DNA from: a virus
Strand: one strand, 5' to 3'
Length of the DNA: 57,467 nucleotides
IMG/VR virus record: IMGVR_UViG_3300033233_000045
Coordinates: 1-57,467 of that record
Position numbers and translations under genes: made by a program. The notes beneath the pieces are model-generated. The model searched no databases, was not told the DNA's origin, and was given only the letters and a program-made list of their open reading frames with translations. Below, in pieces: positions 1 through 57,467 of this stretch; position 1 is the stretch's first letter, and each line of letters starts with the position of its first letter.

Positions 1-198
1 CGGTCTAATCGAGACGGGAGGAACAAATCGCATTTTCCGTGGACTGATGGATTCTTGGACTCCGGTCTAATCGAGACGGGAGGAACAAATCGCATTTTCC
101 GTGGACTGATGGATTCTTGGACTCCGGCCTTCTCTCTTCGCGACGATGATATGTGTCTAATCGAGACGAGAGAGATAAATCGGTCTTTCCGTGGACTC
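1..198. repeat. 62-bp tandem repeat array, two perfect copies plus one degenerate
   Basis: Two identical 62-bp units lie at 1-62 and 63-124. A degenerate, internally shortened copy follows at about 155-198. Each unit starts with the imperfect inverted repeat GTCTAATCGAGAC (3-15, 65-77, 155-167) and ends with TGGACTC (56-62, 118-124, 192-198). The stretch is non-coding: the short ORFs across it simply repeat with the DNA. The two perfect copies are seen again at 57341-57464 because the contig closes on itself here. The true copy number could be larger than two, since the assembler stopped exactly in this array. Confidence 0.9.
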
Positions 199-229
199 GT
201 GCCTGTACGACATTCGTTAGTGTACTTAC

Positions 230-303
230 GAGTCCAAAGAGTCCAAGCGAGGAACCGAGCGAATAGGCACGGAGTCCAAGAATCCACGAGTCCAACGAGT
301 CCA
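230..303. repeat. Inverted cluster of GAGTCCA heptamers (possible iterons)
   Basis: GAGTCCA occurs at 230-236, 239-245, 272-278, 288-294 and 297-303. The opposite orientation, TGGACTC, ends each 62-bp repeat to the left (56-62, 118-124, 192-198). The heptamers therefore face each other across about position 215. Positions 199-376 hold no gene. A near-perfect inverted copy of the repeat start, GTCTCGATTATAC, lies at 328-340. Short multiply repeated sites next to a replication initiator gene are typical of iteron-type origins; that role is inferred. Confidence 0.6.
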
Positions 304-376
304 CGGGATTCGTCTTTTATCGTTCTCGTCTCGATTATACTGAACCCCATTTGTTCCTAATCGCCTCCTACACGAT

Positions 377-2428
377 CTAGGAAAAAGGCGGTTTGGAGTA
401 AAACCCGCTGCCTAGATCGAGCAAATCACCCTGATTTACAAGGCGGCTCACGAGTTGATAAACGCTGCTTCGAGACCGCCCCAACTCCTGTGCGAGTTGC
501 GGGACCTTGACCGGCCCGTTGACGCGGGCGATGACGGCGTAGACCGCGGTCCGGTCCCGGTTCCGCTCGTAATCCTCCGCCTTCCCCTCCAGCGTCCAGA
601 TGGCGGCCTGGTGGTTCCACTCCAGGTGCATGTCCGCCGTCTCCACGTCGCGCCCCGTGATCCGCAGGGTGGCCGACGCCTCGTCGCGCTTCCCGTCGAG
701 GAGCAGGAGCGTGTCCGCCGCCGCGGCCAATCCCGTGGAGGCGTTCAGGCTGTCTACCCAATCCTCGCGGGCCATTTTGCTCTGGTGATGCAGGACAAGG
801 ATCGTGATCCCGAGGAGATCGGCCAGCGTCTTGACCAACGCGGCGGCCTCATAGTCCTGATCGTAGGCTGAGCCGCCCGGGGTCTGTGGGGCGCGAATCT
901 TGGCGTAGGTATCGAGGATGATGAGGCCGACGTCGGGGTGGAGGAGCTGCCATTCGCGGAGTATCCGGTCGCCTTGACCGCGGGAGCCGAACCGGGGCCA
1001 TTGGGTGCGGTAGTGGAAAGTGGCCGGGGCTTCTGAATCGCCGAGGAGCACGCGCAGTCGGCTCTGTAGCCGGCGTTCCGTGTCCTCCATCGACAAATAA
1101 AGAACACCCCGCTGCTCCACTGGAATCGATCCCAACACGCGACCCCCTTTCGCCACCGCCAGCGCGATGGCGAGCGCCAGCCACGACTTCCGCGTCTTCG
1201 TGCGCCCGAAGAGGCACCCGAACCCTTCCGGGAGAATTTCCGGCACGATCCAACGGACGTCGGGCAGCGTCCGGGCCAGCAACTCCTCCGCCGTCGCCGT
1301 TTCGGGCAGCACGATCTCCGGTCCCAGCCCGTTGCGCGAGATCGCGTCGATCCGCGCGGCGAGTCGCTCCCGCTCTTCCCGTTCCCGGACGGCGATCCAC
1401 ACCTGCCGCGCCGGCGGCTCGCTCTCCACGGAGGAAGAAGTGCTCTCTTCAGTGGCCGGCTCCGGCTCCGGTTCCAGCCGCGCGGGCGGCGGCGCGTCCG
1501 GGTCGCCCGGCATCGGCGGACGTTCGAGGCCCGACCCGGGCCGATACCCCTCGGGCGTGGCCGCGATGGCCTTGCCGATGGTGAGTGACCGATAGTCCTC
1601 CCGACTCTCCCACTTCGCCCGGACCAGGCCGGACTGCCGAAACAGCCGGTCCATCCGCGGGGCGTCGTTGTCCGTCCAAAACGCCAGGTGATTGCACAGC
1701 GCCTGATCGGCCGCGCTGGCGTCCCCGCCGTGGGCGCTCGTGTCGCCCGCCCACAGGTTCTGAATCTGCGCGCCGTGGCGGCTCCCGAACATCCGGTCGA
1801 GCAATTCGCGGTCGTCCAACGCGAGCGGGATATTGCCCGGCGCGGTCGCTGCCGACGCCGGGGTTGGCGCGGGCATGCTCCGGGCCAACTCATCAACCCG
1901 CGTCTGTCTCGCCGCGACGTGGCCCGGCGTCCCCGGCCACCGCCGTCCCGTGATCGTAAAATACCTGAGCCGGTCAAAAACCTCGACCTTCGCCTCGGCA
2001 TCGGCGTCTCCCTGGATGCGGCGTCGATGCCCCGCGTCCGTGGGCCACGTCGCCTCGACGATCAGGTGCAGCCCGCGCCCCGACGGGCTCAGTTCCGTGT
2101 ACGAGGCGAGCACGTCCACGATGTCCGCCGCCCACGGCTTGATCGTCCCGGTCTCGTCAATGCAGGCGTCGAGATCGATGCCGAGGAACGGATCGTCGGC
2201 CGCGAACACGTAGCCGATCCCGTCCATCTGGGGATGCGCGGCGACATAGGCCAGCGCCTCCTCGAACGTCACCCACGTGCTCGGCCGATCATGCCGCGCA
2301 TACCCGCCCGTCCGGCAATTATACGGCGGTTTGGTCGGCTTCGACTCCCCGGGTCGGACCTCCAGTTTCCAGCACACCCAGTGTGGAGAGAGGACCAACT
2401 CCCTCGGAATCATCGCCGCGTCGATCAT
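377..2428 (-). CDS. Primase-polymerase / RepA-like helicase / winged-helix replication protein
   Basis: A 683-residue multidomain replication protein. Residues 10-165 look like the primase-polymerase domain of NrS-1-type phage enzymes: the metal-binding pair D85 and D87 sits in GIDLD, and SPSGRGLH at 114-121 is the characteristic second motif. Residues 200-295 resemble the helical domain that follows it. An acidic, proline-rich linker spans 300-345. Residues 385-615 are a RepA/AAA_25-type ATPase with P-loop GRTKTRKS (408-415) and Walker B LIILD ending at D506. The last 60 residues form a winged helix (turn near SRSSVYQLV). The ATG follows an AAGGAG site inside the end of the upstream regulator gene, six bases after its stop. 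It is the last gene of the leftward operon and probably opens and primes the origin just downstream. The arginine before the P-loop lysine is common in this ATPase group. Confidence 0.85.
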   Translation of the reverse strand: MIDAAMIPRELVLSPHWVCWKLEVRPGESKPTKPPYNCRTGGYARHDRPSTWVTFEEALAYVAAHPQMDGIGYVFAADDPFLGIDLDACIDETGTIKPWAADIVDVLASYTELSPSGRGLHLIVEATWPTDAGHRRRIQGDADAEAKVEVFDRLRYFTITGRRWPGTPGHVAARQTRVDELARSMPAPTPASAATAPGNIPLALDDRELLDRMFGSRHGAQIQNLWAGDTSAHGGDASAADQALCNHLAFWTDNDAPRMDRLFRQSGLVRAKWESREDYRSLTIGKAIAATPEGYRPGSGLERPPMPGDPDAPPPARLEPEPEPATEESTSSSVESEPPARQVWIAVREREERERLAARIDAISRNGLGPEIVLPETATAEELLARTLPDVRWIVPEILPEGFGCLFGRTKTRKSWLALAIALAVAKGGRVLGSIPVEQRGVLYLSMEDTERRLQSRLRVLLGDSEAPATFHYRTQWPRFGSRGQGDRILREWQLLHPDVGLIILDTYAKIRAPQTPGGSAYDQDYEAAALVKTLADLLGITILVLHHQSKMAREDWVDSLNASTGLAAAADTLLLLDGKRDEASATLRITGRDVETADMHLEWNHQAAIWTLEGKAEDYERNRDRTAVYAVIARVNGPVKVPQLAQELGRSRSSVYQLVSRLVNQGDLLDLGSGFYSKPPFS

Positions 2429-2434
2429 GCCGGA

Positions 2435-2758
2435 CTATCGCTCCTTCGCGCCACCACGGGGCCGGGAAGCGTGCCCTCTCCCCGGCCCCTGCCCCCGTGT
2501 CTGAGCACGGTTTACGGACCCGCCGCTCTCAAGAGAGTGAACGCTCGAGTACGGCGGCAGGAAGACGTCGATCTTCGCCTCGTAGAGGCGCGCCAGCTTG
2601 ATCGCCAGGGCGAGGCGGACCGTCTTCTCCCCGCGCTCTAGCGCCGTGAGGTACTTCGGCGTCACGCCGCCGAAGCGCGCCGCCTGTCGGGTGGAAATCC
2701 CCGCCGCGATCCGCGCGGCGCGCGCCCCGCTCCGGATGTCGCCGCGCGTCCTCTTCAT
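2435..2758 (-). CDS. XRE-family helix-turn-helix regulator
   Basis: A 107-residue protein whose first 75 residues form a Cro/CI-type helix-turn-helix. The recognition region ISTRQAARFGGVTPKYL is followed by the typical ALERGEKTV turn and a helix ending in VFLPPY. The C-terminal 30 residues are basic and look disordered. The start was placed at the ATG that overlaps the stop of the upstream gene (ATGA, 2755-2758) rather than nine codons earlier. It lies directly before the primase-helicase gene, so it may control this operon or act at one of the palindromic operators elsewhere in the genome. The family assignment is clear; the target site is not known. Confidence 0.8.
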   Translation of the reverse strand: MKRTRGDIRSGARAARIAAGISTRQAARFGGVTPKYLTALERGEKTVRLALAIKLARLYEAKIDVFLPPYSSVHSLESGGSVNRAQTRGQGPGRGHASRPRGGAKER

Positions 2759-3006
2759 CGTCGCGGATTCCGCTCCCGGTCCCACAGGATCGCCATGATC
2801 TCGTCCCAGAGGAAGAAGGTCATCAGGTCCTCCGACAACCGCAGCAGCACCCCGTCGCCGTCCGCCCCGACGACCTGGCCGGAGCGGTGTGTTCCGTCAT
2901 GGGCGCACACCGTGACGACGTGTCCCGTGGGCGGGCAGGCCCACGGACCGGGACGCGGTTCGGGGAGCGGCGGGGGCGGCTCCTGGGAAATGTGGATGAT
3001 GGACAT
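2755..3006 (-). CDS. Small protein with possible Sm/SH3-like beta-barrel
   Basis: An 83-residue protein of unknown function. The N-terminal third is proline-rich. Residues 30-75 read as five short strands (VTVCAHDG, GQVVGAD, VLLRL, MTFFLW, EIMAIL). This spacing recalls the two Sm motifs of LSm/Hfq-type barrels or a general SH3-like fold. No cysteine pairs or membrane segment are present. It is translationally coupled to the XRE regulator by an ATGA overlap. No good Shine-Dalgarno sequence is visible upstream. The fold is inferred from the strand pattern only; a structure prediction would settle it. Confidence 0.6.
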   Translation of the reverse strand: MSIIHISQEPPPPLPEPRPGPWACPPTGHVVTVCAHDGTHRSGQVVGADGDGVLLRLSEDLMTFFLWDEIMAILWDRERNPRR

Positions 3007-3054
3007 GGTGGCGTTCCGGGTACGGTCAGGGTGTGGGATCGGGTCCTCTCTGCG

Positions 3055-3306
3055 TTATGCGGAAACCCACCATGGAGACCATGAGCCATTCAGGCTGTAG
3101 CCTGATTCTCCGGAGGTCATCGTCGTTTCCAGCAGCAGTCCGGATTTCACCAGGGTGCTCAATAGCGGATAAACCGATTGAGGAGGCACCTTTAGCGCCA
3201 TCGCCAGTCGATGCCGCTGCGTGGCCGGTAGGCTGACGCCGTCCGCATATCCGTGCCGCACGAAGAATAGGGCGATCTTCAACTCGTTCTTTCCCAATCC
3301 GAGCAA
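3055..3306 (-). CDS. Winged-helix DNA-binding protein
   Basis: An 83-residue protein with the pattern of a MarR/replication-type winged helix. The helices are ELKIALFFVRHGYAD, RHRLAMALKV and PPQSVYPLLSTLVKSGLL, followed by a beta wing (LLETTMTSGESGYSL). The second half of the pattern (sequential testing of units, then a STLVKSGLL helix) is typical of recognition helices. The start appears to be TTG at 3306, inside the end of the upstream gene (28-bp overlap); a second TTG three codons in is an alternative. It is part of the leftward operon from the promoter at 3621-3650. It is probably a local transcription or replication regulator. Confidence 0.6.
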   Translation of the reverse strand: MLGLGKNELKIALFFVRHGYADGVSLPATQRHRLAMALKVPPQSVYPLLSTLVKSGLLLETTMTSGESGYSLNGSWSPWWVSA

Positions 3307-3593
3307 GCGTGCGCGGCGACGAGACGCTGCCGACCCGGGGTTTCATTGCTCGGTCTCTTTTTCCCTCTACGGGCATTTTCGACCCGCTCTTCCATCCATT
3401 TTTCAAACGACGGCCGATAAATCCTCCACTGGAAGTTCGCTTCGCCCACCTGTACCACATGCGCCTGGAACGATTTCGACTTGATCCTGGCGTGGATGTT
3501 GGGCCGCGTGCATCCTACGAGGGCCGCCGCCTCGGAGATGGTGAGCCACTCACTGCTCGTTTCCACAGGCGAACCGCTCCTCTCGTTTTTCAT
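3279..3593 (-). CDS. Excisionase/MerR-like HTH_17 protein
   Basis: A 104-residue basic protein. Residues 15-70 match the excisionase/HTH_17 type of small winged helix: WLTISEAAALVGCTRP, then NIHARIKSKSFQAHVV, then the WRIYRPSFEKWME end, where the tyrosine-arginine pair and the final tryptophan are characteristic. The tail is lysine and arginine rich. In temperate phages such proteins act as recombination directionality factors or as DNA-bending regulators. A tyrosine recombinase is encoded at 8859-9647, but this gene is not adjacent to it. It is the first gene behind the promoter at 3621-3650. The ATG at 3593 has only a weak ribosome site. Confidence 0.65.
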   Translation of the reverse strand: MKNERSGSPVETSSEWLTISEAAALVGCTRPNIHARIKSKSFQAHVVQVGEANFQWRIYRPSFEKWMEERVENARRGKKRPSNETPGRQRLVAAHACSDWERTS

Positions 3594-3620
3594 GTTTCAA
3601 GGGCTTGTCCAACGTTCGGG

Positions 3621-3650
3621 ATTATATCATAAATGGGCTTAATGTAGCAA
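3621..3650 (-). promoter_or_regulatory. Sigma70-type promoter for the 3593-377 genes
   Basis: On the minus strand TTGCTA (3650-3645) is followed by 18 bases and a perfect TATAAT (3626-3621). The -10 box lies 28 bases before the ATG at 3593. It would drive the helix-turn-helix genes and the primase-helicase independently of the upstream promoter at 5793-5821. Confidence 0.75.
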
Positions 3651-3659
3651 TACTTTTTT

Positions 3660-3690
3660 CACCGGGGCATCAGACGGCAATGCCCCGGTG
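3660..3690 (-). other. Perfect 11-bp inverted repeat / RNA hairpin
   Basis: CACCGGGGCAT (3660-3670) and ATGCCCCGGTG (3680-3690) pair perfectly around a nine-base loop. In the leftward direction the hairpin is followed by an A run, not a T run, so it is not a normal intrinsic terminator. It sits between the stop of the zinc protein gene and the -35 box at 3645-3650. It could be an operator or an RNA element that separates the two transcription units. Confidence 0.7.
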
Positions 3691-3697
3691 GAGAATC

Positions 3698-3901
3698 TCA
3701 CAAAACCCTTCGGTAATCGCAGCCCCGTTTCCGGAGCGAACTCCAGCAGAGCCAGAGGCAGATGTAACCCTTCCCGGTGACGTAGAAGCAGCGGCTCACT
3801 ACCGGATCGCCGCACATCGGGCACTTACCGCGCACCTCGTCGGGATCGGGCGTGTCGGCCGGCGGCGGAATGCATTCGAGCGACTGGACTTCGAGGATCA
3901 C
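3698..3901 (-). CDS. Small cysteine-rich (zinc-binding) protein
   Basis: A 67-residue protein of unknown function. It has CPMCG at about residue 27 and further cysteines in VSRCFYVTGKGYICLWLC and in RGCDY near the end, so it plausibly binds zinc. The central YICLWLCW segment is hydrophobic but too short and cysteine-rich for a convincing membrane helix. It starts with GTG overlapping the stop of the upstream gene (GTGA, 3898-3901), so its translation is coupled. No ATG alternative is better placed. It belongs to the leftward early operon. Confidence 0.6.
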   Translation of the reverse strand: MILEVQSLECIPPPADTPDPDEVRGKCPMCGDPVVSRCFYVTGKGYICLWLCWSSLRKRGCDYRRVL

Positions 3902-4466
3902 AACGTGTCTCCTTTCCGGAGGCGGTCGATCTCGTCGATCAGAGCCACGGCGCCGTTGAGGGCGAAGGGAACCCCGTCAAGGGCGCTGGGACCTATCCGC
4001 ACCAACACGGGCAGCAGCATAGCCGCGACGTGCTCGATGCGCTGCCAGCGCCGGTCTCGTCCGGCCTCGCGCGCTTGTGCGAGGCGAATGTCGTCCGTTT
4101 CCGCCACGAAGTCGTCGTACGTGTATTCTTCTCCCAGCCTGTGTTCGCGTTCCATCGGGGTGCCCTCCGTCCCGTCGATCTGGGCGAGTAGGGTAACGGC
4201 GGCATGCAGCAGCGCGGGGTCGGGCGCGCGGGGCGAGTCGATGCCCTGTGCCCCGGCCGTCTGGCGTACAAGTGCGCGCAGCACCGCGGCCAGTTCGGGC
4301 GCGGCGGCGATCAGGCGCGCGTTGGCGAGGTCGGTTTCTGGGCCACGCAGTCCGTTGCCGTGCTCGGCGTGCTCCGATAGGTAGCAGACGGCGTTGTCGT
4401 CGCTGGCGAACACGCCGAAACAGTCGCTGTGCCCGTCGTCGGTCGTCCACGGTCCGGGTGTGTGTC

Positions 4467-4470
<4 letters not shown>
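3898..4470 (-). CDS. Conserved phage protein of the HTPGPW family
   Basis: A 190-residue protein whose start MRHTPGPWTTDD and later block ANARLIAAAPELAAVLRAL mark a very common family of phage early proteins of unknown function. The second half (from about residue 110) is charged and then helical, ending in a leucine/alanine-rich segment and RLRKGD. The start overlaps the stop of the alanine-repeat gene (ATGA, 4467-4470). Longer readings in this frame run through the repeat region as poly-arginine and are not real. The first 25 residues are duplicated in the 38-residue ORF at 5300-5416. Confidence 0.75.
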
Positions 4471-5299
<829 letters not shown>

Positions 5300-5300
<1 letters not shown>

Positions 5301-5416
5301 TAGTCGCTCTCGTCTTCCGTGAGGGGTATGTGGATACGTTGGGCGGCGACGGCGGACACACCAAAGCAGTTAGTGTGCCCGCCGTCGGTCGTCCATGGTC
5401 CGGGCGACTGTCTCAT
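5300..5416 (-). CDS. 38-residue truncated paralogue of the HTPGPW protein
   Basis: A short ORF starting MRQSPGPWTTDGGH that matches residues 1-25 of the 190-residue protein at 3898-4470 in both protein and DNA, then diverges into an unrelated tail ending ESD. It is embedded in the operon by overlaps at both ends: ATGA with the SWIM gene at 5413-5416 and TAATG with the alanine-repeat gene at 5298-5302. It may be a decayed duplicate kept for translational coupling. No function can be assigned. Confidence 0.5.
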
Positions 5417-5685
5417 TTCTTCTCTTTCAGCACGAGAGCCGTCATGTGCTTGCACATCAGTCCGCGCGGTCCGCAGCGATATTGCCAGTCGCGGCAGGAG
5501 CAGCCTCGCGCGCTCACCTGGTGGAACTGTCCGCTTTCCGGGTTGAGGCAGTGGAAAAACCGGCCGGACGTGTCCAGGACGAAGGCGAACTTCTCGCCTT
5601 CCTCGACGGCGCGGGCGATCCGCTCCCGCTGCATCGCGCTCAATTCCTCGTCCCGCGTCATCGTCGTCGTCCGTGTGCTTGCCAT
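5413..5685 (-). CDS. SWIM zinc-finger protein
   Basis: A 90-residue protein. Residues 1-30 are a charged helix. The middle (EKFAFVLDTSGRFFHCLN) is a short beta unit. Residues 58-85 carry a SWIM-type zinc finger: CSC, a spacer with one extra cysteine, then MCKH (the CxC...CxH pattern). SWIM fingers bind DNA or protein partners. It is the first gene behind the strong promoter at 5793-5821. The ATG at 5685 has GGAG seven bases upstream; an earlier ATG at 5698 is in another frame. Role in this phage unknown, probably early. Confidence 0.75.
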   Translation of the reverse strand: MASTRTTTMTRDEELSAMQRERIARAVEEGEKFAFVLDTSGRFFHCLNPESGQFHQVSARGCSCRDWQYRCGPRGLMCKHMTALVLKEKK

Positions 5686-5700
5686 TTGCGCTCTCCATCT

Positions 5701-5723
5701 GGTAAACTGGACCCGGTAAACTG
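5701..5723 (-). promoter_or_regulatory. Direct repeat in the leader of the leftward operon
   Basis: On the minus strand CAGTTTACC occurs twice, 14 bases apart (5723-5715 and 5709-5701), immediately before the ribosome site of the SWIM gene. It could bind a regulator in DNA or RNA form; nothing further can be read. Confidence 0.4.
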
Positions 5724-5743
5724 AACCTCGCCAGGGTTCACCC

Positions 5744-5778
5744 GCCCTCGGTCGTTCCTAGCGGCCGGGGGCGTTTTT
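5744..5778 (+). terminator. Hairpin with T run (plus-strand terminator or leader hairpin)
   Basis: GCCCTCGGTCG (5744-5754) pairs with CGGCCGGGGGC (5762-5772), allowing two G-T pairs, and is followed on the plus strand by GTTTTT. No rightward gene ends here. The element may stop antisense transcription, or it may act as a leader hairpin in the leftward transcript that starts near 5787. Confidence 0.5.
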
Positions 5779-5792
5779 GTTTGTCCATGGAT

Positions 5793-5821
5793 AGTATAAC
5801 ATAACCGGGGTTATATGTCAA
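5793..5821 (-). promoter_or_regulatory. Strong sigma70 promoter with operator-like spacer
   Basis: On the minus strand a consensus TTGACA (5821-5816), a 17-base spacer and TATACT (5798-5793). The spacer contains the inverted repeat ATAACC-CC-GGTTAT, which a repressor could use. It points at the SWIM gene and the whole leftward operon to 377. Confidence 0.85.
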
Positions 5822-5908
5822 CCTCATTTATAGCAGTTGACCAAGGATGTAGGGAATCTGGCAGGAATCTTTTCCGGCTCTCTCGCGAACCGGGAGGCGG
5901 GGGCGACA

Positions 5909-7045
5909 ATGGCGAAGCGAAAACCGGTCGGGTTGGCATGCTCATGCGAACGGGCGCAACTGAACGCGGCGTTGCGGCGCGTGTCGCGGGCGGTCTCCAC
6001 GTCGAGCCCGCTGCCGATCCTGCACAACGTGTTGATCGAGGCGGACGGGGAGACGATGCGCCTCGCGGCCAATGATCTCGAACTGGCGATGGAGTGCCGC
6101 CTGTCGGCGACGGTGACGACGCCGGGAGCGGCCTGCCTGCCGGGGCGGCTGCTTGGGGAGATCGTCGCGGGGATCGCGGGCGATCACGTGACGTTCGCGC
6201 TCGGGGAGCAGAATGGGGTCGAGGTCGTCGGCGGCAGTTCGCGCTACCGTGTGATGGGACTGCCGTCGGAAGAGTTTCCTGCCGCGCCGGAGGTGGGGGG
6301 CGCGGTCTCGTTCACGCTCCCCGCGGACGCGCTTCATCGCGCGCTTAAGATCGTCCGAACGGCCGTGAGCGACGACGAGACGCGACCGACGATCACCGCC
6401 GTCAAATTCGAGGTGGGGCCGGGAAAACTGCGGCTCGTGGCGACGGACACGCACCGGCTGGCGATGTGCGATCTACTCTGCGAGGGAGTCGACGAGGAGA
6501 GCGCGGCGCTGGTCCCGGACCGCGTGGCGGCGGAACTGTTCCGGCTGTCGGCCGATCAGGGACAGAGGGAGATTCAGGCGCGCTGGGACCAGAATCAGGC
6601 GCTGTTTCGGATTGGCGAGACGACGCTCGTCTCCCGCCTCATCGCGGGGCAGTTCCCGCGCTACGAGCGGATCATCCCCAAAGAGTTGCCGACGACCTGG
6701 ATTCTGTCCCTCGCGGGATTCGGCGGGGCGGTGGACCGGGTGATGGTGGTGGCGCGCGAAAACAGCAACCGCGTCCACCTCGCCGTGGAGGAGGGCCGCC
6801 TGGTCCTCCGGGCCGTGTCGGGGGTGATCGGGGAGGCGCGCGAGGAGATCGAGGTCGAGGTCGCGGGCAACGCGATAGGCGGGGAGATCATCTTAAACGG
6901 CCGTTTCCTGCGTGAGACGTTGGCCGCGCTCGACGGCGAACGGGCGCGGCTGGATCTGAGCGACCCGGGCGCGGCGACGACGCTGCGGGTGGAGGGCCGG
7001 GACGACGCACGGGTGGTGATCATGCCGATGAGCGCGTCGGCGTGA
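5909..7045 (+). CDS. dnaN: DNA polymerase III beta subunit (sliding clamp)
   Basis: A 378-residue protein of normal length for a bacterial sliding clamp, with the three repeated clamp domains. Domain 1 contains PLPILHNVLIEAD and LAANDLELAMEC. Domain 2 contains TRPTITAVKFEV and LRLVATDTHRLAMCD. Domain 3 contains ENSNRVHLAVEEG and the MPMSA end, where the conserved peptide-binding pocket closes. The clamp tethers DNA polymerase to its template. The ATG at 5909 was chosen because it has GGAGG upstream and gives a standard N-terminus; an in-frame start at 5837 would add unrelated residues. It is the only rightward gene among leftward early genes. No matching phage polymerase is seen, so it presumably works with host Pol III or with the primase-polymerase. 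Confidence 0.95.
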   Translation: MAKRKPVGLACSCERAQLNAALRRVSRAVSTSSPLPILHNVLIEADGETMRLAANDLELAMECRLSATVTTPGAACLPGRLLGEIVAGIAGDHVTFALGEQNGVEVVGGSSRYRVMGLPSEEFPAAPEVGGAVSFTLPADALHRALKIVRTAVSDDETRPTITAVKFEVGPGKLRLVATDTHRLAMCDLLCEGVDEESAALVPDRVAAELFRLSADQGQREIQARWDQNQALFRIGETTLVSRLIAGQFPRYERIIPKELPTTWILSLAGFGGAVDRVMVVARENSNRVHLAVEEGRLVLRAVSGVIGEAREEIEVEVAGNAIGGEIILNGRFLRETLAALDGERARLDLSDPGAATTLRVEGRDDARVVIMPMSASA

Positions 7046-7077
7046 GAATCAGGTGTTTCCGTTCCGTGGGGGAGAGT

Positions 7078-7572
7078 TTAGTCGCGGGTGGCCTTCGGAT
7101 CTTCCCGCCGATCGCGCGCCGGTTCCTCCAGCAATCGTCGCGGATCGGGCTGTTCATCGCGTCGATGGTTAAGCCAGAATCGTTCCACCGCATCCACGAG
7201 CGCGCAGGATTCCGTGTAGGTCAGGTCGCGCAGGCGCGCGATGAGATCGGCCCCGTCCACCCCCCACTTTTCGGCGACTCCCTCGTGACGCACGGCGTCC
7301 TCGATCTCCTGCCACAGTTCCGGCGGGGCGGAGGCGTCGGCAAACAATGTCGCGTTGCAGACGTCGGCGATGAGCGCCTGCTCGTCACCGCTGAACCGGT
7401 CGCGCAAGGTCCGTCGGGCGCGATAGAGCGCCTCGAAATAGCGCTCCAGGCTGCCGCGCAGGACGGCGGCGGGCGAGGAATAGTAGCCGCCCGTATCCAC
7501 GCGGGCGTCCACCTGTTCGGCGAGACCCGGCGGCAGCCGGGTCCCTAGAACGCGGGAGGCGTTGTCTCTCAT
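7078..7572 (-). CDS. Ribbon-helix-helix-like protein
   Basis: A 164-residue protein. The first 50 residues (LGTRLPPGLAEQVDARV, then SSPAAVLRGSLERYF) fit a ribbon-helix-helix DNA-binding domain. The remainder is predicted helical, with several tryptophans and a charged end (RRDEQPDPRR). The start shares one base with the stop of the upstream gene (TGATG at 7570-7574). It is the last gene of the leftward block behind the 8808-8836 promoter and ends 32 bases from the convergent clamp gene. It may be a regulator; nothing more specific can be said. Confidence 0.6.
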   Translation of the reverse strand: MRDNASRVLGTRLPPGLAEQVDARVDTGGYYSSPAAVLRGSLERYFEALYRARRTLRDRFSGDEQALIADVCNATLFADASAPPELWQEIEDAVRHEGVAEKWGVDGADLIARLRDLTYTESCALVDAVERFWLNHRRDEQPDPRRLLEEPARDRREDPKATRD

Positions 7573-7874
7573 CAGTCATACTCCCATCGCGCGGCGACGC
7601 CCGCCCGTGGAATGAACTCGCGTTGTAGCACCGGCTCCCACCATCCGGCGGGTATGGGCAGCGTCTCGTGCTCCTCGTGGGACAGGGCGCCCTCCTCGGG
7701 GAGATACAGGAGGCGGCGTCCTGCGGCGTCCTCATACACGTCGGCGGGCAGAACGTGGGCATGTCCCGTCCGCTCACCCGGCACGCGGAGGCCCGCGGCG
7801 TCCGGCACGCGACGAACATCGCGGGGTGTTGGGCGCTCGATGAGCAGCACGTCGCCCTGGCGGATCTGTTTCAT
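7572..7874 (-). CDS. Conserved phage protein (QGDVLL...GHAH family)
   Basis: A 100-residue protein of a widely distributed family of unknown function. Landmarks are RQGDVLLIERP near the start, GERTGHAHVL in the middle, LYLPEEGALSHEEHE, and a final block with LPAGWW-type and QREFIPR-type signatures. The conserved histidines could bind a metal, but no activity is established. The ATG at 7874 was chosen over an upstream start because it has GAGGAG nine bases before it. A 10-bp perfect hairpin (7888-7912) lies directly before that ribosome site. Confidence 0.7.
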   Translation of the reverse strand: MKQIRQGDVLLIERPTPRDVRRVPDAAGLRVPGERTGHAHVLPADVYEDAAGRRLLYLPEEGALSHEEHETLPIPAGWWEPVLQREFIPRAGVAARWEYD

Positions 7875-7887
7875 GGGTTTTCTCCTC

Positions 7888-7912
7888 GCGCCGCCCCAGT
7901 CCGGGGCGGCGC
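7888..7912 (-). other. 10-bp perfect hairpin before a ribosome binding site
   Basis: GCGCCGCCCC (7888-7897) pairs with GGGGCGGCGC (7903-7912) around a five-base loop. On the leftward transcript the hairpin abuts the GAGGAG site of the 7874 gene. There is no T run. It could stabilise a processed transcript or tune translation. Confidence 0.65.
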
Positions 7913-7929
7913 TTGTGGCTTTGCCGGCC

Positions 7930-8736
7930 TTATGCGGCGACGTCGGGGTGATACTCCTCCGGCCTCTGGTCAAACGTCCACGCGATGGCGGCGTGAATCA
8001 GGGCGCGGGGTCCGCCGCTCTCCAGCAGCCGCGTGCGCGTTTTGCTCCGGTAGCTTCCGAATTTGGGGGGCACCCGCAGCAGATGTCGCTCTCCGCTCGT
8101 GGCGTCGCGGACCACGAGCACGCACTCGACCTGGCTGGAGCGCAGGGACCGCTGATAAAATGTGACGACGTGGCGCGTCACCAACGCGGCCGTGTAACCA
8201 GGCGCCACGTCAATGGTGTCGATCCGCGCCACATTGCGCCTCGTCGAACTGGGGGCGTCATCCCACACGGCGAAATAGCGCGCCTCGTCGGCCTGGGCCT
8301 GCTCTCCCGCCGGGCCTACCTGATCGAGCACGTGCTGCAAGTCGCCTCCGGTCAGGGTGGCGCCCTCCGAGAGAAGGCCGCGCCGCAGCAACTCGCGCTG
8401 GGCGTCGTCGCGGAAGATGGGGTAGGGTCCGATTCTGTGCGGATAGTAGGACCCGGCGTCGAGCGCGCGTCGCAGGATGTGCTCAGGTAGCCGGGAGAGG
8501 AGTGTCTCCGGCGTCAAACGATGGCGCCCGGCTCGCGGCAACGGTCGGTGGAGCCGGGACTCAAATGTCAGGACGCCCTGCCGACACAGATCGTTGAGGA
8601 CAGACTGTGCATCCTCCGTCGGTTTCTCCTGGATCCACAGCCGCCGGTGCGCGTCGGGCATGAGCCCGACCGCCTGGAGGCGGCGCACTGTCGCGGCGTA
8701 TTGTCCGCGCGGGGCGTTGATCGTAGCGTCAGCCAT
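7930..8736 (-). CDS. Conserved phage hypothetical protein
   Basis: A 268-residue protein with the features of a phage family of unknown function: a helical N-terminal half (YAATVRRLQAVGLMP) and a C-terminal half with strands and the signature TSGERHLLRVPPKFG, followed by LIHAAIAWTF. The ATG at 8736 follows GAGGAGAC. It is the first gene of the block driven by the promoter at 8808-8836. No catalytic motif was recognised. It is soluble by inspection, with no signal peptide. Confidence 0.6.
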   Translation of the reverse strand: MADATINAPRGQYAATVRRLQAVGLMPDAHRRLWIQEKPTEDAQSVLNDLCRQGVLTFESRLHRPLPRAGRHRLTPETLLSRLPEHILRRALDAGSYYPHRIGPYPIFRDDAQRELLRRGLLSEGATLTGGDLQHVLDQVGPAGEQAQADEARYFAVWDDAPSSTRRNVARIDTIDVAPGYTAALVTRHVVTFYQRSLRSSQVECVLVVRDATSGERHLLRVPPKFGSYRSKTRTRLLESGGPRALIHAAIAWTFDQRPEEYHPDVAA

Positions 8737-8800
8737 GACTGTCTCCTCGTCCTCGGCGCTTTCCCGCCGCCTGTCGGCGGAATGGCGTCGGACTGTTCTC

Positions 8801-8824
8801 TAACAATATGTTAACATATTGTTA
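8801..8824. promoter_or_regulatory. Perfect 24-bp palindromic operator
   Basis: The 24 bases from 8801 to 8824 read the same on both strands (half-site TAACAATATGTT). The palindrome covers the -10 box and most of the spacer of the leftward promoter at 8808-8836, the position expected for a repressor operator. It is AT-rich in an otherwise GC-rich genome. Confidence 0.85.
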
Positions 8825-8836
8825 TCCAAATGTCAA
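8808..8836 (-). promoter_or_regulatory. Sigma70 promoter overlapping the palindrome
   Basis: On the minus strand TTGACA (8836-8831), 17 bases, then TAACAT (8813-8808). It directs transcription of 8736-7078. A short hairpin (CCGCCG/CGGCGG near 8765-8781) lies in the leader. Confidence 0.8.
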
Positions 8837-8858
8837 CAATATAGCAACACTTTCCCGG

Positions 8859-9647
8859 TTATTTTTTGAGCCGGTCCACCGGGGAGAACTGGCGGTGCTG
8901 CGCCTCCAGATCGGCGTCGGCCAGGGCCACGTAACGGTTGACCATGGCGAGCGCCGTGTGGCCCAGCAACTCCTTGAGCGTGAAGACGTCCCCGCCGGCG
9001 CGGAGGAACGAGACGGCGAAGGTGTGCCGGAACGTATGCGGCGAGCAGCGCCTAACCTGAATCCCGGCGATGTCGCCGATCCGATGGATCAGTTGGAGGA
9101 GTCCCGACCGCGAGAGTTGTCTCCCCTCGCCCATCCCGCGCTCAGACAGAAAGAGCGGGTCCTCCGGCTCTCGGACCTCTTTTCGCAGATAGGCCCAGAG
9201 CGCTCGGAGCGTCTCCCGCCCGAAGAACAGTTTCCGGTGCTTGTTGCCCTTGCCGTGGACGACGCAGCAGCGTTCGGAGAGGTTCACGTCGCCTCGGCGC
9301 AGTCCGCACAGTTCGGAGGCGCGGCAGCCGGTGTCGAGCAGGAACAGCACGATCACCTCGTCGCGCAGGGGGTAGGAGGTCTTGCGGGCAGCGGCGCGCA
9401 GCGCGCGCTGCTGGTCTTCGGTGAACGGTTGGATCTGGTCGGGGCGAGCGACCGGGGGCCGAAGGTTTGCCATCGGGGATGTCACCAGAATCCCCTCGGC
9501 GATCAGGAACTGGAACAGGGCGGCGAGGTTGACGTGATAGGTCTTCGCGGTGATCGGCTTGACCGGCCGCTTCGCCTGGTAGGGGCGTACCTTGGCGGCG
9601 GTGAATCGGTTGTAGCAGGCTGCCCGCGTTCGCTCAACCCCAATCAC
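8859..9647 (-). CDS. Tyrosine site-specific recombinase
   Basis: A 262-residue member of the XerC/D-lambda integrase family with all catalytic residues: R109 in TGCRASELCGL, K133/K136 in GKGNKHRK, H204 and R207 in HTFRH, H230 in LLGHTAL, and nucleophile Y239 in VNRYVAL. The N-terminal core-binding region is short: only the helix TAKTYHVNLAALFQFL is clear, so the first SAM-like helices are reduced. The best start is GTG at 9647, overlapping the upstream RHH gene by 14 bases. It could integrate the genome or resolve circular dimers; no attachment site was identified, so lifestyle is inferred only. Confidence 0.9.
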   Translation of the reverse strand: MIGVERTRAACYNRFTAAKVRPYQAKRPVKPITAKTYHVNLAALFQFLIAEGILVTSPMANLRPPVARPDQIQPFTEDQQRALRAAARKTSYPLRDEVIVLFLLDTGCRASELCGLRRGDVNLSERCCVVHGKGNKHRKLFFGRETLRALWAYLRKEVREPEDPLFLSERGMGEGRQLSRSGLLQLIHRIGDIAGIQVRRCSPHTFRHTFAVSFLRAGGDVFTLKELLGHTALAMVNRYVALADADLEAQHRQFSPVDRLKK

Positions 9648-9849
9648 GCCCTTTTTCGGAGGCGTTCCGGTCTATCTCCGCGAGCAGCCGCCGGCTCCAT
9701 TCCTGGCGCAAATGCGCCTGCACGGCCGCCCGCACTTCCGCCGACACGGAATGGAGCCGGCGGTCGGCCAACGCGGCGACCTGCTCAAAGAGCGCCGCGG
9801 GTAAACGCACCGTCAGTGATCGTTGGGGAGGCGAGGGGTTTCGACGCAT
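9634..9849 (-). CDS. Ribbon-helix-helix protein coupled to the recombinase
   Basis: A 71-residue protein with the CopG/Arc-type arrangement: strand SLTVRLPAALFEQVAALAD, then the helix SVSAEVRAAVQAHLRQEW, and a charged end. Such proteins bind operators as dimers. It overlaps the recombinase start by 14 bases and is preceded by its own promoter (9864-9892), so the pair forms a two-gene operon. It may autoregulate that promoter or assist the recombinase. Confidence 0.7.
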   Translation of the reverse strand: MRRNPSPPQRSLTVRLPAALFEQVAALADRRLHSVSAEVRAAVQAHLRQEWSRRLLAEIDRNASEKGRDWG

Positions 9850-9863
9850 TTGTCTTACATACC

Positions 9864-9892
9864 AGGATAGCAGGTTTCCGAGATCTCGTCAA
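9864..9892 (-). promoter_or_regulatory. Promoter of the RHH-recombinase pair
   Basis: On the minus strand TTGACG (9892-9887), a 17-base spacer and TATCCT (9869-9864), 15 bases before the ATG at 9849. Positions 9893-10013 hold no other gene or clear rightward promoter. Confidence 0.6.
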
Positions 9893-10013
9893 ACAGGAAA
9901 TCCATCCATTCCGCGTCGAACCTCCTCTTGTGGCTACGCGCGTCAACGATGGACGAGAAGGAATACCCTCCCCCCGCGGCGAAAAGGGTCGTGAGGCGCA
10001 CGAGGCGGCGGTC

Positions 10014-10151
10014 ATGAAAGTGGCGGCGCGGCTGGAGGCGCTGTGGCGTGAGCGCGCCTATGGCCGCGTCGAAGTCGTCGTCAGGGGCGGGATGATCCAC
10101 GAAATCCGGACGACCGAAACAGAGGTTGTCATAGCCGCGAGAACCGAATAG
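10014..10151 (+). CDS. DUF2292-like small protein
   Basis: A 45-residue ORF: a short helix (LEALWRERAYG) followed by strands VEVVVRGGMIHEIRTTE. This matches the DUF2292/YezD pattern, a helix then GSVEIVVQDGxVVQIERTE. The ATG at 10014 has only a modest ribosome site. A larger frame that reads through from 8808 is a shadow of the recombinase. It ends 21 bases before the terminator at 10173-10214. Function unknown. Confidence 0.55.
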   Translation: MKVAARLEALWRERAYGRVEVVVRGGMIHEIRTTETEVVIAARTE

Positions 10152-10172
10152 CCCCGGCCAGGAGAAAAACTC

Positions 10173-10214
10173 AACGCCGGAAACCGGAAGCGATTCCGCG
10201 TTTCCGGCGTTTTT
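10173..10214 (+). terminator. Rho-independent terminator
   Basis: AACGCCGGAAA (10173-10183) pairs perfectly with TTTCCGGCGTT (10201-10211), with a smaller internal stem, and runs into TTTTT. It closes the small unit ending at 10151. The late region must therefore be transcribed from a start downstream or by read-through. Confidence 0.85.
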
Positions 10215-10252
10215 GGTTGATGAGCGGAGCATGGGCGTCCGCGGCGCTGGAA

Positions 10253-10720
10253 ATGGATGATCCCAAGTCGCGAGACGTTAGTCTCAAGGAACACCTGGAA
10301 TCTCGCCTCCGGAGCGTGGAGGAGCGGCTACAGACGCACGAGCGGGCGCAGTATCGTGAGATCGAGCAGGCGACCAAAAAATCTGACGAGGCTCGCGTCG
10401 CCTTAGAAACCCGCCTCGTGGAAATGAACCAGATGCGGGCGCAGATCCTCGCGGAACGGGGCGAGTTTGTCACGCGCGATATGCTCGACGCGCGGATCAT
10501 CGGCATCGAGGCGCGGTTGACGACGATCGTGACTCGGCTGGAGTCGGTCGTCTCGCGGGACGTGCTCGACGCGCGCCTTCAGTCTCTCGCGTTGCGTCTG
10601 GAGGTGCTGGAGAGGACCAAGAGCAACTTGGAGGGCCGGCTATGGATGTTTGTAACGGGGTTGACCATCCTGTCCATCGTCATCCAGACCGTCACGCGCT
10701 ACATATTCGCGGCAAGGTGA
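10253..10720 (+). CDS. Coiled-coil protein with C-terminal membrane helix (XhlA-like)
   Basis: A 155-residue protein. Residues 1-125 are continuous charged heptads (HLESRLRSVEERLQTHE and similar blocks), a strong coiled coil. A single membrane segment (LWMFVTGLTILSIVIQTV) lies near the C-terminus. This layout is that of haemolysin XhlA-type holin accessory proteins and some spanin-like proteins. It opens the rightward cluster that also holds two small proteins and a CAP-like protein, so a lysis role is possible. The start is uncertain: ATG at 10253 is used here, and ATG at 10220 would begin right after the terminator. Confidence 0.6.
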   Translation: MDDPKSRDVSLKEHLESRLRSVEERLQTHERAQYREIEQATKKSDEARVALETRLVEMNQMRAQILAERGEFVTRDMLDARIIGIEARLTTIVTRLESVVSRDVLDARLQSLALRLEVLERTKSNLEGRLWMFVTGLTILSIVIQTVTRYIFAAR

Positions 10721-10724
10721 CGGC

Positions 10725-10895
10725 ATGCCCACGGGTCTCGGCAAAGCGGTCGACTTCAGTTTGCGGGAACGGTCTCCGGTGCATGTCCGGAAGATTCTCC
10801 AGGAATTTCGGCATCTGGTGATCGGCCTGGGTCGCTATCGGGGTTTCACCCACGTCGCCGGGGAACCGTCGCGTCGATCGACGTGGGTGGGATAG
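10725..10895 (+). CDS. Small hypothetical protein
   Basis: A 56-residue ORF starting MPTGLGKAVDFSLRERSPVH and containing a basic helix (VHVRKILQEFRHLVIG). It lies four bases after the preceding stop and 19 bases before the next start, filling the only gap in the cluster. It has no recognised domain. The ribosome site is weak, so it is listed with low confidence. Confidence 0.4.
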   Translation: MPTGLGKAVDFSLRERSPVHVRKILQEFRHLVIGLGRYRGFTHVAGEPSRRSTWVG

Positions 10896-10914
10896 GCGCG
10901 CGTGAAGGAGAAAC

Positions 10915-11466
10915 ATGGCTAACATCGTGGGGTATCGATGGCAGGACGGCGTCGCTCATCCGCAGGAAGGCGTCGAAAGTCTTACGTTCGACTTGATGGA
11001 GACGGTCCGGAAGCTCGTGAATCAGGGAAGACTGTCGGCGCGGCGGAACCTGGCGGCGCTCACGCCGTCGAACAACCTGATGCGGGCGGCGCAGGAGGAC
11101 TGCGATTGCTGGCAGGGACATTTGCCCATGCCGCCGGGAGACGCGCTTGCCCGCGCCCGCGCTCAGTATTACACGGGACAGGCGGCGGCCGTCGTCTGGG
11201 CCGAGGGGACCATCCAGCCGCTGGAGATGGTGGACGCTCTGCTGCACGATCCCGCGACGAGCGCGGTGATCGACGGGGATTGGAACGAGATGGGCGTCGC
11301 GTTCGCGGGCTCGCCCTACAATCTCCGGTGTGTCGTGTTTCTCGGACGGCGGCAAGGGTGGCCCAACCAGGAGTTGCCCGTGCAGGACGCCATTCAGATC
11401 GGTCTGCGCGAGGGGCTGTCCTTCCTGGCGAAATATCCGGCAGTCCTACAGGTCGGGATCGGATGA
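10915..11466 (+). CDS. Divergent CAP/SCP-like domain protein
   Basis: A 183-residue protein with an excellent ribosome site (GAAGGAGAAAC before the ATG). The middle follows the CAP-domain order found in the proteins at 45021 and 47834: LVNQGRLSARRNLAAL near the start, LMRAAQED where those have DRAAQGHAED, VVWAEGTI where those have TIWGENIA, and LLHDPATSAVIDGDWNEMGVAFA where those have MESPGHRANIL...LGVGIA. The CAP histidines are not kept, so any metal-dependent role is doubtful. No signal peptide. It sits between two membrane proteins, hinting at lysis or the cell envelope. Assignment by inspection only. Confidence 0.5.
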   Translation: MANIVGYRWQDGVAHPQEGVESLTFDLMETVRKLVNQGRLSARRNLAALTPSNNLMRAAQEDCDCWQGHLPMPPGDALARARAQYYTGQAAAVVWAEGTIQPLEMVDALLHDPATSAVIDGDWNEMGVAFAGSPYNLRCVVFLGRRQGWPNQELPVQDAIQIGLREGLSFLAKYPAVLQVGIG

Positions 11467-11627
11467 AGTGGCTCTCCAAATTGGCGGTGGCCATGAAGAT
11501 CATCTCGGTTCTGGACGAGTTGCAGGACCTACCGCCGGGAGAGACAACGGAGATCCCGGAGACGCGCGTCAAGGTCGGTCGGCGGAAATGGATCCTGGGG
11601 CCGACGCCGGCGCGCTGGGAGGAGTGA
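11463..11627 (+). CDS. Small hypothetical protein
   Basis: A 54-residue ORF coupled to the CAP-like gene by an ATGA overlap (11463-11466). It has an amphipathic helix (KLAVAMKIISVLDELQDL) followed by a basic, strand-like end (TRVKVGRRKWILGPTPARW). There is no recognised family. It is part of the cluster 10253-11730. Confidence 0.5.
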   Translation: MKWLSKLAVAMKIISVLDELQDLPPGETTEIPETRVKVGRRKWILGPTPARWEE

Positions 11628-11634
11628 CGATGAA

Positions 11635-11730
11635 ATGGCGGACGCGGCGGCGCTCGGAGCGATTCTCATGGGGTTGACGGTCGGGGTGATCCTGTTGATG
11701 TGGTGCATCCGGTCGTCTCCGGGGGAGTAG
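11635..11730 (+). CDS. Single-span membrane peptide (holin-like size)
   Basis: A 31-residue ORF, MADAAALGAILMGLT followed by VGVILLMWCIRSS, which is one uninterrupted membrane helix with a short positively charged cytoplasmic end. It ends two bases before the tailspike ATG at 11732. A start at 11630 in another frame gives only 15 residues. Small membrane proteins beside phage lysis genes often act as holins, but no homology can be claimed. Confidence 0.5.
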   Translation: MADAAALGAILMGLTVGVILLMWCIRSSPGE

Positions 11731-11731
11731 C

Positions 11732-14002
11732 ATGGCGGACCTCTCGATCTTTCGGGGCCTGATCAACGGCCGCGGCTACTACTCGCGGAGCATCAACGGC
11801 CAGGCCGGCGGGGTCGTCACGATCTCGAACGACGAGGCGCGGTTCCGGCAGATCGCGCTCACCGGCGTCGTCTCCGGCGCGCCTCTGATCAATTTTCCGG
11901 CCGCGCCGGGAATGGAATGGATCGTGGACCTGACGGGTCTTTCCTCCTCCGACGGTGGGACCACGGTCACGGTCGCGGCGGGCGGCACGGGATTCACGGC
12001 GCAGATGGGCCGGGTGCATCAGGTCTACGCCCGCGACGTCGGGATGCGGGACACGGTCTCGTTCGGATCGTTGACGACGGGCGAAATCTACGCCGACAGC
12101 TACCCCACGGTCCAACAGGCGATCGACGCCTGCCCGGACGGCGGGACGGTGATCCTCGGGGCGCGCGTCTACACCATCGACGCCGCCGCGCAATACGCCT
12201 GGAATCAGGTGCGGGGCGCGGTCTCCACCCCGAAGCACGGATTGGTCGTCGCCGACAAACGCGTCAACATCACGGGCCAGGGGGTGGGAACCGTGCTCCG
12301 CGCGGGCGCGGCGAACGTGGATGTGCTGACCTATTATTCGAGCGACGGCGTCGGCGGGGAGACCCGCGCGAGCTATTGCCTCGTTTCTAACCTGCGGATC
12401 GACAATCCCTCCGCCCACTCCGGATGCAATGGGCTCGTATTCGATCGCGGCTATCGGAACCGCGTCCATAGTCTGAGGATCGGCACTTCCGGCGGAACCC
12501 ATTTCGCGAACGGAATCCGGGCGGTCAATTCGTGGGATCTCAACATACTCGACAGTTATGTCTACGGCTGCGCCACCGGCGTGGACGCCACCGCCTATTA
12601 CCGGGATTCAGATGGTCAGTTGGCGGATGGGACGACCAACGCCTACAGCGGAGCGAACGGCCCCTCTCACGGCCTGACAATCCAGGGTGCGGAAATCTCC
12701 GGCGGCGCGTTCGGCGTCGATCTCGTGGAGGTGCAGATGGCGTCGATCCACGACACGACCATCGAGGGGTTGTCCTCGGCGGGCGTCCGGGCGCGCGGCG
12801 CGCAGGGCCTGAACCTCTCCGGGATCTACTGGGAGAATACGGGGGCGGGCGCCTTTGATCTCGATCTCGCCGCCAGTCCGAACGCGGGAGCCCTCTCATG
12901 CCGCATGGCGCGGGTCCAGAACGCCAACCGCATCCGTGCGCGGAATACCCGCGCCCTGACCGTGGATGGATTTCGGGAACTCCGAGGCGCGGACGGATCG
13001 GTATTTGACGTGGACACGACGGTCACGGGCGTGACGCTTCTTGGGACGTGGTGGACGGAGGACGTGACGCTCGCCGTCCCGGCGCGCGCCCAAATCTATC
13101 AGCAATTCAACCGGGGACTCGCGGGCGTCGTGAACTCCGGGCGTCCGCAGTCCACGACCTATCCCCTGGAAGAGGTGGGGCAGAACCTCATCGCGAACCT
13201 GGGGTTCGCGAACTCCGCGAACGCGACGGGATGGACGTTTTCCAACATGGCCGTGCAGACGACGGGCGCGCCGTTCGGGCTGGCCTACGCGGCGGCGACT
13301 ACCGGGGCGACCTGCACGGCGACCGCGGCGCTCGTCCCGGCGTTCACGAACGATCTGCGGGACCGGTGCGTGACGCTCTCATGTTGGATCAAGGCGCCGA
13401 ACGCGACATGGAGCGGCTCGCTCCAGGCGCTCTCCGACGTTAACGATTCGACGCAACTCGACCGGACGCTGTTTGACGGCGCATGGCATTACGTTTCCGC
13501 CATCCTCCGGATTGGACCGGCAGCGACGGGGATTTCGTTCCGGCTCAACTTGTTCTCCAACGGAGACGGGGGCAACGCCCTGTTCGCGGGACCGGTCCTC
13601 ACGTTGGGTCACGAGCCGCTCGGCCCGGCGATGGAGGAGCACCTCCGGCCGCCGATGCTGACGGCGCGGCGGATGCAGATCGCGCCTGTGAACGCTGCCG
13701 TGGTCGCGAACACGCAGTTCGATCCGACGCTCGCGGGCGTGTTTTATATCTCCGGCTCGGGCGGGGCGATCACCCTGAATGTGGCGCAGACGACGCTCAC
13801 GAACAGCGCGGCGTGGACGGACGGGATGGAGGTGGAGTTCATCGGCGACGACGACACGAACACGGTGACGTTCACGACCGCCGCGGCCACGAAGCTGAAA
13901 CTGGGCGCGGCCACGCGCGTGCTGGGGTTGCTGGACACGGTCCGGTTGCGCTACGTGAAGGCGCGCGACCGGTGGATGGAAGTCTCTTCGCAAGGGGCCT
14001 AG
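11732..14002 (+). CDS. Tailspike / right-handed beta-helix protein
   Basis: A 756-residue virion protein. Residues 1-100 are a variant of the beta-sandwich module seen in other tail proteins here (MADLS start, VVTISNDEARFRQIALTG). Residues 105-440 are a right-handed parallel beta-helix that begins with the pectate-lyase-type signature YPTVQQAIDACPDGGTVILG and continues with short NxxI/GLxI rungs. Residues 470-630 look like a carbohydrate-binding jelly roll (NLIANLGFANSANATGW, then WHYVSAIL). The last 80 residues are a small beta domain. The role is adhesion to or degradation of host surface polysaccharide. It lies unusually far from the tail cluster, before the terminase. No catalytic residues could be assigned. 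Confidence 0.75.
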   Translation: MADLSIFRGLINGRGYYSRSINGQAGGVVTISNDEARFRQIALTGVVSGAPLINFPAAPGMEWIVDLTGLSSSDGGTTVTVAAGGTGFTAQMGRVHQVYARDVGMRDTVSFGSLTTGEIYADSYPTVQQAIDACPDGGTVILGARVYTIDAAAQYAWNQVRGAVSTPKHGLVVADKRVNITGQGVGTVLRAGAANVDVLTYYSSDGVGGETRASYCLVSNLRIDNPSAHSGCNGLVFDRGYRNRVHSLRIGTSGGTHFANGIRAVNSWDLNILDSYVYGCATGVDATAYYRDSDGQLADGTTNAYSGANGPSHGLTIQGAEISGGAFGVDLVEVQMASIHDTTIEGLSSAGVRARGAQGLNLSGIYWENTGAGAFDLDLAASPNAGALSCRMARVQNANRIRARNTRALTVDGFRELRGADGSVFDVDTTVTGVTLLGTWWTEDVTLAVPARAQIYQQFNRGLAGVVNSGRPQSTTYPLEEVGQNLIANLGFANSANATGWTFSNMAVQTTGAPFGLAYAAATTGATCTATAALVPAFTNDLRDRCVTLSCWIKAPNATWSGSLQALSDVNDSTQLDRTLFDGAWHYVSAILRIGPAATGISFRLNLFSNGDGGNALFAGPVLTLGHEPLGPAMEEHLRPPMLTARRMQIAPVNAAVVANTQFDPTLAGVFYISGSGGAITLNVAQTTLTNSAAWTDGMEVEFIGDDDTNTVTFTTAAATKLKLGAATRVLGLLDTVRLRYVKARDRWMEVSSQGA

Positions 14003-14003
14003 A

Positions 14004-14393
14004 ATGGCGAAAGCGTTTCGGGACTGTATTGTGGAACTGCGGCGGGTGCGTGCGTCGGAACTTCAGCCGAACCCGGCGAACTGGCGACGCCACCCAGATT
14101 TGCAGGGGCGCGCGCTGTCGCGGCTGCTCGACGAGATCGGTTACGCGGATTGCTTGCTCGCCTACCCGACGCAGAAACCGGTGGCGCTTTTTGAGGCGGC
14201 GATCAAGAACCATCTGGCCGCCGGGCAGGCGCTCTACGACCCGTTTCTCGGTTCAGGCACAGCGATCATCGCCGCCGAGATGGTAGGTGTTCGGGCATTT
14301 GGTTGCGAGATCGAGCCGCATCACGCGGACACCTGCCTCGCGCGTTTCGAGCAGGCGACGGGCAAGAGCGTGCGGCGGCTCGACGCGGTATAG
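14004..14393 (+). CDS. Hybrid ParB / DNA methyltransferase remnant (internal deletion)
   Basis: A 129-residue ORF made of two ends of a larger enzyme. Residues 1-52 match the start of ParB-methyltransferase fusions (VRASELQPNPANWRRHP, then LLDEIGYAD). Residues 54-129 match the C-terminal part of an N6/N4 DNA methyltransferase: TQKPVALFEAAI, SAM motif I as DPFLGSGT, and FGCEIEPHH. The ParB catalytic loop, the (D/S)PPY active site and the target-recognition part are missing, so it should not methylate DNA alone. The ATG follows AAGGGG, one base after the tailspike stop, and the frame is intact. It is either a deletion relic or a small protein that keeps a SAM-binding end. Confidence 0.7.
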   Translation: MAKAFRDCIVELRRVRASELQPNPANWRRHPDLQGRALSRLLDEIGYADCLLAYPTQKPVALFEAAIKNHLAAGQALYDPFLGSGTAIIAAEMVGVRAFGCEIEPHHADTCLARFEQATGKSVRRLDAV

Positions 14394-14407
14394 TATGGGT
14401 GGTATAG

Positions 14408-14893
14408 ATGGTTTCGGGTCCGAAACAACTGGAAATCGCGGAGCGGCGGCGCAAAGTCGGATCACTCTACCTGATGCGGTTCACGCAGGAGGAGATTGCA
14501 CGCCAGGTGGGCGTCACCCAGAAATGCATCTCGACAGACATCAAGGCGATTAAGGAGCAGTATAAGGCCGAGCGAGAGGAACTGATCGAGCGAGATCTGG
14601 CGGAACTGGAACAGATGGAACGCGACTGCGCGATGCAATTCGCGCAGACGAAGGACCGGGAATGGATCAGCGAGCGCCGGGAAATCAAGAAGCGCCGGTC
14701 GCAAATGATCGGGCTGGACGCCCCGGTGAAGACGGACAACCGAAACGAGAACCGGGGAGAGATCGTGCTGCGCTATGAAAACGACTGGCGCGGTCGCGGA
14801 ACCGAACCGGACGAGACGGGAGATCGTGCTGCCGTATCCCCATCCGGGGCAGCAGAAGGTGATCCGAGGGAGGAGACGCCACAACCGGATTAG
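14408..14893 (+). CDS. Terminase small subunit
   Basis: A 161-residue protein. Residues 15-55 carry a helix-turn-helix (YLMRFTQEEIARQVGVTQ, then CISTDIKAIKEQYKAER), followed by a long charged helix with the ERDxAEL pattern and an acidic tail. This is the usual layout of small terminase subunits, which recognise the packaging site and form rings. Its last 40 codons overlap the large subunit by 119 bases in another frame, an unusually long overlap. The overlap contains a short duplicated stretch around GAGATCGTGCTGC (near 14760 and 14820). Confidence 0.75.
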   Translation: MVSGPKQLEIAERRRKVGSLYLMRFTQEEIARQVGVTQKCISTDIKAIKEQYKAEREELIERDLAELEQMERDCAMQFAQTKDREWISERREIKKRRSQMIGLDAPVKTDNRNENRGEIVLRYENDWRGRGTEPDETGDRAAVSPSGAAEGDPREETPQPD

Positions 14894-16076
14894 CGCGGGG
14901 AGACGGTGGCGGAAGACGACACTGGGGATGAGCGTGGCCATCCAAGGGGCCGCGCGCGCGCAGCAGTGGCTGTGGGGCGCGCCGACCTATGACCAGGTGC
15001 GGATCGCCTGGGACGAGACCCGGCGTGCGGCCTTGGGTGTGGCGACGTTCCTCAAGGCGGAAATGCTCGTGACGTTTCCCGGCGGCGGCGTGATCCGGTT
15101 CCGATCACTCGACGATCCGGACAACGCCCGCGGATGGACGGCCGACGGGGTAGTGATCGACGAGGCGGCCGACGTGCCCGAGGCGGCGTGGCACGAGGTG
15201 CTTCGGCCGATGCTCCTCGACACCGGCGGCGAATCGTGGACGCTTGGTACCCCCAAAGGGCGCAACTGGTACTGGCGCGAGTGCGTGGCGGCGGCGGATG
15301 ATCCGGACGCCGTGTTCTGGAACGCGCCGACGCTCGGGGCGCGGGTGACGGAACAGGGACTTCTGCGCGCCCCTCATCCGCTGGAGAACCCGAACGTTCC
15401 GTGGTCCGAGATCGAGTCCCTATTCCGAACGCTGCCCGAGCGGGTGTTCCGACAGGAGATCCTGGCGGAATTTGTCGGCGACGAAGGTTCGGTGTTTATC
15501 GGCGTTCGCGCCGCCGTGGACCGGGGCCGCACCGCGAACGAGGATCCGGTCGCGGGCCGACGCTATTTCCTGGGCGTGGACCTCGCCCGGGTCGCCGACT
15601 TCACGGTGCTCTCGGTGATGGACCTGAGCCACAGGCAGGTTTATCTGGAGCGGTTCAACCAGATTTCCTGGGAGCGGCAGATCGAGCGGATCGTCGCGGT
15701 CTCGGCGCGTTACAACGGCGCGATGATCATGCTCGATTCCACCGGCGTGGGCGATCCGATCTTCGAGGCGCTGCGGGCACGCGGCCTGAAGGTCGAGGGG
15801 TTTCGGTTCACTAACGAGAGCAAAGAGCGCCTGATCGACGCGTTGGCGATGGGGATCGAGAGCGGCGGCGTCCGGCTGCTCGACCAGGAGACGCAAACGA
15901 ACGAGTTGCTGGCCTACCAATACTCGCTCTCGCCGTCGCGGAACATCCGCACGGGTGCGCCGCCGGGACTACATGACGACACGGTGATGGCGCTCGCGCT
16001 CGCGGACTGGGGCGTGGCCCACCCCGGCGGGTGGTGGCAGGACGCGGGCCTGATGGACTGGCTGAAAAGCCGATGA
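14775..16076 (+). CDS. Terminase large subunit
   Basis: A 433-residue packaging motor and nuclease. The N-terminal ATPase has an adenine/P-loop region HNRISAGRRWRKTTLG (residues 36-51), Walker B VVIDE (126-130) and a coupling-motif region around LGTPKGRN. The C-terminal RNase H-like nuclease has acidic residues D269 (FLGVDLA), D321 (IMLDSTG) and DD in GLHDDTVMALALA near residue 400. It translocates DNA into the prohead and cuts it. In the P-loop an arginine (R46, codon 14910-14912) replaces the usual glycine before the lysine. It overlaps the small subunit by 119 bases; the start could be later, but must precede the P-loop. Confidence 0.95.
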   Translation: MKTTGAVAEPNRTRREIVLPYPHPGQQKVIRGRRRHNRISAGRRWRKTTLGMSVAIQGAARAQQWLWGAPTYDQVRIAWDETRRAALGVATFLKAEMLVTFPGGGVIRFRSLDDPDNARGWTADGVVIDEAADVPEAAWHEVLRPMLLDTGGESWTLGTPKGRNWYWRECVAAADDPDAVFWNAPTLGARVTEQGLLRAPHPLENPNVPWSEIESLFRTLPERVFRQEILAEFVGDEGSVFIGVRAAVDRGRTANEDPVAGRRYFLGVDLARVADFTVLSVMDLSHRQVYLERFNQISWERQIERIVAVSARYNGAMIMLDSTGVGDPIFEALRARGLKVEGFRFTNESKERLIDALAMGIESGGVRLLDQETQTNELLAYQYSLSPSRNIRTGAPPGLHDDTVMALALADWGVAHPGGWWQDAGLMDWLKSR

Positions 16077-16084
16077 GGAGACAG

Positions 16085-16261
16085 ATGGGACTGGCTCATG
16101 ACTTTTGGCGGTCGAAGACGACGTGGACGGGCGTTTTGGCGCTCGTCGCCGCCGCGGCGGGCTATCTCACCGGGGAACTTTCCACGGCGCAGGCGGTCGC
16201 GGCGGCCTTCGCGGCGATCCAATCGGTTTGGCTTCGCGACGCCGTGCGGAAGAGCTTCTAG
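16085..16261 (+). CDS. Small membrane protein next to terminase
   Basis: A 58-residue protein: an N-terminal tryptophan-containing helix (AHDFWRSKTTWTG), an alanine-rich membrane segment (VLALVAAAAGYLTGE) and a second alanine-rich helix ending WLRDAVRKSF. Phages often carry a protein of this form beside terminase or portal genes, sometimes called holin-like. The ATG at 16085 was chosen because GAGGAGACAG lies directly before it. No lysis function can be shown. Confidence 0.6.
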   Translation: MGLAHDFWRSKTTWTGVLALVAAAAGYLTGELSTAQAVAAAFAAIQSVWLRDAVRKSF

Positions 16262-16269
16262 GAGGCGGG

Positions 16270-16521
16270 ATGGCGTCGATAATCGAGGGGAATCCATTGC
16301 CGTACAAAGCGCCATGGGCCGCGCCGGCCATCGGTCGGATCGTGCATGTCATAACGGATGTGGCGCTCCTGCCCGGCATCGTGGTAGGGGTGCGCTCCCC
16401 GCTCGATCCAGCTTCGGCGCTGGACATCGCGCTCTTTGGCCCGGAATATCGGTTCGTGCAGAATGTCCCTTGTCGCGCCGATCCGGCGGTGGAGTTGGGA
16501 TGGGAGTGGCCGCCGCGATGA
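16270..16521 (+). CDS. Hypothetical protein
   Basis: An 83-residue protein without recognised domains; it starts MASIIEGNPLP and ends GWEWPPR. The composition suggests a small beta protein with several prolines (PWAAPAIGRIVHVITDVALLP). It has a strong ribosome site (GGAGGCGGG before ATG) and overlaps the portal start by ATGA (16518-16521), so it is expressed with the head genes. Function unknown. Confidence 0.6.
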   Translation: MASIIEGNPLPYKAPWAAPAIGRIVHVITDVALLPGIVVGVRSPLDPASALDIALFGPEYRFVQNVPCRADPAVELGWEWPPR

Positions 16522-18320
16522 GATTTCCCTGGCAGCGGGAACAGATCGACGTGGAGGCGCTGGTGAGCCGCGTGGCGGGCGAGGCGGCGTCGCGCGCGGT
16601 GGCCGAGGCGCACGCCGAGATCCGGGAGACGCGCGTCCGGGTCGCCGAACTCTCGGACGTGCTGCGCGCGAACGGCGACGGGATGATGCCCATTCCGCCG
16701 ACGGGAAACCTCGCCGCGTCGCCGTATCCGATCTATGCACGCGACCAGCCGTTCCGCTACATGGTCCCCCAGGCGCCCTACCGCAAGCCGGAGAGTCCCG
16801 TCACGGTGGACATGCTCCGGTCGCTCGCGGAGAGTTTCGACATCTTGCGTGCGTGTATCAGCCATCTCCAGCGCGAGCTGGTCAACGTCCCCATCCAGAT
16901 CGTCCCGAAAGACGACGCCGACCAGAGCGACGAGACGCAGGCCCGCGTCCGCGCGGCCACGGAATGGTTCGAGGAAGACGGCGGCGTGGGTGGGCTGGGC
17001 ATGCGTCGCGGCCTTTTCGAGGCACAGGTCGTCGAGGACCTGGAGGTCGTCGGCGCGGCGGCGCTCTACTTCTCGCCCACGCGCGGCGGCGGCGTCTACG
17101 AGGTGCTCGCGATAGACGCGGCAACGATCCGCCCCCACGTGGACGCCTACGGCTGGCCCGGACCCGGCGAGGATGTCTACGAGCAGTGGATCTATGGCGT
17201 CAAGGTCGCCGGATTCACGCGCGAAGAGCTGCTCTACGACGGCATCCACGCCCGGACGTGGACGCCCTATTTCGCCTCCCCCGTGGAATGGCTCGTCGCC
17301 CGCATCCTGACGGCGCTCAAAGTGGACGAGTGGGACCGGACGTGGCTCACGGACGGGGCGATGCCCTCGGACATGATCGCGCTCCCCGACGGATGGACGC
17401 CTGCCCAAGTGCGCGAGTACGCCGAATGGTTCGTCTCGCTCCTGCGCGGCGACAGCCGCGCGCGGCAGCAACCGAAGTTCGTCCCCTCCGGAACGAGCAC
17501 GATTAAAAACGCCACTCGCAAGGACCACGACTTCGCCGAATTCAAGAACTGGTTGGTGAGTTGCACGTGCGCCGTTATGGGCGTCCATCGGGCGAGCATC
17601 GGGTTCGAGGGGGAGCAGTATAAGGTCAGCCAGGAGAACTCGATGGCGGCGACCTCCGAGTTCGGCGTCTCCGCGCTCCTGGAGTTCCGCCGCTCGCTCT
17701 ACAATCGCATTTTACGCCGGTTGGGCTATACTGAGTTGGAGTGCCGCAATGTGACGGCCGAGGAGGAGGAGGCCGGAACACGGGCGACCCGGAACGCGGC
17801 GCTGGTCATGAGCGGGATCAAGACGCCGAACGAGGCGCGGGCCGACGAGGGACTGGACGCGATGCCCGGCGGCGAGATGCTGTTCATCCCCGCCACGCTC
17901 GTGCCCCTCGACCAGGCGCTCGCGCCGCCCGCGCCGCCGCCGGTTGGTGGGACTTCTCCGGAATTTCCGGACAACTCGAACGTGTCGAATTCCTCGAACA
18001 GTTTCGAGAGTTCAGATGAATCGCGCCGCGCTGCCCTCTCCCTGTGGGAGAAAAAGGCGGTCGCGCGGCTGAATCGCGGCGAACCGGCCCAGGTCAACTT
18101 CCGCCACTGGGCGATTGACGAGGAGGAGCGGAATCGCGTGCGCGACGGATTGGACGCCTGCCGTACGCCCGCCGACGTGCGGGCGCTTTTTGCGACGATC
18201 CTCCTGGAGATGCCACCGGTCTACCACACGACGGTCGAGCAGCACGAGCGGCAACGGATTGCCCGCGCGTGGCGGGATCGGCGGATCGCGGCGGAACGGG
18301 AGGAGGCCGCGGTGTCATGA
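16518..18320 (+). CDS. Portal protein (HK97-like)
   Basis: A 600-residue protein that follows terminase, the usual place for the portal. Residues 1-60 are a charged coiled coil. The central part has the portal pattern: FDILRACISHLQREL, VEDLEVVGAAALYFSP, the long helix region WLVARILTALKVDEW, and the C-terminal clip GIKTPNEARADEGLDAMPGG, shared by many HK97-type portals. A low-complexity segment (about residues 475-510, rich in N and S) separates an extra helical tail. It forms the dodecameric ring for DNA entry. The start overlaps the previous stop (ATGA) and the end overlaps the next gene. Confidence 0.9.
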   Translation: MRFPWQREQIDVEALVSRVAGEAASRAVAEAHAEIRETRVRVAELSDVLRANGDGMMPIPPTGNLAASPYPIYARDQPFRYMVPQAPYRKPESPVTVDMLRSLAESFDILRACISHLQRELVNVPIQIVPKDDADQSDETQARVRAATEWFEEDGGVGGLGMRRGLFEAQVVEDLEVVGAAALYFSPTRGGGVYEVLAIDAATIRPHVDAYGWPGPGEDVYEQWIYGVKVAGFTREELLYDGIHARTWTPYFASPVEWLVARILTALKVDEWDRTWLTDGAMPSDMIALPDGWTPAQVREYAEWFVSLLRGDSRARQQPKFVPSGTSTIKNATRKDHDFAEFKNWLVSCTCAVMGVHRASIGFEGEQYKVSQENSMAATSEFGVSALLEFRRSLYNRILRRLGYTELECRNVTAEEEEAGTRATRNAALVMSGIKTPNEARADEGLDAMPGGEMLFIPATLVPLDQALAPPAPPPVGGTSPEFPDNSNVSNSSNSFESSDESRRAALSLWEKKAVARLNRGEPAQVNFRHWAIDEEERNRVRDGLDACRTPADVRALFATILLEMPPVYHTTVEQHERQRIARAWRDRRIAAEREEAAVS

Positions 18321-18568
18321 GCGAGCGCTCCCAGACGGTGGTCGAGGTATGCCCGCTGCCAAACGGCTACATGCTCTATCGGAGCGTGGACGGCGCCGGC
18401 GGTGTCCGCTACTATTCCGACGAGATCGGCGGCGGCGTGATCGTCTGGGACGCGTCTCTCGTTGATGAGAGTTCCGTGCTCGCCGCCATCGTGGAGGAGC
18501 GGCGACGGTTGACGCGCGTACGCCTCGGCTCGTGCTCTGTTGCGGCGGCGCAACATGCCGACCGGTGA
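18317..18568 (+). CDS. Hypothetical protein
   Basis: An 83-residue ORF starting MSERSQTVVEVCPLPN, with a strand-rich first half (YMLYRSVDGAGGVRYYSDEI) and a helical second half (ESSVLAAIVEERRRLTRVR). It is coupled to the portal gene by ATGA and overlaps the next gene by 14 bases. No family recognised. The position between portal and MuF-like genes suggests a small head or connector accessory. Confidence 0.55.
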   Translation: MSERSQTVVEVCPLPNGYMLYRSVDGAGGVRYYSDEIGGGVIVWDASLVDESSVLAAIVEERRRLTRVRLGSCSVAAAQHADR

Positions 18569-19142
18569 CGCTGCATTTCGCGCGCTCCTTGGCGAGACGC
18601 GACGCGAGATCGCGGACCTGACCGGGGCGCTTGGTTCCGGCAAAGTGTCTATCCCCGAGTGGGGCGGGATCATGCTGGAGAGCCTCGCGGACGCCCACGC
18701 GAGGGCGGGCTATCACGGGCGGCAGCGTGGCGGGGACACCGCGCCCTTTGACGCGGACGACGAGCGGTTCGGACGGCTCGCGGTCCAGGAGGAGATGTCG
18801 TTCCTCGCGGCGTTCGAGCAGGATCTCGTCGCGGGCCGATACCGGCGCGAAGACGGGGCGCTCGCCGTGGAGGACGTGCAGCGCCGCGCGGAAATGTATC
18901 TAGGTCGCCTCTACGGCACGGCGAACGAGGCGATGTGCTGGGTGGCCGACGAGGCGCTGGTCTGGCATCTCGGGCAGGTTGACGATTCTCACTGCGAGGC
19001 GTGTCCGAAACTGGCCGAGGGCAGTCCTTATCCGCCGGGCCGATGGCCGACACTGCCGGGGATGAACCGGACGCCATGTCTCTCCCGGTGCGCCTGTTGG
19101 GTTTCCACCGAGAGCGGGATCGTGGGATTCAGGCCGGGGTGA
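18555..19142 (+). CDS. MuF-like head morphogenesis protein
   Basis: A 195-residue protein. The first 150 residues are helical. The C-terminus carries the cysteine- and histidine-containing end typical of phage minor capsid/MuF proteins: DDSHCEACPKLAEGSPYPP, then WPTLPGMNRTPCLSRC, which probably binds zinc. Proteins of this family sit inside the capsid at the portal vertex. The ATG at 18555 is preferred over a TTG five codons earlier. The gene order portal-MuF-protease-capsid supports the assignment. Confidence 0.7.
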   Translation: MPTGDAAFRALLGETRREIADLTGALGSGKVSIPEWGGIMLESLADAHARAGYHGRQRGGDTAPFDADDERFGRLAVQEEMSFLAAFEQDLVAGRYRREDGALAVEDVQRRAEMYLGRLYGTANEAMCWVADEALVWHLGQVDDSHCEACPKLAEGSPYPPGRWPTLPGMNRTPCLSRCACWVSTESGIVGFRPG

Positions 19143-19148
19143 TGCAGG

Positions 19149-19337
19149 ATGTCCAAACAAACGCGGCGAACGGGCTTTCAGGACGTGCGTGATCCGGTGA
19201 GCCGAAAACTCATCTTGCGGATTGACGCCGAACGCCGTATACTGGAGGTCAAGACATTCAAACACGCCGAACCCGTCCTTGTGGACCTGAAGCCTTACCT
19301 GGAAGGGGACCGACCCGACACTGAATCATTCTCTTGA
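19149..19337 (+). CDS. Small hypothetical protein
   Basis: A 62-residue protein with a basic N-terminus (SKQTRRTGFQDVRD) and a strand-rich middle (RKLILRIDAERRILEVKT, then VLVDLKPYL). It lies six bases after the MuF-like gene and before a terminator-like hairpin. No domain was recognised. Similar short beta proteins are common between head genes. Confidence 0.55.
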   Translation: MSKQTRRTGFQDVRDPVSRKLILRIDAERRILEVKTFKHAEPVLVDLKPYLEGDRPDTESFS

Positions 19338-19373
19338 CTGATTGACAACCCAATATCTGCCAGAGCCTCCGCG

Positions 19374-19435
19374 AGGGGCCTGAATGCCGCCGAAGCGACC
19401 TGCCAATGAGCGGGCGCGGCATCCAGGCCCCTTTT
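19374..19435 (+). terminator. Long stem-loop with T4 tail inside the head operon
   Basis: AGGGGCCTG (19374-19382) and ATGCCGC (19384-19390) pair with GCGGCAT (19416-19422) and CAGGCCCCT (19424-19432), one mismatch apart, with a 25-base loop, and lead into TTTT. Positions 19338-19457 hold no gene. It would attenuate transcription between the portal group and the protease-capsid group, or start a processed transcript. Confidence 0.65.
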
Positions 19436-19457
19436 CGCGTTTCTGGGACATCTACTC

Positions 19458-21314
19458 ATGCCCACCCAGCGCGTCAAACCGATCCACCTGTTCGTGCCGT
19501 TCGAGCGTGTCTCTCGCCGTGAGGAGGACGACGTCCTCATCGTCGAAGGCTACTGCTTCGTCAACGAGGTCGTCAAGGGCGAGAACGGCCTGCGCCTGAA
19601 GCGGTCGGCGATGGAGGCGGCCACGGACGATTACATGCGGTTCGGAGCGGTGCGCGAGATGCACCAGATGGTCGCCGCCGGAACCGCCCAACGCGTAGAG
19701 TGGGATGAGAAAGGCTGTCGCTTGACCGCCGAGATCGTGGATGAGGCGGCGAAAAAGAAGGTGGAACGGAATGTCTACAAAGGGTTTTCACTCGGCGTGA
19801 ATCCGACTGTCTTGCGCGGGAATGTAGTGGAAACGTGCGAGTGGGTGGAGAACTCGCTTGTGGATCGCCCGAAGGACCCGGACGCGCTGTTTCTCTATCG
19901 CCTCGCCGGCTATGACCCCGACGCGGAGGTCGAGGTCGAGGTCCTCGACGCTGCTGTTGCTGCTTCCTCCGATGCCATGGGGGAAACGGCGGCGGAATCC
20001 TCTTCGCCGCCGCCGGAATCTGTCTCCTTTGCCGAAGCCGACGCGGGGCTCCCTCCTGACGCGGACGTGACGGCGGAGGAGACTTCTTTTTCCGAGAGCG
20101 CGACCGATGAGGGCGGCGGGGACGCGGTCCGCGCCGCGCTGCTCGCGGCAGGGCTGCCCGAGGATTTGCTCTCCCGCGTGGAGATCGTTCAGACCGGGGA
20201 AGAGCGCGCACTGACGTCCACGAGCACGCCCACGCGCGAGAACCTGGAAGGGGCACGGAAACCAAAGCCGAAACCCGCGTCCGCGCCGCCGAAACCGAAA
20301 CAAGTTTCCGATGGGACGGCGGAACGGGCGATGGACGAGGAATATTATGCCGCGACGCCGCCTGCTCCTTCCACGCCTCGGACATTCAAGGAAGCGATGG
20401 CGCAGGAACGCGCGCGGGCGATCATGGGCGACGTGAACAACGCCTACGTCAGCCTGATGGATTCGCTGTGGTCGATCATGGACTCTGACCGCGCGGACAA
20501 GGAGACGCTGTGCCGCGAGAGCATCGGCCAGTTCGCGGACCACATGGCGGCCATGGCGAAGGCCGCTGAGGAACGCGGCGAGTCCCCGGCGTTCGCGGGC
20601 GCGTTCGCGGCGCTGGTCGCGCGGATGAACGGCGGCGAGGGTTTAGCGCGGGCGGACAAGCCCGAGGGCGACTATGGCTCCCACGCCGACGCGGGATACG
20701 CCGATCCCGGCTACCAGGAGGACGGAAAACCGCGTTATCCGCTGAAGGAGAACGGCAGGCTCTCCGAGAAGCGCATCCGCGCGGCGTGGAGTTACATCAA
20801 CAAGGGAGACAACCGGGTCCCATACTCCGAGGCGGAACTCTCCAAGATCGAAGCGAAGATCCGAGCGGCGGCGAAAGAGGTCGGCGTCGAGATCACCGCC
20901 GAGGACAACCGCGCCGCGACGGCCGTCCTCGAACAAGTTTCCTCTCCCGTGGACGGGGAGGAGTTGACCGCGGCGATGGGCCGGGCGGAACGGGCCGAAA
21001 CCCAACTCGTGAGAGCGCGTGCGGCAAACGAGGAGACGCTGAAATGTCTCGCCGACGCGGAAGCGCGGGTGAAACGGCTGGAGAACGCCCCGGCGGCCAA
21101 GCCGGTGATCCGGTTCCCGCACGCCCTCGACCGGACGTTCCTCGCGAACCTCGGTCGGGAGGAAGACCGCGAGACCGACGATCTGGTCGCCCAATACAAA
21201 CAGGCGACAAAGGACGCGGAGTCCGCGACCGAGCAGGCGAAACAGTACGCCGCCATCGACCGCATGATGGCGCTTCGGGCAGTGTTGAATCAGCGCGGCG
21301 TCCGATTGGACTGA
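19458..21314 (+). CDS. XkdF-like prohead protease with scaffold and DUF6582-like region
   Basis: A 618-residue fusion. Residues 1-150 are an XkdF/S78-type prohead protease with candidate catalytic H69 in REMHQ and S111 in YKGFSLGV, plus the hallmark NSLVDRPKDPDA. Residues 150-360 are acidic, then proline- and lysine-rich low complexity, as in scaffolds. Residues about 390-490 match the DUF6582 type (GYQEDGKPRYPL, AAWSYINKG, IRAAAKEVGVE). The last 120 residues are coiled coil. The protease matures the capsid and the remainder probably scaffolds it. Residues 251-265 (ALTSTSTPTRENLEG) recur almost unchanged in the major capsid protein, suggesting a shared cleavage site. Confidence 0.8.
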   Translation: MPTQRVKPIHLFVPFERVSRREEDDVLIVEGYCFVNEVVKGENGLRLKRSAMEAATDDYMRFGAVREMHQMVAAGTAQRVEWDEKGCRLTAEIVDEAAKKKVERNVYKGFSLGVNPTVLRGNVVETCEWVENSLVDRPKDPDALFLYRLAGYDPDAEVEVEVLDAAVAASSDAMGETAAESSSPPPESVSFAEADAGLPPDADVTAEETSFSESATDEGGGDAVRAALLAAGLPEDLLSRVEIVQTGEERALTSTSTPTRENLEGARKPKPKPASAPPKPKQVSDGTAERAMDEEYYAATPPAPSTPRTFKEAMAQERARAIMGDVNNAYVSLMDSLWSIMDSDRADKETLCRESIGQFADHMAAMAKAAEERGESPAFAGAFAALVARMNGGEGLARADKPEGDYGSHADAGYADPGYQEDGKPRYPLKENGRLSEKRIRAAWSYINKGDNRVPYSEAELSKIEAKIRAAAKEVGVEITAEDNRAATAVLEQVSSPVDGEELTAAMGRAERAETQLVRARAANEETLKCLADAEARVKRLENAPAAKPVIRFPHALDRTFLANLGREEDRETDDLVAQYKQATKDAESATEQAKQYAAIDRMMALRAVLNQRGVRLD

Positions 21315-21335
21315 CGCCGGGCCGGAGGTATAGAG

Positions 21336-22922
21336 ATGTTGATGCCCATGCAGGGCAACTTGATGGTCGGGGGGCGGCGCGTCGCTTCGGCCGGGTTTAT
21401 GCTCGGGGAGCCGCCTCGAGGTTATGAATTAGGCCCCTCGATTCCCGTTTACGCGCGCGGTGATCTCCTCTCGGCGCAGACCTCGGAACTCATTGAACGG
21501 ATGCAGCGGGTCGACGTGGAGCGGGTCGATCTCACCGGCGACCTCTCCTCCATCGTGAAGCAGCTCGGGGGGACGCTCTCCGAGGTGAAGCGCGCGCTCA
21601 CCTCGACGAACGTGCCGGTGCGCGAGAACCTGGAAGCGCCCGCGCGCATCCTCGTCCCGCTGGAAACGCCGATGCGGAACCGCATCCCGCGCGTCTCCGG
21701 CTCGGGGACCGCCGCCGCGTGGCGGCAACTGACGAGTCTCGGCGGCGGCTACGGGTTCGCGACGACAGTGACGACCGGCGTCGCCTCGGCCACGCAGACG
21801 GTTGCCTCGACGGCGGGGATGCAGCCGGGCGACGTGCTTCAGTTCGTGACGGCCACCACTGGCGTTCCGATCGGCGGCACGACGGTGGCCTCGCTGCGGA
21901 CGGTCTCCTCGATCACCTCCGCGACGGTCGTTGTCCTCGCCGCGACGATTACCACGGTGACCGGTGACCTGGTGGTCAACACCGGCAAGGCAGCGGGCGA
22001 CGTGGTGACGGGTAGCACGACGGCGGCGCAGGTCCCGGGTCGTCCGATGGGGGCGGGTCCGGCGTCGGGGCTCACGGCCTCGACCTATTACGGCCGCTCG
22101 TTCTTCGCGGAGACGGGAGCGCCGGCCGAGAAGACGGAGACGTACGCCAACAAGTCGAGCGCCTACAAACTACTCGGCAGCTATGGCAGCATCACCGGGT
22201 TCGCCATGGCGGCGGGGGCGACCTATCAGCCACAGATGGGGACGGCCCGGCGCAACACGTTGATGAACCTCATGTTGAACGAGGAGAACGCCTTCGTCAA
22301 CGGCTCCAGCACGAGTCTTCTGCCGCCGTGGGGCGATTTCGTCACGGCGCTGGGGTTTGATGGGCTGATCAATCTGATCACCACCGCGAACGGCGTTCCG
22401 GCGGACCAGGTGCAGGTGACGGTCGGCTCGCTCACGCTCTCCCACGTGGACGCCCAGTTGCGTCGCATCTGGGACTTTGGGGGACGCGGAAACTGGATGT
22501 TGGCGTCGGGCCAGGAGATCGCCTCGTTCGTCCACCTGGCGGAAGCGGCGGGCAGCATCATCCGGGTTCAGGCGACCATGCAGGGGAGCACCGTGCTCGG
22601 ACTGACCGTCAACGGCTACGTCCACCCGGTCACGGGCGAGGTCGTGCCGTTGATCCCCAGCCGCTACCTCGCGCCGGGCACGCTGATCTTCGGCAGCGAC
22701 TTCCTGCCGGACGGCACACCTGCCCTGGAGGTGGACGTGCTGCCGCAGGTGGAGTTGCCGCAACTGGCCCCGGACGAGATGATCATGGGCTACACGCTCC
22801 AGGAACTCGCACCCACGACCGCGCAGCCGATCAACTATCCCTGGATCGCCACGGTGTTCGAGGTGCTGAAAATGATGGGGAGCACCGTGTTCGCCAAGTC
22901 GACCGGATTGACGGCAGTATAG
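21336..22922 (+). CDS. Major capsid protein
   Basis: A 528-residue protein directly after the protease-scaffold gene. Residues 1-95 form a helical prodomain (SELIERMQRVDVERVDL, then LGGTLSEVKR) as in HK97-type delta domains. Residues 105-528 form the shell, with PLETPMRNRIPRVSG at its start and conserved-looking capsid elements such as RRNTLMNLMLNEENAFVNG and FLPDGTPALEVDVLPQV. An insertion of about 100 residues (140-240, threonine/valine-rich, GMQPGDVLQFV) looks like an extra beta domain exposed on the surface. Cleavage is expected near residues 87-101 (ALTSTNVPVRENLEA). A strong hairpin follows the stop. Confidence 0.85.
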   Translation: MLMPMQGNLMVGGRRVASAGFMLGEPPRGYELGPSIPVYARGDLLSAQTSELIERMQRVDVERVDLTGDLSSIVKQLGGTLSEVKRALTSTNVPVRENLEAPARILVPLETPMRNRIPRVSGSGTAAAWRQLTSLGGGYGFATTVTTGVASATQTVASTAGMQPGDVLQFVTATTGVPIGGTTVASLRTVSSITSATVVVLAATITTVTGDLVVNTGKAAGDVVTGSTTAAQVPGRPMGAGPASGLTASTYYGRSFFAETGAPAEKTETYANKSSAYKLLGSYGSITGFAMAAGATYQPQMGTARRNTLMNLMLNEENAFVNGSSTSLLPPWGDFVTALGFDGLINLITTANGVPADQVQVTVGSLTLSHVDAQLRRIWDFGGRGNWMLASGQEIASFVHLAEAAGSIIRVQATMQGSTVLGLTVNGYVHPVTGEVVPLIPSRYLAPGTLIFGSDFLPDGTPALEVDVLPQVELPQLAPDEMIMGYTLQELAPTTAQPINYPWIATVFEVLKMMGSTVFAKSTGLTAV

Positions 22923-22932
22923 TCGCGGCAAT

Positions 22933-22967
22933 GGGACAGGACCGGGGATGAGCCCCGGTCCTGTCCC
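22933..22967 (+). other. 15-bp perfect hairpin after the capsid gene
   Basis: GGGACAGGACCGGGG (22933-22947) pairs perfectly with its complement at 22953-22967 around a five-base loop. No T run follows; GGAGGAG of the next gene begins almost at once. It may protect or define the 3' end of an abundant capsid transcript, or reduce downstream expression. Confidence 0.8.
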
Positions 22968-22980
22968 TGGAGGAGAGGCC

Positions 22981-23490
22981 ATGAACATCACCGTGCAGGT
23001 CCCGCATCTGGGCTATCGGGCGCCGGGAGCGGCGGCGGAACAGCAGATCGACCGGCTCCGCACGCGCATGATCCAGGGGACGGGGACGACGGAACTTCCC
23101 GTGCCGGGTCTGCGCGCCGTGGAAAAGGTCCGGGCGGCGGGACTGGTCTTCGACGAGAAGATCGTCCGCGAGCTGCCGCTCGACGCGAACCAGAAGAACT
23201 TCTTCGCGGCGGTCGTGGACACTTATCGGCTCGTGGAGGGCATCGACGGGGAGCCGTTCCTGGAGCGGCATCCGTGGAGCAACGACGGCGTGTGGCAGCC
23301 GAAGGAGACGTTCTGGATCACGGGCGATTGGGACGAGAGCGTGTCGCCGCCGTCCGGCGCGATTTTTCCGCCGCCGGAGACGGTCCGGCAGCCGATCCTG
23401 ACGGAGGCAAGCGTCGGCGCGGCCGACGCGCAGGCGACGCTCACGCGGCGGGGCGCGGCGGAAAAAGCGGCGGCGTCCGCCAAGGAGTAG
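22981..23490 (+). CDS. Head-associated hypothetical protein
   Basis: A 169-residue protein with a strong ribosome site (GGAGGAGAGGCC before ATG). Its sequence has a short N-terminal strand (MNITVQVPHLGYRAPG), a helical centre (AAVVDTYRLVEGIDG) and an acidic, alanine-rich tail. No family was recognised. The position directly after the major capsid gene suggests a head-completion, decoration or neck role. Confidence 0.6.
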   Translation: MNITVQVPHLGYRAPGAAAEQQIDRLRTRMIQGTGTTELPVPGLRAVEKVRAAGLVFDEKIVRELPLDANQKNFFAAVVDTYRLVEGIDGEPFLERHPWSNDGVWQPKETFWITGDWDESVSPPSGAIFPPPETVRQPILTEASVGAADAQATLTRRGAAEKAAASAKE

Positions 23491-23493
23491 GCG

Positions 23494-24243
23494 ATGGCAG
23501 ACCTTTCCGCGTTTCGCGGTGGACTGATCGACGAGTGTTTCACGAAGAACGTCGCCGGCGGCGTGGATGTGACGCTGGCAGTCAGGGGAGAGGCGGACCG
23601 GTCCTGCCTCATCTTCACCGGCGCGCTCACAGCGTCGATCGCCGTCATCTTCCCAGCCACCGCGGAATCGGCCGGCCTTGTCTGGCAGATCGAGAACCAG
23701 ACCACGGGCGCGTTCCTACTGTCGGTCAAGAACTCAGGCGGAACGGCGCTCGTCATCCCGGCGGGTGTGCGCTCCTTTGTCCTGTGGACGGGGACGGCGT
23801 TCGTGTTCGCCAGCAGCCAGATTCAGATGTCGGAGATCATCCTCACGTCGGCGCAGGTCAAGGCGCTTCGCGCGACGCCCATTACGATCTTCGGGGCTCC
23901 GGGCGCCGGGAAGTTGCTGGAGTTTCTTTCCGCACAATTGATTCTCGACTACGGCGGCACGAACGGCTTCACCGAAGCCGGGAACAACCTCGCGGTGCGG
24001 TTCGTGGACGGAACGGGCGTGATCGTTTCCCAGGCTATCGAGATGACCGGATTCATCGATCAAACGGCGGACACGGCCACGACCGCGCAGCCGAAGATCG
24101 ACGTGATCGCGGCGAAAGCGGCCTGCGAGAATGTGCCGCTTGTGCTCCACAACACGTCGGGCGCCGAAATCGCCGGGAACGCGGCGAACGACAACATCGT
24201 CCGGGTGAAGACGTGCTGCCGCGTCCACGCCACGGGATGGTAG
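23494..24243 (+). CDS. Virion protein: fibre module fused to capsid-decoration-like domain
   Basis: A 249-residue protein of two domains. Residues 1-105 are the beta-sandwich module found in several proteins of this genome (MADLSAFRG start, LIFTGALTASIAVIFPA, ENQTTGAFLLSVKNSGGT). Residues 110-249 match a domain common in phage head decoration or minor structural proteins: ILTSAQVKALRATPI, GAGKLLEFLSAQLILDYGG, FIDQTADTATTAQPKID and LVLHNTSGAEI. Joining a fibre-type module to a decoration domain would display an adhesin on the capsid. Inference rests on gene position and pattern. Confidence 0.65.
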   Translation: MADLSAFRGGLIDECFTKNVAGGVDVTLAVRGEADRSCLIFTGALTASIAVIFPATAESAGLVWQIENQTTGAFLLSVKNSGGTALVIPAGVRSFVLWTGTAFVFASSQIQMSEIILTSAQVKALRATPITIFGAPGAGKLLEFLSAQLILDYGGTNGFTEAGNNLAVRFVDGTGVIVSQAIEMTGFIDQTADTATTAQPKIDVIAAKAACENVPLVLHNTSGAEIAGNAANDNIVRVKTCCRVHATGW

Positions 24244-24246
24244 GCG

Positions 24247-24897
24247 ATGGCGAAAACGGCGTATCCCACGGAGATCGAGTTTCATGCCTATCTCTCGGAC
24301 GCGGGGTTTTCCGCCGCTTTCCTGGCGCTTCTGGATCTGGAGACGGCGCTCGCGGCGGGTCAGTCGACCTTCGAGGAAATGACGGGGCGGCGGATGCTGG
24401 CGACCACGCAGACGCGCGAGTTCGATCCGCCCTCGAACTCATGGCGTGATCTCGACCTGAAAACGGACCTCCTCTCGGTGACGGGTCTCACCGTGGGCGC
24501 AACGGCGTTGATCTCGGGAACCGATTACCGGCTCCTGCCCTACAACGCGGCGGACGACGGACGGCCTTACAACATGGTGCGGTTCAACCGCTGGTGGACG
24601 CCGCCGCCGACGTGGGCGGAACGCGGCAGCGTCGTGATCACGGGCTCGTGGGGTTTCGGGACGACGATCCCCGAGGCGGCGTGGCAGGGGATTCTGACGC
24701 TCGCGGGGCTGTCGCTCTTCCCGGCCATCGCCCAATCGCGGACGCGGGGCATCCAGATGTGGCGGGAGGCAGACGTGACGGAGCAATATGGAGCCGATCC
24801 GTTGGGGAGCCTGCGTGACAACTGGTCGCGTTACGCGATGGGAGTGGACGGCAGGGGCGGCGTCGTGGGGATGTATCGGAGGGTCACGCAGGGCTGA
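24247..24897 (+). CDS. Head-tail connector protein
   Basis: A 216-residue protein that begins with helices (EIEFHAYLSDAGF, LETALAAGQSTFEEMTGRRM), followed by a beta part (FDPPSNSWRDLDLKTDLLSV, then NMVRFNRWW) and the connector signature WAERGSVVITGSWGFG plus a final helix bundle (AAWQGILTLAGLSLFPA). This is the layout of gp6/adaptor-type head-tail connectors that bind below the portal. The stop shares a base with the next start. Confidence 0.75.
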   Translation: MAKTAYPTEIEFHAYLSDAGFSAAFLALLDLETALAAGQSTFEEMTGRRMLATTQTREFDPPSNSWRDLDLKTDLLSVTGLTVGATALISGTDYRLLPYNAADDGRPYNMVRFNRWWTPPPTWAERGSVVITGSWGFGTTIPEAAWQGILTLAGLSLFPAIAQSRTRGIQMWREADVTEQYGADPLGSLRDNWSRYAMGVDGRGGVVGMYRRVTQG

Positions 24898-25319
24898 TGG
24901 CGAGCATCTATGAGGACGTGATCGCGCTCTCTCTGGCCGCGCGGGCGCCGGGGGCGGCCACGGAACAGGCCACCTCCTATTTCCGCGCCCTGGGCGCTAA
25001 TGGTCTCTATATCCTGCTGCACGTTTCGGCGATCGGGACGGGAAATCTTACGTTCAGGATTTACAGCCGCGAGATATTCGAGGGGACCGACTACCAGATC
25101 AACCTCGACCATGCCACGCCGATCACCGCCACGGGCCGCTACGCGCATCCACTCGCCCTCGGCGTCGCCCGACAACCTGCCGGAGAAGCGGCCGTCACGG
25201 TCGCGACCGCCGTCAAACAGACGATCTCTCTTCCCGCGCCGGATATATTCCGGTTTGGGGTGTTGCATTCGGACGCGTCGGCATGGACTTATGGCGTCTC
25301 ATTCAAGCGTGTGAGGTGA
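24897..25319 (+). CDS. Small beta-rich virion protein (paralogue 1)
   Basis: A 140-residue protein with mostly beta pattern. Landmarks are GANGLYILLHVSAIGTG, RQPAGEAAVTVATAVKQT, SLPAPDIFRFGVLH and WTYGVSFKRVR. The next gene encodes a paralogue with the same order of blocks. Proteins of this form (small jelly-roll or lectin-like sandwich) occur near connector genes in many siphoviruses. It starts at the ATG overlapping the connector stop (TGATG). Exact role unknown. Confidence 0.6.
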   Translation: MASIYEDVIALSLAARAPGAATEQATSYFRALGANGLYILLHVSAIGTGNLTFRIYSREIFEGTDYQINLDHATPITATGRYAHPLALGVARQPAGEAAVTVATAVKQTISLPAPDIFRFGVLHSDASAWTYGVSFKRVR

Positions 25320-25323
25320 CGGG

Positions 25324-25728
25324 GTGGCGACGCTCCACGAACAGTCGGTCTCCATCCCGCTCTCGTCCTATACCGCATCCGTCACGGGCCGCAACGAGCG
25401 ATCCGAGGGCGCGAGAGGATTGTTCGTCGTCGTTCGGGTGAAAACCGCGGGGACGGGAACGATCACCCCGTTTTTGACATTGCTGGAACCGTTCCAGAGC
25501 GTTCCCAGCCAGCAGAGTCAAAACGTCAACATCTCCACCGCCGGGACGTTTTTCCTGGTGATCCATCCATTCGCGGCAAAACGTCCCGCGGGCGAAGCGG
25601 CGAACACGGTCCATGCGAACTGTATTCAGACCGTGGACACGCTTCCGCCTGATCGGTTCCGGTTCAACGTGAACAAGTCGGACGGTTCGACATGGGAATT
25701 CGGCGTCAGTTTTCAGAGGCTTTTCTAG
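25324..25728 (+). CDS. Small beta-rich virion protein (paralogue 2)
   Basis: A 134-residue paralogue of the preceding protein: GARGLFVVVRVKTAGTG, RPAGEAANTVHANCIQT, TLPPDRFRFNVNKSDGS and WEFGVSFQRLF align block by block with it. The start is GTG at 25324. The two genes are a tandem duplication that has diverged strongly, which suggests they occupy related but distinct places in the particle. Function inferred as structural. Confidence 0.6.
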   Translation: MATLHEQSVSIPLSSYTASVTGRNERSEGARGLFVVVRVKTAGTGTITPFLTLLEPFQSVPSQQSQNVNISTAGTFFLVIHPFAAKRPAGEAANTVHANCIQTVDTLPPDRFRFNVNKSDGSTWEFGVSFQRLF

Positions 25729-26160
25729 ATGCCGCTCACTCCCAGGCAGGAACTCTCCTATAACCATCGCGCCGACCTGTATCAGCCGGTGGTCGGGTTC
25801 GACGCGGACGGACGACCGCAACCGGTGGGCTATTCGTTGCGCTTCACGGACGTCCCCTGCCGGTTCGAGCGGCTCGTCCCCTATTCCGCGCCGGGCGTGC
25901 TCGGGCGGTCGGAGACGGACATCCTCCAGTCTCTGGACAAAATCCATTTCGCGGAGGATCAGGAGGTCGATGAGGCGTGGTGGATACAGGACAAAAGCCT
26001 GCGCCCGGACGGAACGCCGGGCAACTCTTACGGCCGCTGGTGGGTGGCGCGCGGGGAGCCACAGAGAATCATTGACTCACTCGACCGCGACGGCGGAAAG
26101 GTTGTCGTTACCGCGAGCGGTGAACTTCACCCGCCGGAAGGACTGCCGCTCGCGGCGTGA
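25729..26160 (+). CDS. Head closure (stopper) protein
   Basis: A 143-residue protein that starts immediately after the previous stop. It resembles phage head closure proteins: RADLYQPVVGFDADGRPQPVG, then DVPCRFERL, DILQSLDKIHFAEDQEVDEAWWI and a final strand-rich part (GGKVVVTASGEL). The stopper closes the portal channel after packaging. Order after the connector and before the neck protein agrees with siphovirus synteny. Confidence 0.65.
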   Translation: MPLTPRQELSYNHRADLYQPVVGFDADGRPQPVGYSLRFTDVPCRFERLVPYSAPGVLGRSETDILQSLDKIHFAEDQEVDEAWWIQDKSLRPDGTPGNSYGRWWVARGEPQRIIDSLDRDGGKVVVTASGELHPPEGLPLAA

Positions 26161-26166
26161 GGTCTC

Positions 26167-26637
26167 ATGGCGTTTGATTGGGCCGGGTTCGAGACAGGCG
26201 TGCGCGCCGCCGTGGGCGCGGTGTGGCCGGAGACGTTGCCCGGTCCCGGCGGCGGCGGTGTCTGGACAGTCACGCGTATCGAGCGGTTCCCGCTGGAGAA
26301 CGTCACCGCGCCGTTCGCCGTGATCCAGTTCTCCCCGGCGCGCGACTCGAACGAGTGGAGCGGGATCACAAACCAGGCGTACGAGATCGAGACCTCGATC
26401 TTCTACGTTACGGCGATCAACCTCTCCACCCACGTTGAGTTGACCGTCCGCGGCAGGCTAGAGGATTTGGAGGACGCCCTGCTCGCGACGGGAATCACGC
26501 CGGGGCAGGTATGGCGCGTGACGGGGCAGGACACAAGCGAGTTGAACGCGGCGAACGCGATTCTGCTCACGAAGAACAAGGCGCTGTTCGCGGGAGCGCT
26601 TTACGTGACGCTGATCGCGGGGGAGACGGGAAACTAA
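26167..26637 (+). CDS. Neck / tail completion protein
   Basis: A 156-residue protein: MAFDWAGFETGVRAAVGAVWP at the N-terminus, a strand-rich centre (FAVIQFSPARDSNEW, EIETSIFYVTAIN) and a helix (VRGRLEDLEDALLATG). This is the general pattern of tail completion or terminator proteins, which cap the tail tube before it joins the head. Its place directly before the tail-tube genes supports this. No motif is decisive. Confidence 0.55.
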   Translation: MAFDWAGFETGVRAAVGAVWPETLPGPGGGGVWTVTRIERFPLENVTAPFAVIQFSPARDSNEWSGITNQAYEIETSIFYVTAINLSTHVELTVRGRLEDLEDALLATGITPGQVWRVTGQDTSELNAANAILLTKNKALFAGALYVTLIAGETGN

Positions 26638-26683
26638 AGCTCCGTCGGCCGCGGGCAAGGGCGAGAGGCGGGGGAGGTTTGTC

Positions 26684-27202
26684 ATGGCGATCGACGTTCC
26701 GGAATGGTTGCTCGGGCGACACATTACGACCGTCCAGGTGACGGCCCAGGAATTAGTCGCCGGTTCGCTTGCCATCCCGGCGGGCACACCGGCCCAGGTT
26801 GGCCCGATCGACTTCTTTACGGTCGTCGATGAGATCGAACAGACGCTGGAGACGGAGACCGAGAACATCGTGCCGATGACCTCACAGGCAATCAACGCGG
26901 TCGTGCTCGCGCAGGGCGGCGGTTTCAGTCTGACGGAGGTGCTGCGGCTGGATACCCCGCCCGTGACCAGTCCACTTTCCAGCGCGAATCATCTGTTCAC
27001 CTTGTTTCGTAACTGGCGACATTTCGAGGTCGTGTTCACGCGGGCGGCGCAGACTCACACGGGGCACTATGCGAATGGGGGATGCACCGTGAGCGTGCGG
27101 CGTGGAAAAAGCACAGCCGTCGCCCGATTCCTGCCGATCCAGAAATTTGAAGCGGCTCCCGCCCTCACGTTCGCCGGCAGCGGCAACGTGACGGTCACGT
27201 GA
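26684..27202 (+). CDS. Major tail (tube) protein, copy 1
   Basis: A 172-residue protein, beta-rich, starting MAIDVPEWLLGRHITTVQVTA. The next gene encodes a paralogue with the same first 20 residues and the same DFFTVVD block, so the pair is a tandem duplication. Position before the G/GT chaperone genes is where tail-tube genes lie in siphoviruses. A good ribosome site (GGGGGAGG) stands upstream. Two tube-like genes suggest either a mixed tube or one tube and one variant with another task. Confidence 0.65.
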   Translation: MAIDVPEWLLGRHITTVQVTAQELVAGSLAIPAGTPAQVGPIDFFTVVDEIEQTLETETENIVPMTSQAINAVVLAQGGGFSLTEVLRLDTPPVTSPLSSANHLFTLFRNWRHFEVVFTRAAQTHTGHYANGGCTVSVRRGKSTAVARFLPIQKFEAAPALTFAGSGNVTVT

Positions 27203-27208
27203 CAGACC

Positions 27209-27694
27209 ATGGCGATTGCGGTTCCCGAATGGCTGATCGGACGCGGCATCACGACGATTACCGTCACGGCGCAGGAGTTTTCCGGCGGTGTCCTGGCGAC
27301 GCCCGCGGGGCAGTCCGCCGTGGATTTTTTCACGGTAGTGGACCGCATCTACTACGAGCATGAGGTGGAGCTGGTGGACGTGTCGCCGACCACCTCCCGG
27401 CAACGGAACATGGTGATCCTCACCACCGGCGGGACATTTACGCTCACGGAAAACATGCGGCGTGCGTCCGCGGGCGGCGCTCATTCGTTCAATGGGCTCG
27501 CGCTTCTGTTTCACACGTGGGACTATTTCCGCCTGGTGTTTACGAGAGCGGAGAAAACGTATACGTTCTACGCCGTGAACGGCGGATTCACCGAGGAGGT
27601 AGGGCGCGGAAAAAGTCCGGCGCAAGCCCACTTCGCTCCGGCGGGGACGGTGGAGACCGGCGTGGCGCAGAGTCGGAACCCGAGTTACACATGA
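27209..27694 (+). CDS. Major tail (tube) protein, copy 2
   Basis: A 161-residue paralogue of the preceding protein: MAIAVPEWLIGRGITTITVTA, LATPAGQSAVDFFTVVD, and later MVILTTGGTFTLTENMRRAS, which parallels VVLAQGGGFSLTEVLRL of copy 1. The sequences share the N-terminal third best. Its stop overlaps the start of the chaperone gene (ATGA). Either copy could be the main tube subunit. Confidence 0.65.
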   Translation: MAIAVPEWLIGRGITTITVTAQEFSGGVLATPAGQSAVDFFTVVDRIYYEHEVELVDVSPTTSRQRNMVILTTGGTFTLTENMRRASAGGAHSFNGLALLFHTWDYFRLVFTRAEKTYTFYAVNGGFTEEVGRGKSPAQAHFAPAGTVETGVAQSRNPSYT

Positions 27695-28173
27695 TGATCG
27701 AACAGGAACTGGAACGTCGTGCAGCGACGGGGATCCCGAATCCCTTCGAGCTGAAGCGGCCGGGGCGGGAGGTGCATTACAAGACTTTCACCGACGAGGA
27801 TCAGCCCGGCGTGACGCTGGAGTTGTCGCTTCGGAAGCCGGACGCCATCGACATGGGTCGGTGCGCCGCGCAGGTCGGGCGCATGACCGAACTTTATATT
27901 ACAGGCAACGATGAGATAGGGCCGGGTCCCTTCCCGCTGGTAGGCGGCGAGATGATCCCCGTGAGCGAAGAACTGTTCGGTCAGGCGTGCATGGTCTGGG
28001 CGATGCAGGCGCCGCCGGGCGAGAACCGCCAGTCCCGTCGCTGGGAGCCGGAGCACTTGGTCGCATGGGCGCTCACGATGCCCAATGCCTGGCGGGCCGT
28101 GCTGCGCTTCGTGGATGAGATCGGGCGGACGACGAGGCGGGCCGAGGGAAACGGAAAAGCGCCTACGGAGTGA
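27691..28173 (+). CDS. Tail assembly chaperone G
   Basis: A 160-residue protein with the features of gpG-type chaperones: NPFELKRPGREVHYKTFT, LELSLRKPDAIDMGR, a helix AQVGRMTELY and the segment WEPEHLVAWALTMPNAWRA. It coats the tape measure during tail assembly. Near its end the codons GAG GGA AAC contain the slippery heptamer GGGAAAC (28146-28152) in the right phase for a -1 shift into the next ORF. A second in-frame ATG follows the first. Confidence 0.8.
   Translation: MMIEQELERRAATGIPNPFELKRPGREVHYKTFTDEDQPGVTLELSLRKPDAIDMGRCAAQVGRMTELYITGNDEIGPGPFPLVGGEMIPVSEELFGQACMVWAMQAPPGENRQSRRWEPEHLVAWALTMPNAWRAVLRFVDEIGRTTRRAEGNGKAPTE
28146..28152 (+). promoter_or_regulatory. -1 ribosomal frameshift slippery site GGGAAAC
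   Basis: The heptamer is positioned as G GGA AAC relative to the G frame, the canonical X XXY YYZ arrangement. After a -1 slip the ribosome reads CGG AAA AGC and enters the frame of the 28170-28457 ORF with no stop. The product would be a 255-residue GT fusion (154 residues before the slip, 101 after). Confidence 0.85.
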
Positions 28174-28457
28174 TCGTCCGGACGGCGCTGCACTATATCT
28201 ACGAGCATCCTGAAGTCACATTTCATCGACATGCATTGCTCGCGCGGATCGACGAACGGCTGGGGATGCTGATCGAGATGGCGGTCCTGTTCATCCGCGG
28301 CGGCGACACGGCGGGAGATTGGGCGCGGTTTGCGCGGACGGCGGCGGAACGGATGGCGCCGCTCTCTCACGATTGGCTGGGCGACCTGATGGAATTCGCG
28401 ACGGAGGACGCCGACGCGATGGACGAGGCCGAGATGAGGGCGAAGCACGGTGGCTGA
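28170..28457 (+). CDS. Tail assembly chaperone T part of GT
   Basis: A 95-codon ORF that overlaps the G stop and is most likely translated as the C-terminal part of GT after the frameshift at 28146-28152, not from its GTG. It is helical: TALHYIYEHPEVTFHRH, LGMLIEMAVLFIRGGD and a charged end (MDEAEMRAKHGG). In siphoviruses the T domain binds the major tail protein while G binds the tape measure. Independent initiation at GTG 28170 is possible but poorly supported. Confidence 0.8.
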   Translation: MIVRTALHYIYEHPEVTFHRHALLARIDERLGMLIEMAVLFIRGGDTAGDWARFARTAAERMAPLSHDWLGDLMEFATEDADAMDEAEMRAKHGG

Positions 28458-29421
28458 TCCCGTTTCCACATTACTGTCGGAATCGCTGCGGGCGCAATTA
28501 TTGATGCTCGGCGAACTGCGCTCTCTCCGCGCCTCGCAGGCCGGCGTGAATCGCGCCTTGGTCGCGGCCAGGATCGGCACAGCGGGCGGCGGGGTGTCCG
28601 TGGGGACGATGGCGACCGGGTTCGGCCGGCTGGGGACGGCCATCACGGTCGCCGTGGCGGCGTTCACGCTGCTGAAACGGACGTTCGACGCGGGCCGGGA
28701 CACGCTTCAGGCTCTCGCGGATCTGCGCCTGTTCGGTGGAGGATCGACCGGTCAATCGGCGCAGGCGGCGACGTTGTTCGCCGCCGTGGGGAACTCGGCG
28801 ACGCAGGTCGCGGATATTGCCGCCACACTGCGGACGAATATCGCGGCGGGCGGGTTCGCGCGAGGGGCCGCCTCGCAACTGGGCGTCGGAACCGTCCTGC
28901 CGCGTGGGCTGGGATCGACGAACGACGTGCAGATCCTGCTCCAAGTGGCCGCGGCCCTCCGACGCGTGACGAGCGAAGAGGAGGCTCGGCGGCTGGCGAT
29001 CCGGTTGGGGTTGCCCGACCTGCTGCGATTCAGAACGCTCACGGAGGAACAGTTCGCGGCGACGCGCCGGATCGCCGATTTTCAGCAACAGGTTCTCGGC
29101 GCCGGAGCGGAGGGACGTATCCAGCAGTTCACGGCCGACCTGAACAACCTGCTTTCGGTTGTGAAGCTCGGCCCGGCCGTCTTTACGGACTTCGTTCTGC
29201 GCCTTCTAGGTTACAAGGGGCAGGCCGGGGGCGGGCCGGGGAACGCCATCCAGCAGAACACGAGCGCGCTCCAGCAGAACACCGTCGCCATCGGCCAGAT
29301 GCGCGCGATCTTCGGCGGCGGTGAGCGCGCGCGCGGCGCGGTCCCGGCGGGCCTGCGCGGCGAACTGCTCCGCAAGGCGATGGAATCGGACGCGATCAAA
29401 CTGGGAGCGTTCTCCCTGTGA
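28450..29421 (+). CDS. Tape measure protein (short)
   Basis: A 323-residue, alanine- and leucine-rich helical protein with a hydrophobic segment near residues 60-75 (LGTAITVAVAAFTLLKRTF), coiled-coil stretches (IADFQQQVLG) and a repetitive glutamine/asparagine piece (NTSALQQNTVAIGQMRA). It lies right after G/GT, where the tape measure gene always is. Using the rule of about 0.15 nm tail per residue, the tail would be only about 50 nm. It starts with GTG overlapping the T stop. The hydrophobic segment is typical of tape measures that insert into the membrane. Confidence 0.75.
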   Translation: MADPVSTLLSESLRAQLLMLGELRSLRASQAGVNRALVAARIGTAGGGVSVGTMATGFGRLGTAITVAVAAFTLLKRTFDAGRDTLQALADLRLFGGGSTGQSAQAATLFAAVGNSATQVADIAATLRTNIAAGGFARGAASQLGVGTVLPRGLGSTNDVQILLQVAAALRRVTSEEEARRLAIRLGLPDLLRFRTLTEEQFAATRRIADFQQQVLGAGAEGRIQQFTADLNNLLSVVKLGPAVFTDFVLRLLGYKGQAGGGPGNAIQQNTSALQQNTVAIGQMRAIFGGGERARGAVPAGLRGELLRKAMESDAIKLGAFSL

Positions 29422-29480
29422 GCGGGACGTGCTGTCGGTTCTGCAACACTTTCGCCGTTTCTTGTTGCGTAGGCGTTTGA
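29418..29480 (+). CDS. Possible 20-residue cysteine-rich peptide
   Basis: A tiny ORF coupled to the tape measure stop (GTGA, 29418-29421): MSGTCCRFCNTFAVSCCVGV, with five cysteines (CCxxC and CC). It ends 24 bases before the tail-tip ATG, which has its own GGAGG. It may be a real metal-binding or disulfide peptide or simply an accidental reading frame. Low confidence. Confidence 0.25.
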   Translation: MSGTCCRFCNTFAVSCCVGV

Positions 29481-29504
29481 CCGGGCGAGGCGCCTGGAGG
29501 ATCG

Positions 29505-32180
29505 ATGCCGGGATTAGGAGAGCGGACGGCAGCAGCGACGGGAGCGGTGATCACCCCAAACCGCGCGACCGACTTCGCGTTCGACCTGGACGAGGTGGTC
29601 CAGGTCGAGCCGCCGTGGTCGTTTCGGCGTTACGGTAACGAGATCGTCCCCGATCCGACCAGCGTGGTCGGTCAGTTCGACGTGGAGATGCTCGCCTCGG
29701 GCTACTGGATCGAGCGACCCCTGCAGGATCAACTGAACCGGCTGCACGAGCGCACCGAGACCAACTCCACGGTGATGCTGCTCTCTCAGTTCGAGTTGGC
29801 GCCGGACATCGTGCAAGAACCGCTCTACCGCACGCCCACGGAGTTGACGGGCCTCACTACCGGGGCGGCGGCGGGGCTGGCGCTCTTTAACAACGACCTG
29901 TTCTTTGGCTACCGGCGGGCGGCGGGGGCGATGTGGAACGCGCCGCTCACGACGGTCTCCCGTGTGAAGCCGACGCAGGAGACGGAGAACATTGTTCTCG
30001 ACCGCGCGATGGAGGCGAAAGTGGATCACCTGGAGGACCAGGCGTACCTCCTGCGGTTCCACCTCGCGGGAACGCACCGGCACGCGCCGGACAACCTCCT
30101 GACCTTCTACTTCGGGGGACCGCTCTTCGCGGAGGGGTATGGCGAATACGCACTCACCTTTCACGGACACGGCGGCTGCACGCTCCGGGAATACGCCGGC
30201 GGCCAATGGGTCAACCGCGACGAATGGCAGTGGACGACGCCCCACCAGGTGATGGACGCCGCGCACACGATGCGGATCATTCCCCACGTCCGCCGATACA
30301 TCGAGTTCAAAAGTGAGACGAACCGGCTGTTCACGCCCACGTTATACCTCGCGCCCCGGCCGGGGATCGGACCGTGGGCCGCGCCGCAAGGATCGCCCAC
30401 GGTGCAGCTTTACACGGTGAATCCCTCGGTGACGGGACAGCCGAGCCTGAATCCGAACTGGGTGACGGGCAAGGGGCGCGTGAAAGTGGACGTGCGGCGC
30501 GACCTGCGCGCCTATTGGCAGGTCGCGCGGCTCGAATACCCGCCCGGCGGCATCCTCGTGGATATGCCGTTCGTGATCCCGTGGGGGATGGACAACGCCG
30601 TCCCGCTGATCGCCCGCGCGGATGGATTCAAAGTGCTGCGGATGGCGTCCGGGGACAACGGCGAGGTGCTCGCGGACATTGTGATGACCGTATTCGACGT
30701 ACAGACGGGATTGCCGCTCCCCGCGCACGGATCGGGGACGGGCCTTCAACTCCCCGGCGACGAGAACCAACTGAATGTCGGGTTCAACTTTTCCTCCGTG
30801 GACGGGACGCGAACGGCCTTTCTGCGCGGCTGGAACGTCGAACGGGCGGGGCAGCAGGCGACGAAGGTGATCGGGCTCACGCTGGGAGGGCAACTCACTG
30901 AGGTCTCGATCACGGGACCCTCGGCGGACCCCACGCACGAGACGGCCTCGCTCACGATCGAAGACACGAAGAACGAGTTAAACGAGTTGCGCGAGCGCGG
31001 CGGAATGAACTGCCGGGTGCAGACCCAGTATGACGCGGGCGACCCGACGCTGAAGTCGGTGCTCTTCTACGGCCGCGTGACGAGGGCGGACGCAAACCTG
31101 ATCGGCCCGGACGTCGGGCAGACGTATCCCGCGCCGGGATGGCGGCGGCTCGACGTGCAACTGGTGGGGGAGTGGCAGCGGCTCGCCGATCAATTGATGA
31201 TCGGCCAGTTCGACTTCACAAGCGACCGGGCCGCGCCGCAATCGGAATGGATCGCCGGGACGCCCCCCGCGTGGAAGATCGGCGACGCCGTAAAGGAGAT
31301 GATCCGCGCCGCGGGCTATCCGGACAACCAGATCGACGTGAGCCAGATTCCCGACGGGCTGCGGTTGCCGATCTCCACGGAGGATTCCCAGAACTACTAC
31401 CCGCTTCCGTTTACGAGCATCGGTGATTACGTGCAGCGGGTCTTGCGCGACTACCTGGGCGCGTATCTGATCTGGGACGCGAACGCCGAGAACGGCGGCT
31501 TTCGCGGCATGTGGCGCGTGCGGCTGGGACCCGTGATCGCGGCCGGGGCGACGCCGCTGTGGGAGTTCGTGAACGACGAGCCGCCGCCAGCCGCCGGCCC
31601 GGCCGGGACGCGCACGCTCACATTCCGGTCGGAAGCGTTCGGGGCGAACAAGAGCCCGGTCCGCCGAGGCAGTTTTCACAGCTACGTCTCGCCTCCCGAG
31701 GCGAACGCGGTGATCGTGACGACGACCGGGGCGCTGTTGCCGAGCAAGGCAAACACCGGCGTCGTCCAGTCGCTCATCAACTATCGCAGCTACAATCCGC
31801 CCGGCCACACGCCCGACCTGGCCGTGCCGGGGCCGACCAATCCCGACTACCTGGGCCGGTTCATCCCCCTCGTGTTGACGGACGCGGGTCTCGCCACGGG
31901 CGACACACCGGAGAAACGGCAGGCGGCGGTCGATCTCGTGGCGCGGCGGCTGTATAACATCGCCTGCCGGGCCACGAAGCACGCCTCGTGGGAGGCGGAA
32001 CTGGTGCTGATAACCGATCCGACGGACACGTTTCAGACGCGGAAGCGGCCGTTGCAGTACGGGGATTTTGTCCGCGTGGACGGGATCGACCACCTCGTGC
32101 GGTCATGCAACCCCTCCTACTCCCGCGACCATCTGCAGATGGCGCATTATGAGGCGGAGGTCTACCGGGCGCCGGACTAG
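29505..32180 (+). CDS. Tail tip / distal tail-hub protein
   Basis: An 891-residue protein directly after the tape measure. The N-terminal 330 residues look like a beta-rich distal tail part (LTFYFGGPLFAEGYGEYAL, IPHVRRYIEFKSETNRLF). The central part has QLTEVSITGPSADP and ASLTIEDTKNELNELRERG, which resemble baseplate-hub folds. The C-terminal part (LGRFIPLVLTDAGLATGD, FQTRKRPLQYGDFVRVDG) is typical of tail-associated hub proteins with an LXG-like turn. No peptidase or lysozyme motif was found. It probably forms the tail tip to which the fibres attach. Confidence 0.65.
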   Translation: MPGLGERTAAATGAVITPNRATDFAFDLDEVVQVEPPWSFRRYGNEIVPDPTSVVGQFDVEMLASGYWIERPLQDQLNRLHERTETNSTVMLLSQFELAPDIVQEPLYRTPTELTGLTTGAAAGLALFNNDLFFGYRRAAGAMWNAPLTTVSRVKPTQETENIVLDRAMEAKVDHLEDQAYLLRFHLAGTHRHAPDNLLTFYFGGPLFAEGYGEYALTFHGHGGCTLREYAGGQWVNRDEWQWTTPHQVMDAAHTMRIIPHVRRYIEFKSETNRLFTPTLYLAPRPGIGPWAAPQGSPTVQLYTVNPSVTGQPSLNPNWVTGKGRVKVDVRRDLRAYWQVARLEYPPGGILVDMPFVIPWGMDNAVPLIARADGFKVLRMASGDNGEVLADIVMTVFDVQTGLPLPAHGSGTGLQLPGDENQLNVGFNFSSVDGTRTAFLRGWNVERAGQQATKVIGLTLGGQLTEVSITGPSADPTHETASLTIEDTKNELNELRERGGMNCRVQTQYDAGDPTLKSVLFYGRVTRADANLIGPDVGQTYPAPGWRRLDVQLVGEWQRLADQLMIGQFDFTSDRAAPQSEWIAGTPPAWKIGDAVKEMIRAAGYPDNQIDVSQIPDGLRLPISTEDSQNYYPLPFTSIGDYVQRVLRDYLGAYLIWDANAENGGFRGMWRVRLGPVIAAGATPLWEFVNDEPPPAAGPAGTRTLTFRSEAFGANKSPVRRGSFHSYVSPPEANAVIVTTTGALLPSKANTGVVQSLINYRSYNPPGHTPDLAVPGPTNPDYLGRFIPLVLTDAGLATGDTPEKRQAAVDLVARRLYNIACRATKHASWEAELVLITDPTDTFQTRKRPLQYGDFVRVDGIDHLVRSCNPSYSRDHLQMAHYEAEVYRAPD

Positions 32181-32189
32181 GGAGAACGG

Positions 32190-32432
32190 ATGGCCGACGG
32201 AATCGAGATTCTGCGGCGGCAGTATCAACGGGTGGTGACCGCGAACGTTGGGCGCGGCCCGAAGAGCCGCCGCCAGATCGAGGCTGAGCCGGGCTGGGAC
32301 GGCCAGGATCATCTGCTCCTGAAACTACCCGTGGAGACGAGCGCGCTGAACTCGATCCAGGACGCGGCCACGGGGATGTTCGCGTTCATGTTCGACTTCT
32401 CGGCCTTCGACGGGCCGAGCGCGTGGGTGTAA
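32190..32432 (+). CDS. Small tail protein
   Basis: An 80-residue protein with a short basic helix (IEILRRQYQRVVTANVGRG), a DNA-binding-like charged middle (KSRRQIEAEPGWDGQ) and a hydrophobic end (AATGMFAFMFDFSAFDG). It lies between the tail tip and a large structural gene, whose ATG follows its stop directly. It is probably a small tail component; no family recognised. Confidence 0.5.
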   Translation: MADGIEILRRQYQRVVTANVGRGPKSRRQIEAEPGWDGQDHLLLKLPVETSALNSIQDAATGMFAFMFDFSAFDGPSAWV

Positions 32433-34781
32433 ATGGCAGGACTGTCGCCGGACGTGGAGGTGATCGCCGCCCAGAGCTTTACGCTCTCGGGAACGGTGCA
32501 GATCAACGCGGGGGGAACTCCGGGCAGCGGAAACCAGGTGTTCCTCGGCCTCCACGGGACGATTGCCGGCGGCGAGGCGTGGCGACTGCGGCGGACGTTG
32601 GTGGACGTGGGACCGGTCGGCTTCCCCGACTGGCGGGCGGACCTGTTTCTGCGGAAGCCGCGCGAGATCGCGGAAACGGTGCTGGAAAGCCTGGTCCTCG
32701 GGGCGACCATTCCCACCGCGACCTATTTCACGCCGGTCTCGTTCACGGCGACGCTCGGTCCCTACCGGCTGGGCGCGCGGCTCGGCGTTTCCGCCGTGAC
32801 CATTCCGGCGGGAGCGCCGGTGGACAACGCGGAGAGTGGGGCCATCGTCTACGCCTGGTATGAGGACGCGGCCACGGTCTACAACGAGACCGTGGCCGGC
32901 CAAAACGTATTGCTGCCGCCGTTCCTGATCGCCGGGGAACCGACGCTGATCGTGACGGCGGCGGGCGGCCTGGTGGTGGACGCCTCGGGCGGCGTCGGCG
33001 GCGGCGAGAAGGTGATGAAGTTCACCGTGATTACGATCAACGGGACGCTGCTCGACGTGGCCGGGATGGCGCTCTCCGACGCCGATTGGCAAGAGGTCGC
33101 CGCGGGATCGTTCAATCTGACCGGAAATCCGGCCGCGGCGTCATTCACAGCCGCGCCGGGCGCGACGGTCACCTACGACGCGGAGGTCCGCGACTACGCG
33201 GGGACCGTGATCGCGACCGCCCAGATCCTTGACAACTGGCTGACAACCGTGGAACTGCACAACGCGGTCCAGAAGACGCCGTTCGCGGCCACTGTGCCGC
33301 TTGCGCCCACGGCCTACGTCGTGCCGATAAACACCAGCTACTCGAGGCCGTCGCGGAATCAGCCGGGCGAGGTGATCCTCACCATGAGCGCGGCCTGGAT
33401 GGCGGCGAACGAGTGGGATTCCGCCGATCTGCCGGTGGTGCTGGAGCAGGCGTCGGTGGTGACGGGCGCGCTGAGCTACCTGCCGGTCCGCGTGACGCAT
33501 CAGGCCGCCGTGGAGGTGGACCGACCGATCGGAGGACGGCCCTCCTCCTGGATCATCAACTCCGGGGCGAACGGCAGCGTGGGCGAGACGGCCGGGGCGA
33601 CCGTGTTCACGGTCACGAACACGGCCGCCCGGTTCACGCGGACATTTGCGGAAAACTGGCGGAACCTCATCGATTCCTCGAAGCCCGATTTTGGGGTGGA
33701 CCGTTACGAGATCCTGCGGCGGCATTATCTTTCCGATCTGGGGGAGCCGCAGACCGTTTACCCGGAGGACGTGTGGTGGTGGAACAGCTACCAGTTCCTG
33801 CGCCTGAACGTGACCGCGACGGGCACGGCCACGCTGACGCTTCAGGTGGACGGGATCGACCTTCAAGCGCTGGACACTCATAACCCGGATCCGGTCGCTC
33901 GGACCGCCGCGCTCGGATTCAGTCACCGCGCGGAGCGCAGAATCTACACCGTGACGGTTACGGCGGGGACGGTGGACTATTGGATCGACCTCTCGTTCCC
34001 GACGGCCTATATTTCGGAGAGCGGCGCCTATTTCCCGATGCGACGGCCCCGCGTGGACACGCTCACTCTTTCCGCGTCGGCGACAGGAACGTTCACGGTG
34101 AACGCGATGGAGTTGTCCCGGCGGGACAGTTACCCGAATCAGGCGTCCGTGGCGTTCTCGCCCGTCTCGGGCTACAACGCGGAGTGGTGCGGCATGTATC
34201 TCCGCGTGGATGGGGAGGCGACGCCGACGCTCACGTTCCCCGACGACGTGAACAAGGGAATGGAGTCTGACCTGGGAGTGGGCGGCGCTCCCCGTCACGC
34301 GGCTCCGGAAACTGAAGAGCAGCGAACGGTGGAGACGTTCTGGTCGGATCTGGCGAAGTGGGAGGGGTTCGCGGTCACCTATGACGACACCGCGCGGGCC
34401 GCGTTCCACCGGGACGGTTTCGGGACGGAGTTCGTCTCGAGGTTCGGCGAGCCGGCGCAGTACGCCCGCGAGACGACGCCGGGGACGGATTGGACGGGGA
34501 GCGCAGACGCCCACTCGTTTCAGCCGCTTCACTCGCTCCGGGTCGGGAGCGTCCAGTTCCCGAACGCGGTGAACGTGACGCTCCGGGGTCGGAAGCGTCT
34601 CGGCGGCGGCGTCGAGGCGGTCGTCTGCGTGGGAGGCGCTCGGGGACCGGCCGCGCTTACGTTTCGGCTTCTGGACGCGGCGAACAACGTGCTCGCGACG
34701 GGAATCACGTCCGACGCGCGGGGACGCATCCATTACGAGCCGGTAAAGCCCGGCAAAATTGTGAGGTTCGAGGCAACATGA
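32433..34781 (+). CDS. Large virion structural (tail) protein
   Basis: A 782-residue, beta-rich protein that begins immediately after the previous stop. Segments such as GTATLTLQVDGIDLQALD, VTAGTVDYWIDLSFPTAY and LTLSASATGTFTVNAMEL suggest consecutive jelly-roll or Ig-like domains. The final 60 residues (GPAALTFRLLDAANNVLAT, then GRIHYEPVKPGKIVRFEA) resemble a carboxypeptidase-regulatory-like sandwich. No enzyme signature was seen. It most likely forms part of the tail tip or a side fibre. Its stop overlaps the start of the zinc-ribbon gene. Confidence 0.6.
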   Translation: MAGLSPDVEVIAAQSFTLSGTVQINAGGTPGSGNQVFLGLHGTIAGGEAWRLRRTLVDVGPVGFPDWRADLFLRKPREIAETVLESLVLGATIPTATYFTPVSFTATLGPYRLGARLGVSAVTIPAGAPVDNAESGAIVYAWYEDAATVYNETVAGQNVLLPPFLIAGEPTLIVTAAGGLVVDASGGVGGGEKVMKFTVITINGTLLDVAGMALSDADWQEVAAGSFNLTGNPAAASFTAAPGATVTYDAEVRDYAGTVIATAQILDNWLTTVELHNAVQKTPFAATVPLAPTAYVVPINTSYSRPSRNQPGEVILTMSAAWMAANEWDSADLPVVLEQASVVTGALSYLPVRVTHQAAVEVDRPIGGRPSSWIINSGANGSVGETAGATVFTVTNTAARFTRTFAENWRNLIDSSKPDFGVDRYEILRRHYLSDLGEPQTVYPEDVWWWNSYQFLRLNVTATGTATLTLQVDGIDLQALDTHNPDPVARTAALGFSHRAERRIYTVTVTAGTVDYWIDLSFPTAYISESGAYFPMRRPRVDTLTLSASATGTFTVNAMELSRRDSYPNQASVAFSPVSGYNAEWCGMYLRVDGEATPTLTFPDDVNKGMESDLGVGGAPRHAAPETEEQRTVETFWSDLAKWEGFAVTYDDTARAAFHRDGFGTEFVSRFGEPAQYARETTPGTDWTGSADAHSFQPLHSLRVGSVQFPNAVNVTLRGRKRLGGGVEAVVCVGGARGPAALTFRLLDAANNVLATGITSDARGRIHYEPVKPGKIVRFEAT

Positions 34782-34999
34782 GCGACACCATTTACCCGCT
34801 GACGACGGCCGGAAGGACGGTCATTCCGATCGCGGGATCAGAACTCTTCTCGGTCACGCCGAAGGGCTGGCAGTGCCCGGTCTGCAAGGCCGTTTGGGCG
34901 CCCCATTGGCCGGGCTGCTCCAACTGCAACCGGCCCGCGCAGGAAAAGTCGGTCTACGGCGCGACGGCGATGATCACGCGCGGGAAATCGGATGACTGA
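34778..34999 (+). CDS. Zinc-ribbon virion protein
   Basis: A 73-residue protein with a clear CxxC...CxxC zinc ribbon: CPVCKAVWAPHWPGCSNC. Short strands flank it. It is coupled at both ends: ATGA with the preceding large gene and TGATG with the next gene. Small zinc ribbons occur in phage tail operons without a known job. Confidence 0.6.
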   Translation: MSDTIYPLTTAGRTVIPIAGSELFSVTPKGWQCPVCKAVWAPHWPGCSNCNRPAQEKSVYGATAMITRGKSDD

Positions 35000-35646
35000 T
35001 GGCCGTCGCCGTCCACACGCGCCAGACGTCGCATCTGCCGTGCATCGCCTCGGGCGGCCCGACGGCGCTCAACCCGCGCAACTACGAGCACCGGATGGGA
35101 TCCTACTTCGAGACGTTCATCCGGAACGGGGACGTCTGGCATCGTCGGTCCTACGCGGCCTCGCCGCCGTTTGCGTGGGAGTTGCCGGTCACGACGACCG
35201 GGGACGCGAGTTTCCCGTGGTCCTACGTCCTCTCGTGGCGACGGATCACGCTGCTCTACGTCCGAGGCGCGGCCGACACGTGGATCACCGTTTCGGATGA
35301 CGAGGGGCTGACCTGGGAGACGCCGACGTTGAGCATCGCGGGCGGGGTGAAACCTTACGGGGTGGTCTGTCCGTATACGGGAACGGAGTGGATCGCGGCG
35401 TTCGTGACGGCGACGGAAAAGATCGGGATGCGCCGGCGCTACGGAGGCGCGGCGACGTTCGAGGCGCAGGTGAACCTGAAAGATTCCGCGGGCGCGGATC
35501 TGCTCTTCGAGAACGACACGTTCGCGTTCTGGGTGGGCTATGAGAATGCCGCGCGGTTGATGCTGCACGCCCACATCAAGGGCGAGAGCGCAACGAGCAC
35601 GTGGCACTCGGCCGATGACGGCGCGACGTGGGCGCGCTTCACTTAG
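34999..35646 (+). CDS. BNR/Asp-box repeat tail protein
   Basis: A 215-residue protein with at least two Asp-box motifs (SDDEGLTWE and ADDGATWAR), the S-x-D-x-G-x-T-W pattern of beta-propeller blades in sialidase-like folds. Strand-rich segments WITVSDDE and FVTATEKIGM connect them. It is too short for a full propeller, so it may be a partial propeller or a trimeric fibre part. The role is host-surface binding by inference; no sialidase active-site residues are evident. Confidence 0.55.
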   Translation: MAVAVHTRQTSHLPCIASGGPTALNPRNYEHRMGSYFETFIRNGDVWHRRSYAASPPFAWELPVTTTGDASFPWSYVLSWRRITLLYVRGAADTWITVSDDEGLTWETPTLSIAGGVKPYGVVCPYTGTEWIAAFVTATEKIGMRRRYGGAATFEAQVNLKDSAGADLLFENDTFAFWVGYENAARLMLHAHIKGESATSTWHSADDGATWARFT

Positions 35647-35659
35647 GGAGAGGAAACAA

Positions 35660-36004
35660 ATGCCGGAGACCGTGGAGCGAGAAATCGTTGTGGACGCGAT
35701 GCCGGAGACGGCGACGGAGCCGTGCCGGCACGAGCATTTCGAGACCGGATTCGGTTTCGTGCGCGTGGAGGCGCCGGGAACGGACACGGCGATGGGGTGG
35801 GCGATGCAATTGCAGGTCCGTTGCGCCGACTGCCACGAGCCGTTCGCGTTCCTGGGACTCGACCCGGCTGGGGCGCCCAACCGCGCGATCACGGCGCCGG
35901 ACCGGCTCACCGCGGTGATTCCCATCGTCCCCACGTCGCGGGCCCCGCGCGTCGGACCGCGCATTGTATTGGCGCGACCGGGCGATCTGCCGCGGATCAA
36001 CTGA
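35660..36004 (+). CDS. Conserved phage protein with CxxC motif
   Basis: A 114-residue protein matching a family of small phage proteins that share a CRH element near residue 22 and LQVRCADCHEPFAFLGLDP later. The cysteine and histidine residues probably bind one zinc. The end is a strand-rich, proline-containing segment (TAVIPIVPTSRAPRVG). It is located in the tail-fibre cluster with a good ribosome site (GGAGAGGAAAC). Function unknown. Confidence 0.6.
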   Translation: MPETVEREIVVDAMPETATEPCRHEHFETGFGFVRVEAPGTDTAMGWAMQLQVRCADCHEPFAFLGLDPAGAPNRAITAPDRLTAVIPIVPTSRAPRVGPRIVLARPGDLPRIN

Positions 36005-36006
36005 CG

Positions 36007-36762
36007 ATGCCGACGTATAACCTGCTCTCCACGCAGTTGCCGGTGATGCCGACGCCGACGACGGGTCTTCAGAACCCGGCGTCAGTGACGCCGCTGCTCT
36101 ACGATGCGATTATCGCCGGCGAGACCGTGAACGCGCGCCCGAAGGTGAACCGGAACACCGTCCGTGACGAGATGATCGGTCGGCACGGCGGCGGCGTCTA
36201 CGCCGTCCAAACGGGGCTGAACCTCGCCATCGGCTCCGGGCTGAACGTGGTCGTGCAGGCGGGACAGGCGATCATCGACGGGCCGCGGACGGTCGCGGCG
36301 AACACCAACGTCGCCGTCTCGAACGCGATCACGAACGGGACGGTCTGGATGACGCAGGCGGGGGCGCTCTCAGCCTCGGTGAACCTGACGCCACCCGCGG
36401 GAAACGTCTGTTTCCTCGGGTTCTACACCACGGCAGGAGGGGTCGTCACCGCCGTGGACGAGTCGGGCGTGCTTCGGCTCGATCAGGGGAACACGCCGCT
36501 GCGGCGGACGGCGGACACGAGCGTGCCCGGCGACACGCCGCCGTCGACGCTGCGGTTCTGGAACAAGTGCCCCGGCGGCCTGTTCCTGTGGGACGGGCTG
36601 GCGTGGAACACGGCCGCGGGCGATCAAGGAGCTACGCTGCCGCTCACGATCGGCTCAACCGAATCGTGGGTGATCCCGGCGGGGCGGCAGGCGGTGATCG
36701 CCACGCTCTCGGTGCTGGGCAGCCTGACCGTGAACGGACTGCTCAAGGTGGTGGGGGATTAG
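36007..36762 (+). CDS. Tail fibre-like structural protein
   Basis: A 251-residue beta-rich protein (MPTYNLLSTQLPVMPTP start). The pattern includes NLAIGSGLNVVVQAGQAIIDG and VVTAVDESGVLRLDQGNT, which resemble tail-fibre or baseplate wedge attachments, then FWNKCPGGLFLWDG and a short beta-prism-like end (GSLTVNGLLKVVGD). It ends exactly where the next gene starts. Probably part of the distal fibres. Confidence 0.55.
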   Translation: MPTYNLLSTQLPVMPTPTTGLQNPASVTPLLYDAIIAGETVNARPKVNRNTVRDEMIGRHGGGVYAVQTGLNLAIGSGLNVVVQAGQAIIDGPRTVAANTNVAVSNAITNGTVWMTQAGALSASVNLTPPAGNVCFLGFYTTAGGVVTAVDESGVLRLDQGNTPLRRTADTSVPGDTPPSTLRFWNKCPGGLFLWDGLAWNTAAGDQGATLPLTIGSTESWVIPAGRQAVIATLSVLGSLTVNGLLKVVGD

Positions 36763-37380
36763 ATGGGTGGAGTGATCAGCACGGGTCTGGTGCGGGGGAG
36801 CCGGCTCGCCAAAAGCGTCGCGGGCGCCGCGAACGTCACCCTCACTGCCGATGAGGCGCAGAACCGGGTGCTGGAGTTCACCGGAGCGCTCACCGGCAGC
36901 ATCAGCGTGGGCGTCCCCGACGCCGTGGCGACTGCCGGGGCCGAATGGCTCGTGTTCAACAACACGACCGGGCTGTTCACCCTCACGGCCAAGACCGTAA
37001 GCGGAACAGGAATCGTCGTCGCCCAGGGGCGCAAGGCGATCCTCTACTCGGACGGAACGAACCTGGTCACGGGGGTGGCTCAGGACGAGGGACGGTCCAC
37101 GGTCAACATGGCGAGCGACGCCGACATCACGCTCACGGCGGCGCAGGCGGCGGCAGGGATCATCGAGATCACCTCGACCGTGCTCACCGCCACCCGGAAC
37201 GTGATCCTGCCCACCTCCGACGGGCGGGTGTGGATCGTCCACAACAACACTTCGACGACGCCGCAATCGCTCGTGTTCAAGACGAGCGCGGGGACGGGCG
37301 TCACCGTGGCGGCGGCGGCGCGCCGGGCGCTTATCTACTGTGACGGCACAAACATCGTGGCCGCCGCCACGGCGATCTAG
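36763..37380 (+). CDS. Fibre protein with two tandem beta-sandwich modules
   Basis: A 205-residue protein made of two copies of the module found in other virion proteins of this genome. Copy 1 (residues 10-105) has NVTLTADEAQNRVLEFTGAL, then NNTTGLFTLTAKTVSGTGI and a DGTNLV end. Copy 2 (110-205) has DITLTAAQAAAGIIEITST, NNTSTTPQSLVFKTSAGTG and a DGTNIV end. Modules of this kind occur in phage tail fibres. The protein consists of almost nothing else, so it may polymerise into, or decorate, a fibre. Confidence 0.65.
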   Translation: MGGVISTGLVRGSRLAKSVAGAANVTLTADEAQNRVLEFTGALTGSISVGVPDAVATAGAEWLVFNNTTGLFTLTAKTVSGTGIVVAQGRKAILYSDGTNLVTGVAQDEGRSTVNMASDADITLTAAQAAAGIIEITSTVLTATRNVILPTSDGRVWIVHNNTSTTPQSLVFKTSAGTGVTVAAAARRALIYCDGTNIVAAATAI

Positions 37381-37388
37381 GGGGGGGA

Positions 37389-37697
37389 ATGAAACAACTG
37401 GCACACTTCGGAACGCGGGTGGCGACGATCTTCGCTGAAGTGGACGAGGAGGGGAACAACCTGCGCGAGATTCCCGTGGAGATCGGCCTGCGCGCGCTGT
37501 CGGCGTCCGCGTTTCTGGAACTGTTCCAACGCCTGCATGAGGAACGGAACGCGAAACGGGAGCAGATGGGACTGCCGCCACTGGCGATGGACGCCGCGAC
37601 CGTGAATCTGCTCGAGTACGCGAGAAAACTCCAGGGCGAGGCGCAAGAGGCGGCGCTGCTGCAAAAAGTGGAGCAGAGCCGCGCGGGACGGGAGTGA
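37389..37697 (+). CDS. Small hypothetical protein
   Basis: A 102-residue protein with a beta start (MKQLAHFGTRVATIFAEVDE) and a helical remainder (SASAFLELFQRLHEERNAKR, LLEYARKLQGEAQEAALLQ). It sits in the fibre cluster with GGGGGG upstream of the ATG. It might be a fibre assembly chaperone on the basis of position and helical end, but no family was recognised. Confidence 0.5.
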   Translation: MKQLAHFGTRVATIFAEVDEEGNNLREIPVEIGLRALSASAFLELFQRLHEERNAKREQMGLPPLAMDAATVNLLEYARKLQGEAQEAALLQKVEQSRAGRE

Positions 37698-37698
37698 C

Positions 37699-38064
37699 AT
37701 GGCGCGTCGGGTCACCACGGTGTTGGCGTCCGCGCAGCGGCAGGGTAGCGTCACCAGCGCGCCGCTGGTCCCGAATACTGCCTCGCGCGATTTCGTGGTC
37801 GGTGTCTCCCTGGATGCTCTCAACGTTGTGGACGGCGCGAATACAATGGATGTTGTATTGGAAGGATCGTTTGACGCGGGAATTTCCTGGCGTCTGTTGG
37901 CGGCGACGACGTGGCAGGGCGGGTTTATCGGGCGCGACGGGCTGCCGGTCGCGCCTCGGATCGGAACGAGATCCGACGTCAACCCCGATCAGATCCGAAT
38001 CAGACTAGATGGAGTGCGCCGGCAACGGATCGCCGCCCTCGTTGACGAGGATCAGGGTGGGTAG
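37699..38064 (+). CDS. Small virion protein
   Basis: A 121-residue beta-rich protein (MARRVTTVLASAQRQGS start; VVLEGSFDAGISWRLLA in the middle; a basic RIRLDGVRRQRIAALVDE end). The DAGISW-type segment recalls lectin-like strands. The stop shares a base with the GTG of the next gene. Placed among the fibre genes; role unknown. Confidence 0.5.
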   Translation: MARRVTTVLASAQRQGSVTSAPLVPNTASRDFVVGVSLDALNVVDGANTMDVVLEGSFDAGISWRLLAATTWQGGFIGRDGLPVAPRIGTRSDVNPDQIRIRLDGVRRQRIAALVDEDQGG

Positions 38065-38747
38065 TGGCTCTCACATTTGACGCGGCCAGTCAGGGGGAAA
38101 CGAGCGCGGGCACGTCCCTGACGGTCTCCCATACGTGCGGCGCGACCGCCACCATCCTCATACTGGGTGTCGCAACCTATTCCACTCCCGCCACGGTAAC
38201 GGCCACCTATAACGGCGTAGCCATGACGGAGGTCCCGGTCAGCAATCAACTCTATGGGGTGGGGAGCACGAACCGGCTCACCTGTCTCTATCTGGTCAAT
38301 CCGGCGTCGGGGGCGCACAACATCGTCATCACGGCGTCCGTTTCCAATGAGATCGTCATGGGCGCCGTGTCTTATCTCGGCGGGGATACGACAACGCCGC
38401 AGGACGGATCGGCCAAAACGTCCGCCACCGGTCCTCCGATCACGCAAAATATCGTCAGCGAGACGAACGATCTGGTCGTGGACGTCACGAGCACCTATCA
38501 GCCGGGAGTGCTCACGGCGGGCGCCGGACAAACCGAACGCGTCAACAACAACAACGGCGGCACGAACGAGAGTTTGGGCATGAGCGAGGAAGCCGGGGCG
38601 GCGAGCGTCACCATGTCATGGAGCGCGTCCACCGGCATTACGGCCATTGGACAAATCGGGCTCAACCTGAACATTGCCGCGTTGGCCGGAGGTCCGTTCC
38701 CGCCGTGGCGACCCGATCCGCAACGAGCGACGCTGCGGACGATGTAG
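38064..38747 (+). CDS. Beta-rich virion protein
   Basis: A 227-residue protein starting at GTG (MALTFDAASQGETS). Segments ATILILGVATYSTPATVTAT, YNGVAMTEV and LTCLYLVNPASGAHNIVIT match a family of phage and bacterial beta-sandwich proteins with an SxxxxDLVVDV signature (here NDLVVDVTSTYQPGVLTAG). It is likely a host-binding or structural fibre part. No transmembrane or signal segment. Confidence 0.6.
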   Translation: MALTFDAASQGETSAGTSLTVSHTCGATATILILGVATYSTPATVTATYNGVAMTEVPVSNQLYGVGSTNRLTCLYLVNPASGAHNIVITASVSNEIVMGAVSYLGGDTTTPQDGSAKTSATGPPITQNIVSETNDLVVDVTSTYQPGVLTAGAGQTERVNNNNGGTNESLGMSEEAGAASVTMSWSASTGITAIGQIGLNLNIAALAGGPFPPWRPDPQRATLRTM

Positions 38748-38754
38748 GAGAGCA

Positions 38755-39078
38755 ATGCCCGAGTGGTGGGACCGTTACGTGGATGACGCCGGGACGGTCA
38801 TGTTCGCGGCGCGGCAGACGGGGAGGTTCCGCATCCGGAGCGCGGATGGGGTCGTCGATGGCCTGCCGGGCGACTATCTGGCGCGACCCGTGGGCGGCGG
38901 ACGGCGCATGATCCCCGCCGAGATGTTCGAGGCGCGCTATCATCTCCTCCGCGACCCGGAGGAGGAAGAGGCGCGGGAGCGAAGGTTGATCGCGGAAGCG
39001 GAAGCGGAGATGGAAGCGGCGCGGGCAAAAGTGGCGGCGGCCCGATCTCGCCTCGAGGGACTGTCCGGTGGCGGCTAA
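38755..39078 (+). CDS. Small protein with GDYLARP motif (paralogue 1)
   Basis: A 107-residue protein. The first 65 residues contain a compact beta unit ending PGDYLARPVGGGRRMIPAEMF. The rest is a charged coiled coil (EEEEARERRLIAEAEAEME, AARAKVAAARSRLEG). The same beta unit occurs in the next protein. It overlaps that gene by 11 bases. Function unknown. Confidence 0.55.
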   Translation: MPEWWDRYVDDAGTVMFAARQTGRFRIRSADGVVDGLPGDYLARPVGGGRRMIPAEMFEARYHLLRDPEEEEARERRLIAEAEAEMEAARAKVAAARSRLEGLSGGG

Positions 39079-39391
39079 GGTCTATCGGTTCGAGGAGCGG
39101 CCCGTCGAGTCGCGCGCGTCTCAAACGATCTACGCGCCGTTAATCTCACTCTACGTGCCCCGCTCGGCCCCGGACGACCCCGAACCGTGGCGGGTGGCGG
39201 TGCAACGCTCCACGGGACGACGAGTGGCGGCGCGTCGGTTGAAGGACAACTGCGCCGTGCTGCAAGAGCGGGACCGGTTCGTGAAGGGACGGGAGGGAGA
39301 CGTGTTGGTGCGGCCCTCGGATGGGGAACGAACGATCATCCCCTACCGCCGGTTCAAAGCGGAATACGATTGGTCGGATGACCGGGATTAG
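39068..39391 (+). CDS. Small protein with GDVLVRP motif (paralogue 2)
   Basis: A 107-residue protein that starts at GTG inside the previous gene. Its C-terminal half (GREGDVLVRPSDGERTIIPY, then RRFKAEYDW) aligns with the GDYLARP unit of the preceding protein, so the two are partial paralogues with different partners attached. The N-terminal half is basic. Function unknown. Confidence 0.55.
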   Translation: MAAKVYRFEERPVESRASQTIYAPLISLYVPRSAPDDPEPWRVAVQRSTGRRVAARRLKDNCAVLQERDRFVKGREGDVLVRPSDGERTIIPYRRFKAEYDWSDDRD

Positions 39392-39400
39392 GAGGCTGAG

Positions 39401-39868
39401 ATGGCGAGTTTCGTCTACAATCAGGGGGCCACGCGCATCCTGAACGGCAATATCGACATGCTGACGGACACCATCAAGTGCATGTTGATCGGGACGCTCG
39501 GCGGCGGCTACACGGAGAACCGCGACCACGATTTCGTGGATTCGATCACGGCCGCCACAACGGATGAACTGACCGTCTCCTCGGGTTACGTGGCCGGTTT
39601 TGGAGGGTCGGGCCGCAAGACATTGGCGTTAAAAACGGTGACCGAGAGCGACGCCAACGACCGCGCGGAGTTCGACGCGGAGAACATCACCTGGACGGCG
39701 CTCGCCACCGGCGACACCATCGACGCGGCGGCGCTAATCAAGGAGGTCGCGAACGACGCGGCCAGCCCGTTGATCGCGCACCTGGACCTGACGGATACGC
39801 CCACCAACGGCGGCGACATCACCCTGGTCGTGGACGCGAGCGGGTTTTTCGTGCTCTCCACGGTCTAG
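39401..39868 (+). CDS. Conserved phage structural protein
   Basis: A 155-residue protein of a widespread phage structural family: MASFVYNQGATRILNGNIDM, then DTIKCMLIGTLGGG, NRDHDFVDSITAA, and the later ENITWTALATGDTIDAAALI with an end LVVDASGFFVLST. It is beta-rich with no enzymatic motif. It belongs to the tail-fibre region and probably attaches to a fibre or baseplate. Confidence 0.65.
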   Translation: MASFVYNQGATRILNGNIDMLTDTIKCMLIGTLGGGYTENRDHDFVDSITAATTDELTVSSGYVAGFGGSGRKTLALKTVTESDANDRAEFDAENITWTALATGDTIDAAALIKEVANDAASPLIAHLDLTDTPTNGGDITLVVDASGFFVLSTV

Positions 39869-39880
39869 CGAGGAGGCGTC

Positions 39881-40345
39881 ATGGCGCGGTCCTATACGTT
39901 CATCATCTCGGCGCTGACGGGTCTCACGGCCGTTCCGTTCGCGCAACTGGCGACGCCCGCCACGACGGCCATCGAATTGATCCGGTTCGAGTTGGGGCAG
40001 GAGACGAGCGAGACGAGTCAGCAGGAGTGTGTTACGCTCACCCGGCGCAGCACCGCCTCGACACTTCCTACCTCGACAACACCGTTGGCGTTGTCGCAGC
40101 GGGACCCGGCGTCGCTCCTGACGGGCAGCACGACCACGAACGCGCAGGGAATCGCCACGGTGACGGGGACTATCGGCAACCTCCTCAAGCGGTGGACGTT
40201 CAATGTTCTGAACGGCCTGCTCTGGGTGCCCGTCCCGGAGGAGCGGATCACGGTGGAGCCGAGTTCGTTCGTAACGTGGCAGTTCGCGACGGCGCCCGCC
40301 GCGAACACCTGGTCGGGCGAGATCGTGTTCCGCGAACTCTCTTAA
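39881..40345 (+). CDS. Virion structural protein
   Basis: A 154-residue beta-rich protein (MARSYTFIISALTGLTAVPF start). The pattern ATTAIELIRFELGQETSET, followed by LSQRDPASLLTGSTTTN and FVTWQFATAPAANTWSGEIV, fits phage structural proteins found next to repetitive tail proteins. It lies before the large repeat protein with an intact ribosome site. Likely part of the same structure. Confidence 0.55.
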   Translation: MARSYTFIISALTGLTAVPFAQLATPATTAIELIRFELGQETSETSQQECVTLTRRSTASTLPTSTTPLALSQRDPASLLTGSTTTNAQGIATVTGTIGNLLKRWTFNVLNGLLWVPVPEERITVEPSSFVTWQFATAPAANTWSGEIVFRELS

Positions 40346-40372
40346 ATCGGGCCGGGGAGGAGACAGGGAGCC

Positions 40373-42025
40373 ATGGCCGGCGGCGTTTATCGCATCGGGC
40401 CGCCGCCCCAGCAGCGGCGACACGGAAACACCCCGCTCTTCGGGTCGACGCAATCGCTGCTTGCCCCCGCGGTAACGGCTCTCTTCGTCATCACCGCGCC
40501 GACACTCACGAGCGGCGCGGTCTCCGTGGCCGCACCCGCGGTGACGGCCCGGTTCGTCGTCACCGCGCCGACGCTTACTTCCGGGGCGGCCGTGGTCGCG
40601 GGGACCGCGACCACGGCGCGGTTTGCCGTCACCGCACCCACGCTCTCCACTGCCGCGTCGCTCGGGGTCCCCGCGACCACGGCGCGCTTCACCGTCACGG
40701 CCCCGACGCTTACTTCCGGGGCGGTCTCCGTGGCCGCGCCCGCCACAACGGCGCGGTTCGTCGTCACGGCCCCATCGCTTACGAGCGGCGCGGTTTCCAT
40801 CGCGATCCCGGCCACGACCGCCCGGTTCGCGGTCACGGCTCCCACGCTCACAAGTGGCGCGGTCTCCGTGGCCGCGCCCGCGACCACGGCGCGGTTTGCC
40901 GTCACGGCCCCGACGCCCACGGCAGGCGCACTTTCCGTGACGGCTCCGGCAATCACGGCTCGGTTCATCGCCACCGCCCCGGCGTGCCTGTGCAACGTGC
41001 AACTCCCGGCCGTGACGGCGCGATTCGTCGTGACCGCGCCCACGCGTTCGACGACGCTCCTGCTCGCCGCGCCCGCGACGACGGCGCGGTTTGCCGTCAC
41101 GGCCCCGACGCTCACGGTCGGGACAGCTTCCGTGGCGGTCCCGGCCACGACGGGGCGGTTCGCCACATTTGAACCCATTCTGCGGCAATCGCTTTCCGCG
41201 CCCGCGGTGACGGCCCGGTTCGTCGTCACGGCCCCGACGCTCACGAGCGGCGCGGTTTCCGTGACGGCTCCGGCCACGACCGCCCGGTTCGCGGCCACGG
41301 CGCCCGCGCGGACGGCGACGGTCTCCCTGACGGCCCCGGCGGCGACTACCGCCCGGTTCGCGGCGACCGCGCCGGCCGTAACCCAGACGACGCCAAACAT
41401 CGCGGCCCCGGCGGTGACCGCCCGGTTCCTGGTGACCGCGCCGACGCTCACGACTACCGTTTCGGTCGCGGTTCCCGCGGCGACGGCGCGGTTCGTCGTC
41501 GGGACGCACACAATTCCCCAGGGGCAACTCTTCTTCGCGCCTCAGGCGATGGCGCGGTTTGTGGTCACGGCGCCCGCGACGACGGCAGGGGCGGCGTCGG
41601 CCACGTTGTCCGCCGCGGCCGCGCGGTTTGTCGTGACGCCGCCCTCCGTGGTGCGGCATCTGTCACTGCCGGCGGTCATCGCCCGGTTCACGGTCACGCC
41701 GCCCACGCCCGCGGCGGCGACATCCGTGGCAGGCGGCGTCACGACGGCGCGGTTCACGGTCACGGCGCCCACGATCGCGGCGGGAGCGATCGGCCGGAAC
41801 TTCCCGGCGGTCACGGCCCGCCTGGTCACGGCAGGGGTAGGCCAATCCGTCATCCGTAATTTCTCGCTCCCGCGGTTGACCGCGCGGATACGCGTGATTG
41901 CGCCGCCGATTCTGTTCGCGGACGCGTTCAATTACAAGGGGACGTTGGATTGCACGGCGCTGGACTATGGTGGGGCATTCGTCGTCGTGGAGAATCTCCT
42001 GGGAGTGTTAATCTCGGATGGTTAG
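40373..42025 (+). CDS. Tail protein with 22 tandem 20-23 residue repeats
   Basis: A 550-residue protein built almost entirely of a repeat with consensus TARFAVTAPTLTSGAVSVAA. Twenty-two copies can be counted (residues about 30-530). They are near-identical in the first third and increasingly degenerate toward the C-terminus. Each likely forms a short beta rung, so the protein may be a fibrous or beta-solenoid stalk. The last 40 residues (NYKGTLDCTALDYGGAFVVV) form a separate end that may cap it. It overlaps the next gene by eight bases. The antisense strand is also open because of the repeat, but that is an artefact. Confidence 0.7.
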   Translation: MAGGVYRIGPPPQQRRHGNTPLFGSTQSLLAPAVTALFVITAPTLTSGAVSVAAPAVTARFVVTAPTLTSGAAVVAGTATTARFAVTAPTLSTAASLGVPATTARFTVTAPTLTSGAVSVAAPATTARFVVTAPSLTSGAVSIAIPATTARFAVTAPTLTSGAVSVAAPATTARFAVTAPTPTAGALSVTAPAITARFIATAPACLCNVQLPAVTARFVVTAPTRSTTLLLAAPATTARFAVTAPTLTVGTASVAVPATTGRFATFEPILRQSLSAPAVTARFVVTAPTLTSGAVSVTAPATTARFAATAPARTATVSLTAPAATTARFAATAPAVTQTTPNIAAPAVTARFLVTAPTLTTTVSVAVPAATARFVVGTHTIPQGQLFFAPQAMARFVVTAPATTAGAASATLSAAAARFVVTPPSVVRHLSLPAVIARFTVTPPTPAAATSVAGGVTTARFTVTAPTIAAGAIGRNFPAVTARLVTAGVGQSVIRNFSLPRLTARIRVIAPPILFADAFNYKGTLDCTALDYGGAFVVVENLLGVLISDG

Positions 42026-42404
42026 CTATAACGATTTCTCGGAAACGATGACGCGGGGCGACACGCACGTCTGCCGATTCAGCGTCCGCCTCGACGGGGT
42101 TGTCCAGGACACCACAAGCTGGCAACAATTCTGGTGGACGGCGAAGCGGTCGCTCTTTCACACCGACGCGCAGGCGATCATGCAACTGACGGAAATCCCG
42201 TCGGCCGGTCTGACCGCGATCAATCATCCGCAGGGGCTACACGAGGTGCGGATCACTCCCACGCACACGGCGGCCCTGGTCGGAATCCGACACGCGGTCG
42301 AACTGTTCGTGGATGTGCAGGGCAAGGATCCCTTGGGCCAAATCTGGACTGTCCTTCGAGGCAGACTGATCGTGCAGCCCTCGGTCACGCGGGCAACGAC
42401 GTAG
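42018..42404 (+). CDS. Small virion protein
   Basis: A 128-residue beta-rich protein beginning MVSYNDFSETMTRGDTHVC. A sandwich pattern can be traced through FWWTAKRSLFHTD, GLHEVRITPTHTAALVG and VELFVDVQGKDPLG. It overlaps the end of the repeat protein gene. It resembles small baseplate or fibre-attachment proteins by size and position; no family assigned. Confidence 0.5.
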   Translation: MVSYNDFSETMTRGDTHVCRFSVRLDGVVQDTTSWQQFWWTAKRSLFHTDAQAIMQLTEIPSAGLTAINHPQGLHEVRITPTHTAALVGIRHAVELFVDVQGKDPLGQIWTVLRGRLIVQPSVTRATT

Positions 42405-42413
42405 GAGAGAATC

Positions 42414-44801
42414 ATGCCGAGCACCAGTGTCTTCCGTGGCCGCGATCAGGAGAGCTACGTCACCCGAAACGTGGCGGGGTCCGCCAACGTCACGCTCAGC
42501 ATTGACGACGCGCGCGGGAAGATCATTTCACTGACCGGCCTCCTGACCGGGAACATCAACGTCATCCTCCCCGTGGTGGCGGAAGACGCGGGCCTTGCCT
42601 GGATCGTTCGGAATCAGACGACCGGCGCATTCTCACTCACGGTCAAAACGGTGAGTGGGACCGGCATCGTGATTCCGCAGGGGTGTTCCTGCGGAATCTA
42701 CACCGACGGCGTGAACGTCCTCGATCTCACGGCCGGCGCATCGACCACGCTCATCAACAACACGGCTTCCGGCAACACGGCGCAGATATTCTCGCTCACC
42801 CACACCTACACCAACCCGGATTTCCCCGCTTCCTCCTCCAACCATCCCGACTACTCGGTTTTCGAGTTGATCCATCGCCAGTTCGCCGACACCGCGAACA
42901 TCGCCAACCCGTTCGATCTGATTTGGACGGGCATCCGCACGCACCTGCAATACGGTTCCGCAACGGTGCTCGCGCGCGGCAGCGAGCAGACGGTCACCGC
43001 CAGCGTGGACGTGCAGGGTTCCGCTTCTGGGGACAACGAACTGGCGACGTTCATGGGGTGGCAACGCGCGAAGGCCGCCAGCGGGACGCCCGCCGACGGC
43101 GTGGCGAGCATGTGGTTCTTCGACGGCAGCCTCCACGGGAATCTCGGCGCGCAGTCGGCGCTCCTGAACGGGATCACGATGCTCGTCAATAGTTACATGG
43201 CCGCGCAGCCCATCCGGGGACCCTCCTCGGCGGCGTGGTTCGTGACGCGCCCCGGAGGAGGCGCGGGAGGCGAGGACGGACACAATGTCGCCGACACGCA
43301 GACGCTCGACGCCCTAGTATCCATATTCGGGTTCGCGGGCGACGCGGCGCTGACGACGTTCCGCCGGGGCGCGACGGTCGGTCTCCAGATCGGCGAATGG
43401 GGCAGCGGCTGGAGCGTCGTCGCCGACGACGGCCGGAGCTGGTTCGGGCACGGCCTCTCTGTCCGCGGCGGCGAACTCTCTGGGATCCGCGTCCGCGATC
43501 CGCATCGGAACGCCTCGAACGCACTTGTCGGCTCGGCGATCCTGTTGGACACGGCGGACGCGGCCCTTTCCTGGCAATGGTGGCTCGACGCCGGGAGCGC
43601 CAACGCGCCGTTGACCGGGGCCATCCGCCTCCATGACGCCAACTCCACCACGGCGGGCCGGATCCAATGGGGATCGAGCGTCCACGCCCCCGCGATGTAT
43701 CGGAGCGCCGACGGGACGCTCACCGCGCGCCTGCCCGACGCCAGCACGGGAGCCAAGTTTCACGTCCATCGGACGGCGAACTCCGATCCGGCGTTCGAGG
43801 TGGGCGGCACGGACGCCGTGAACATCTTCCTCTCGACGATGATCCGAAACGACAGCGGGGCGCTCTCTCAATTCGTCGCGGGAACCGCGAACAATTTCTT
43901 CACGGGCAGCGCGGCCGGGGACGTGGGCCTACGCTGGGACGGCGACCAGGTGTTCGCCTGGGTGGGCGGCAGCGCGGTCGCGGGCGGGATCTCGGGAGCG
44001 GGGAAGTGGGGCGTGGGCGCGCTTCCCTCGACGGCCCGTTTCTACGTCCGGGACGACACGAACATCGAACTGGCGACGTTTGAGGGGAGGAACTTCTTCT
44101 CGTCGGTGTTCGTAAGGGTTGGCGATGCCGGCAGCTCGCCGTTGGCCGCGCTCCGAATCTACCCGGCGACACCGGCGGACGCGACGAACACGCTGGTGGA
44201 TACCGGCGGCGTGATCATGCGGGGATCGTTCTGGACGGGATCGGCCAGTTCCAACGTGGAAGCCTCGTGGAACCTGCTCATGATCTCGACGACGCCGACC
44301 TACGTGCTGACGGCGAAGGTCGGCGTCTCGAACCGCATGTGGATTGCCCAGGATGGGAAAACGACGATCGGCGACACCCAACAGACGACGGCGCTCGCGA
44401 ACGTGGCCGTGAACGATACCGCCACCACGACGGTCAGTCTCGTGCAGCAGTGGCATCACCTCTCCTCGGGGACGCCCGCGGCCGGGTTCGGCGGCGAGAC
44501 ACGGATGCAACTGGAGTCCTCGACGACGGACAACCGGGACGCCGCCGGTCTCATCTGGGAATGGGCGACGGCGGCCGACGCCACGCGGAAGGCGCGTGTC
44601 CGCTTTACCGTCTACGACACGGCCGTGCGGGAGGCAATGCGGATCGAGGCGGACGGCGCCGCGCCGATGATCGGTTTCCTCGGCGCGACGGCGATCGCCC
44701 GACCGAGCGTCACCGGATCGCGCGGCGGCAACGCCGCGCTGGCGTCGCTGCTGACGCAACTGGCGGCGCTCGGACTGATCACGGACAACACGACGGCTTA
44801 A
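42414..44801 (+). CDS. Tail fibre protein
   Basis: A 795-residue tail fibre. Residues 1-105 are the beta-sandwich module shared with other virion proteins here (NVTLSIDDARGKIISLTGLL, NQTTGAFSLTVKTVSGTGI). The middle has long beta-rich and glycine/serine-rich segments with fibre-like content. The C-terminus VTGSRGGNAALASLLTQLAA, followed by LGLITDNT, is a well-known end of phage tail fibres. Its size and position agree with a receptor-binding fibre. No enzymatic motif was seen. Confidence 0.75.
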   Translation: MPSTSVFRGRDQESYVTRNVAGSANVTLSIDDARGKIISLTGLLTGNINVILPVVAEDAGLAWIVRNQTTGAFSLTVKTVSGTGIVIPQGCSCGIYTDGVNVLDLTAGASTTLINNTASGNTAQIFSLTHTYTNPDFPASSSNHPDYSVFELIHRQFADTANIANPFDLIWTGIRTHLQYGSATVLARGSEQTVTASVDVQGSASGDNELATFMGWQRAKAASGTPADGVASMWFFDGSLHGNLGAQSALLNGITMLVNSYMAAQPIRGPSSAAWFVTRPGGGAGGEDGHNVADTQTLDALVSIFGFAGDAALTTFRRGATVGLQIGEWGSGWSVVADDGRSWFGHGLSVRGGELSGIRVRDPHRNASNALVGSAILLDTADAALSWQWWLDAGSANAPLTGAIRLHDANSTTAGRIQWGSSVHAPAMYRSADGTLTARLPDASTGAKFHVHRTANSDPAFEVGGTDAVNIFLSTMIRNDSGALSQFVAGTANNFFTGSAAGDVGLRWDGDQVFAWVGGSAVAGGISGAGKWGVGALPSTARFYVRDDTNIELATFEGRNFFSSVFVRVGDAGSSPLAALRIYPATPADATNTLVDTGGVIMRGSFWTGSASSNVEASWNLLMISTTPTYVLTAKVGVSNRMWIAQDGKTTIGDTQQTTALANVAVNDTATTTVSLVQQWHHLSSGTPAAGFGGETRMQLESSTTDNRDAAGLIWEWATAADATRKARVRFTVYDTAVREAMRIEADGAAPMIGFLGATAIARPSVTGSRGGNAALASLLTQLAALGLITDNTTA

Positions 44802-44813
44802 AAAGGAACCCCG

Positions 44814-45017
44814 ATGAAGAATGCGGGACCGCGGGCGCTTCTGGCGGCGCAATTGCTCGCGCATCGCCGGGAACTCCTCACGCGATGGGCGATGCGCCGC
44901 TATCCGCGCAGTCCGATCACGGAGGAGTTGGTCGAGGAGACCGCGATGTGGTTTTCCGTTCAGATGATGATGTCGGGGCAGCGGACGCTCGTGGCGGCGC
45001 ACGATTGTGAGGAGTGA
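44814..45017 (+). CDS. Small hypothetical protein
   Basis: A 67-residue helical protein (ALLAAQLLAHRRELLTRWAM, ITEELVEETAMWFSVQMM) with a good ribosome site (AAAAGGA). It lies between the tail fibre and the first multidomain surface protein. It may be a fibre-assembly helper; nothing specific can be read. Confidence 0.5.
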   Translation: MKNAGPRALLAAQLLAHRRELLTRWAMRRYPRSPITEELVEETAMWFSVQMMMSGQRTLVAAHDCEE

Positions 45018-45020
45018 TCC

Positions 45021-47756
45021 ATGTCCAGAACCCTTTTCGTATCTCCTTCCGGCAGCGACACCGCCGCGGGTTCCGAAACGGATCCGTGGCGGTCCATCGG
45101 CGCCGCCTGCGCCCGCGTACAACCGGGCGACACGCTTATTTTGCGCGCGGGGACTTATCCCGAAACGATCAACCCCAAGACGGGCGGGACGGGACCGGAT
45201 CAGCGGATCACATTCCGTGCGGCGGCAGGCGAGACCGTGATTCTCGACGGGGGAACGGGTCGGATGGTCGGCTGGGACGCCGAGGGCGGCGGCGTGTTTC
45301 GGCGTGTGTTCGTGGGACCGCTCACGGGCCTGTTCCAGGACGGGCCTGGGCGGGCGTGCGCACTCTGGAACATGGACTACAACCATTACGAGAGCAACCC
45401 GAACCTCACCCTGCACGACTACGATCCCACCCATGACGCCGTGCTGGATCATGGCGTGACGTGGAGGAAGCACGACCGGTTCAGCCAGTTCCAACTGAAG
45501 GGCGGCGTGCTGCGCGTGCAGACCGCCGACGGCCGAAGCCCGGACGAGCATGACGTGCGCGGGTCGGCAAAACGATACGCCATCGACCTCTCGGGCAAAC
45601 CATGGGTGTCCGTCGAGGGGATCACGTTCCGGTATTGGGAGACGTTCGGCTACGTCCAGAACAGCCCGTTCTTTCGTCTCGTGGACTGCCGGATGGAATA
45701 CGCGGGCGCCACGGGCGTGTGGCTGGTGGCGAGCGACAACTCGGAGATCATCGGCAACCGGATCATCGTCGCGGGCAGCCAGATCGGCCACTATGACGAC
45801 GGCTTCCACATGGCGTCCTGCGCCGGGTGCCGGATCGAGGGAAATGAGATCGCCTGGTGCGGACACGGCGGATTCTTTACGAAGCGCAGTCGGACGGCCA
45901 CGATCAAGGGCAACTACATTCATCATGCCGGCGGCACGGGCCTGAACCTGAACCTGGGCGCGACTGGGATGACCGTCACCGAAAACGTGATCGCCGTCTG
46001 CGGGGAGCGGGCGCAGACTTCCGTCCACAAATTCGGGCATGCCGGGATGCAACTGGTCGGGCCGACGAACACCCTGCGCCGCAATCTGATCTACCGCTGC
46101 GGCCAGGGCGTCGGGATGGGCTGCAATGATTCCGTGATCTGCAACGGAAACACGCTCGACCACAACACGGTCTCGGACTGCGAGGACATCGGCCTGGTGC
46201 TCGAAGGGTATCAGGCGTCGTTCTCCGGTCGGCTGAACGACAACCGGTTCACGGGGAATCTGATCGCGCGGTGCGGCACGCACGGGATCCGGCTCGACCT
46301 CCCCGGCGGAAAACAGAGCGGCTGGTGGGGCAACACGTTCCGCGACACGCTCGTCTCGGAAGCGAACGTCCATCTGTTCGACGATGGCGTCTACCCGCCA
46401 TTGGAGGCGCAGTGGCGGTGGCCGGTCGTGTTCGCGGGGACGTCGGACGCGCGACCGAGTTTCCGAAACAGTTCCCTCGGCGACTATCGACTGGCGGCCG
46501 GATCGCCCGGGTCGGGATTGGGAGCCGAGCTGGCCGCGCCCACCGACGATGGCATTCCACCTCCACCGCCGCCACCCCCACCGCCGCCTCCCCCACCGCC
46601 GCCGGTAGAGACCGATCCGCATGTCACGACAGTCATTCCGGCCGCGGGCATGGTGGGCGCTGAGATTGTCATACGCGGGACGAGGTTTGGCGGCGACTCG
46701 GGTGGGCTGGTGATCGGGAGACTGCGGCAGATTCTGCTTGAGTGGAAACCCGAGCAGGTCCGGGCGAGACTGAAACCCGAAACGCCCGTCGGAGCCACGA
46801 CGGTCTACGTCCGACGGGCCGCCGACGGAAAGCGGTCCAACGATGTGCCGTTCACTGTCACCGAGAACGCGCCGCCTCCCCCCCCGGCAGACGCACCCAT
46901 TCTCATTGACATAACACGCGTTACTGCCGACAGTTTCGATCAGGTGACGCACGGCGGTCCCTGGGTTCCCGGCTTCGCCGTGGACGCGCTGCCGCTCACC
47001 GCCTGGGTCTCCGATCCGGCGCTGCCGATGCCGCACTGGATCGAGATCCCGCTGCCGGGAACATTCCGCGTGGACCAACTGCGACTATCCCCGCATCGGT
47101 ATGACGTCCGAATTTATCAGATCGAGATCGAGAGCGCGCGGGGAACGGGACCATGGCGAAACGTCGGACTGGAAAGCGTCGCCACCATGAACGAGCCCTG
47201 GTCGCAGTTTTACTTCCCCGTCGTGGAGGCGGATCGGGTGCGGGTGCGGTTCCTCGGCAACAACGATCCGCGCCGCCCCCGGACGGCGGGTCTGCGGACG
47301 GTCGAGGTCTGGGGTGTGAAACTCTCCGACGAGACACCGCCGCCGCCGCCACCCCCACCGCCGCCTCCCCCACCGGACGAACTGGCGCAGCTACGTCGGG
47401 AGGTGTTTTATCTCACCAACACCGAACGCGCGAAGGCCGCGATCCCGGCGCTCGCGACGAACGATTTGCTCGACCGCGCTGCTCAAGGACACGCGGAGGA
47501 TATGGCGGCGCACGGCTATTTCAGTCACACGGGGGCGGACGGTTCCTCGCCGGCGGACCGGCTCCAGCGCGTCGGATATTTGGCGACAATTTGGGGCGAG
47601 AACATCGCCCGCGGCTATCCGACGCCCGCCTCGGTCGTCACTGCCTGGATGGAGAGTCCCGGCCACCGGGCGAATATCTTGAACGGGTCGTTCACGGATC
47701 TGGGGGTGGGGATCGCGGCCGGGCACTGGGTGCAGGATTTCGGACGCGCGCGGTGA
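45021..47756 (+). CDS. Multidomain surface protein A: beta-helix, IPT, F5/8-type, CAP
   Basis: A 911-residue mosaic. Residues 1-510 are a right-handed beta-helix (DTLILRAGTYPETI, then repeated GNxI-type rungs such as IIGNRIIV and IEGNEIAW). A poly-proline linker covers 513-528. Residues 532-615 are an IPT/TIG domain (VTTVIPAAGMVGAEIVIRG). A shorter proline run follows at 618-622. Residues 630-768 look like an F5/8C (discoidin) domain (MPHWIEIPL, VDQLRLSPHRYDVRIYQIEI). A third proline run (773-785) leads to a CAP/SCP domain (787-911) with H824, H836, E860 and H882 in GHAEDM, FSHTGAD, WGEN and SPGH. No signal peptide or membrane segment; probably on the virion. The C-terminal WVQDFGRAR recurs in protein B. 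Confidence 0.8.
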   Translation: MSRTLFVSPSGSDTAAGSETDPWRSIGAACARVQPGDTLILRAGTYPETINPKTGGTGPDQRITFRAAAGETVILDGGTGRMVGWDAEGGGVFRRVFVGPLTGLFQDGPGRACALWNMDYNHYESNPNLTLHDYDPTHDAVLDHGVTWRKHDRFSQFQLKGGVLRVQTADGRSPDEHDVRGSAKRYAIDLSGKPWVSVEGITFRYWETFGYVQNSPFFRLVDCRMEYAGATGVWLVASDNSEIIGNRIIVAGSQIGHYDDGFHMASCAGCRIEGNEIAWCGHGGFFTKRSRTATIKGNYIHHAGGTGLNLNLGATGMTVTENVIAVCGERAQTSVHKFGHAGMQLVGPTNTLRRNLIYRCGQGVGMGCNDSVICNGNTLDHNTVSDCEDIGLVLEGYQASFSGRLNDNRFTGNLIARCGTHGIRLDLPGGKQSGWWGNTFRDTLVSEANVHLFDDGVYPPLEAQWRWPVVFAGTSDARPSFRNSSLGDYRLAAGSPGSGLGAELAAPTDDGIPPPPPPPPPPPPPPPPVETDPHVTTVIPAAGMVGAEIVIRGTRFGGDSGGLVIGRLRQILLEWKPEQVRARLKPETPVGATTVYVRRAADGKRSNDVPFTVTENAPPPPPADAPILIDITRVTADSFDQVTHGGPWVPGFAVDALPLTAWVSDPALPMPHWIEIPLPGTFRVDQLRLSPHRYDVRIYQIEIESARGTGPWRNVGLESVATMNEPWSQFYFPVVEADRVRVRFLGNNDPRRPRTAGLRTVEVWGVKLSDETPPPPPPPPPPPPPDELAQLRREVFYLTNTERAKAAIPALATNDLLDRAAQGHAEDMAAHGYFSHTGADGSSPADRLQRVGYLATIWGENIARGYPTPASVVTAWMESPGHRANILNGSFTDLGVGIAAGHWVQDFGRAR

Positions 47757-47789
47757 ACTTGTTCCCGACCGACGCCAACTCCTTAACCT

Positions 47790-47820
47790 GGGCGCGGCGT
47801 TCCTGTCGCGTCCCCTTTTT
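47790..47820 (+). terminator. Hairpin plus T5 between surface proteins A and B
   Basis: GGGCGCG (47790-47796) pairs with CGCG-T-CCC (47807-47814, one bulge), followed by TTTTT (47816-47820). It lies in the 77-base gap before the next gene. A perfect version of the same hairpin stands before gene C at 49081, so the intergenic element was duplicated with the genes. Confidence 0.7.
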
Positions 47821-47833
47821 CGCGGGACGACGA

Positions 47834-49021
47834 ATGAGGGCAATCAGACCGAAATTGAAACTGATCTCCGTGACGCCATCTTCCGTGGAGGGCGGAGAGT
47901 CCGCCACCGGGACGGTGCAACTAGACCGCGCGGCGGGAACAGGCGGCGCGGCCGTGACACTGGGGAGCGAAGATCCCGGCGTGGCGACGGTTCCCGCGAC
48001 GGCAAAAGTTCCGGCAGGAAGCGTCTCCGTGAATTTTTCCGTCACGACGATTGCCGTCCCCTCTCCCGTGAATGTGCGACTGGCCGCGTGCCGCGACGGA
48101 TCAACCCGCATCACGGCGCTGTCCGTGCAGTCTCCCACCCCTCCCCCTCCTCCTCCACCGCCGCCGCCGCCGCCGCCCACGGGAGGGACACTCTCCGCCG
48201 TGCCGCTTGTCCTTGCCAATCGCCGCGTTTCCGCCGACAGCGCGGACACGATCACCATCGGTGGACCATGGGGCCCGGGAAACGTCATCGACGGGCTCCC
48301 TCAAACGGAGTGGGTGAGCGGCGTCGGCGCTCCGATGCCCCACTGGTTGGCAATCGGGATCCCCGAACTCGTCCCGATCTGCAAGGTTCGACTGTCTCCC
48401 GGCTGTTATGAATCACGCGGCTATCGGTTGAAACTGGAGGTGCAGACGGCGAATCGCTCGTGGTCGTCTGTCGCGGAGACTTCGACGGTTGCCGGTCAGG
48501 CATGGTGGGAGGCGTCATTTCCGACCATCCCGGCATACGCGATCAGGATAACGTTCCTCTCCTCCACGGACGACGCCCGTCCGAACGTCGCCCGCCTACG
48601 CAGCGTGGAGATGTGGACCGTCTCGGACGCCGCGCCGCCGGATGAACTGCGTGTCGTGCAGGCGAAACTGCTCCAGTTGACCAACGCGGAACGCACCCGA
48701 TTTGGGTTGCCGTTGCTCGTCGCGAACGAGCGATTGAACGGGGCGGCGCAGGCCCACGCGGAGGACATGCACGCGAAACAGGATCTCAACCACACAGGGT
48801 ACGACGGCTCCTCTCCCGCCGACAGAATCCGTCACACGGGATATGCGGCAGTCGCGTGGGGAGAAAACATCGCCGAGGAAATATTCACGGCCGAATCGGT
48901 TATAACCGCGTGGATCGCCAATCCCGGCTATCACGCGAACATTCGGAACAGCACCTTTCTCGAACTGGGCGTCGGAATGAAATCCGGCTACTGGGTGCAG
49001 GATTTCGGACGGGCGAGATAG
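47834..49021 (+). CDS. Multidomain surface protein B: Ig-like, F5/8-type, CAP
   Basis: A 395-residue mosaic. Residues 5-100 are a bacterial Ig-like domain (LISVTPSSVEGGESATGTV, then GSEDPGVATVPA and AKVPAGSVSVNF), a type frequent in high-GC bacteria. A poly-proline linker covers about 103-117. Residues 120-260 align with the F5/8-type domain of protein A (GGPWGPGNVIDGLP, MPHWLAIGI, CKVRLSPGCYESRGYRLKLE). Residues 270-395 are a CAP domain (AQAHAEDM, LNHTGYDGSSPADR, WGENIAEE, NPGYHANI) that ends GYWVQDFGRAR. In the last CAP motif a tyrosine replaces the first histidine of SPGH. The ATG at 47834 was chosen; an upstream TTG is possible. Confidence 0.75.
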   Translation: MRAIRPKLKLISVTPSSVEGGESATGTVQLDRAAGTGGAAVTLGSEDPGVATVPATAKVPAGSVSVNFSVTTIAVPSPVNVRLAACRDGSTRITALSVQSPTPPPPPPPPPPPPPTGGTLSAVPLVLANRRVSADSADTITIGGPWGPGNVIDGLPQTEWVSGVGAPMPHWLAIGIPELVPICKVRLSPGCYESRGYRLKLEVQTANRSWSSVAETSTVAGQAWWEASFPTIPAYAIRITFLSSTDDARPNVARLRSVEMWTVSDAAPPDELRVVQAKLLQLTNAERTRFGLPLLVANERLNGAAQAHAEDMHAKQDLNHTGYDGSSPADRIRHTGYAAVAWGENIAEEIFTAESVITAWIANPGYHANIRNSTFLELGVGMKSGYWVQDFGRAR

Positions 49022-49080
49022 GCGTTTCCCGCGTCCATGGTGAACTGTTCAGGGACCATTGCTGCCTCCTTTTGTCAACT

Positions 49081-49111
49081 CGGGCGCGGCGTCCTGCCGC
49101 GCCCGCTTTTT
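49081..49111 (+). terminator. Perfect hairpin plus T5 between surface proteins B and C
   Basis: CGGGCGCGG (49081-49089) pairs with CCGCGCCCG (49097-49105) around a seven-base loop and is followed by CTTTTT. It is the better-preserved twin of the element at 47790-47820. Positions 49022-49123 contain no gene. Confidence 0.85.
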
Positions 49112-49123
49112 GGAGCGGAGATC

Positions 49124-50632
49124 ATGCCCATCAAGCCGAAACTTACTGCCCTTTCGGTCATGCCCTCTTCCGTCGAAGGAGAGCGACCCGCCACGGGCAC
49201 GGTGCAACTGGACCGAATGGCAGGCGCGGGCGGCGTCACGGTGAATCTGGGCAGCGAAGAACCCGGCGTCTGCGCCGTGCCCTCTGCCGTGAAGGTTCCG
49301 GCGGGCAGCGCGGCCGTCAACTTCCAGGTCAACACGGCGGACGTTCCCGGTCCCGTGGCCGCGCGTCTCGTCGCGTGCGCCGGCGGCATCGGGCGCGTGA
49401 CCTCGCTCAGTGTGCGTCCGAAGCAGCCGCCTCCTCCTCCTCCTCCTCCTCCCCCCCCGCCGCCGCCGCCCACGGGGGGGATATTCTCAACCGACGAGCG
49501 GGTGGTGACGCTGTCCACACGCGCGGGTATGCGGAGTTTCGTGCGGCCGGTGATCTTCCCGATTCCGTCGCCCGCGGGCGGAATCACACGGCACGTGGCG
49601 AAAACGGGGAACGACGGCAACGACGGTTCCGCCGAACGGCCGCTTGCGAGCGTGAACCAGGCGCTCGCGCGGACGTTGCCGGGAGACGCGATCGTGGTGC
49701 ATGCGGGCGTCTACGAGGAAACGCTCGTCATCAACAAGTCGGGAGCGCCGGAAAGGCCGATTATCATGAGTTGCGCGCCGGGCGCGTTGGGCAAGGCCAA
49801 GATCACTCCCCCCGCCGCATTCGTCCGCGCGAATCCCGGCCGGGGAGTGATCGAGATCGGCAACGGGGCGCAACAAGTCTGGATCAACGGGCTCGTGATC
49901 GAGGGACCGATGGGCCGTCCGGAAGCGCCCGCGAACGACGACTTCGGCGCCAACGGGATCACTTTCCAGAATGGGGCGGGACTGGGCTGCCGCGTCACGA
50001 ACTGCGTGGTCTATCACAACATGCACTGCGGCATCAAGGAGATGGGACATGACGGCTCCGGGTTCCTGGTCCGGGGCAACATCGTGTTCGAGAACGGGAC
50101 CGACACCCTCGATCACGGGATCTACTGTCCGGCGAACGACGTGGAGATCGATGGAAACATCTTCCTCAATAACGCGGGGTGGGGCATCCACGCCTACAGC
50201 GCTCCGCAACGGGCGACGATCACCCGGAATCTCTGCGTGGGAAACTGGGGAGGAATCATCCTCGCGGGGGCTTTCGGTCGGGTGTATCACAACACCGTGG
50301 CCGACAACCCAAACGTGGGCCTGATGTATTTCCGCGATGGGTGTACGGACAATCAGGTCATGAACAACATTTTCGCGGGGGAGAGCGCCGTCGCATGGGA
50401 CAACGGCGGCGGAACGCTCGGGAATCCGGCGCGGAACATCTCCGATTACAACTGTGTATTTCCCGTCCGCGTGCCCTCCCAGGTTCCGCCGGGCGCGCAC
50501 GAACTGTATGCCGATCCGTTGTTTCGTTCCCCGGCGGGCGGCGATTATCGGCTCGAGACAGGGAGTGGTTGTGTGGGCACAGCCGGCCCCATCGGCGCGC
50601 CATATCAGTCGGCGGACCGCGGAGCGTTTTGA
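49124..50632 (+). CDS. Multidomain surface protein C: Ig-like plus beta-helix
   Basis: A 502-residue mosaic. Residues 3-100 are the same Ig-like domain as in protein B (LTALSVMPSSVEGERPATG, VKVPAGSAAVNF). A poly-proline linker covers about 102-117. Residues 150-500 are a right-handed beta-helix akin to that in protein A (RHVAKTGNDGNDGSAERPLA, DAIVVHAGVYEETLVIN, then rungs such as VEIDGNIFLNNAGWGIHA). No CAP or F5/8 part is present. It has GGAG before its ATG and is the last rightward gene. With A and B it forms a set that reuses the same four domain types in different orders. Confidence 0.8.
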   Translation: MPIKPKLTALSVMPSSVEGERPATGTVQLDRMAGAGGVTVNLGSEEPGVCAVPSAVKVPAGSAAVNFQVNTADVPGPVAARLVACAGGIGRVTSLSVRPKQPPPPPPPPPPPPPPPTGGIFSTDERVVTLSTRAGMRSFVRPVIFPIPSPAGGITRHVAKTGNDGNDGSAERPLASVNQALARTLPGDAIVVHAGVYEETLVINKSGAPERPIIMSCAPGALGKAKITPPAAFVRANPGRGVIEIGNGAQQVWINGLVIEGPMGRPEAPANDDFGANGITFQNGAGLGCRVTNCVVYHNMHCGIKEMGHDGSGFLVRGNIVFENGTDTLDHGIYCPANDVEIDGNIFLNNAGWGIHAYSAPQRATITRNLCVGNWGGIILAGAFGRVYHNTVADNPNVGLMYFRDGCTDNQVMNNIFAGESAVAWDNGGGTLGNPARNISDYNCVFPVRVPSQVPPGAHELYADPLFRSPAGGDYRLETGSGCVGTAGPIGAPYQSADRGAF

Positions 50633-50657
50633 GTGCCTCAGTCGCCTGCCGCGACTC

Positions 50658-50720
50658 CGAGGGACACCCTCGTGGGCCGGGACCACCGCGAAAGCGGCAC
50701 GTTCACGAGACGGGCGTCTC
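50658..50720. other. Three small hairpins downstream of the late operon
   Basis: CGAGGG-ACA-CCCTCG (50658-50672), CCGC-GAAA-GCGG with a GNRA-type tetraloop (50686-50697) and GAGACG-GG-CGTCTC (50707-50720) follow one another in the 137-base convergent gap. None has a good T run on the plus strand. They may act together as a transcript end or as a structured 3' region. Confidence 0.45.
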
Positions 50721-50769
50721 CATTAGGAGAGACATGCTTTTGCGCGGTCCGACAGATTGATTGGGGACA

Positions 50770-51798
50770 TCAGACCTCCTGATCCTGCATCCCGTCTCCG
50801 GGAAATTGATCCCAGACACGGCCGTCGAGAAGGCGGCCGGCGCGATATGCGCCACATTTGTAAACGTAGATGCCGTTACCGGCCCATGCCCCCAATTCGG
50901 GAAATAGGTGGGGCAAATAGGATCTCCCTCGGCTGTCGAACGCATCCGGAGGCGCCCAAGCGCCCCACTGCTTAAAGTGGAAAGGCACGTCCGCGGCGAG
51001 ACACTGATCGCGCAGCGCGCGCGCCCAATAGGGATGCATGGGGCGCGCGTAGGGGCCGGATTCGCCGCCGCAGATGAGCCAATCCAGTTCAGGTGGGTCA
51101 TAGCCCGCAACCTCGGCAGGAGAGCCGTGGTCGTGGATGGCTTCGGAGGCGCCCCCCAGCCAACGAGAAAGGTCAACCAGTCCCAGGAGCGGCTCGGCGC
51201 TGACGAATCGCACCGACGCCGGTGTCTCCATCAGCAATGGAACCCGCTCATCGGTGGTGGCCTGATCCTCGACGCTGACGCCGAGCCAGATGTGACGGAA
51301 GACATCCGTTTCGATGTTCCGCGACACGCGCCCCAGCCATGCCCATTTGTATTCACCTAACCGCTCGATCTGGCGTCTCCAGCCGAGATTCCGAAACGGG
51401 CTCGTCAGGTAGGCGCGCATCCGGGCGGGGCGCTTCGTGAGAATCTGAAATGTATGCCGCGGCGAGGCGATCATTCGCGCGAACACCGCGTCAATGGCGT
51501 CGTCCGGAAGCGCCTCATGGAACAAGTCGCTCATCGAATTGACGAACACCCGTTTCGGTTTCCGCCACCGGAGCGGGTCGTCCAGATGATCCTCGACGAG
51601 GCGCACCTCGCCCGCCCAGCGCGGCCCCGAGGGCGTCATCATCGCCAGTCCCTCGTACGGTTGACCGGGACCGCTGAACCGCGCTGCCTGCCGCTCCGCG
51701 TAACAATTGCGGCAGCCCTCGGAGATGCGCGTGCAGCCTCGGACTGGATTCCAGGTGCGGTCACACCAAGAGATTCCACCGTTGTGTTGGTCGGCCAT
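50770..51798 (-). CDS. DUF5131 (phage Gp37/Gp68) family protein
   Basis: A 342-residue member of the DUF5131, or Gp37/Gp68, family (three-Cys-motif protein). The diagnostic N-terminus is ISWCDRTWNPVRGCTRISEG, followed by CRNCYA, giving C22, C29 and C32. Later landmarks are VFVNSMSDLFHEALPDD, ILTKRPARM, WLGVSVEDQ, RFVSAEPLLG and WLICGGESG. The family is often encoded next to a methyltransferase-like partner (TcmP); none is seen next to it here. The cysteines probably hold an iron-sulfur cluster or zinc. The reaction is not known. The ATG at 51798 has no alternative nearby. Confidence 0.9.
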   Translation of the reverse strand: MADQHNGGISWCDRTWNPVRGCTRISEGCRNCYAERQAARFSGPGQPYEGLAMMTPSGPRWAGEVRLVEDHLDDPLRWRKPKRVFVNSMSDLFHEALPDDAIDAVFARMIASPRHTFQILTKRPARMRAYLTSPFRNLGWRRQIERLGEYKWAWLGRVSRNIETDVFRHIWLGVSVEDQATTDERVPLLMETPASVRFVSAEPLLGLVDLSRWLGGASEAIHDHGSPAEVAGYDPPELDWLICGGESGPYARPMHPYWARALRDQCLAADVPFHFKQWGAWAPPDAFDSRGRSYLPHLFPELGAWAGNGIYVYKCGAYRAGRLLDGRVWDQFPGDGMQDQEV

Positions 51799-51800
51799 GG

Positions 51801-52094
51801 TTATACCTTGCGATGGCGCGAGACGATAAACGGTCCCGTCCCGTCTTCCGCCTCCTGCAACTCATAATCGCCGAAGACGGAGGGAGCGTGGGCCTGTAGC
51901 AGCCGAAGAATATCCACGGCGAGCCGCCGGAACTCCCGGTCGGGGCCGAGCGCTCCGCGCATCTCCAGGAGATGACGCCAGGCCCGGAAATTGGCGGTGA
52001 CGACGATCCCGGTTTCGGCCGCGTTCACCAGCACGGACCGCGCGGCCTGTCGCGCGCGCTTACGCCGCTCCACGGCGTCGCGCTTTCGGTTCAT
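51801..52094 (-). CDS. C-terminal fragment of ThyX-like thymidylate synthase
   Basis: A 97-residue ORF that matches only the last third of FAD-dependent thymidylate synthase ThyX: KRARQAARSVLVNAAETGI, VVTANFRAWRHLLEMRGA, then LAVDILRLLQAHAP. The N-terminal half of the family, with the RHR and S-x-N-E-x-S FAD- and dUMP-binding motifs, is missing, so catalysis is not expected. It retains a proper ATG and sits in the operon with spacing of three bases to its neighbours, so it may still be expressed. It is either a decaying gene or a repurposed fragment. Confidence 0.7.
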   Translation of the reverse strand: MNRKRDAVERRKRARQAARSVLVNAAETGIVVTANFRAWRHLLEMRGALGPDREFRRLAVDILRLLQAHAPSVFGDYELQEAEDGTGPFIVSRHRKV

Positions 52095-52097
52095 GAT

Positions 52098-52349
52098 CTA
52101 CTCGATCAATCTCCCCTGCCCGCTGGGCGTAGGATGAAACGAGCTCTTCACGGTCGTCGTATGTTTGTGGACGAAATCCACCTTGACGCCTCCGAGATCC
52201 GTGTCCTCCGTGACCGTGAAGGTGATCCCGACCATTGCCGCCCTGGCATCGCCATTCTCCACGGACAGGACGGCGCGGGTGAGGCTTTGATCGAGGCGGT
52301 CAAGCAGTTCCCTGCTCAGGTTCCGATACATCCCCTGCAACAACGTCAT
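52098..52349 (-). CDS. Small early protein (possible replication-terminator-like family)
   Basis: An 83-residue protein whose layout (helix RELLDRLDQSLTRAVLSVEN, then strands AAMVGITFTVTEDTDL and GGVKVDFVHKHTTTV) recalls a small phage family annotated as replication terminator proteins. The resemblance is by pattern only. GGGGACA stands before the ATG. It overlaps the upstream gene by 50 bases. It precedes the ThyX fragment. Confidence 0.5.
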   Translation of the reverse strand: MTLLQGMYRNLSRELLDRLDQSLTRAVLSVENGDARAAMVGITFTVTEDTDLGGVKVDFVHKHTTTVKSSFHPTPSGQGRLIE

Positions 52350-52626
52350 TATGTCCCCTTTCGTTCAAGCGCGCGATCTCTCTCAACCGCCGCCCCGCCC
52401 GGCGGATCGAATCCAGGTAGTATTCATGCCAGGAGCAGTTTTCGGGACACGGGGGCGGCGCCAGTTCCTCCCGAAGGGCGCGCGTCAACTCGCGCCAGGA
52501 TTCAGCGAGGTGGTAGAAACGCATCGCGTTGATCTCGTGGGCCAGCACGCGCGTCGCGTCCGGGTCGGACTTCCAGAGCGTGTTGACCGCCTCCTGAAGT
52601 TTTTCGTCCGTGGTCGTTTCCGCCAT
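52300..52626 (-). CDS. Hypothetical helical protein
   Basis: A 108-residue protein (MAETTTDEKLQEAVNTLWKS start) that is predicted helical with the segments VLAHEINAMRFYHLAESW and SIRRAGRRLREIARLNERG and one PPPCPENCSW loop that holds two cysteines. The start at 52626 (ATG) is chosen over the GTG at 52635. It overlaps the next leftward gene. Function unknown; likely early. Confidence 0.5.
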   Translation of the reverse strand: MAETTTDEKLQEAVNTLWKSDPDATRVLAHEINAMRFYHLAESWRELTRALREELAPPPCPENCSWHEYYLDSIRRAGRRLREIARLNERGHNDVVAGDVSEPEQGTA

Positions 52627-52642
52627 TATCCGCACCGCCTCA

Positions 52643-53119
52643 TCACGTCTGTTCCGGATCTCGCGCTCGTCGCGAGGGCCGCTTCTCCGGGATCACGAAG
52701 TCGCCGCCGCCATTATGCAACCATTTTGCGGGTAATCCCACCTTCAAGTTCCCGATCAGGAAATCCCCGTCGGCGTTGGTGGTCAGCGCCACAATGCGGG
52801 CGGCAGTCTCGCGGTCGAGATGGGCGCCGCTGACGTGGGACCAGTCAATTCCGCTCCTCAGCAGCGTTTGAGCGACGTGGTACGCCGTGACGAGTGGCCT
52901 GTCTCTCACGAAAAGCCATTCGCCGCTTTCGTGGGAGACAGACCAGCCGGTCTGCGGATCCCCCGGCGGCGTCGGATGGCGATGGATGACGAGCGGACCG
53001 AAGGCGACGCCGGGCGCCTCGACAAAACCCCACGGCATGTGGACGCGATGGGTGACGCGACGGCCGCGGGGCTCATCCCGGCGTTCGTAGCAGCCCGCGA
53101 GAAAGGTTCCGGCCGGCAT
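52643..53119 (-). CDS. Hypothetical protein
   Basis: A 158-residue protein with a good ribosome site (AGGAGGAGTC before ATG). Beta-rich in the first half (TFLAGCYERRDEPRGRRVT, GVAFGPLVIHRHP), helical after (VTAYHVAQTLLRSGIDWSHV) and ending in a charged RPSRRARDPEQT tail. The WSVSHESGEWLFV stretch contains two tryptophans and a histidine. No family recognised. It may be a small early regulator or host-interaction protein. Confidence 0.5.
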   Translation of the reverse strand: MPAGTFLAGCYERRDEPRGRRVTHRVHMPWGFVEAPGVAFGPLVIHRHPTPPGDPQTGWSVSHESGEWLFVRDRPLVTAYHVAQTLLRSGIDWSHVSGAHLDRETAARIVALTTNADGDFLIGNLKVGLPAKWLHNGGGDFVIPEKRPSRRARDPEQT

Positions 53120-53128
53120 GACTCCTCC

Positions 53129-53416
53129 CTAGCCGCGCATCGGATCGTCGGCGTCGCGGATGCCGACGATCCGATGCAGCCCGATTTCCAAGCCACCGGG
53201 AATCGAGAGCGAATACAGATTGTCATACCACTCGGGGGAGTCTTTGGCGGAACGAAGGTCACGACGCATCAGGATACCGTGATCACCATCCTCCGTCCTC
53301 ATGGTCAGTTCCGGGTGGTGGGTCGTGAAATGTGGAATGAAGCCCGCGGTGTCCGTCTCGACAGGCGGATCACAGAGCAGGCAGGTGTAGGTATGGCCGG
53401 GTCGAATGTTTCTCAT
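53129..53416 (-). CDS. C2H2-type zinc-finger-like protein
   Basis: A 95-residue protein with one zinc-finger-like element near the start: TYTCLLCDPPVETDTAGFIP, then HFTTHH (C-x2-C ... H-x3-H). The rest is mixed (MRRDLRSAKDSPEWYDNLYS, LEIGLHRIVGIRDADD). The ATG at 53416 lacks a clear ribosome site and follows 400 bases of structured non-coding sequence, so its translation may be controlled by RNA structure. A longer frame upstream looks non-coding. Confidence 0.5.
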   Translation of the reverse strand: MRNIRPGHTYTCLLCDPPVETDTAGFIPHFTTHHPELTMRTEDGDHGILMRRDLRSAKDSPEWYDNLYSLSIPGGLEIGLHRIVGIRDADDPMRG

Positions 53417-53822
53417 CGAGAATCTATGGCGCGGAAACCGCGCCGCCGAGAGCGGCAGCGGAGGGGCGCCATTCCTTTCAGTCTGTGCGTAAAAGCGCAG
53501 GGATGGGCGCCCCTCCGCGGTGAACGTGTCCTTGTTCCGCCCACGGCTCAATGAAGGCACTCGCCGGTGACGGGAGAAACCGTTTACCCCTCGGGGTGAG
53601 CCGCGAGGGACGGGCCTGCATAAGACCCCGGAACATGCCGGGATTGGCATGGTGAGCCGCGAGGCTCCGTGCGAGCGAAAGGCATATCGCACCCCGTTCC
53701 CGGTGGGCCGCCCCGAGCTTCACGTCTCGGCCCCTTTGCCAGGAGTGTCACCCGGCCTATCGCGACCCCACCCTGCCCTCCCCGGAGAGACCGACTCCCG
53801 CGGAGCCGCAAGCCACGCCACT
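53417..53822 (-). other. About 400 nt of non-coding, highly structured sequence
   Basis: No convincing gene here. Visible structure: a 12-bp perfect stem (53459-53470 with 53506-53517) that continues six more pairs inward; a 7-bp stem with three-base loop at 53428-53444; and a 14-bp direct repeat GGTGAGCCGCGAGG at 53595-53608 and 53651-53664. Each repeat is immediately preceded by an inverted repeat (53586-53597 and 53635-53650). It would form the leader of the leftward transcript of 53416-50770 or an independent small RNA. Confidence 0.55.
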
Positions 53823-55016
53823 TCAGTGGCCGTGGTCAGGTGACTTGTCGGCCGTGACCTCGTTGCCCCACGCCGCCCAACCGGCGCGCGGGGAGCGACA
53901 GAACAGTTCGGCGCGGCGGGTGCCCGGATACATCTCCTCGATCAACTCCCGGACGCGGTCCGGCTTCTCGCTGTGGCGGCCCTTGTCCGCGTGGACGACC
54001 GAACTGGGCCGGGCGTCCGGCGGCGGGATCCCCGGCGCGCCCCGGGTCGCGATCAAGAGAAACTCGTGGTCGATTCGGGCGTAGAACCCCATCCCTATCC
54101 CGTTCTTGACCCACACCATGCTCGTCTTATACTCGAAGCCCCAGGCGGCGAGGATCCGGAACGCGGCCGGGAGCAGGGGACTGGTCGCCCACAGGAAGAG
54201 GACGCAATCCACGGCGGCGATGTCGTGGACCGGCAGCGCGCCGATCCCGTCCTCCGAGAGCGTGGGATAATGCTCCTCCACGTCGCGTGACGTGCCGCGC
54301 CGGAAGTTCGTCTGCCAGGGCGGGTCGGCGAGGAGCACGTCGAAGCGGCCGTCGGGCAGCGGCGGCGTCTCCGTGGGCGCGGGCTGCGCGAGTTTGCGCG
54401 CCTGCTTGATGACCGGATCTGCCAACTCCAACTCGGGCGCGTCGAGAGGAGAGCGGTCCCGTGTCTCCTCGGCCGGCGTGAAGGGCGGCGGCGGGTCTGG
54501 GAACGCCTGAAGCGCCGCCTGGACCTGAGCGGCCTCGCGCCCGTTGCGGGCGAGCACGGCGCGGGGCGCGCGTTCGCGGGGGCGTTCTTTGCCGTCGGCG
54601 CCGATGGAACTGTGTATGTTACACAGTTCTCCACTCGCCACGAGATCGGCGCGCAAAGAGCTTACCGTTTTGTTGCTCACGCCCAGCATTCCGGCGATGA
54701 TCCGATCCGACTTCTCGGGCGTCTCCTTCAACTGGGCGGCGATGATCGCCCGCTTCTGCTCGGGCGCCAGATGCCGCCGCAGCAGGTTCACCTTGCGGAC
54801 GTGGCGGCGCTTCTCTTCCTCGGTGAGGCCCGCGCGGACGATGCGCGGGTAGTCGATGCCCAACTCGCGGGCAATCCGGACGCGATGATGCCCGTCGAGG
54901 ATGCAGCCGTGCTCGTCCTCCTCGACGGGGACGAGCACGCCGCGGGCGGCGATGTCGTCGCGCAGCGCCGCGTATTCGATGTCGGAGAGGGGCGAGAACA
55001 GTTGATAGTCGCTCAT
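53823..55016 (-). CDS. ParB-like / MT-A70 DNA adenine methyltransferase fusion
   Basis: A 397-residue two-domain protein. Residues 8-65 are a ParB/Srx-type nuclease domain with CILDGHHRVRIARELG (38-53), followed by a helix-turn-helix stretch (DRIIAGMLGVSNKTVSSLR). Residues 220-385 are an MT-A70 type N6-adenine methyltransferase with active site DPPW (231-234) in FDVLLADPPW, then FLWATSPLLPAAFRIL, WVKNGIGMGFY and GRHSEKPDRVRELI. It probably methylates adenines in phage DNA to protect it or mark origins. The start overlaps the SANT gene stop (ATGA). A second, shorter ParB-methyltransferase hybrid is at 14004-14393. Confidence 0.85.
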   Translation of the reverse strand: MSDYQLFSPLSDIEYAALRDDIAARGVLVPVEEDEHGCILDGHHRVRIARELGIDYPRIVRAGLTEEEKRRHVRKVNLLRRHLAPEQKRAIIAAQLKETPEKSDRIIAGMLGVSNKTVSSLRADLVASGELCNIHSSIGADGKERPRERAPRAVLARNGREAAQVQAALQAFPDPPPPFTPAEETRDRSPLDAPELELADPVIKQARKLAQPAPTETPPLPDGRFDVLLADPPWQTNFRRGTSRDVEEHYPTLSEDGIGALPVHDIAAVDCVLFLWATSPLLPAAFRILAAWGFEYKTSMVWVKNGIGMGFYARIDHEFLLIATRGAPGIPPPDARPSSVVHADKGRHSEKPDRVRELIEEMYPGTRRAELFCRSPRAGWAAWGNEVTADKSPDHGH

Positions 55017-55531
55017 GGTTTCCTCGGTTCGCGCCAGAGCCCGAGGGTCTGGCGGCGGCAGCGGATCGCGCCAACCGTGTAAGTCCGCTCGTCGTCGCTC
55101 ATCCGGCGGGCGATCTGCTCGTCGGACCAGCCACGATGGAACATGTAGCCGAGCACGTTGTCCGCCGCGTCGGTCCACGCGTTGTTCCGGCCGACCTTTG
55201 GTTGCGGGCCGCGGTGAAGCGAGAGGGAACTGCGCCGTTGGGCCACGGCCTGTTCGGTGCGGCCGAGGGCGACGGCGGCCTCCTCATCCGAGGCCCCTCC
55301 GTGGAAACAGGCCGCGAGCGTCTCATCCTCCTCGACGGACCACGGGCGCACCCCCATCGGCTTCGGACGGTCGGTGCTCCGATAGAGGTGGAGGAGGTGG
55401 CGGTGAGTGCAGACCGCGCCCTCGGACCGTCCCAGCGCGGCCGCCAGCTCGGCGTCCGTCTTCTCTCGCCAGCGCGACCGCAGGAGCGCTTCCTCCGATT
55501 CTGTCCACCGTCGGGGAGGCCGGATCATCAT
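55013..55531 (-). CDS. Three-repeat Myb/SANT-like DNA-binding protein
   Basis: A 172-residue protein with three Myb/SANT-like helical repeats: RRWTESEEALLRSRW with LGRSEGAVCTHRHLLHL; RPWSVEEDETLAACF with LGRTEQAVAQRRSSLSL; and NAWTDAADNVLGYMF with TVGAIRCRRQTLGL. Each starts with the tryptophan that packs the domain. It probably binds DNA next to the methyltransferase it precedes in the operon. The ATG at 55531 overlaps the upstream stop. Such repeats occur in phage homing endonuclease-like or regulatory proteins, but no nuclease domain is attached. Confidence 0.65.
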   Translation of the reverse strand: MMIRPPRRWTESEEALLRSRWREKTDAELAAALGRSEGAVCTHRHLLHLYRSTDRPKPMGVRPWSVEEDETLAACFHGGASDEEAAVALGRTEQAVAQRRSSLSLHRGPQPKVGRNNAWTDAADNVLGYMFHRGWSDEQIARRMSDDERTYTVGAIRCRRQTLGLWREPRKP

Positions 55532-55863
55532 CGGGAGTCCTCGATCTCGTCGCACCCTTTGGCGGGCCAGATTGCGGCTAAAATGCGCGCGTGGAGGCGC
55601 GTCCAGGGTTCGCCGAGCGCGACGGCGGTCTCTTTGGTGAGGTTGTGCGCCACGCAGGCGTCGCTGTAATCGTGGACCGCCTCGAAGAACATCTCCAGGT
55701 ATCGTATGCGCTTCTCGCGCTCAACCATATCCATTCCCACGCTCCTACATACCGGACACGGCGCGCTCCAGGGCAGGTCGTCCACCCCGATGCCGATCAC
55801 GGCGCCCGCGCCGCCGCATTCGTCGCAGACCGACACATGCTGGATTGAGGGCCGTCTCATCAT
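55528..55863 (-). CDS. Zinc-ribbon protein
   Basis: A 111-residue protein with a CxxC...CxxC zinc ribbon (VCDECGGAGA, then APCPVCRS), followed by helices (EREKRIRYLEMFFEAVHDYS, EPWTRLHARILAAIWPA). It is coupled to both neighbours by overlaps (ATGATGA at 55860-55863 and at 55528-55531). No family name; the order zinc ribbon then helix is found in phage early operons. Confidence 0.6.
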   Translation of the reverse strand: MMRRPSIQHVSVCDECGGAGAVIGIGVDDLPWSAPCPVCRSVGMDMVEREKRIRYLEMFFEAVHDYSDACVAHNLTKETAVALGEPWTRLHARILAAIWPAKGCDEIEDSR

Positions 55864-56396
55864 TTGGCGGCCCCCTTCTCGGACGGCTCGAACCGATGGC
55901 GCATCGCCGCCAGGTGGGCATTGAGCAGATACTCGCACTCCCCGAGCGGCGACTCGTCCCGGCACGGCCGGGGATCCAGGCAGATCCGCACGCCCTCCGT
56001 CTCGTTCAGCAGCCACAACTCGCCGTGATCGCGACGCCCGACGGCCCAGACCATATCCCGCTGCAGGGTCCCGTCGGGATCGAAGCAACTGACGCGATAC
56101 TCCCCCGGCCACGGGACGCCCGTGACCACCAGGAGCATTCGCCCCGATTCGCGCGCCAGCGCCCGATGCCGCTCGTCGATCGACACGAATCCGCGCGGCT
56201 TGATCTCGACGTGGACCGTGTGCTCCGGCAACCAGAAGTCGGGCAGGTATCCCCGTCCCGCCACCCGATACCCTTCTGCCTCGTACTCCCACGCGACATC
56301 GAGAGCCTGAAAGAACACCGCCCACCGGGCTTCCAGGCGGGAGCGGAACCGCCGCCCACGATAAGGCGTCTCAATGGGTTGAATCGGGGATGCCAT
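55860..56396 (-). CDS. PD-(D/E)XK endonuclease-like protein
   Basis: A 178-residue protein with the core of a PD-(D/E)XK nuclease: YRGRRFRSRLEARWAVFF (glutamate in RLEARW), the acidic motif YLPDFWLP and the EIK of VEIKPRG. These supply the catalytic acidic pair and lysine. Similar phage proteins are short holliday-junction or repair type nucleases. It lies directly downstream of the annealing protein gene, with which it probably forms a recombination unit. The start is ATG 56396. Confidence 0.75.
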   Translation of the reverse strand: MASPIQPIETPYRGRRFRSRLEARWAVFFQALDVAWEYEAEGYRVAGRGYLPDFWLPEHTVHVEIKPRGFVSIDERHRALARESGRMLLVVTGVPWPGEYRVSCFDPDGTLQRDMVWAVGRRDHGELWLLNETEGVRICLDPRPCRDESPLGECEYLLNAHLAAMRHRFEPSEKGAAK

Positions 56397-56402
56397 AATG
56401 GG

Positions 56403-57041
56403 TTACGCGGCGGCGGCCTGATTCTCCGTTTCCAGGATGCGCTTGTGCAGCATGTCGCACCACTGTTCGATCATCGCGGTCGTGGCGTCCCCCGGCAACG
56501 GCTTCGTCCTGATCCCCAGCGTGTCCGCCCCAACACACAGCGTCGCCCATCGCTCGATCCACCTGGTTCGGCGCTGTTCCTCGGCCGCGTCGTTCGGCTG
56601 AGCCGCCGCGGGCTGTCGCGCGGGCTGCACGTGCTCCGTCGTCGCCCGGGTCGGCGCCGGCACTTCCACGTCCGGCAACTCCTCCAGCAGCGTTTGGCCC
56701 ACGTTCGTGGCGTCCCGGAGCGCCCGGCCCTTGGCCCGCGTCTCCGCGAGGCGCACATAACACCCGCGCAGTTTGGTGCTCTCCGGCCCCGCCTCCCCAA
56801 GTGATTCAAACGCCGACGCCACTCCGTCCCGCTGAAACGTCGCCACGGCCTTCACGATGGCGTTGGCGGCGTCCGGGCCGTCCGCCTGGATCAACTCCAC
56901 GTGGATCGAGACCAGACCCATCCGAAATGCGAGATCGAGCACCCCGTGGTAGACCGGGTACTCTTTTCCCTTGAGGTTGACAATGAAGCGGGGATCGATC
57001 CGCTCCATGCCGTTTTGGGGTCCGCCTGCCTCATCTGCCAT
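56403..57041 (-). CDS. Putative single-strand annealing recombination protein (Rad52/Erf-like)
   Basis: A 212-residue protein beginning MADEAGGPQNGMERIDPRFI. The core FIVNLKGKEYPVYHGVLDLA, VSIHVELIQADGPDAANAIV and YVRLAETRAKGRALRDATNV resembles phage proteins grouped with Erf/Rad52-like annealing proteins. The C-terminal part (AERWATLCVG-like helices) is separated by an alanine/proline linker. The ATG at 57041 has an excellent AAGGAGG site. The same frame stays open to 57329 and would add a zinc ribbon, but the intervening sequence looks like a promoter region. Partner of the nuclease downstream. Confidence 0.55.
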   Translation of the reverse strand: MADEAGGPQNGMERIDPRFIVNLKGKEYPVYHGVLDLAFRMGLVSIHVELIQADGPDAANAIVKAVATFQRDGVASAFESLGEAGPESTKLRGCYVRLAETRAKGRALRDATNVGQTLLEELPDVEVPAPTRATTEHVQPARQPAAAQPNDAAEEQRRTRWIERWATLCVGADTLGIRTKPLPGDATTAMIEQWCDMLHKRILETENQAAAA

Positions 57042-57329
57042 CCACACGCCTCCTTGCTCGACAACCTGGGAGCCTAAGACTCCTTCATGTACATGATCAT
57101 GTACCAAATCTTGACCACAGCCTTGATGAAGTACATGTATAGATACACTACGCGCTTCCGTGGAGGCGACGAGCAGGGACGCGGCCGCGCGCCGCCCCAT
57201 CCACTTGAGGAAGCGTCCGCAGGCCGCGCACCAGGCGCCCGCGCCATGCAGGGCATGAGGCCGATATTCTGCTCGGTCCGCGCCGCATCTCGGACACGGC
57301 GGCGTCAACGGTCTACTGTTCGCCCCCAC
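57042..57329 (-). other. Open upstream extension with zinc-ribbon motif, probably not translated
   Basis: The frame of the annealing gene is open from GTG 57329. Its first 45 codons give a real-looking zinc ribbon (PPCPRCGADRAEY, then CAACGRFLKWMG), a pattern common in phage proteins. The following 50 codons are AT-rich and palindromic. It may be the relic of a separate zinc-ribbon gene, or an N-terminal extension. Positions 57330-57340 hold nothing. Confidence 0.4.
57089..57104. promoter_or_regulatory. Perfect 16-bp palindrome with extra half-sites
   Basis: GTACATGATCATGTAC reads the same on both strands. A related TACATGTA stands at 57132-57139, and ATGTACAT overlaps the left arm. The cluster lies 48 bases before the ATG at 57041 and is AT-rich, as expected for an operator/promoter of the leftward recombination operon. 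No consensus -35/-10 pair on the minus strand is convincing. Confidence 0.6.
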
Positions 57330-57340
57330 CTCTTCGCTTT

Positions 57341-57467
57341 CGGTCTAATCGAGACGGGAGGAACAAATCGCATTTTCCGTGGACTGATGGATTCTTGGAC
57401 TCCGGTCTAATCGAGACGGGAGGAACAAATCGCATTTTCCGTGGACTGATGGATTCTTGGACTCCGG
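57341..57467. repeat. 127-bp end overlap with positions 1-127
   Basis: The last 127 bases are identical to the first 127, covering two full 62-bp units plus three bases. A terminal overlap of exactly 127 bases is the expected product of assembling a circle with k-mer 127. The unit genome is therefore 57,340 bp and this stretch should be counted once. Confidence 0.9.

Follow-up and report, generated by a model that had tools for sequence, protein, structure and literature searches.

Three tandem phage proteins built from old, reused domains and poly-proline linkers: candidate tail adhesins

The last three genes of a phage late operon, here called A, B and C, encode proteins that are mosaics of reused domains, and our best guess is that they are adhesins of the virion tail. 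We base this guess on the lack of an apparent signal peptide or membrane helix, on the position in the tail operon and on the types of module present. The full reading, to which we give a probability of roughly 60%, is that A, B and C are mosaic, glycan-directed, virion-associated tail adhesins that arose by an old duplication and domain replacement, in a phage whose host is probably a member of the Armatimonadota, a bacterial phylum that has been little studied.

The window analyzed is the whole of the IMG/VR virus record IMGVR_UViG_3300033233_000045 (57,467 bases). Positions 1–127 and 57341–57467 are identical, each consisting of about two tandem copies of 62 bases, and probably represent a circular assembly or a terminal repeat. 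On the + strand, a run of late genes begins with terminase and passes through the genes for portal, capsid, minor tail and tail fibre before it finishes with C at 50632; the next genes lie on the opposite strand. A, B and C come last in this run, behind the tail fibre gene and a gene of 67 residues; they sit with the tail genes in the late operon, as a tail fibre or receptor-binding locus would. A DNA search of phage records gave a single match, of 90 bases, and searches for tRNAs and Rfam families gave no match. The features of the operon and the locus are:

14775–16076, + strand: terminase, first in the late-gene run
16098–18320, + strand: portal, in the late-gene run
42414–44801, + strand: tail fibre gene, 795 aa, upstream of A; matches phrog_12796 (tail fiber protein) at 3.4e-12
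45021–47756, + strand: gene A, 911 aa; beta-helix, weak IPT/TIG, CBM32-like F5/8 and CAP
46557–46604, + strand: linker A1, 16 prolines; 95% identical to linker A2 over 41 bp
46872–46886, + strand: short linker, 5 prolines, separating the TIG-like and F5/8 regions of A
46896–47321, + strand: F5/8 (CBM32-like) domain of A
47337–47375, + strand: linker A2, 13 prolines
47376–47756, + strand: CAP domain of A; H836, E860 and H882 conserved
47790–47813, + strand: terminator-like hairpin before B
47834–49021, + strand: gene B, 395 aa; Ig-like, F5/8 and CAP
47834–48139, + strand: Ig-like domain of B; relatives in Armatimonadota ORFs
48140–48178, + strand: linker B, 13 prolines
48203–48625, + strand: F5/8 (CBM32-like) domain of B; Pfam F5_F8 at 4.5e-7
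48641–49018, + strand: CAP domain of B; Tyr in place of a near-invariant His
49081–49105, + strand: terminator-like hairpin before C, 11 pairs
49124–50632, + strand: gene C, 502 aa; Ig-like, 15-proline linker (49427–49471) and beta-helix

The original prediction named three neighbouring genes linked by poly-proline runs, and we did find three adjacent + strand genes with in-frame proline runs (16 and 13 in A, 13 in B and 15 in C). For A it proposed a beta-helix, an IPT, an F5/8 and a CAP domain, and Pfam gave Beta_helix at 1.4e-25, DUF1565 at 1.6e-7, TIG at 0.04, F5_F8 at 1.4e-4 and CAP at 5.4e-20. The beta-helix (PF13229, 90.2 bits, cut-off 25.9) and CAP (PF00188, 72.8 bits, cut-off 21.1) are clear. 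The F5/8 domain scores 22.5 bits against the PF00754 cut-off of 28.2, yet it is 40% identical to the copy in B, which scores 30.5 bits. The IPT/TIG domain (residues 533–612) fell away, with 14.3 bits (E 0.04) against a PF01833 cut-off of 20.9. In B the proposed F5/8 and CAP (53.2 bits, cut-off 21.1) domains were both recovered by Pfam, and the N-terminal Ig-like domain is paralogous to that of C. C was likewise confirmed as Ig-like plus beta-helix (Pfam NosD at 2.5e-10 and Beta_helix at 3.9e-10; PF13229, 40.0 bits, cut-off 25.9), and F5/8 and CAP are absent from it. We moved its start from 49037 to about 49124, because its N-terminus aligns with B from there and a GGAG lies just upstream. Pfam has no match for the N-terminal 100 residues of either B or C. 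Modelled from two sequences, its own and that of B, the C domain was all-beta with eight strands and a mean pLDDT of 87, a compact all-beta sandwich with relatives in bacterial repeats, as in bacterial Ig-like domains. Its fold matches include BIG2-domain phage proteins at a TM of about 0.44–0.56, and those in the PDB were unspecific. A single-sequence model of B reached a pLDDT of 35.

The F5/8 domains of A and B resemble CBM32 modules. Their profile matched the solved glucanase/chitosanase modules 2rva and 4zz5 at 3e-6, and its matches, which include NagJ and hyaluronidase modules, ranged from 3e-6 to 6e-3. We take these chitosanase/glucanase and hyaluronidase modules to be of the CBM32 type, and since the profile matches them, sugar binding is the natural guess for the phage domains. 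Unlike the chitosanase and NagJ modules that the profile matches, the phage copies stand after a proline linker and before a CAP domain. Neither the matches listed for 291 Armatimonadota genomes nor the phage records searched contained such a CBM32-like/CAP fusion; modular tail fibres and phage CAP domains are already known.

As tail adhesins encoded at the end of the tail operon, A, B and C would sit in the virion. Stiff poly-proline rods would space apart module types familiar from bacterial surface proteins (CBM32-like sugar binding, CAP, beta-helix and Ig-like), and these may grip the cell wall or surface glycan, or act on it, ahead of the main receptor step. The locus suggests that the phage uses module kinds found in its host's own proteins. 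We found no described tail adhesin of an Armatimonadota phage in the literature searched, and the locus offers three testable proteins, both for sugar binding and for what CAP domains do in phages. Pfam, PHROG and NCBIfam gave no match to a tail-anchoring domain in A or B, and none was recognized in C beyond a weak tail-fibre match (8e-5, 50 residues at the start of the beta-helix). Tail anchors are often too diverged to detect. Hydropathy showed no apparent signal peptide, hydrophobic N-terminus or membrane segment in any of the three proteins. Sec-secreted proteins of the host surface were rejected as a candidate, as A–C have no signal-like N-terminus.

Among the closest known systems are two with modular tail proteins. 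The passages describing gp99 and gp101 of the Caulobacter phage phiCbK report virion tail proteins with F5/8-type and Ig-like domains and, unlike A–C, speak of no CAP domain, poly-proline linkers or module-sharing tandem paralogues (PMC3556154). Extracellular contractile injection systems, which are not phages, have tail fibres of swapped Ig-like and other binding modules, and gene duplication in multi-fibre operons (PMC12923769); their baseplate anchors are defined, whereas none was recognized in A–C.

The main rival to virion adhesins, possible though on the whole unlikely, is that A–C are soluble products released at lysis, or morons, and not virion parts; beta-helix enzymes could, for example, loosen polysaccharide while the CAP domains act on the cell wall. 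The absence of a recognized tail anchor is in keeping with this, as is the start of the A beta-helix, which resembles the solved xylosidase 3vst and pectate lyase 1ru4. CAP domains, which had been called unusual for a phage, are uncommon but known, from Bacillus phages Stills, Slash and Staley, from Butyrivibrio phages and as PHROG family 16914, which PHROG classes as morons. The Stills protein was described as a secreted LysM/CAP protein, and its role was called unknown at genome publication (PMC4541274). Against this rival, A–C show no apparent secretion signal, unlike the description of the Stills protein, and they lie directly after tail fibre genes on the same strand. The LysM/YkwD-like proteins of Stills, Slash and Staley have CAP domains 33–44% identical to those of A and B, whose CAP domains are instead fused to a CBM32-like module and encoded in a tail operon.

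Domain reuse was evident from alignments between the three genes. Judged by sequence, true paralogues are found in the Ig-like domains of B and C (score 297, shuffle maximum 61; 62% protein identity), the F5/8 domains of A and B (score 293, shuffle maximum 47; 40%) and the CAP domains of A and B (score 361, shuffle maximum 55; 54%). The beta-helices of A and C are related only loosely, with a score of 101 against a shuffle maximum of 66 that comes mainly from a short generic N-terminal stretch (36% over 67 aa). Homology between B and C runs from the hairpin leader through the Ig-like domain and the linker to a TGG and then ends; beyond the linker the score is 15, against a shuffle mean of 19. 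That between A and B begins within about 15 residues past the linkers. The alignments thus outline two overlapping blocks, leader–Ig–linker in B and C and F5/8–CAP in A and B. Homology breaks off and resumes at the poly-proline linkers, so the mosaic is real, and the proposed domain shuffling between tandem genes is supported, with breakpoints at or within about 10–15 residues of the linkers. It probably arose when genes that had duplicated in tandem long ago had domains replaced at the linkers, which would have given the F5/8–CAP tail of A and B and the leader-plus-Ig head of B and C.

The original prediction went further and suggested that the exchange looks recent, with the proline-coding repeats as recombination points. 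Recent or ongoing shuffling that builds a combinatorial adhesin repertoire seems improbable to us. Blocks do break at the linkers, the two linkers of A share 11 identical codons and the leaders of B and C are homologous. However, the shared domains are only 40–62% identical, and codons at identical residues are shared about as often as chance predicts (16 observed and 21.1 expected for F5/8, 36 and 29.6 for CAP, and 31 and 24.5 for Ig). Since codons at conserved residues are near random and protein identity is this low, "recent" is unsupported, and the reuse of domains looks real but old. The linkers A1 and A2 are the only pair alike beyond chance, a likeness that none of 5,000 shuffles reached and that is explained by slippage, duplication or conversion inside A; the pairs A–B, A–C and B–C are no closer in DNA than shuffled codons. 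Recombination at the linkers would fit the block borders, but the sequences retain no trace of such an event, and this part of the prediction stays unproven. No relative with a different domain order turned up, and in the one relative whose fibre region could be read the genes at this site are unrelated. Very doubtful, too, is the stronger proposal that proline-coding repeats serve as recombination sites at which tandem tail adhesins continually exchange glycan-binding and CAP modules without a dedicated recombinase; if true, such continual reshuffling would make this a combinatorial host-range locus. As regards programmed diversification by a shufflon or DGR, a repeat search of the A–C locus revealed no long inverted repeats of high identity. 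The ending WVQDFGRAR, noted as common to A and B, was rejected as a sign of recent exchange: CAP domains normally finish in WVQ[DN]FG, and WVQDFG occurs family-wide, which leaves the closing RAR as the one part peculiar to A and B.

As had been noted, the A–B and B–C gaps carry the same kind of terminator-like hairpin, and the leaders of B and C that contain it are homologous (score 54, shuffle maximum 35). About 20 bases separate the end of each hairpin from the B or C start codon, and before C a GGAG-like site follows the T run. The hairpins belong to the duplicated unit. Terminator-like sites between 40 and 57 kb are not above expectation (9 found, 10.2 expected from shuffles); among them, the hairpins before B and C have the longest stems.

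The two CAP copies have diverged unequally. A tree of 61 CAP domains pairs the A and B copies as sisters (support 99/89), with branch lengths of 0.28 for A and 0.83 for B. At the position of H882 in A, 47 of 48 bacterial or viral CAPs have His and the remaining one has a gap; B has Tyr. The equivalents of H836 and E860 are kept in B. These His and Glu positions are presumably those of the known tetrad of the CAP cavity. Because of the long branch and the Tyr for His in B, one CAP copy looks relaxed or redirected.

Two Armatimonadota genomes carry the portals and capsids found to be closest: G396, on an 18 kb contig (G396:C236; portal 47%, capsid 47%), and G888, on a 140 kb contig (G888:C5; portal 40%, capsid 49%); the bacterial search for the head module covered the Armatimonadota, and "closest" holds within that phylum. 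Portals of known phages are just 21–27% identical. On the second contig the related region, with head and tail modules, spans about 66–93 kb and is probably a prophage, as its flanks read like ordinary bacterial genes. The two contigs possibly represent an undescribed phage lineage of Armatimonadota. Among four phyla compared, the Ig-like domain was commonest in Armatimonadota (74 of 201 genomes, 37%, often in tandem) and occurred in 3–13% of genomes elsewhere (7 of 251 Chloroflexota, 8 of 199 Planctomycetota and 26 of 199 Acidobacteriota). The phage thus probably infects Armatimonadota, a host that is likely rather than proven because the head module was searched in this phylum only.

A separate gain of each gene from surface-protein genes of the host, with the likeness stemming from common donor families and not from duplication in the phage, is highly improbable: Armatimonadota often carry Ig-like and CAP relatives and third-position G+C in A–C is slightly below that of most late genes, but the CAP domains of A and B group as sisters, apart from the other 59, no bacterial match among those listed in the 291 genomes spans F5/8 and CAP, and B and C also share an untranslated leader.

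Receptor-binding sites are usually variable, and the surroundings of A–C give a hint of this. The G888 prophage keeps the gene order from portal to minor tail region, then carries three unrelated genes and has no homologue of A, B or C; on the strength of this one readable relative, the A–C site may be variable. No tail half could be located for the G396 phage; G396 also has contigs that bear CAP and beta-helix domains. Scans of IMG/VR with peptide patterns, whose short and strict form makes them weak evidence of absence, gave no relative of A, B, C, portal or capsid, and one distant CAP contig. As no relative carrying A, B or C was found, function cannot be read from conservation.

Repeats and reused modules occur elsewhere in the window. 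Three separate genes (23494–24243, 36763–37380 and 42414–44801) match the same stretch of phrog_12796, a further sign of module reuse in this phage. Directly upstream of the tail fibre gene, 40373–42025 encodes a 550-residue protein of ∼23-residue repeats (TARFVVTAPTLTSGAVSVAAPA) with a 69-base period, perhaps a fibre shaft. At 4554–4965 lies a G-rich + strand repeat, which would read as long proline runs on the − strand and as glycine on the + strand.
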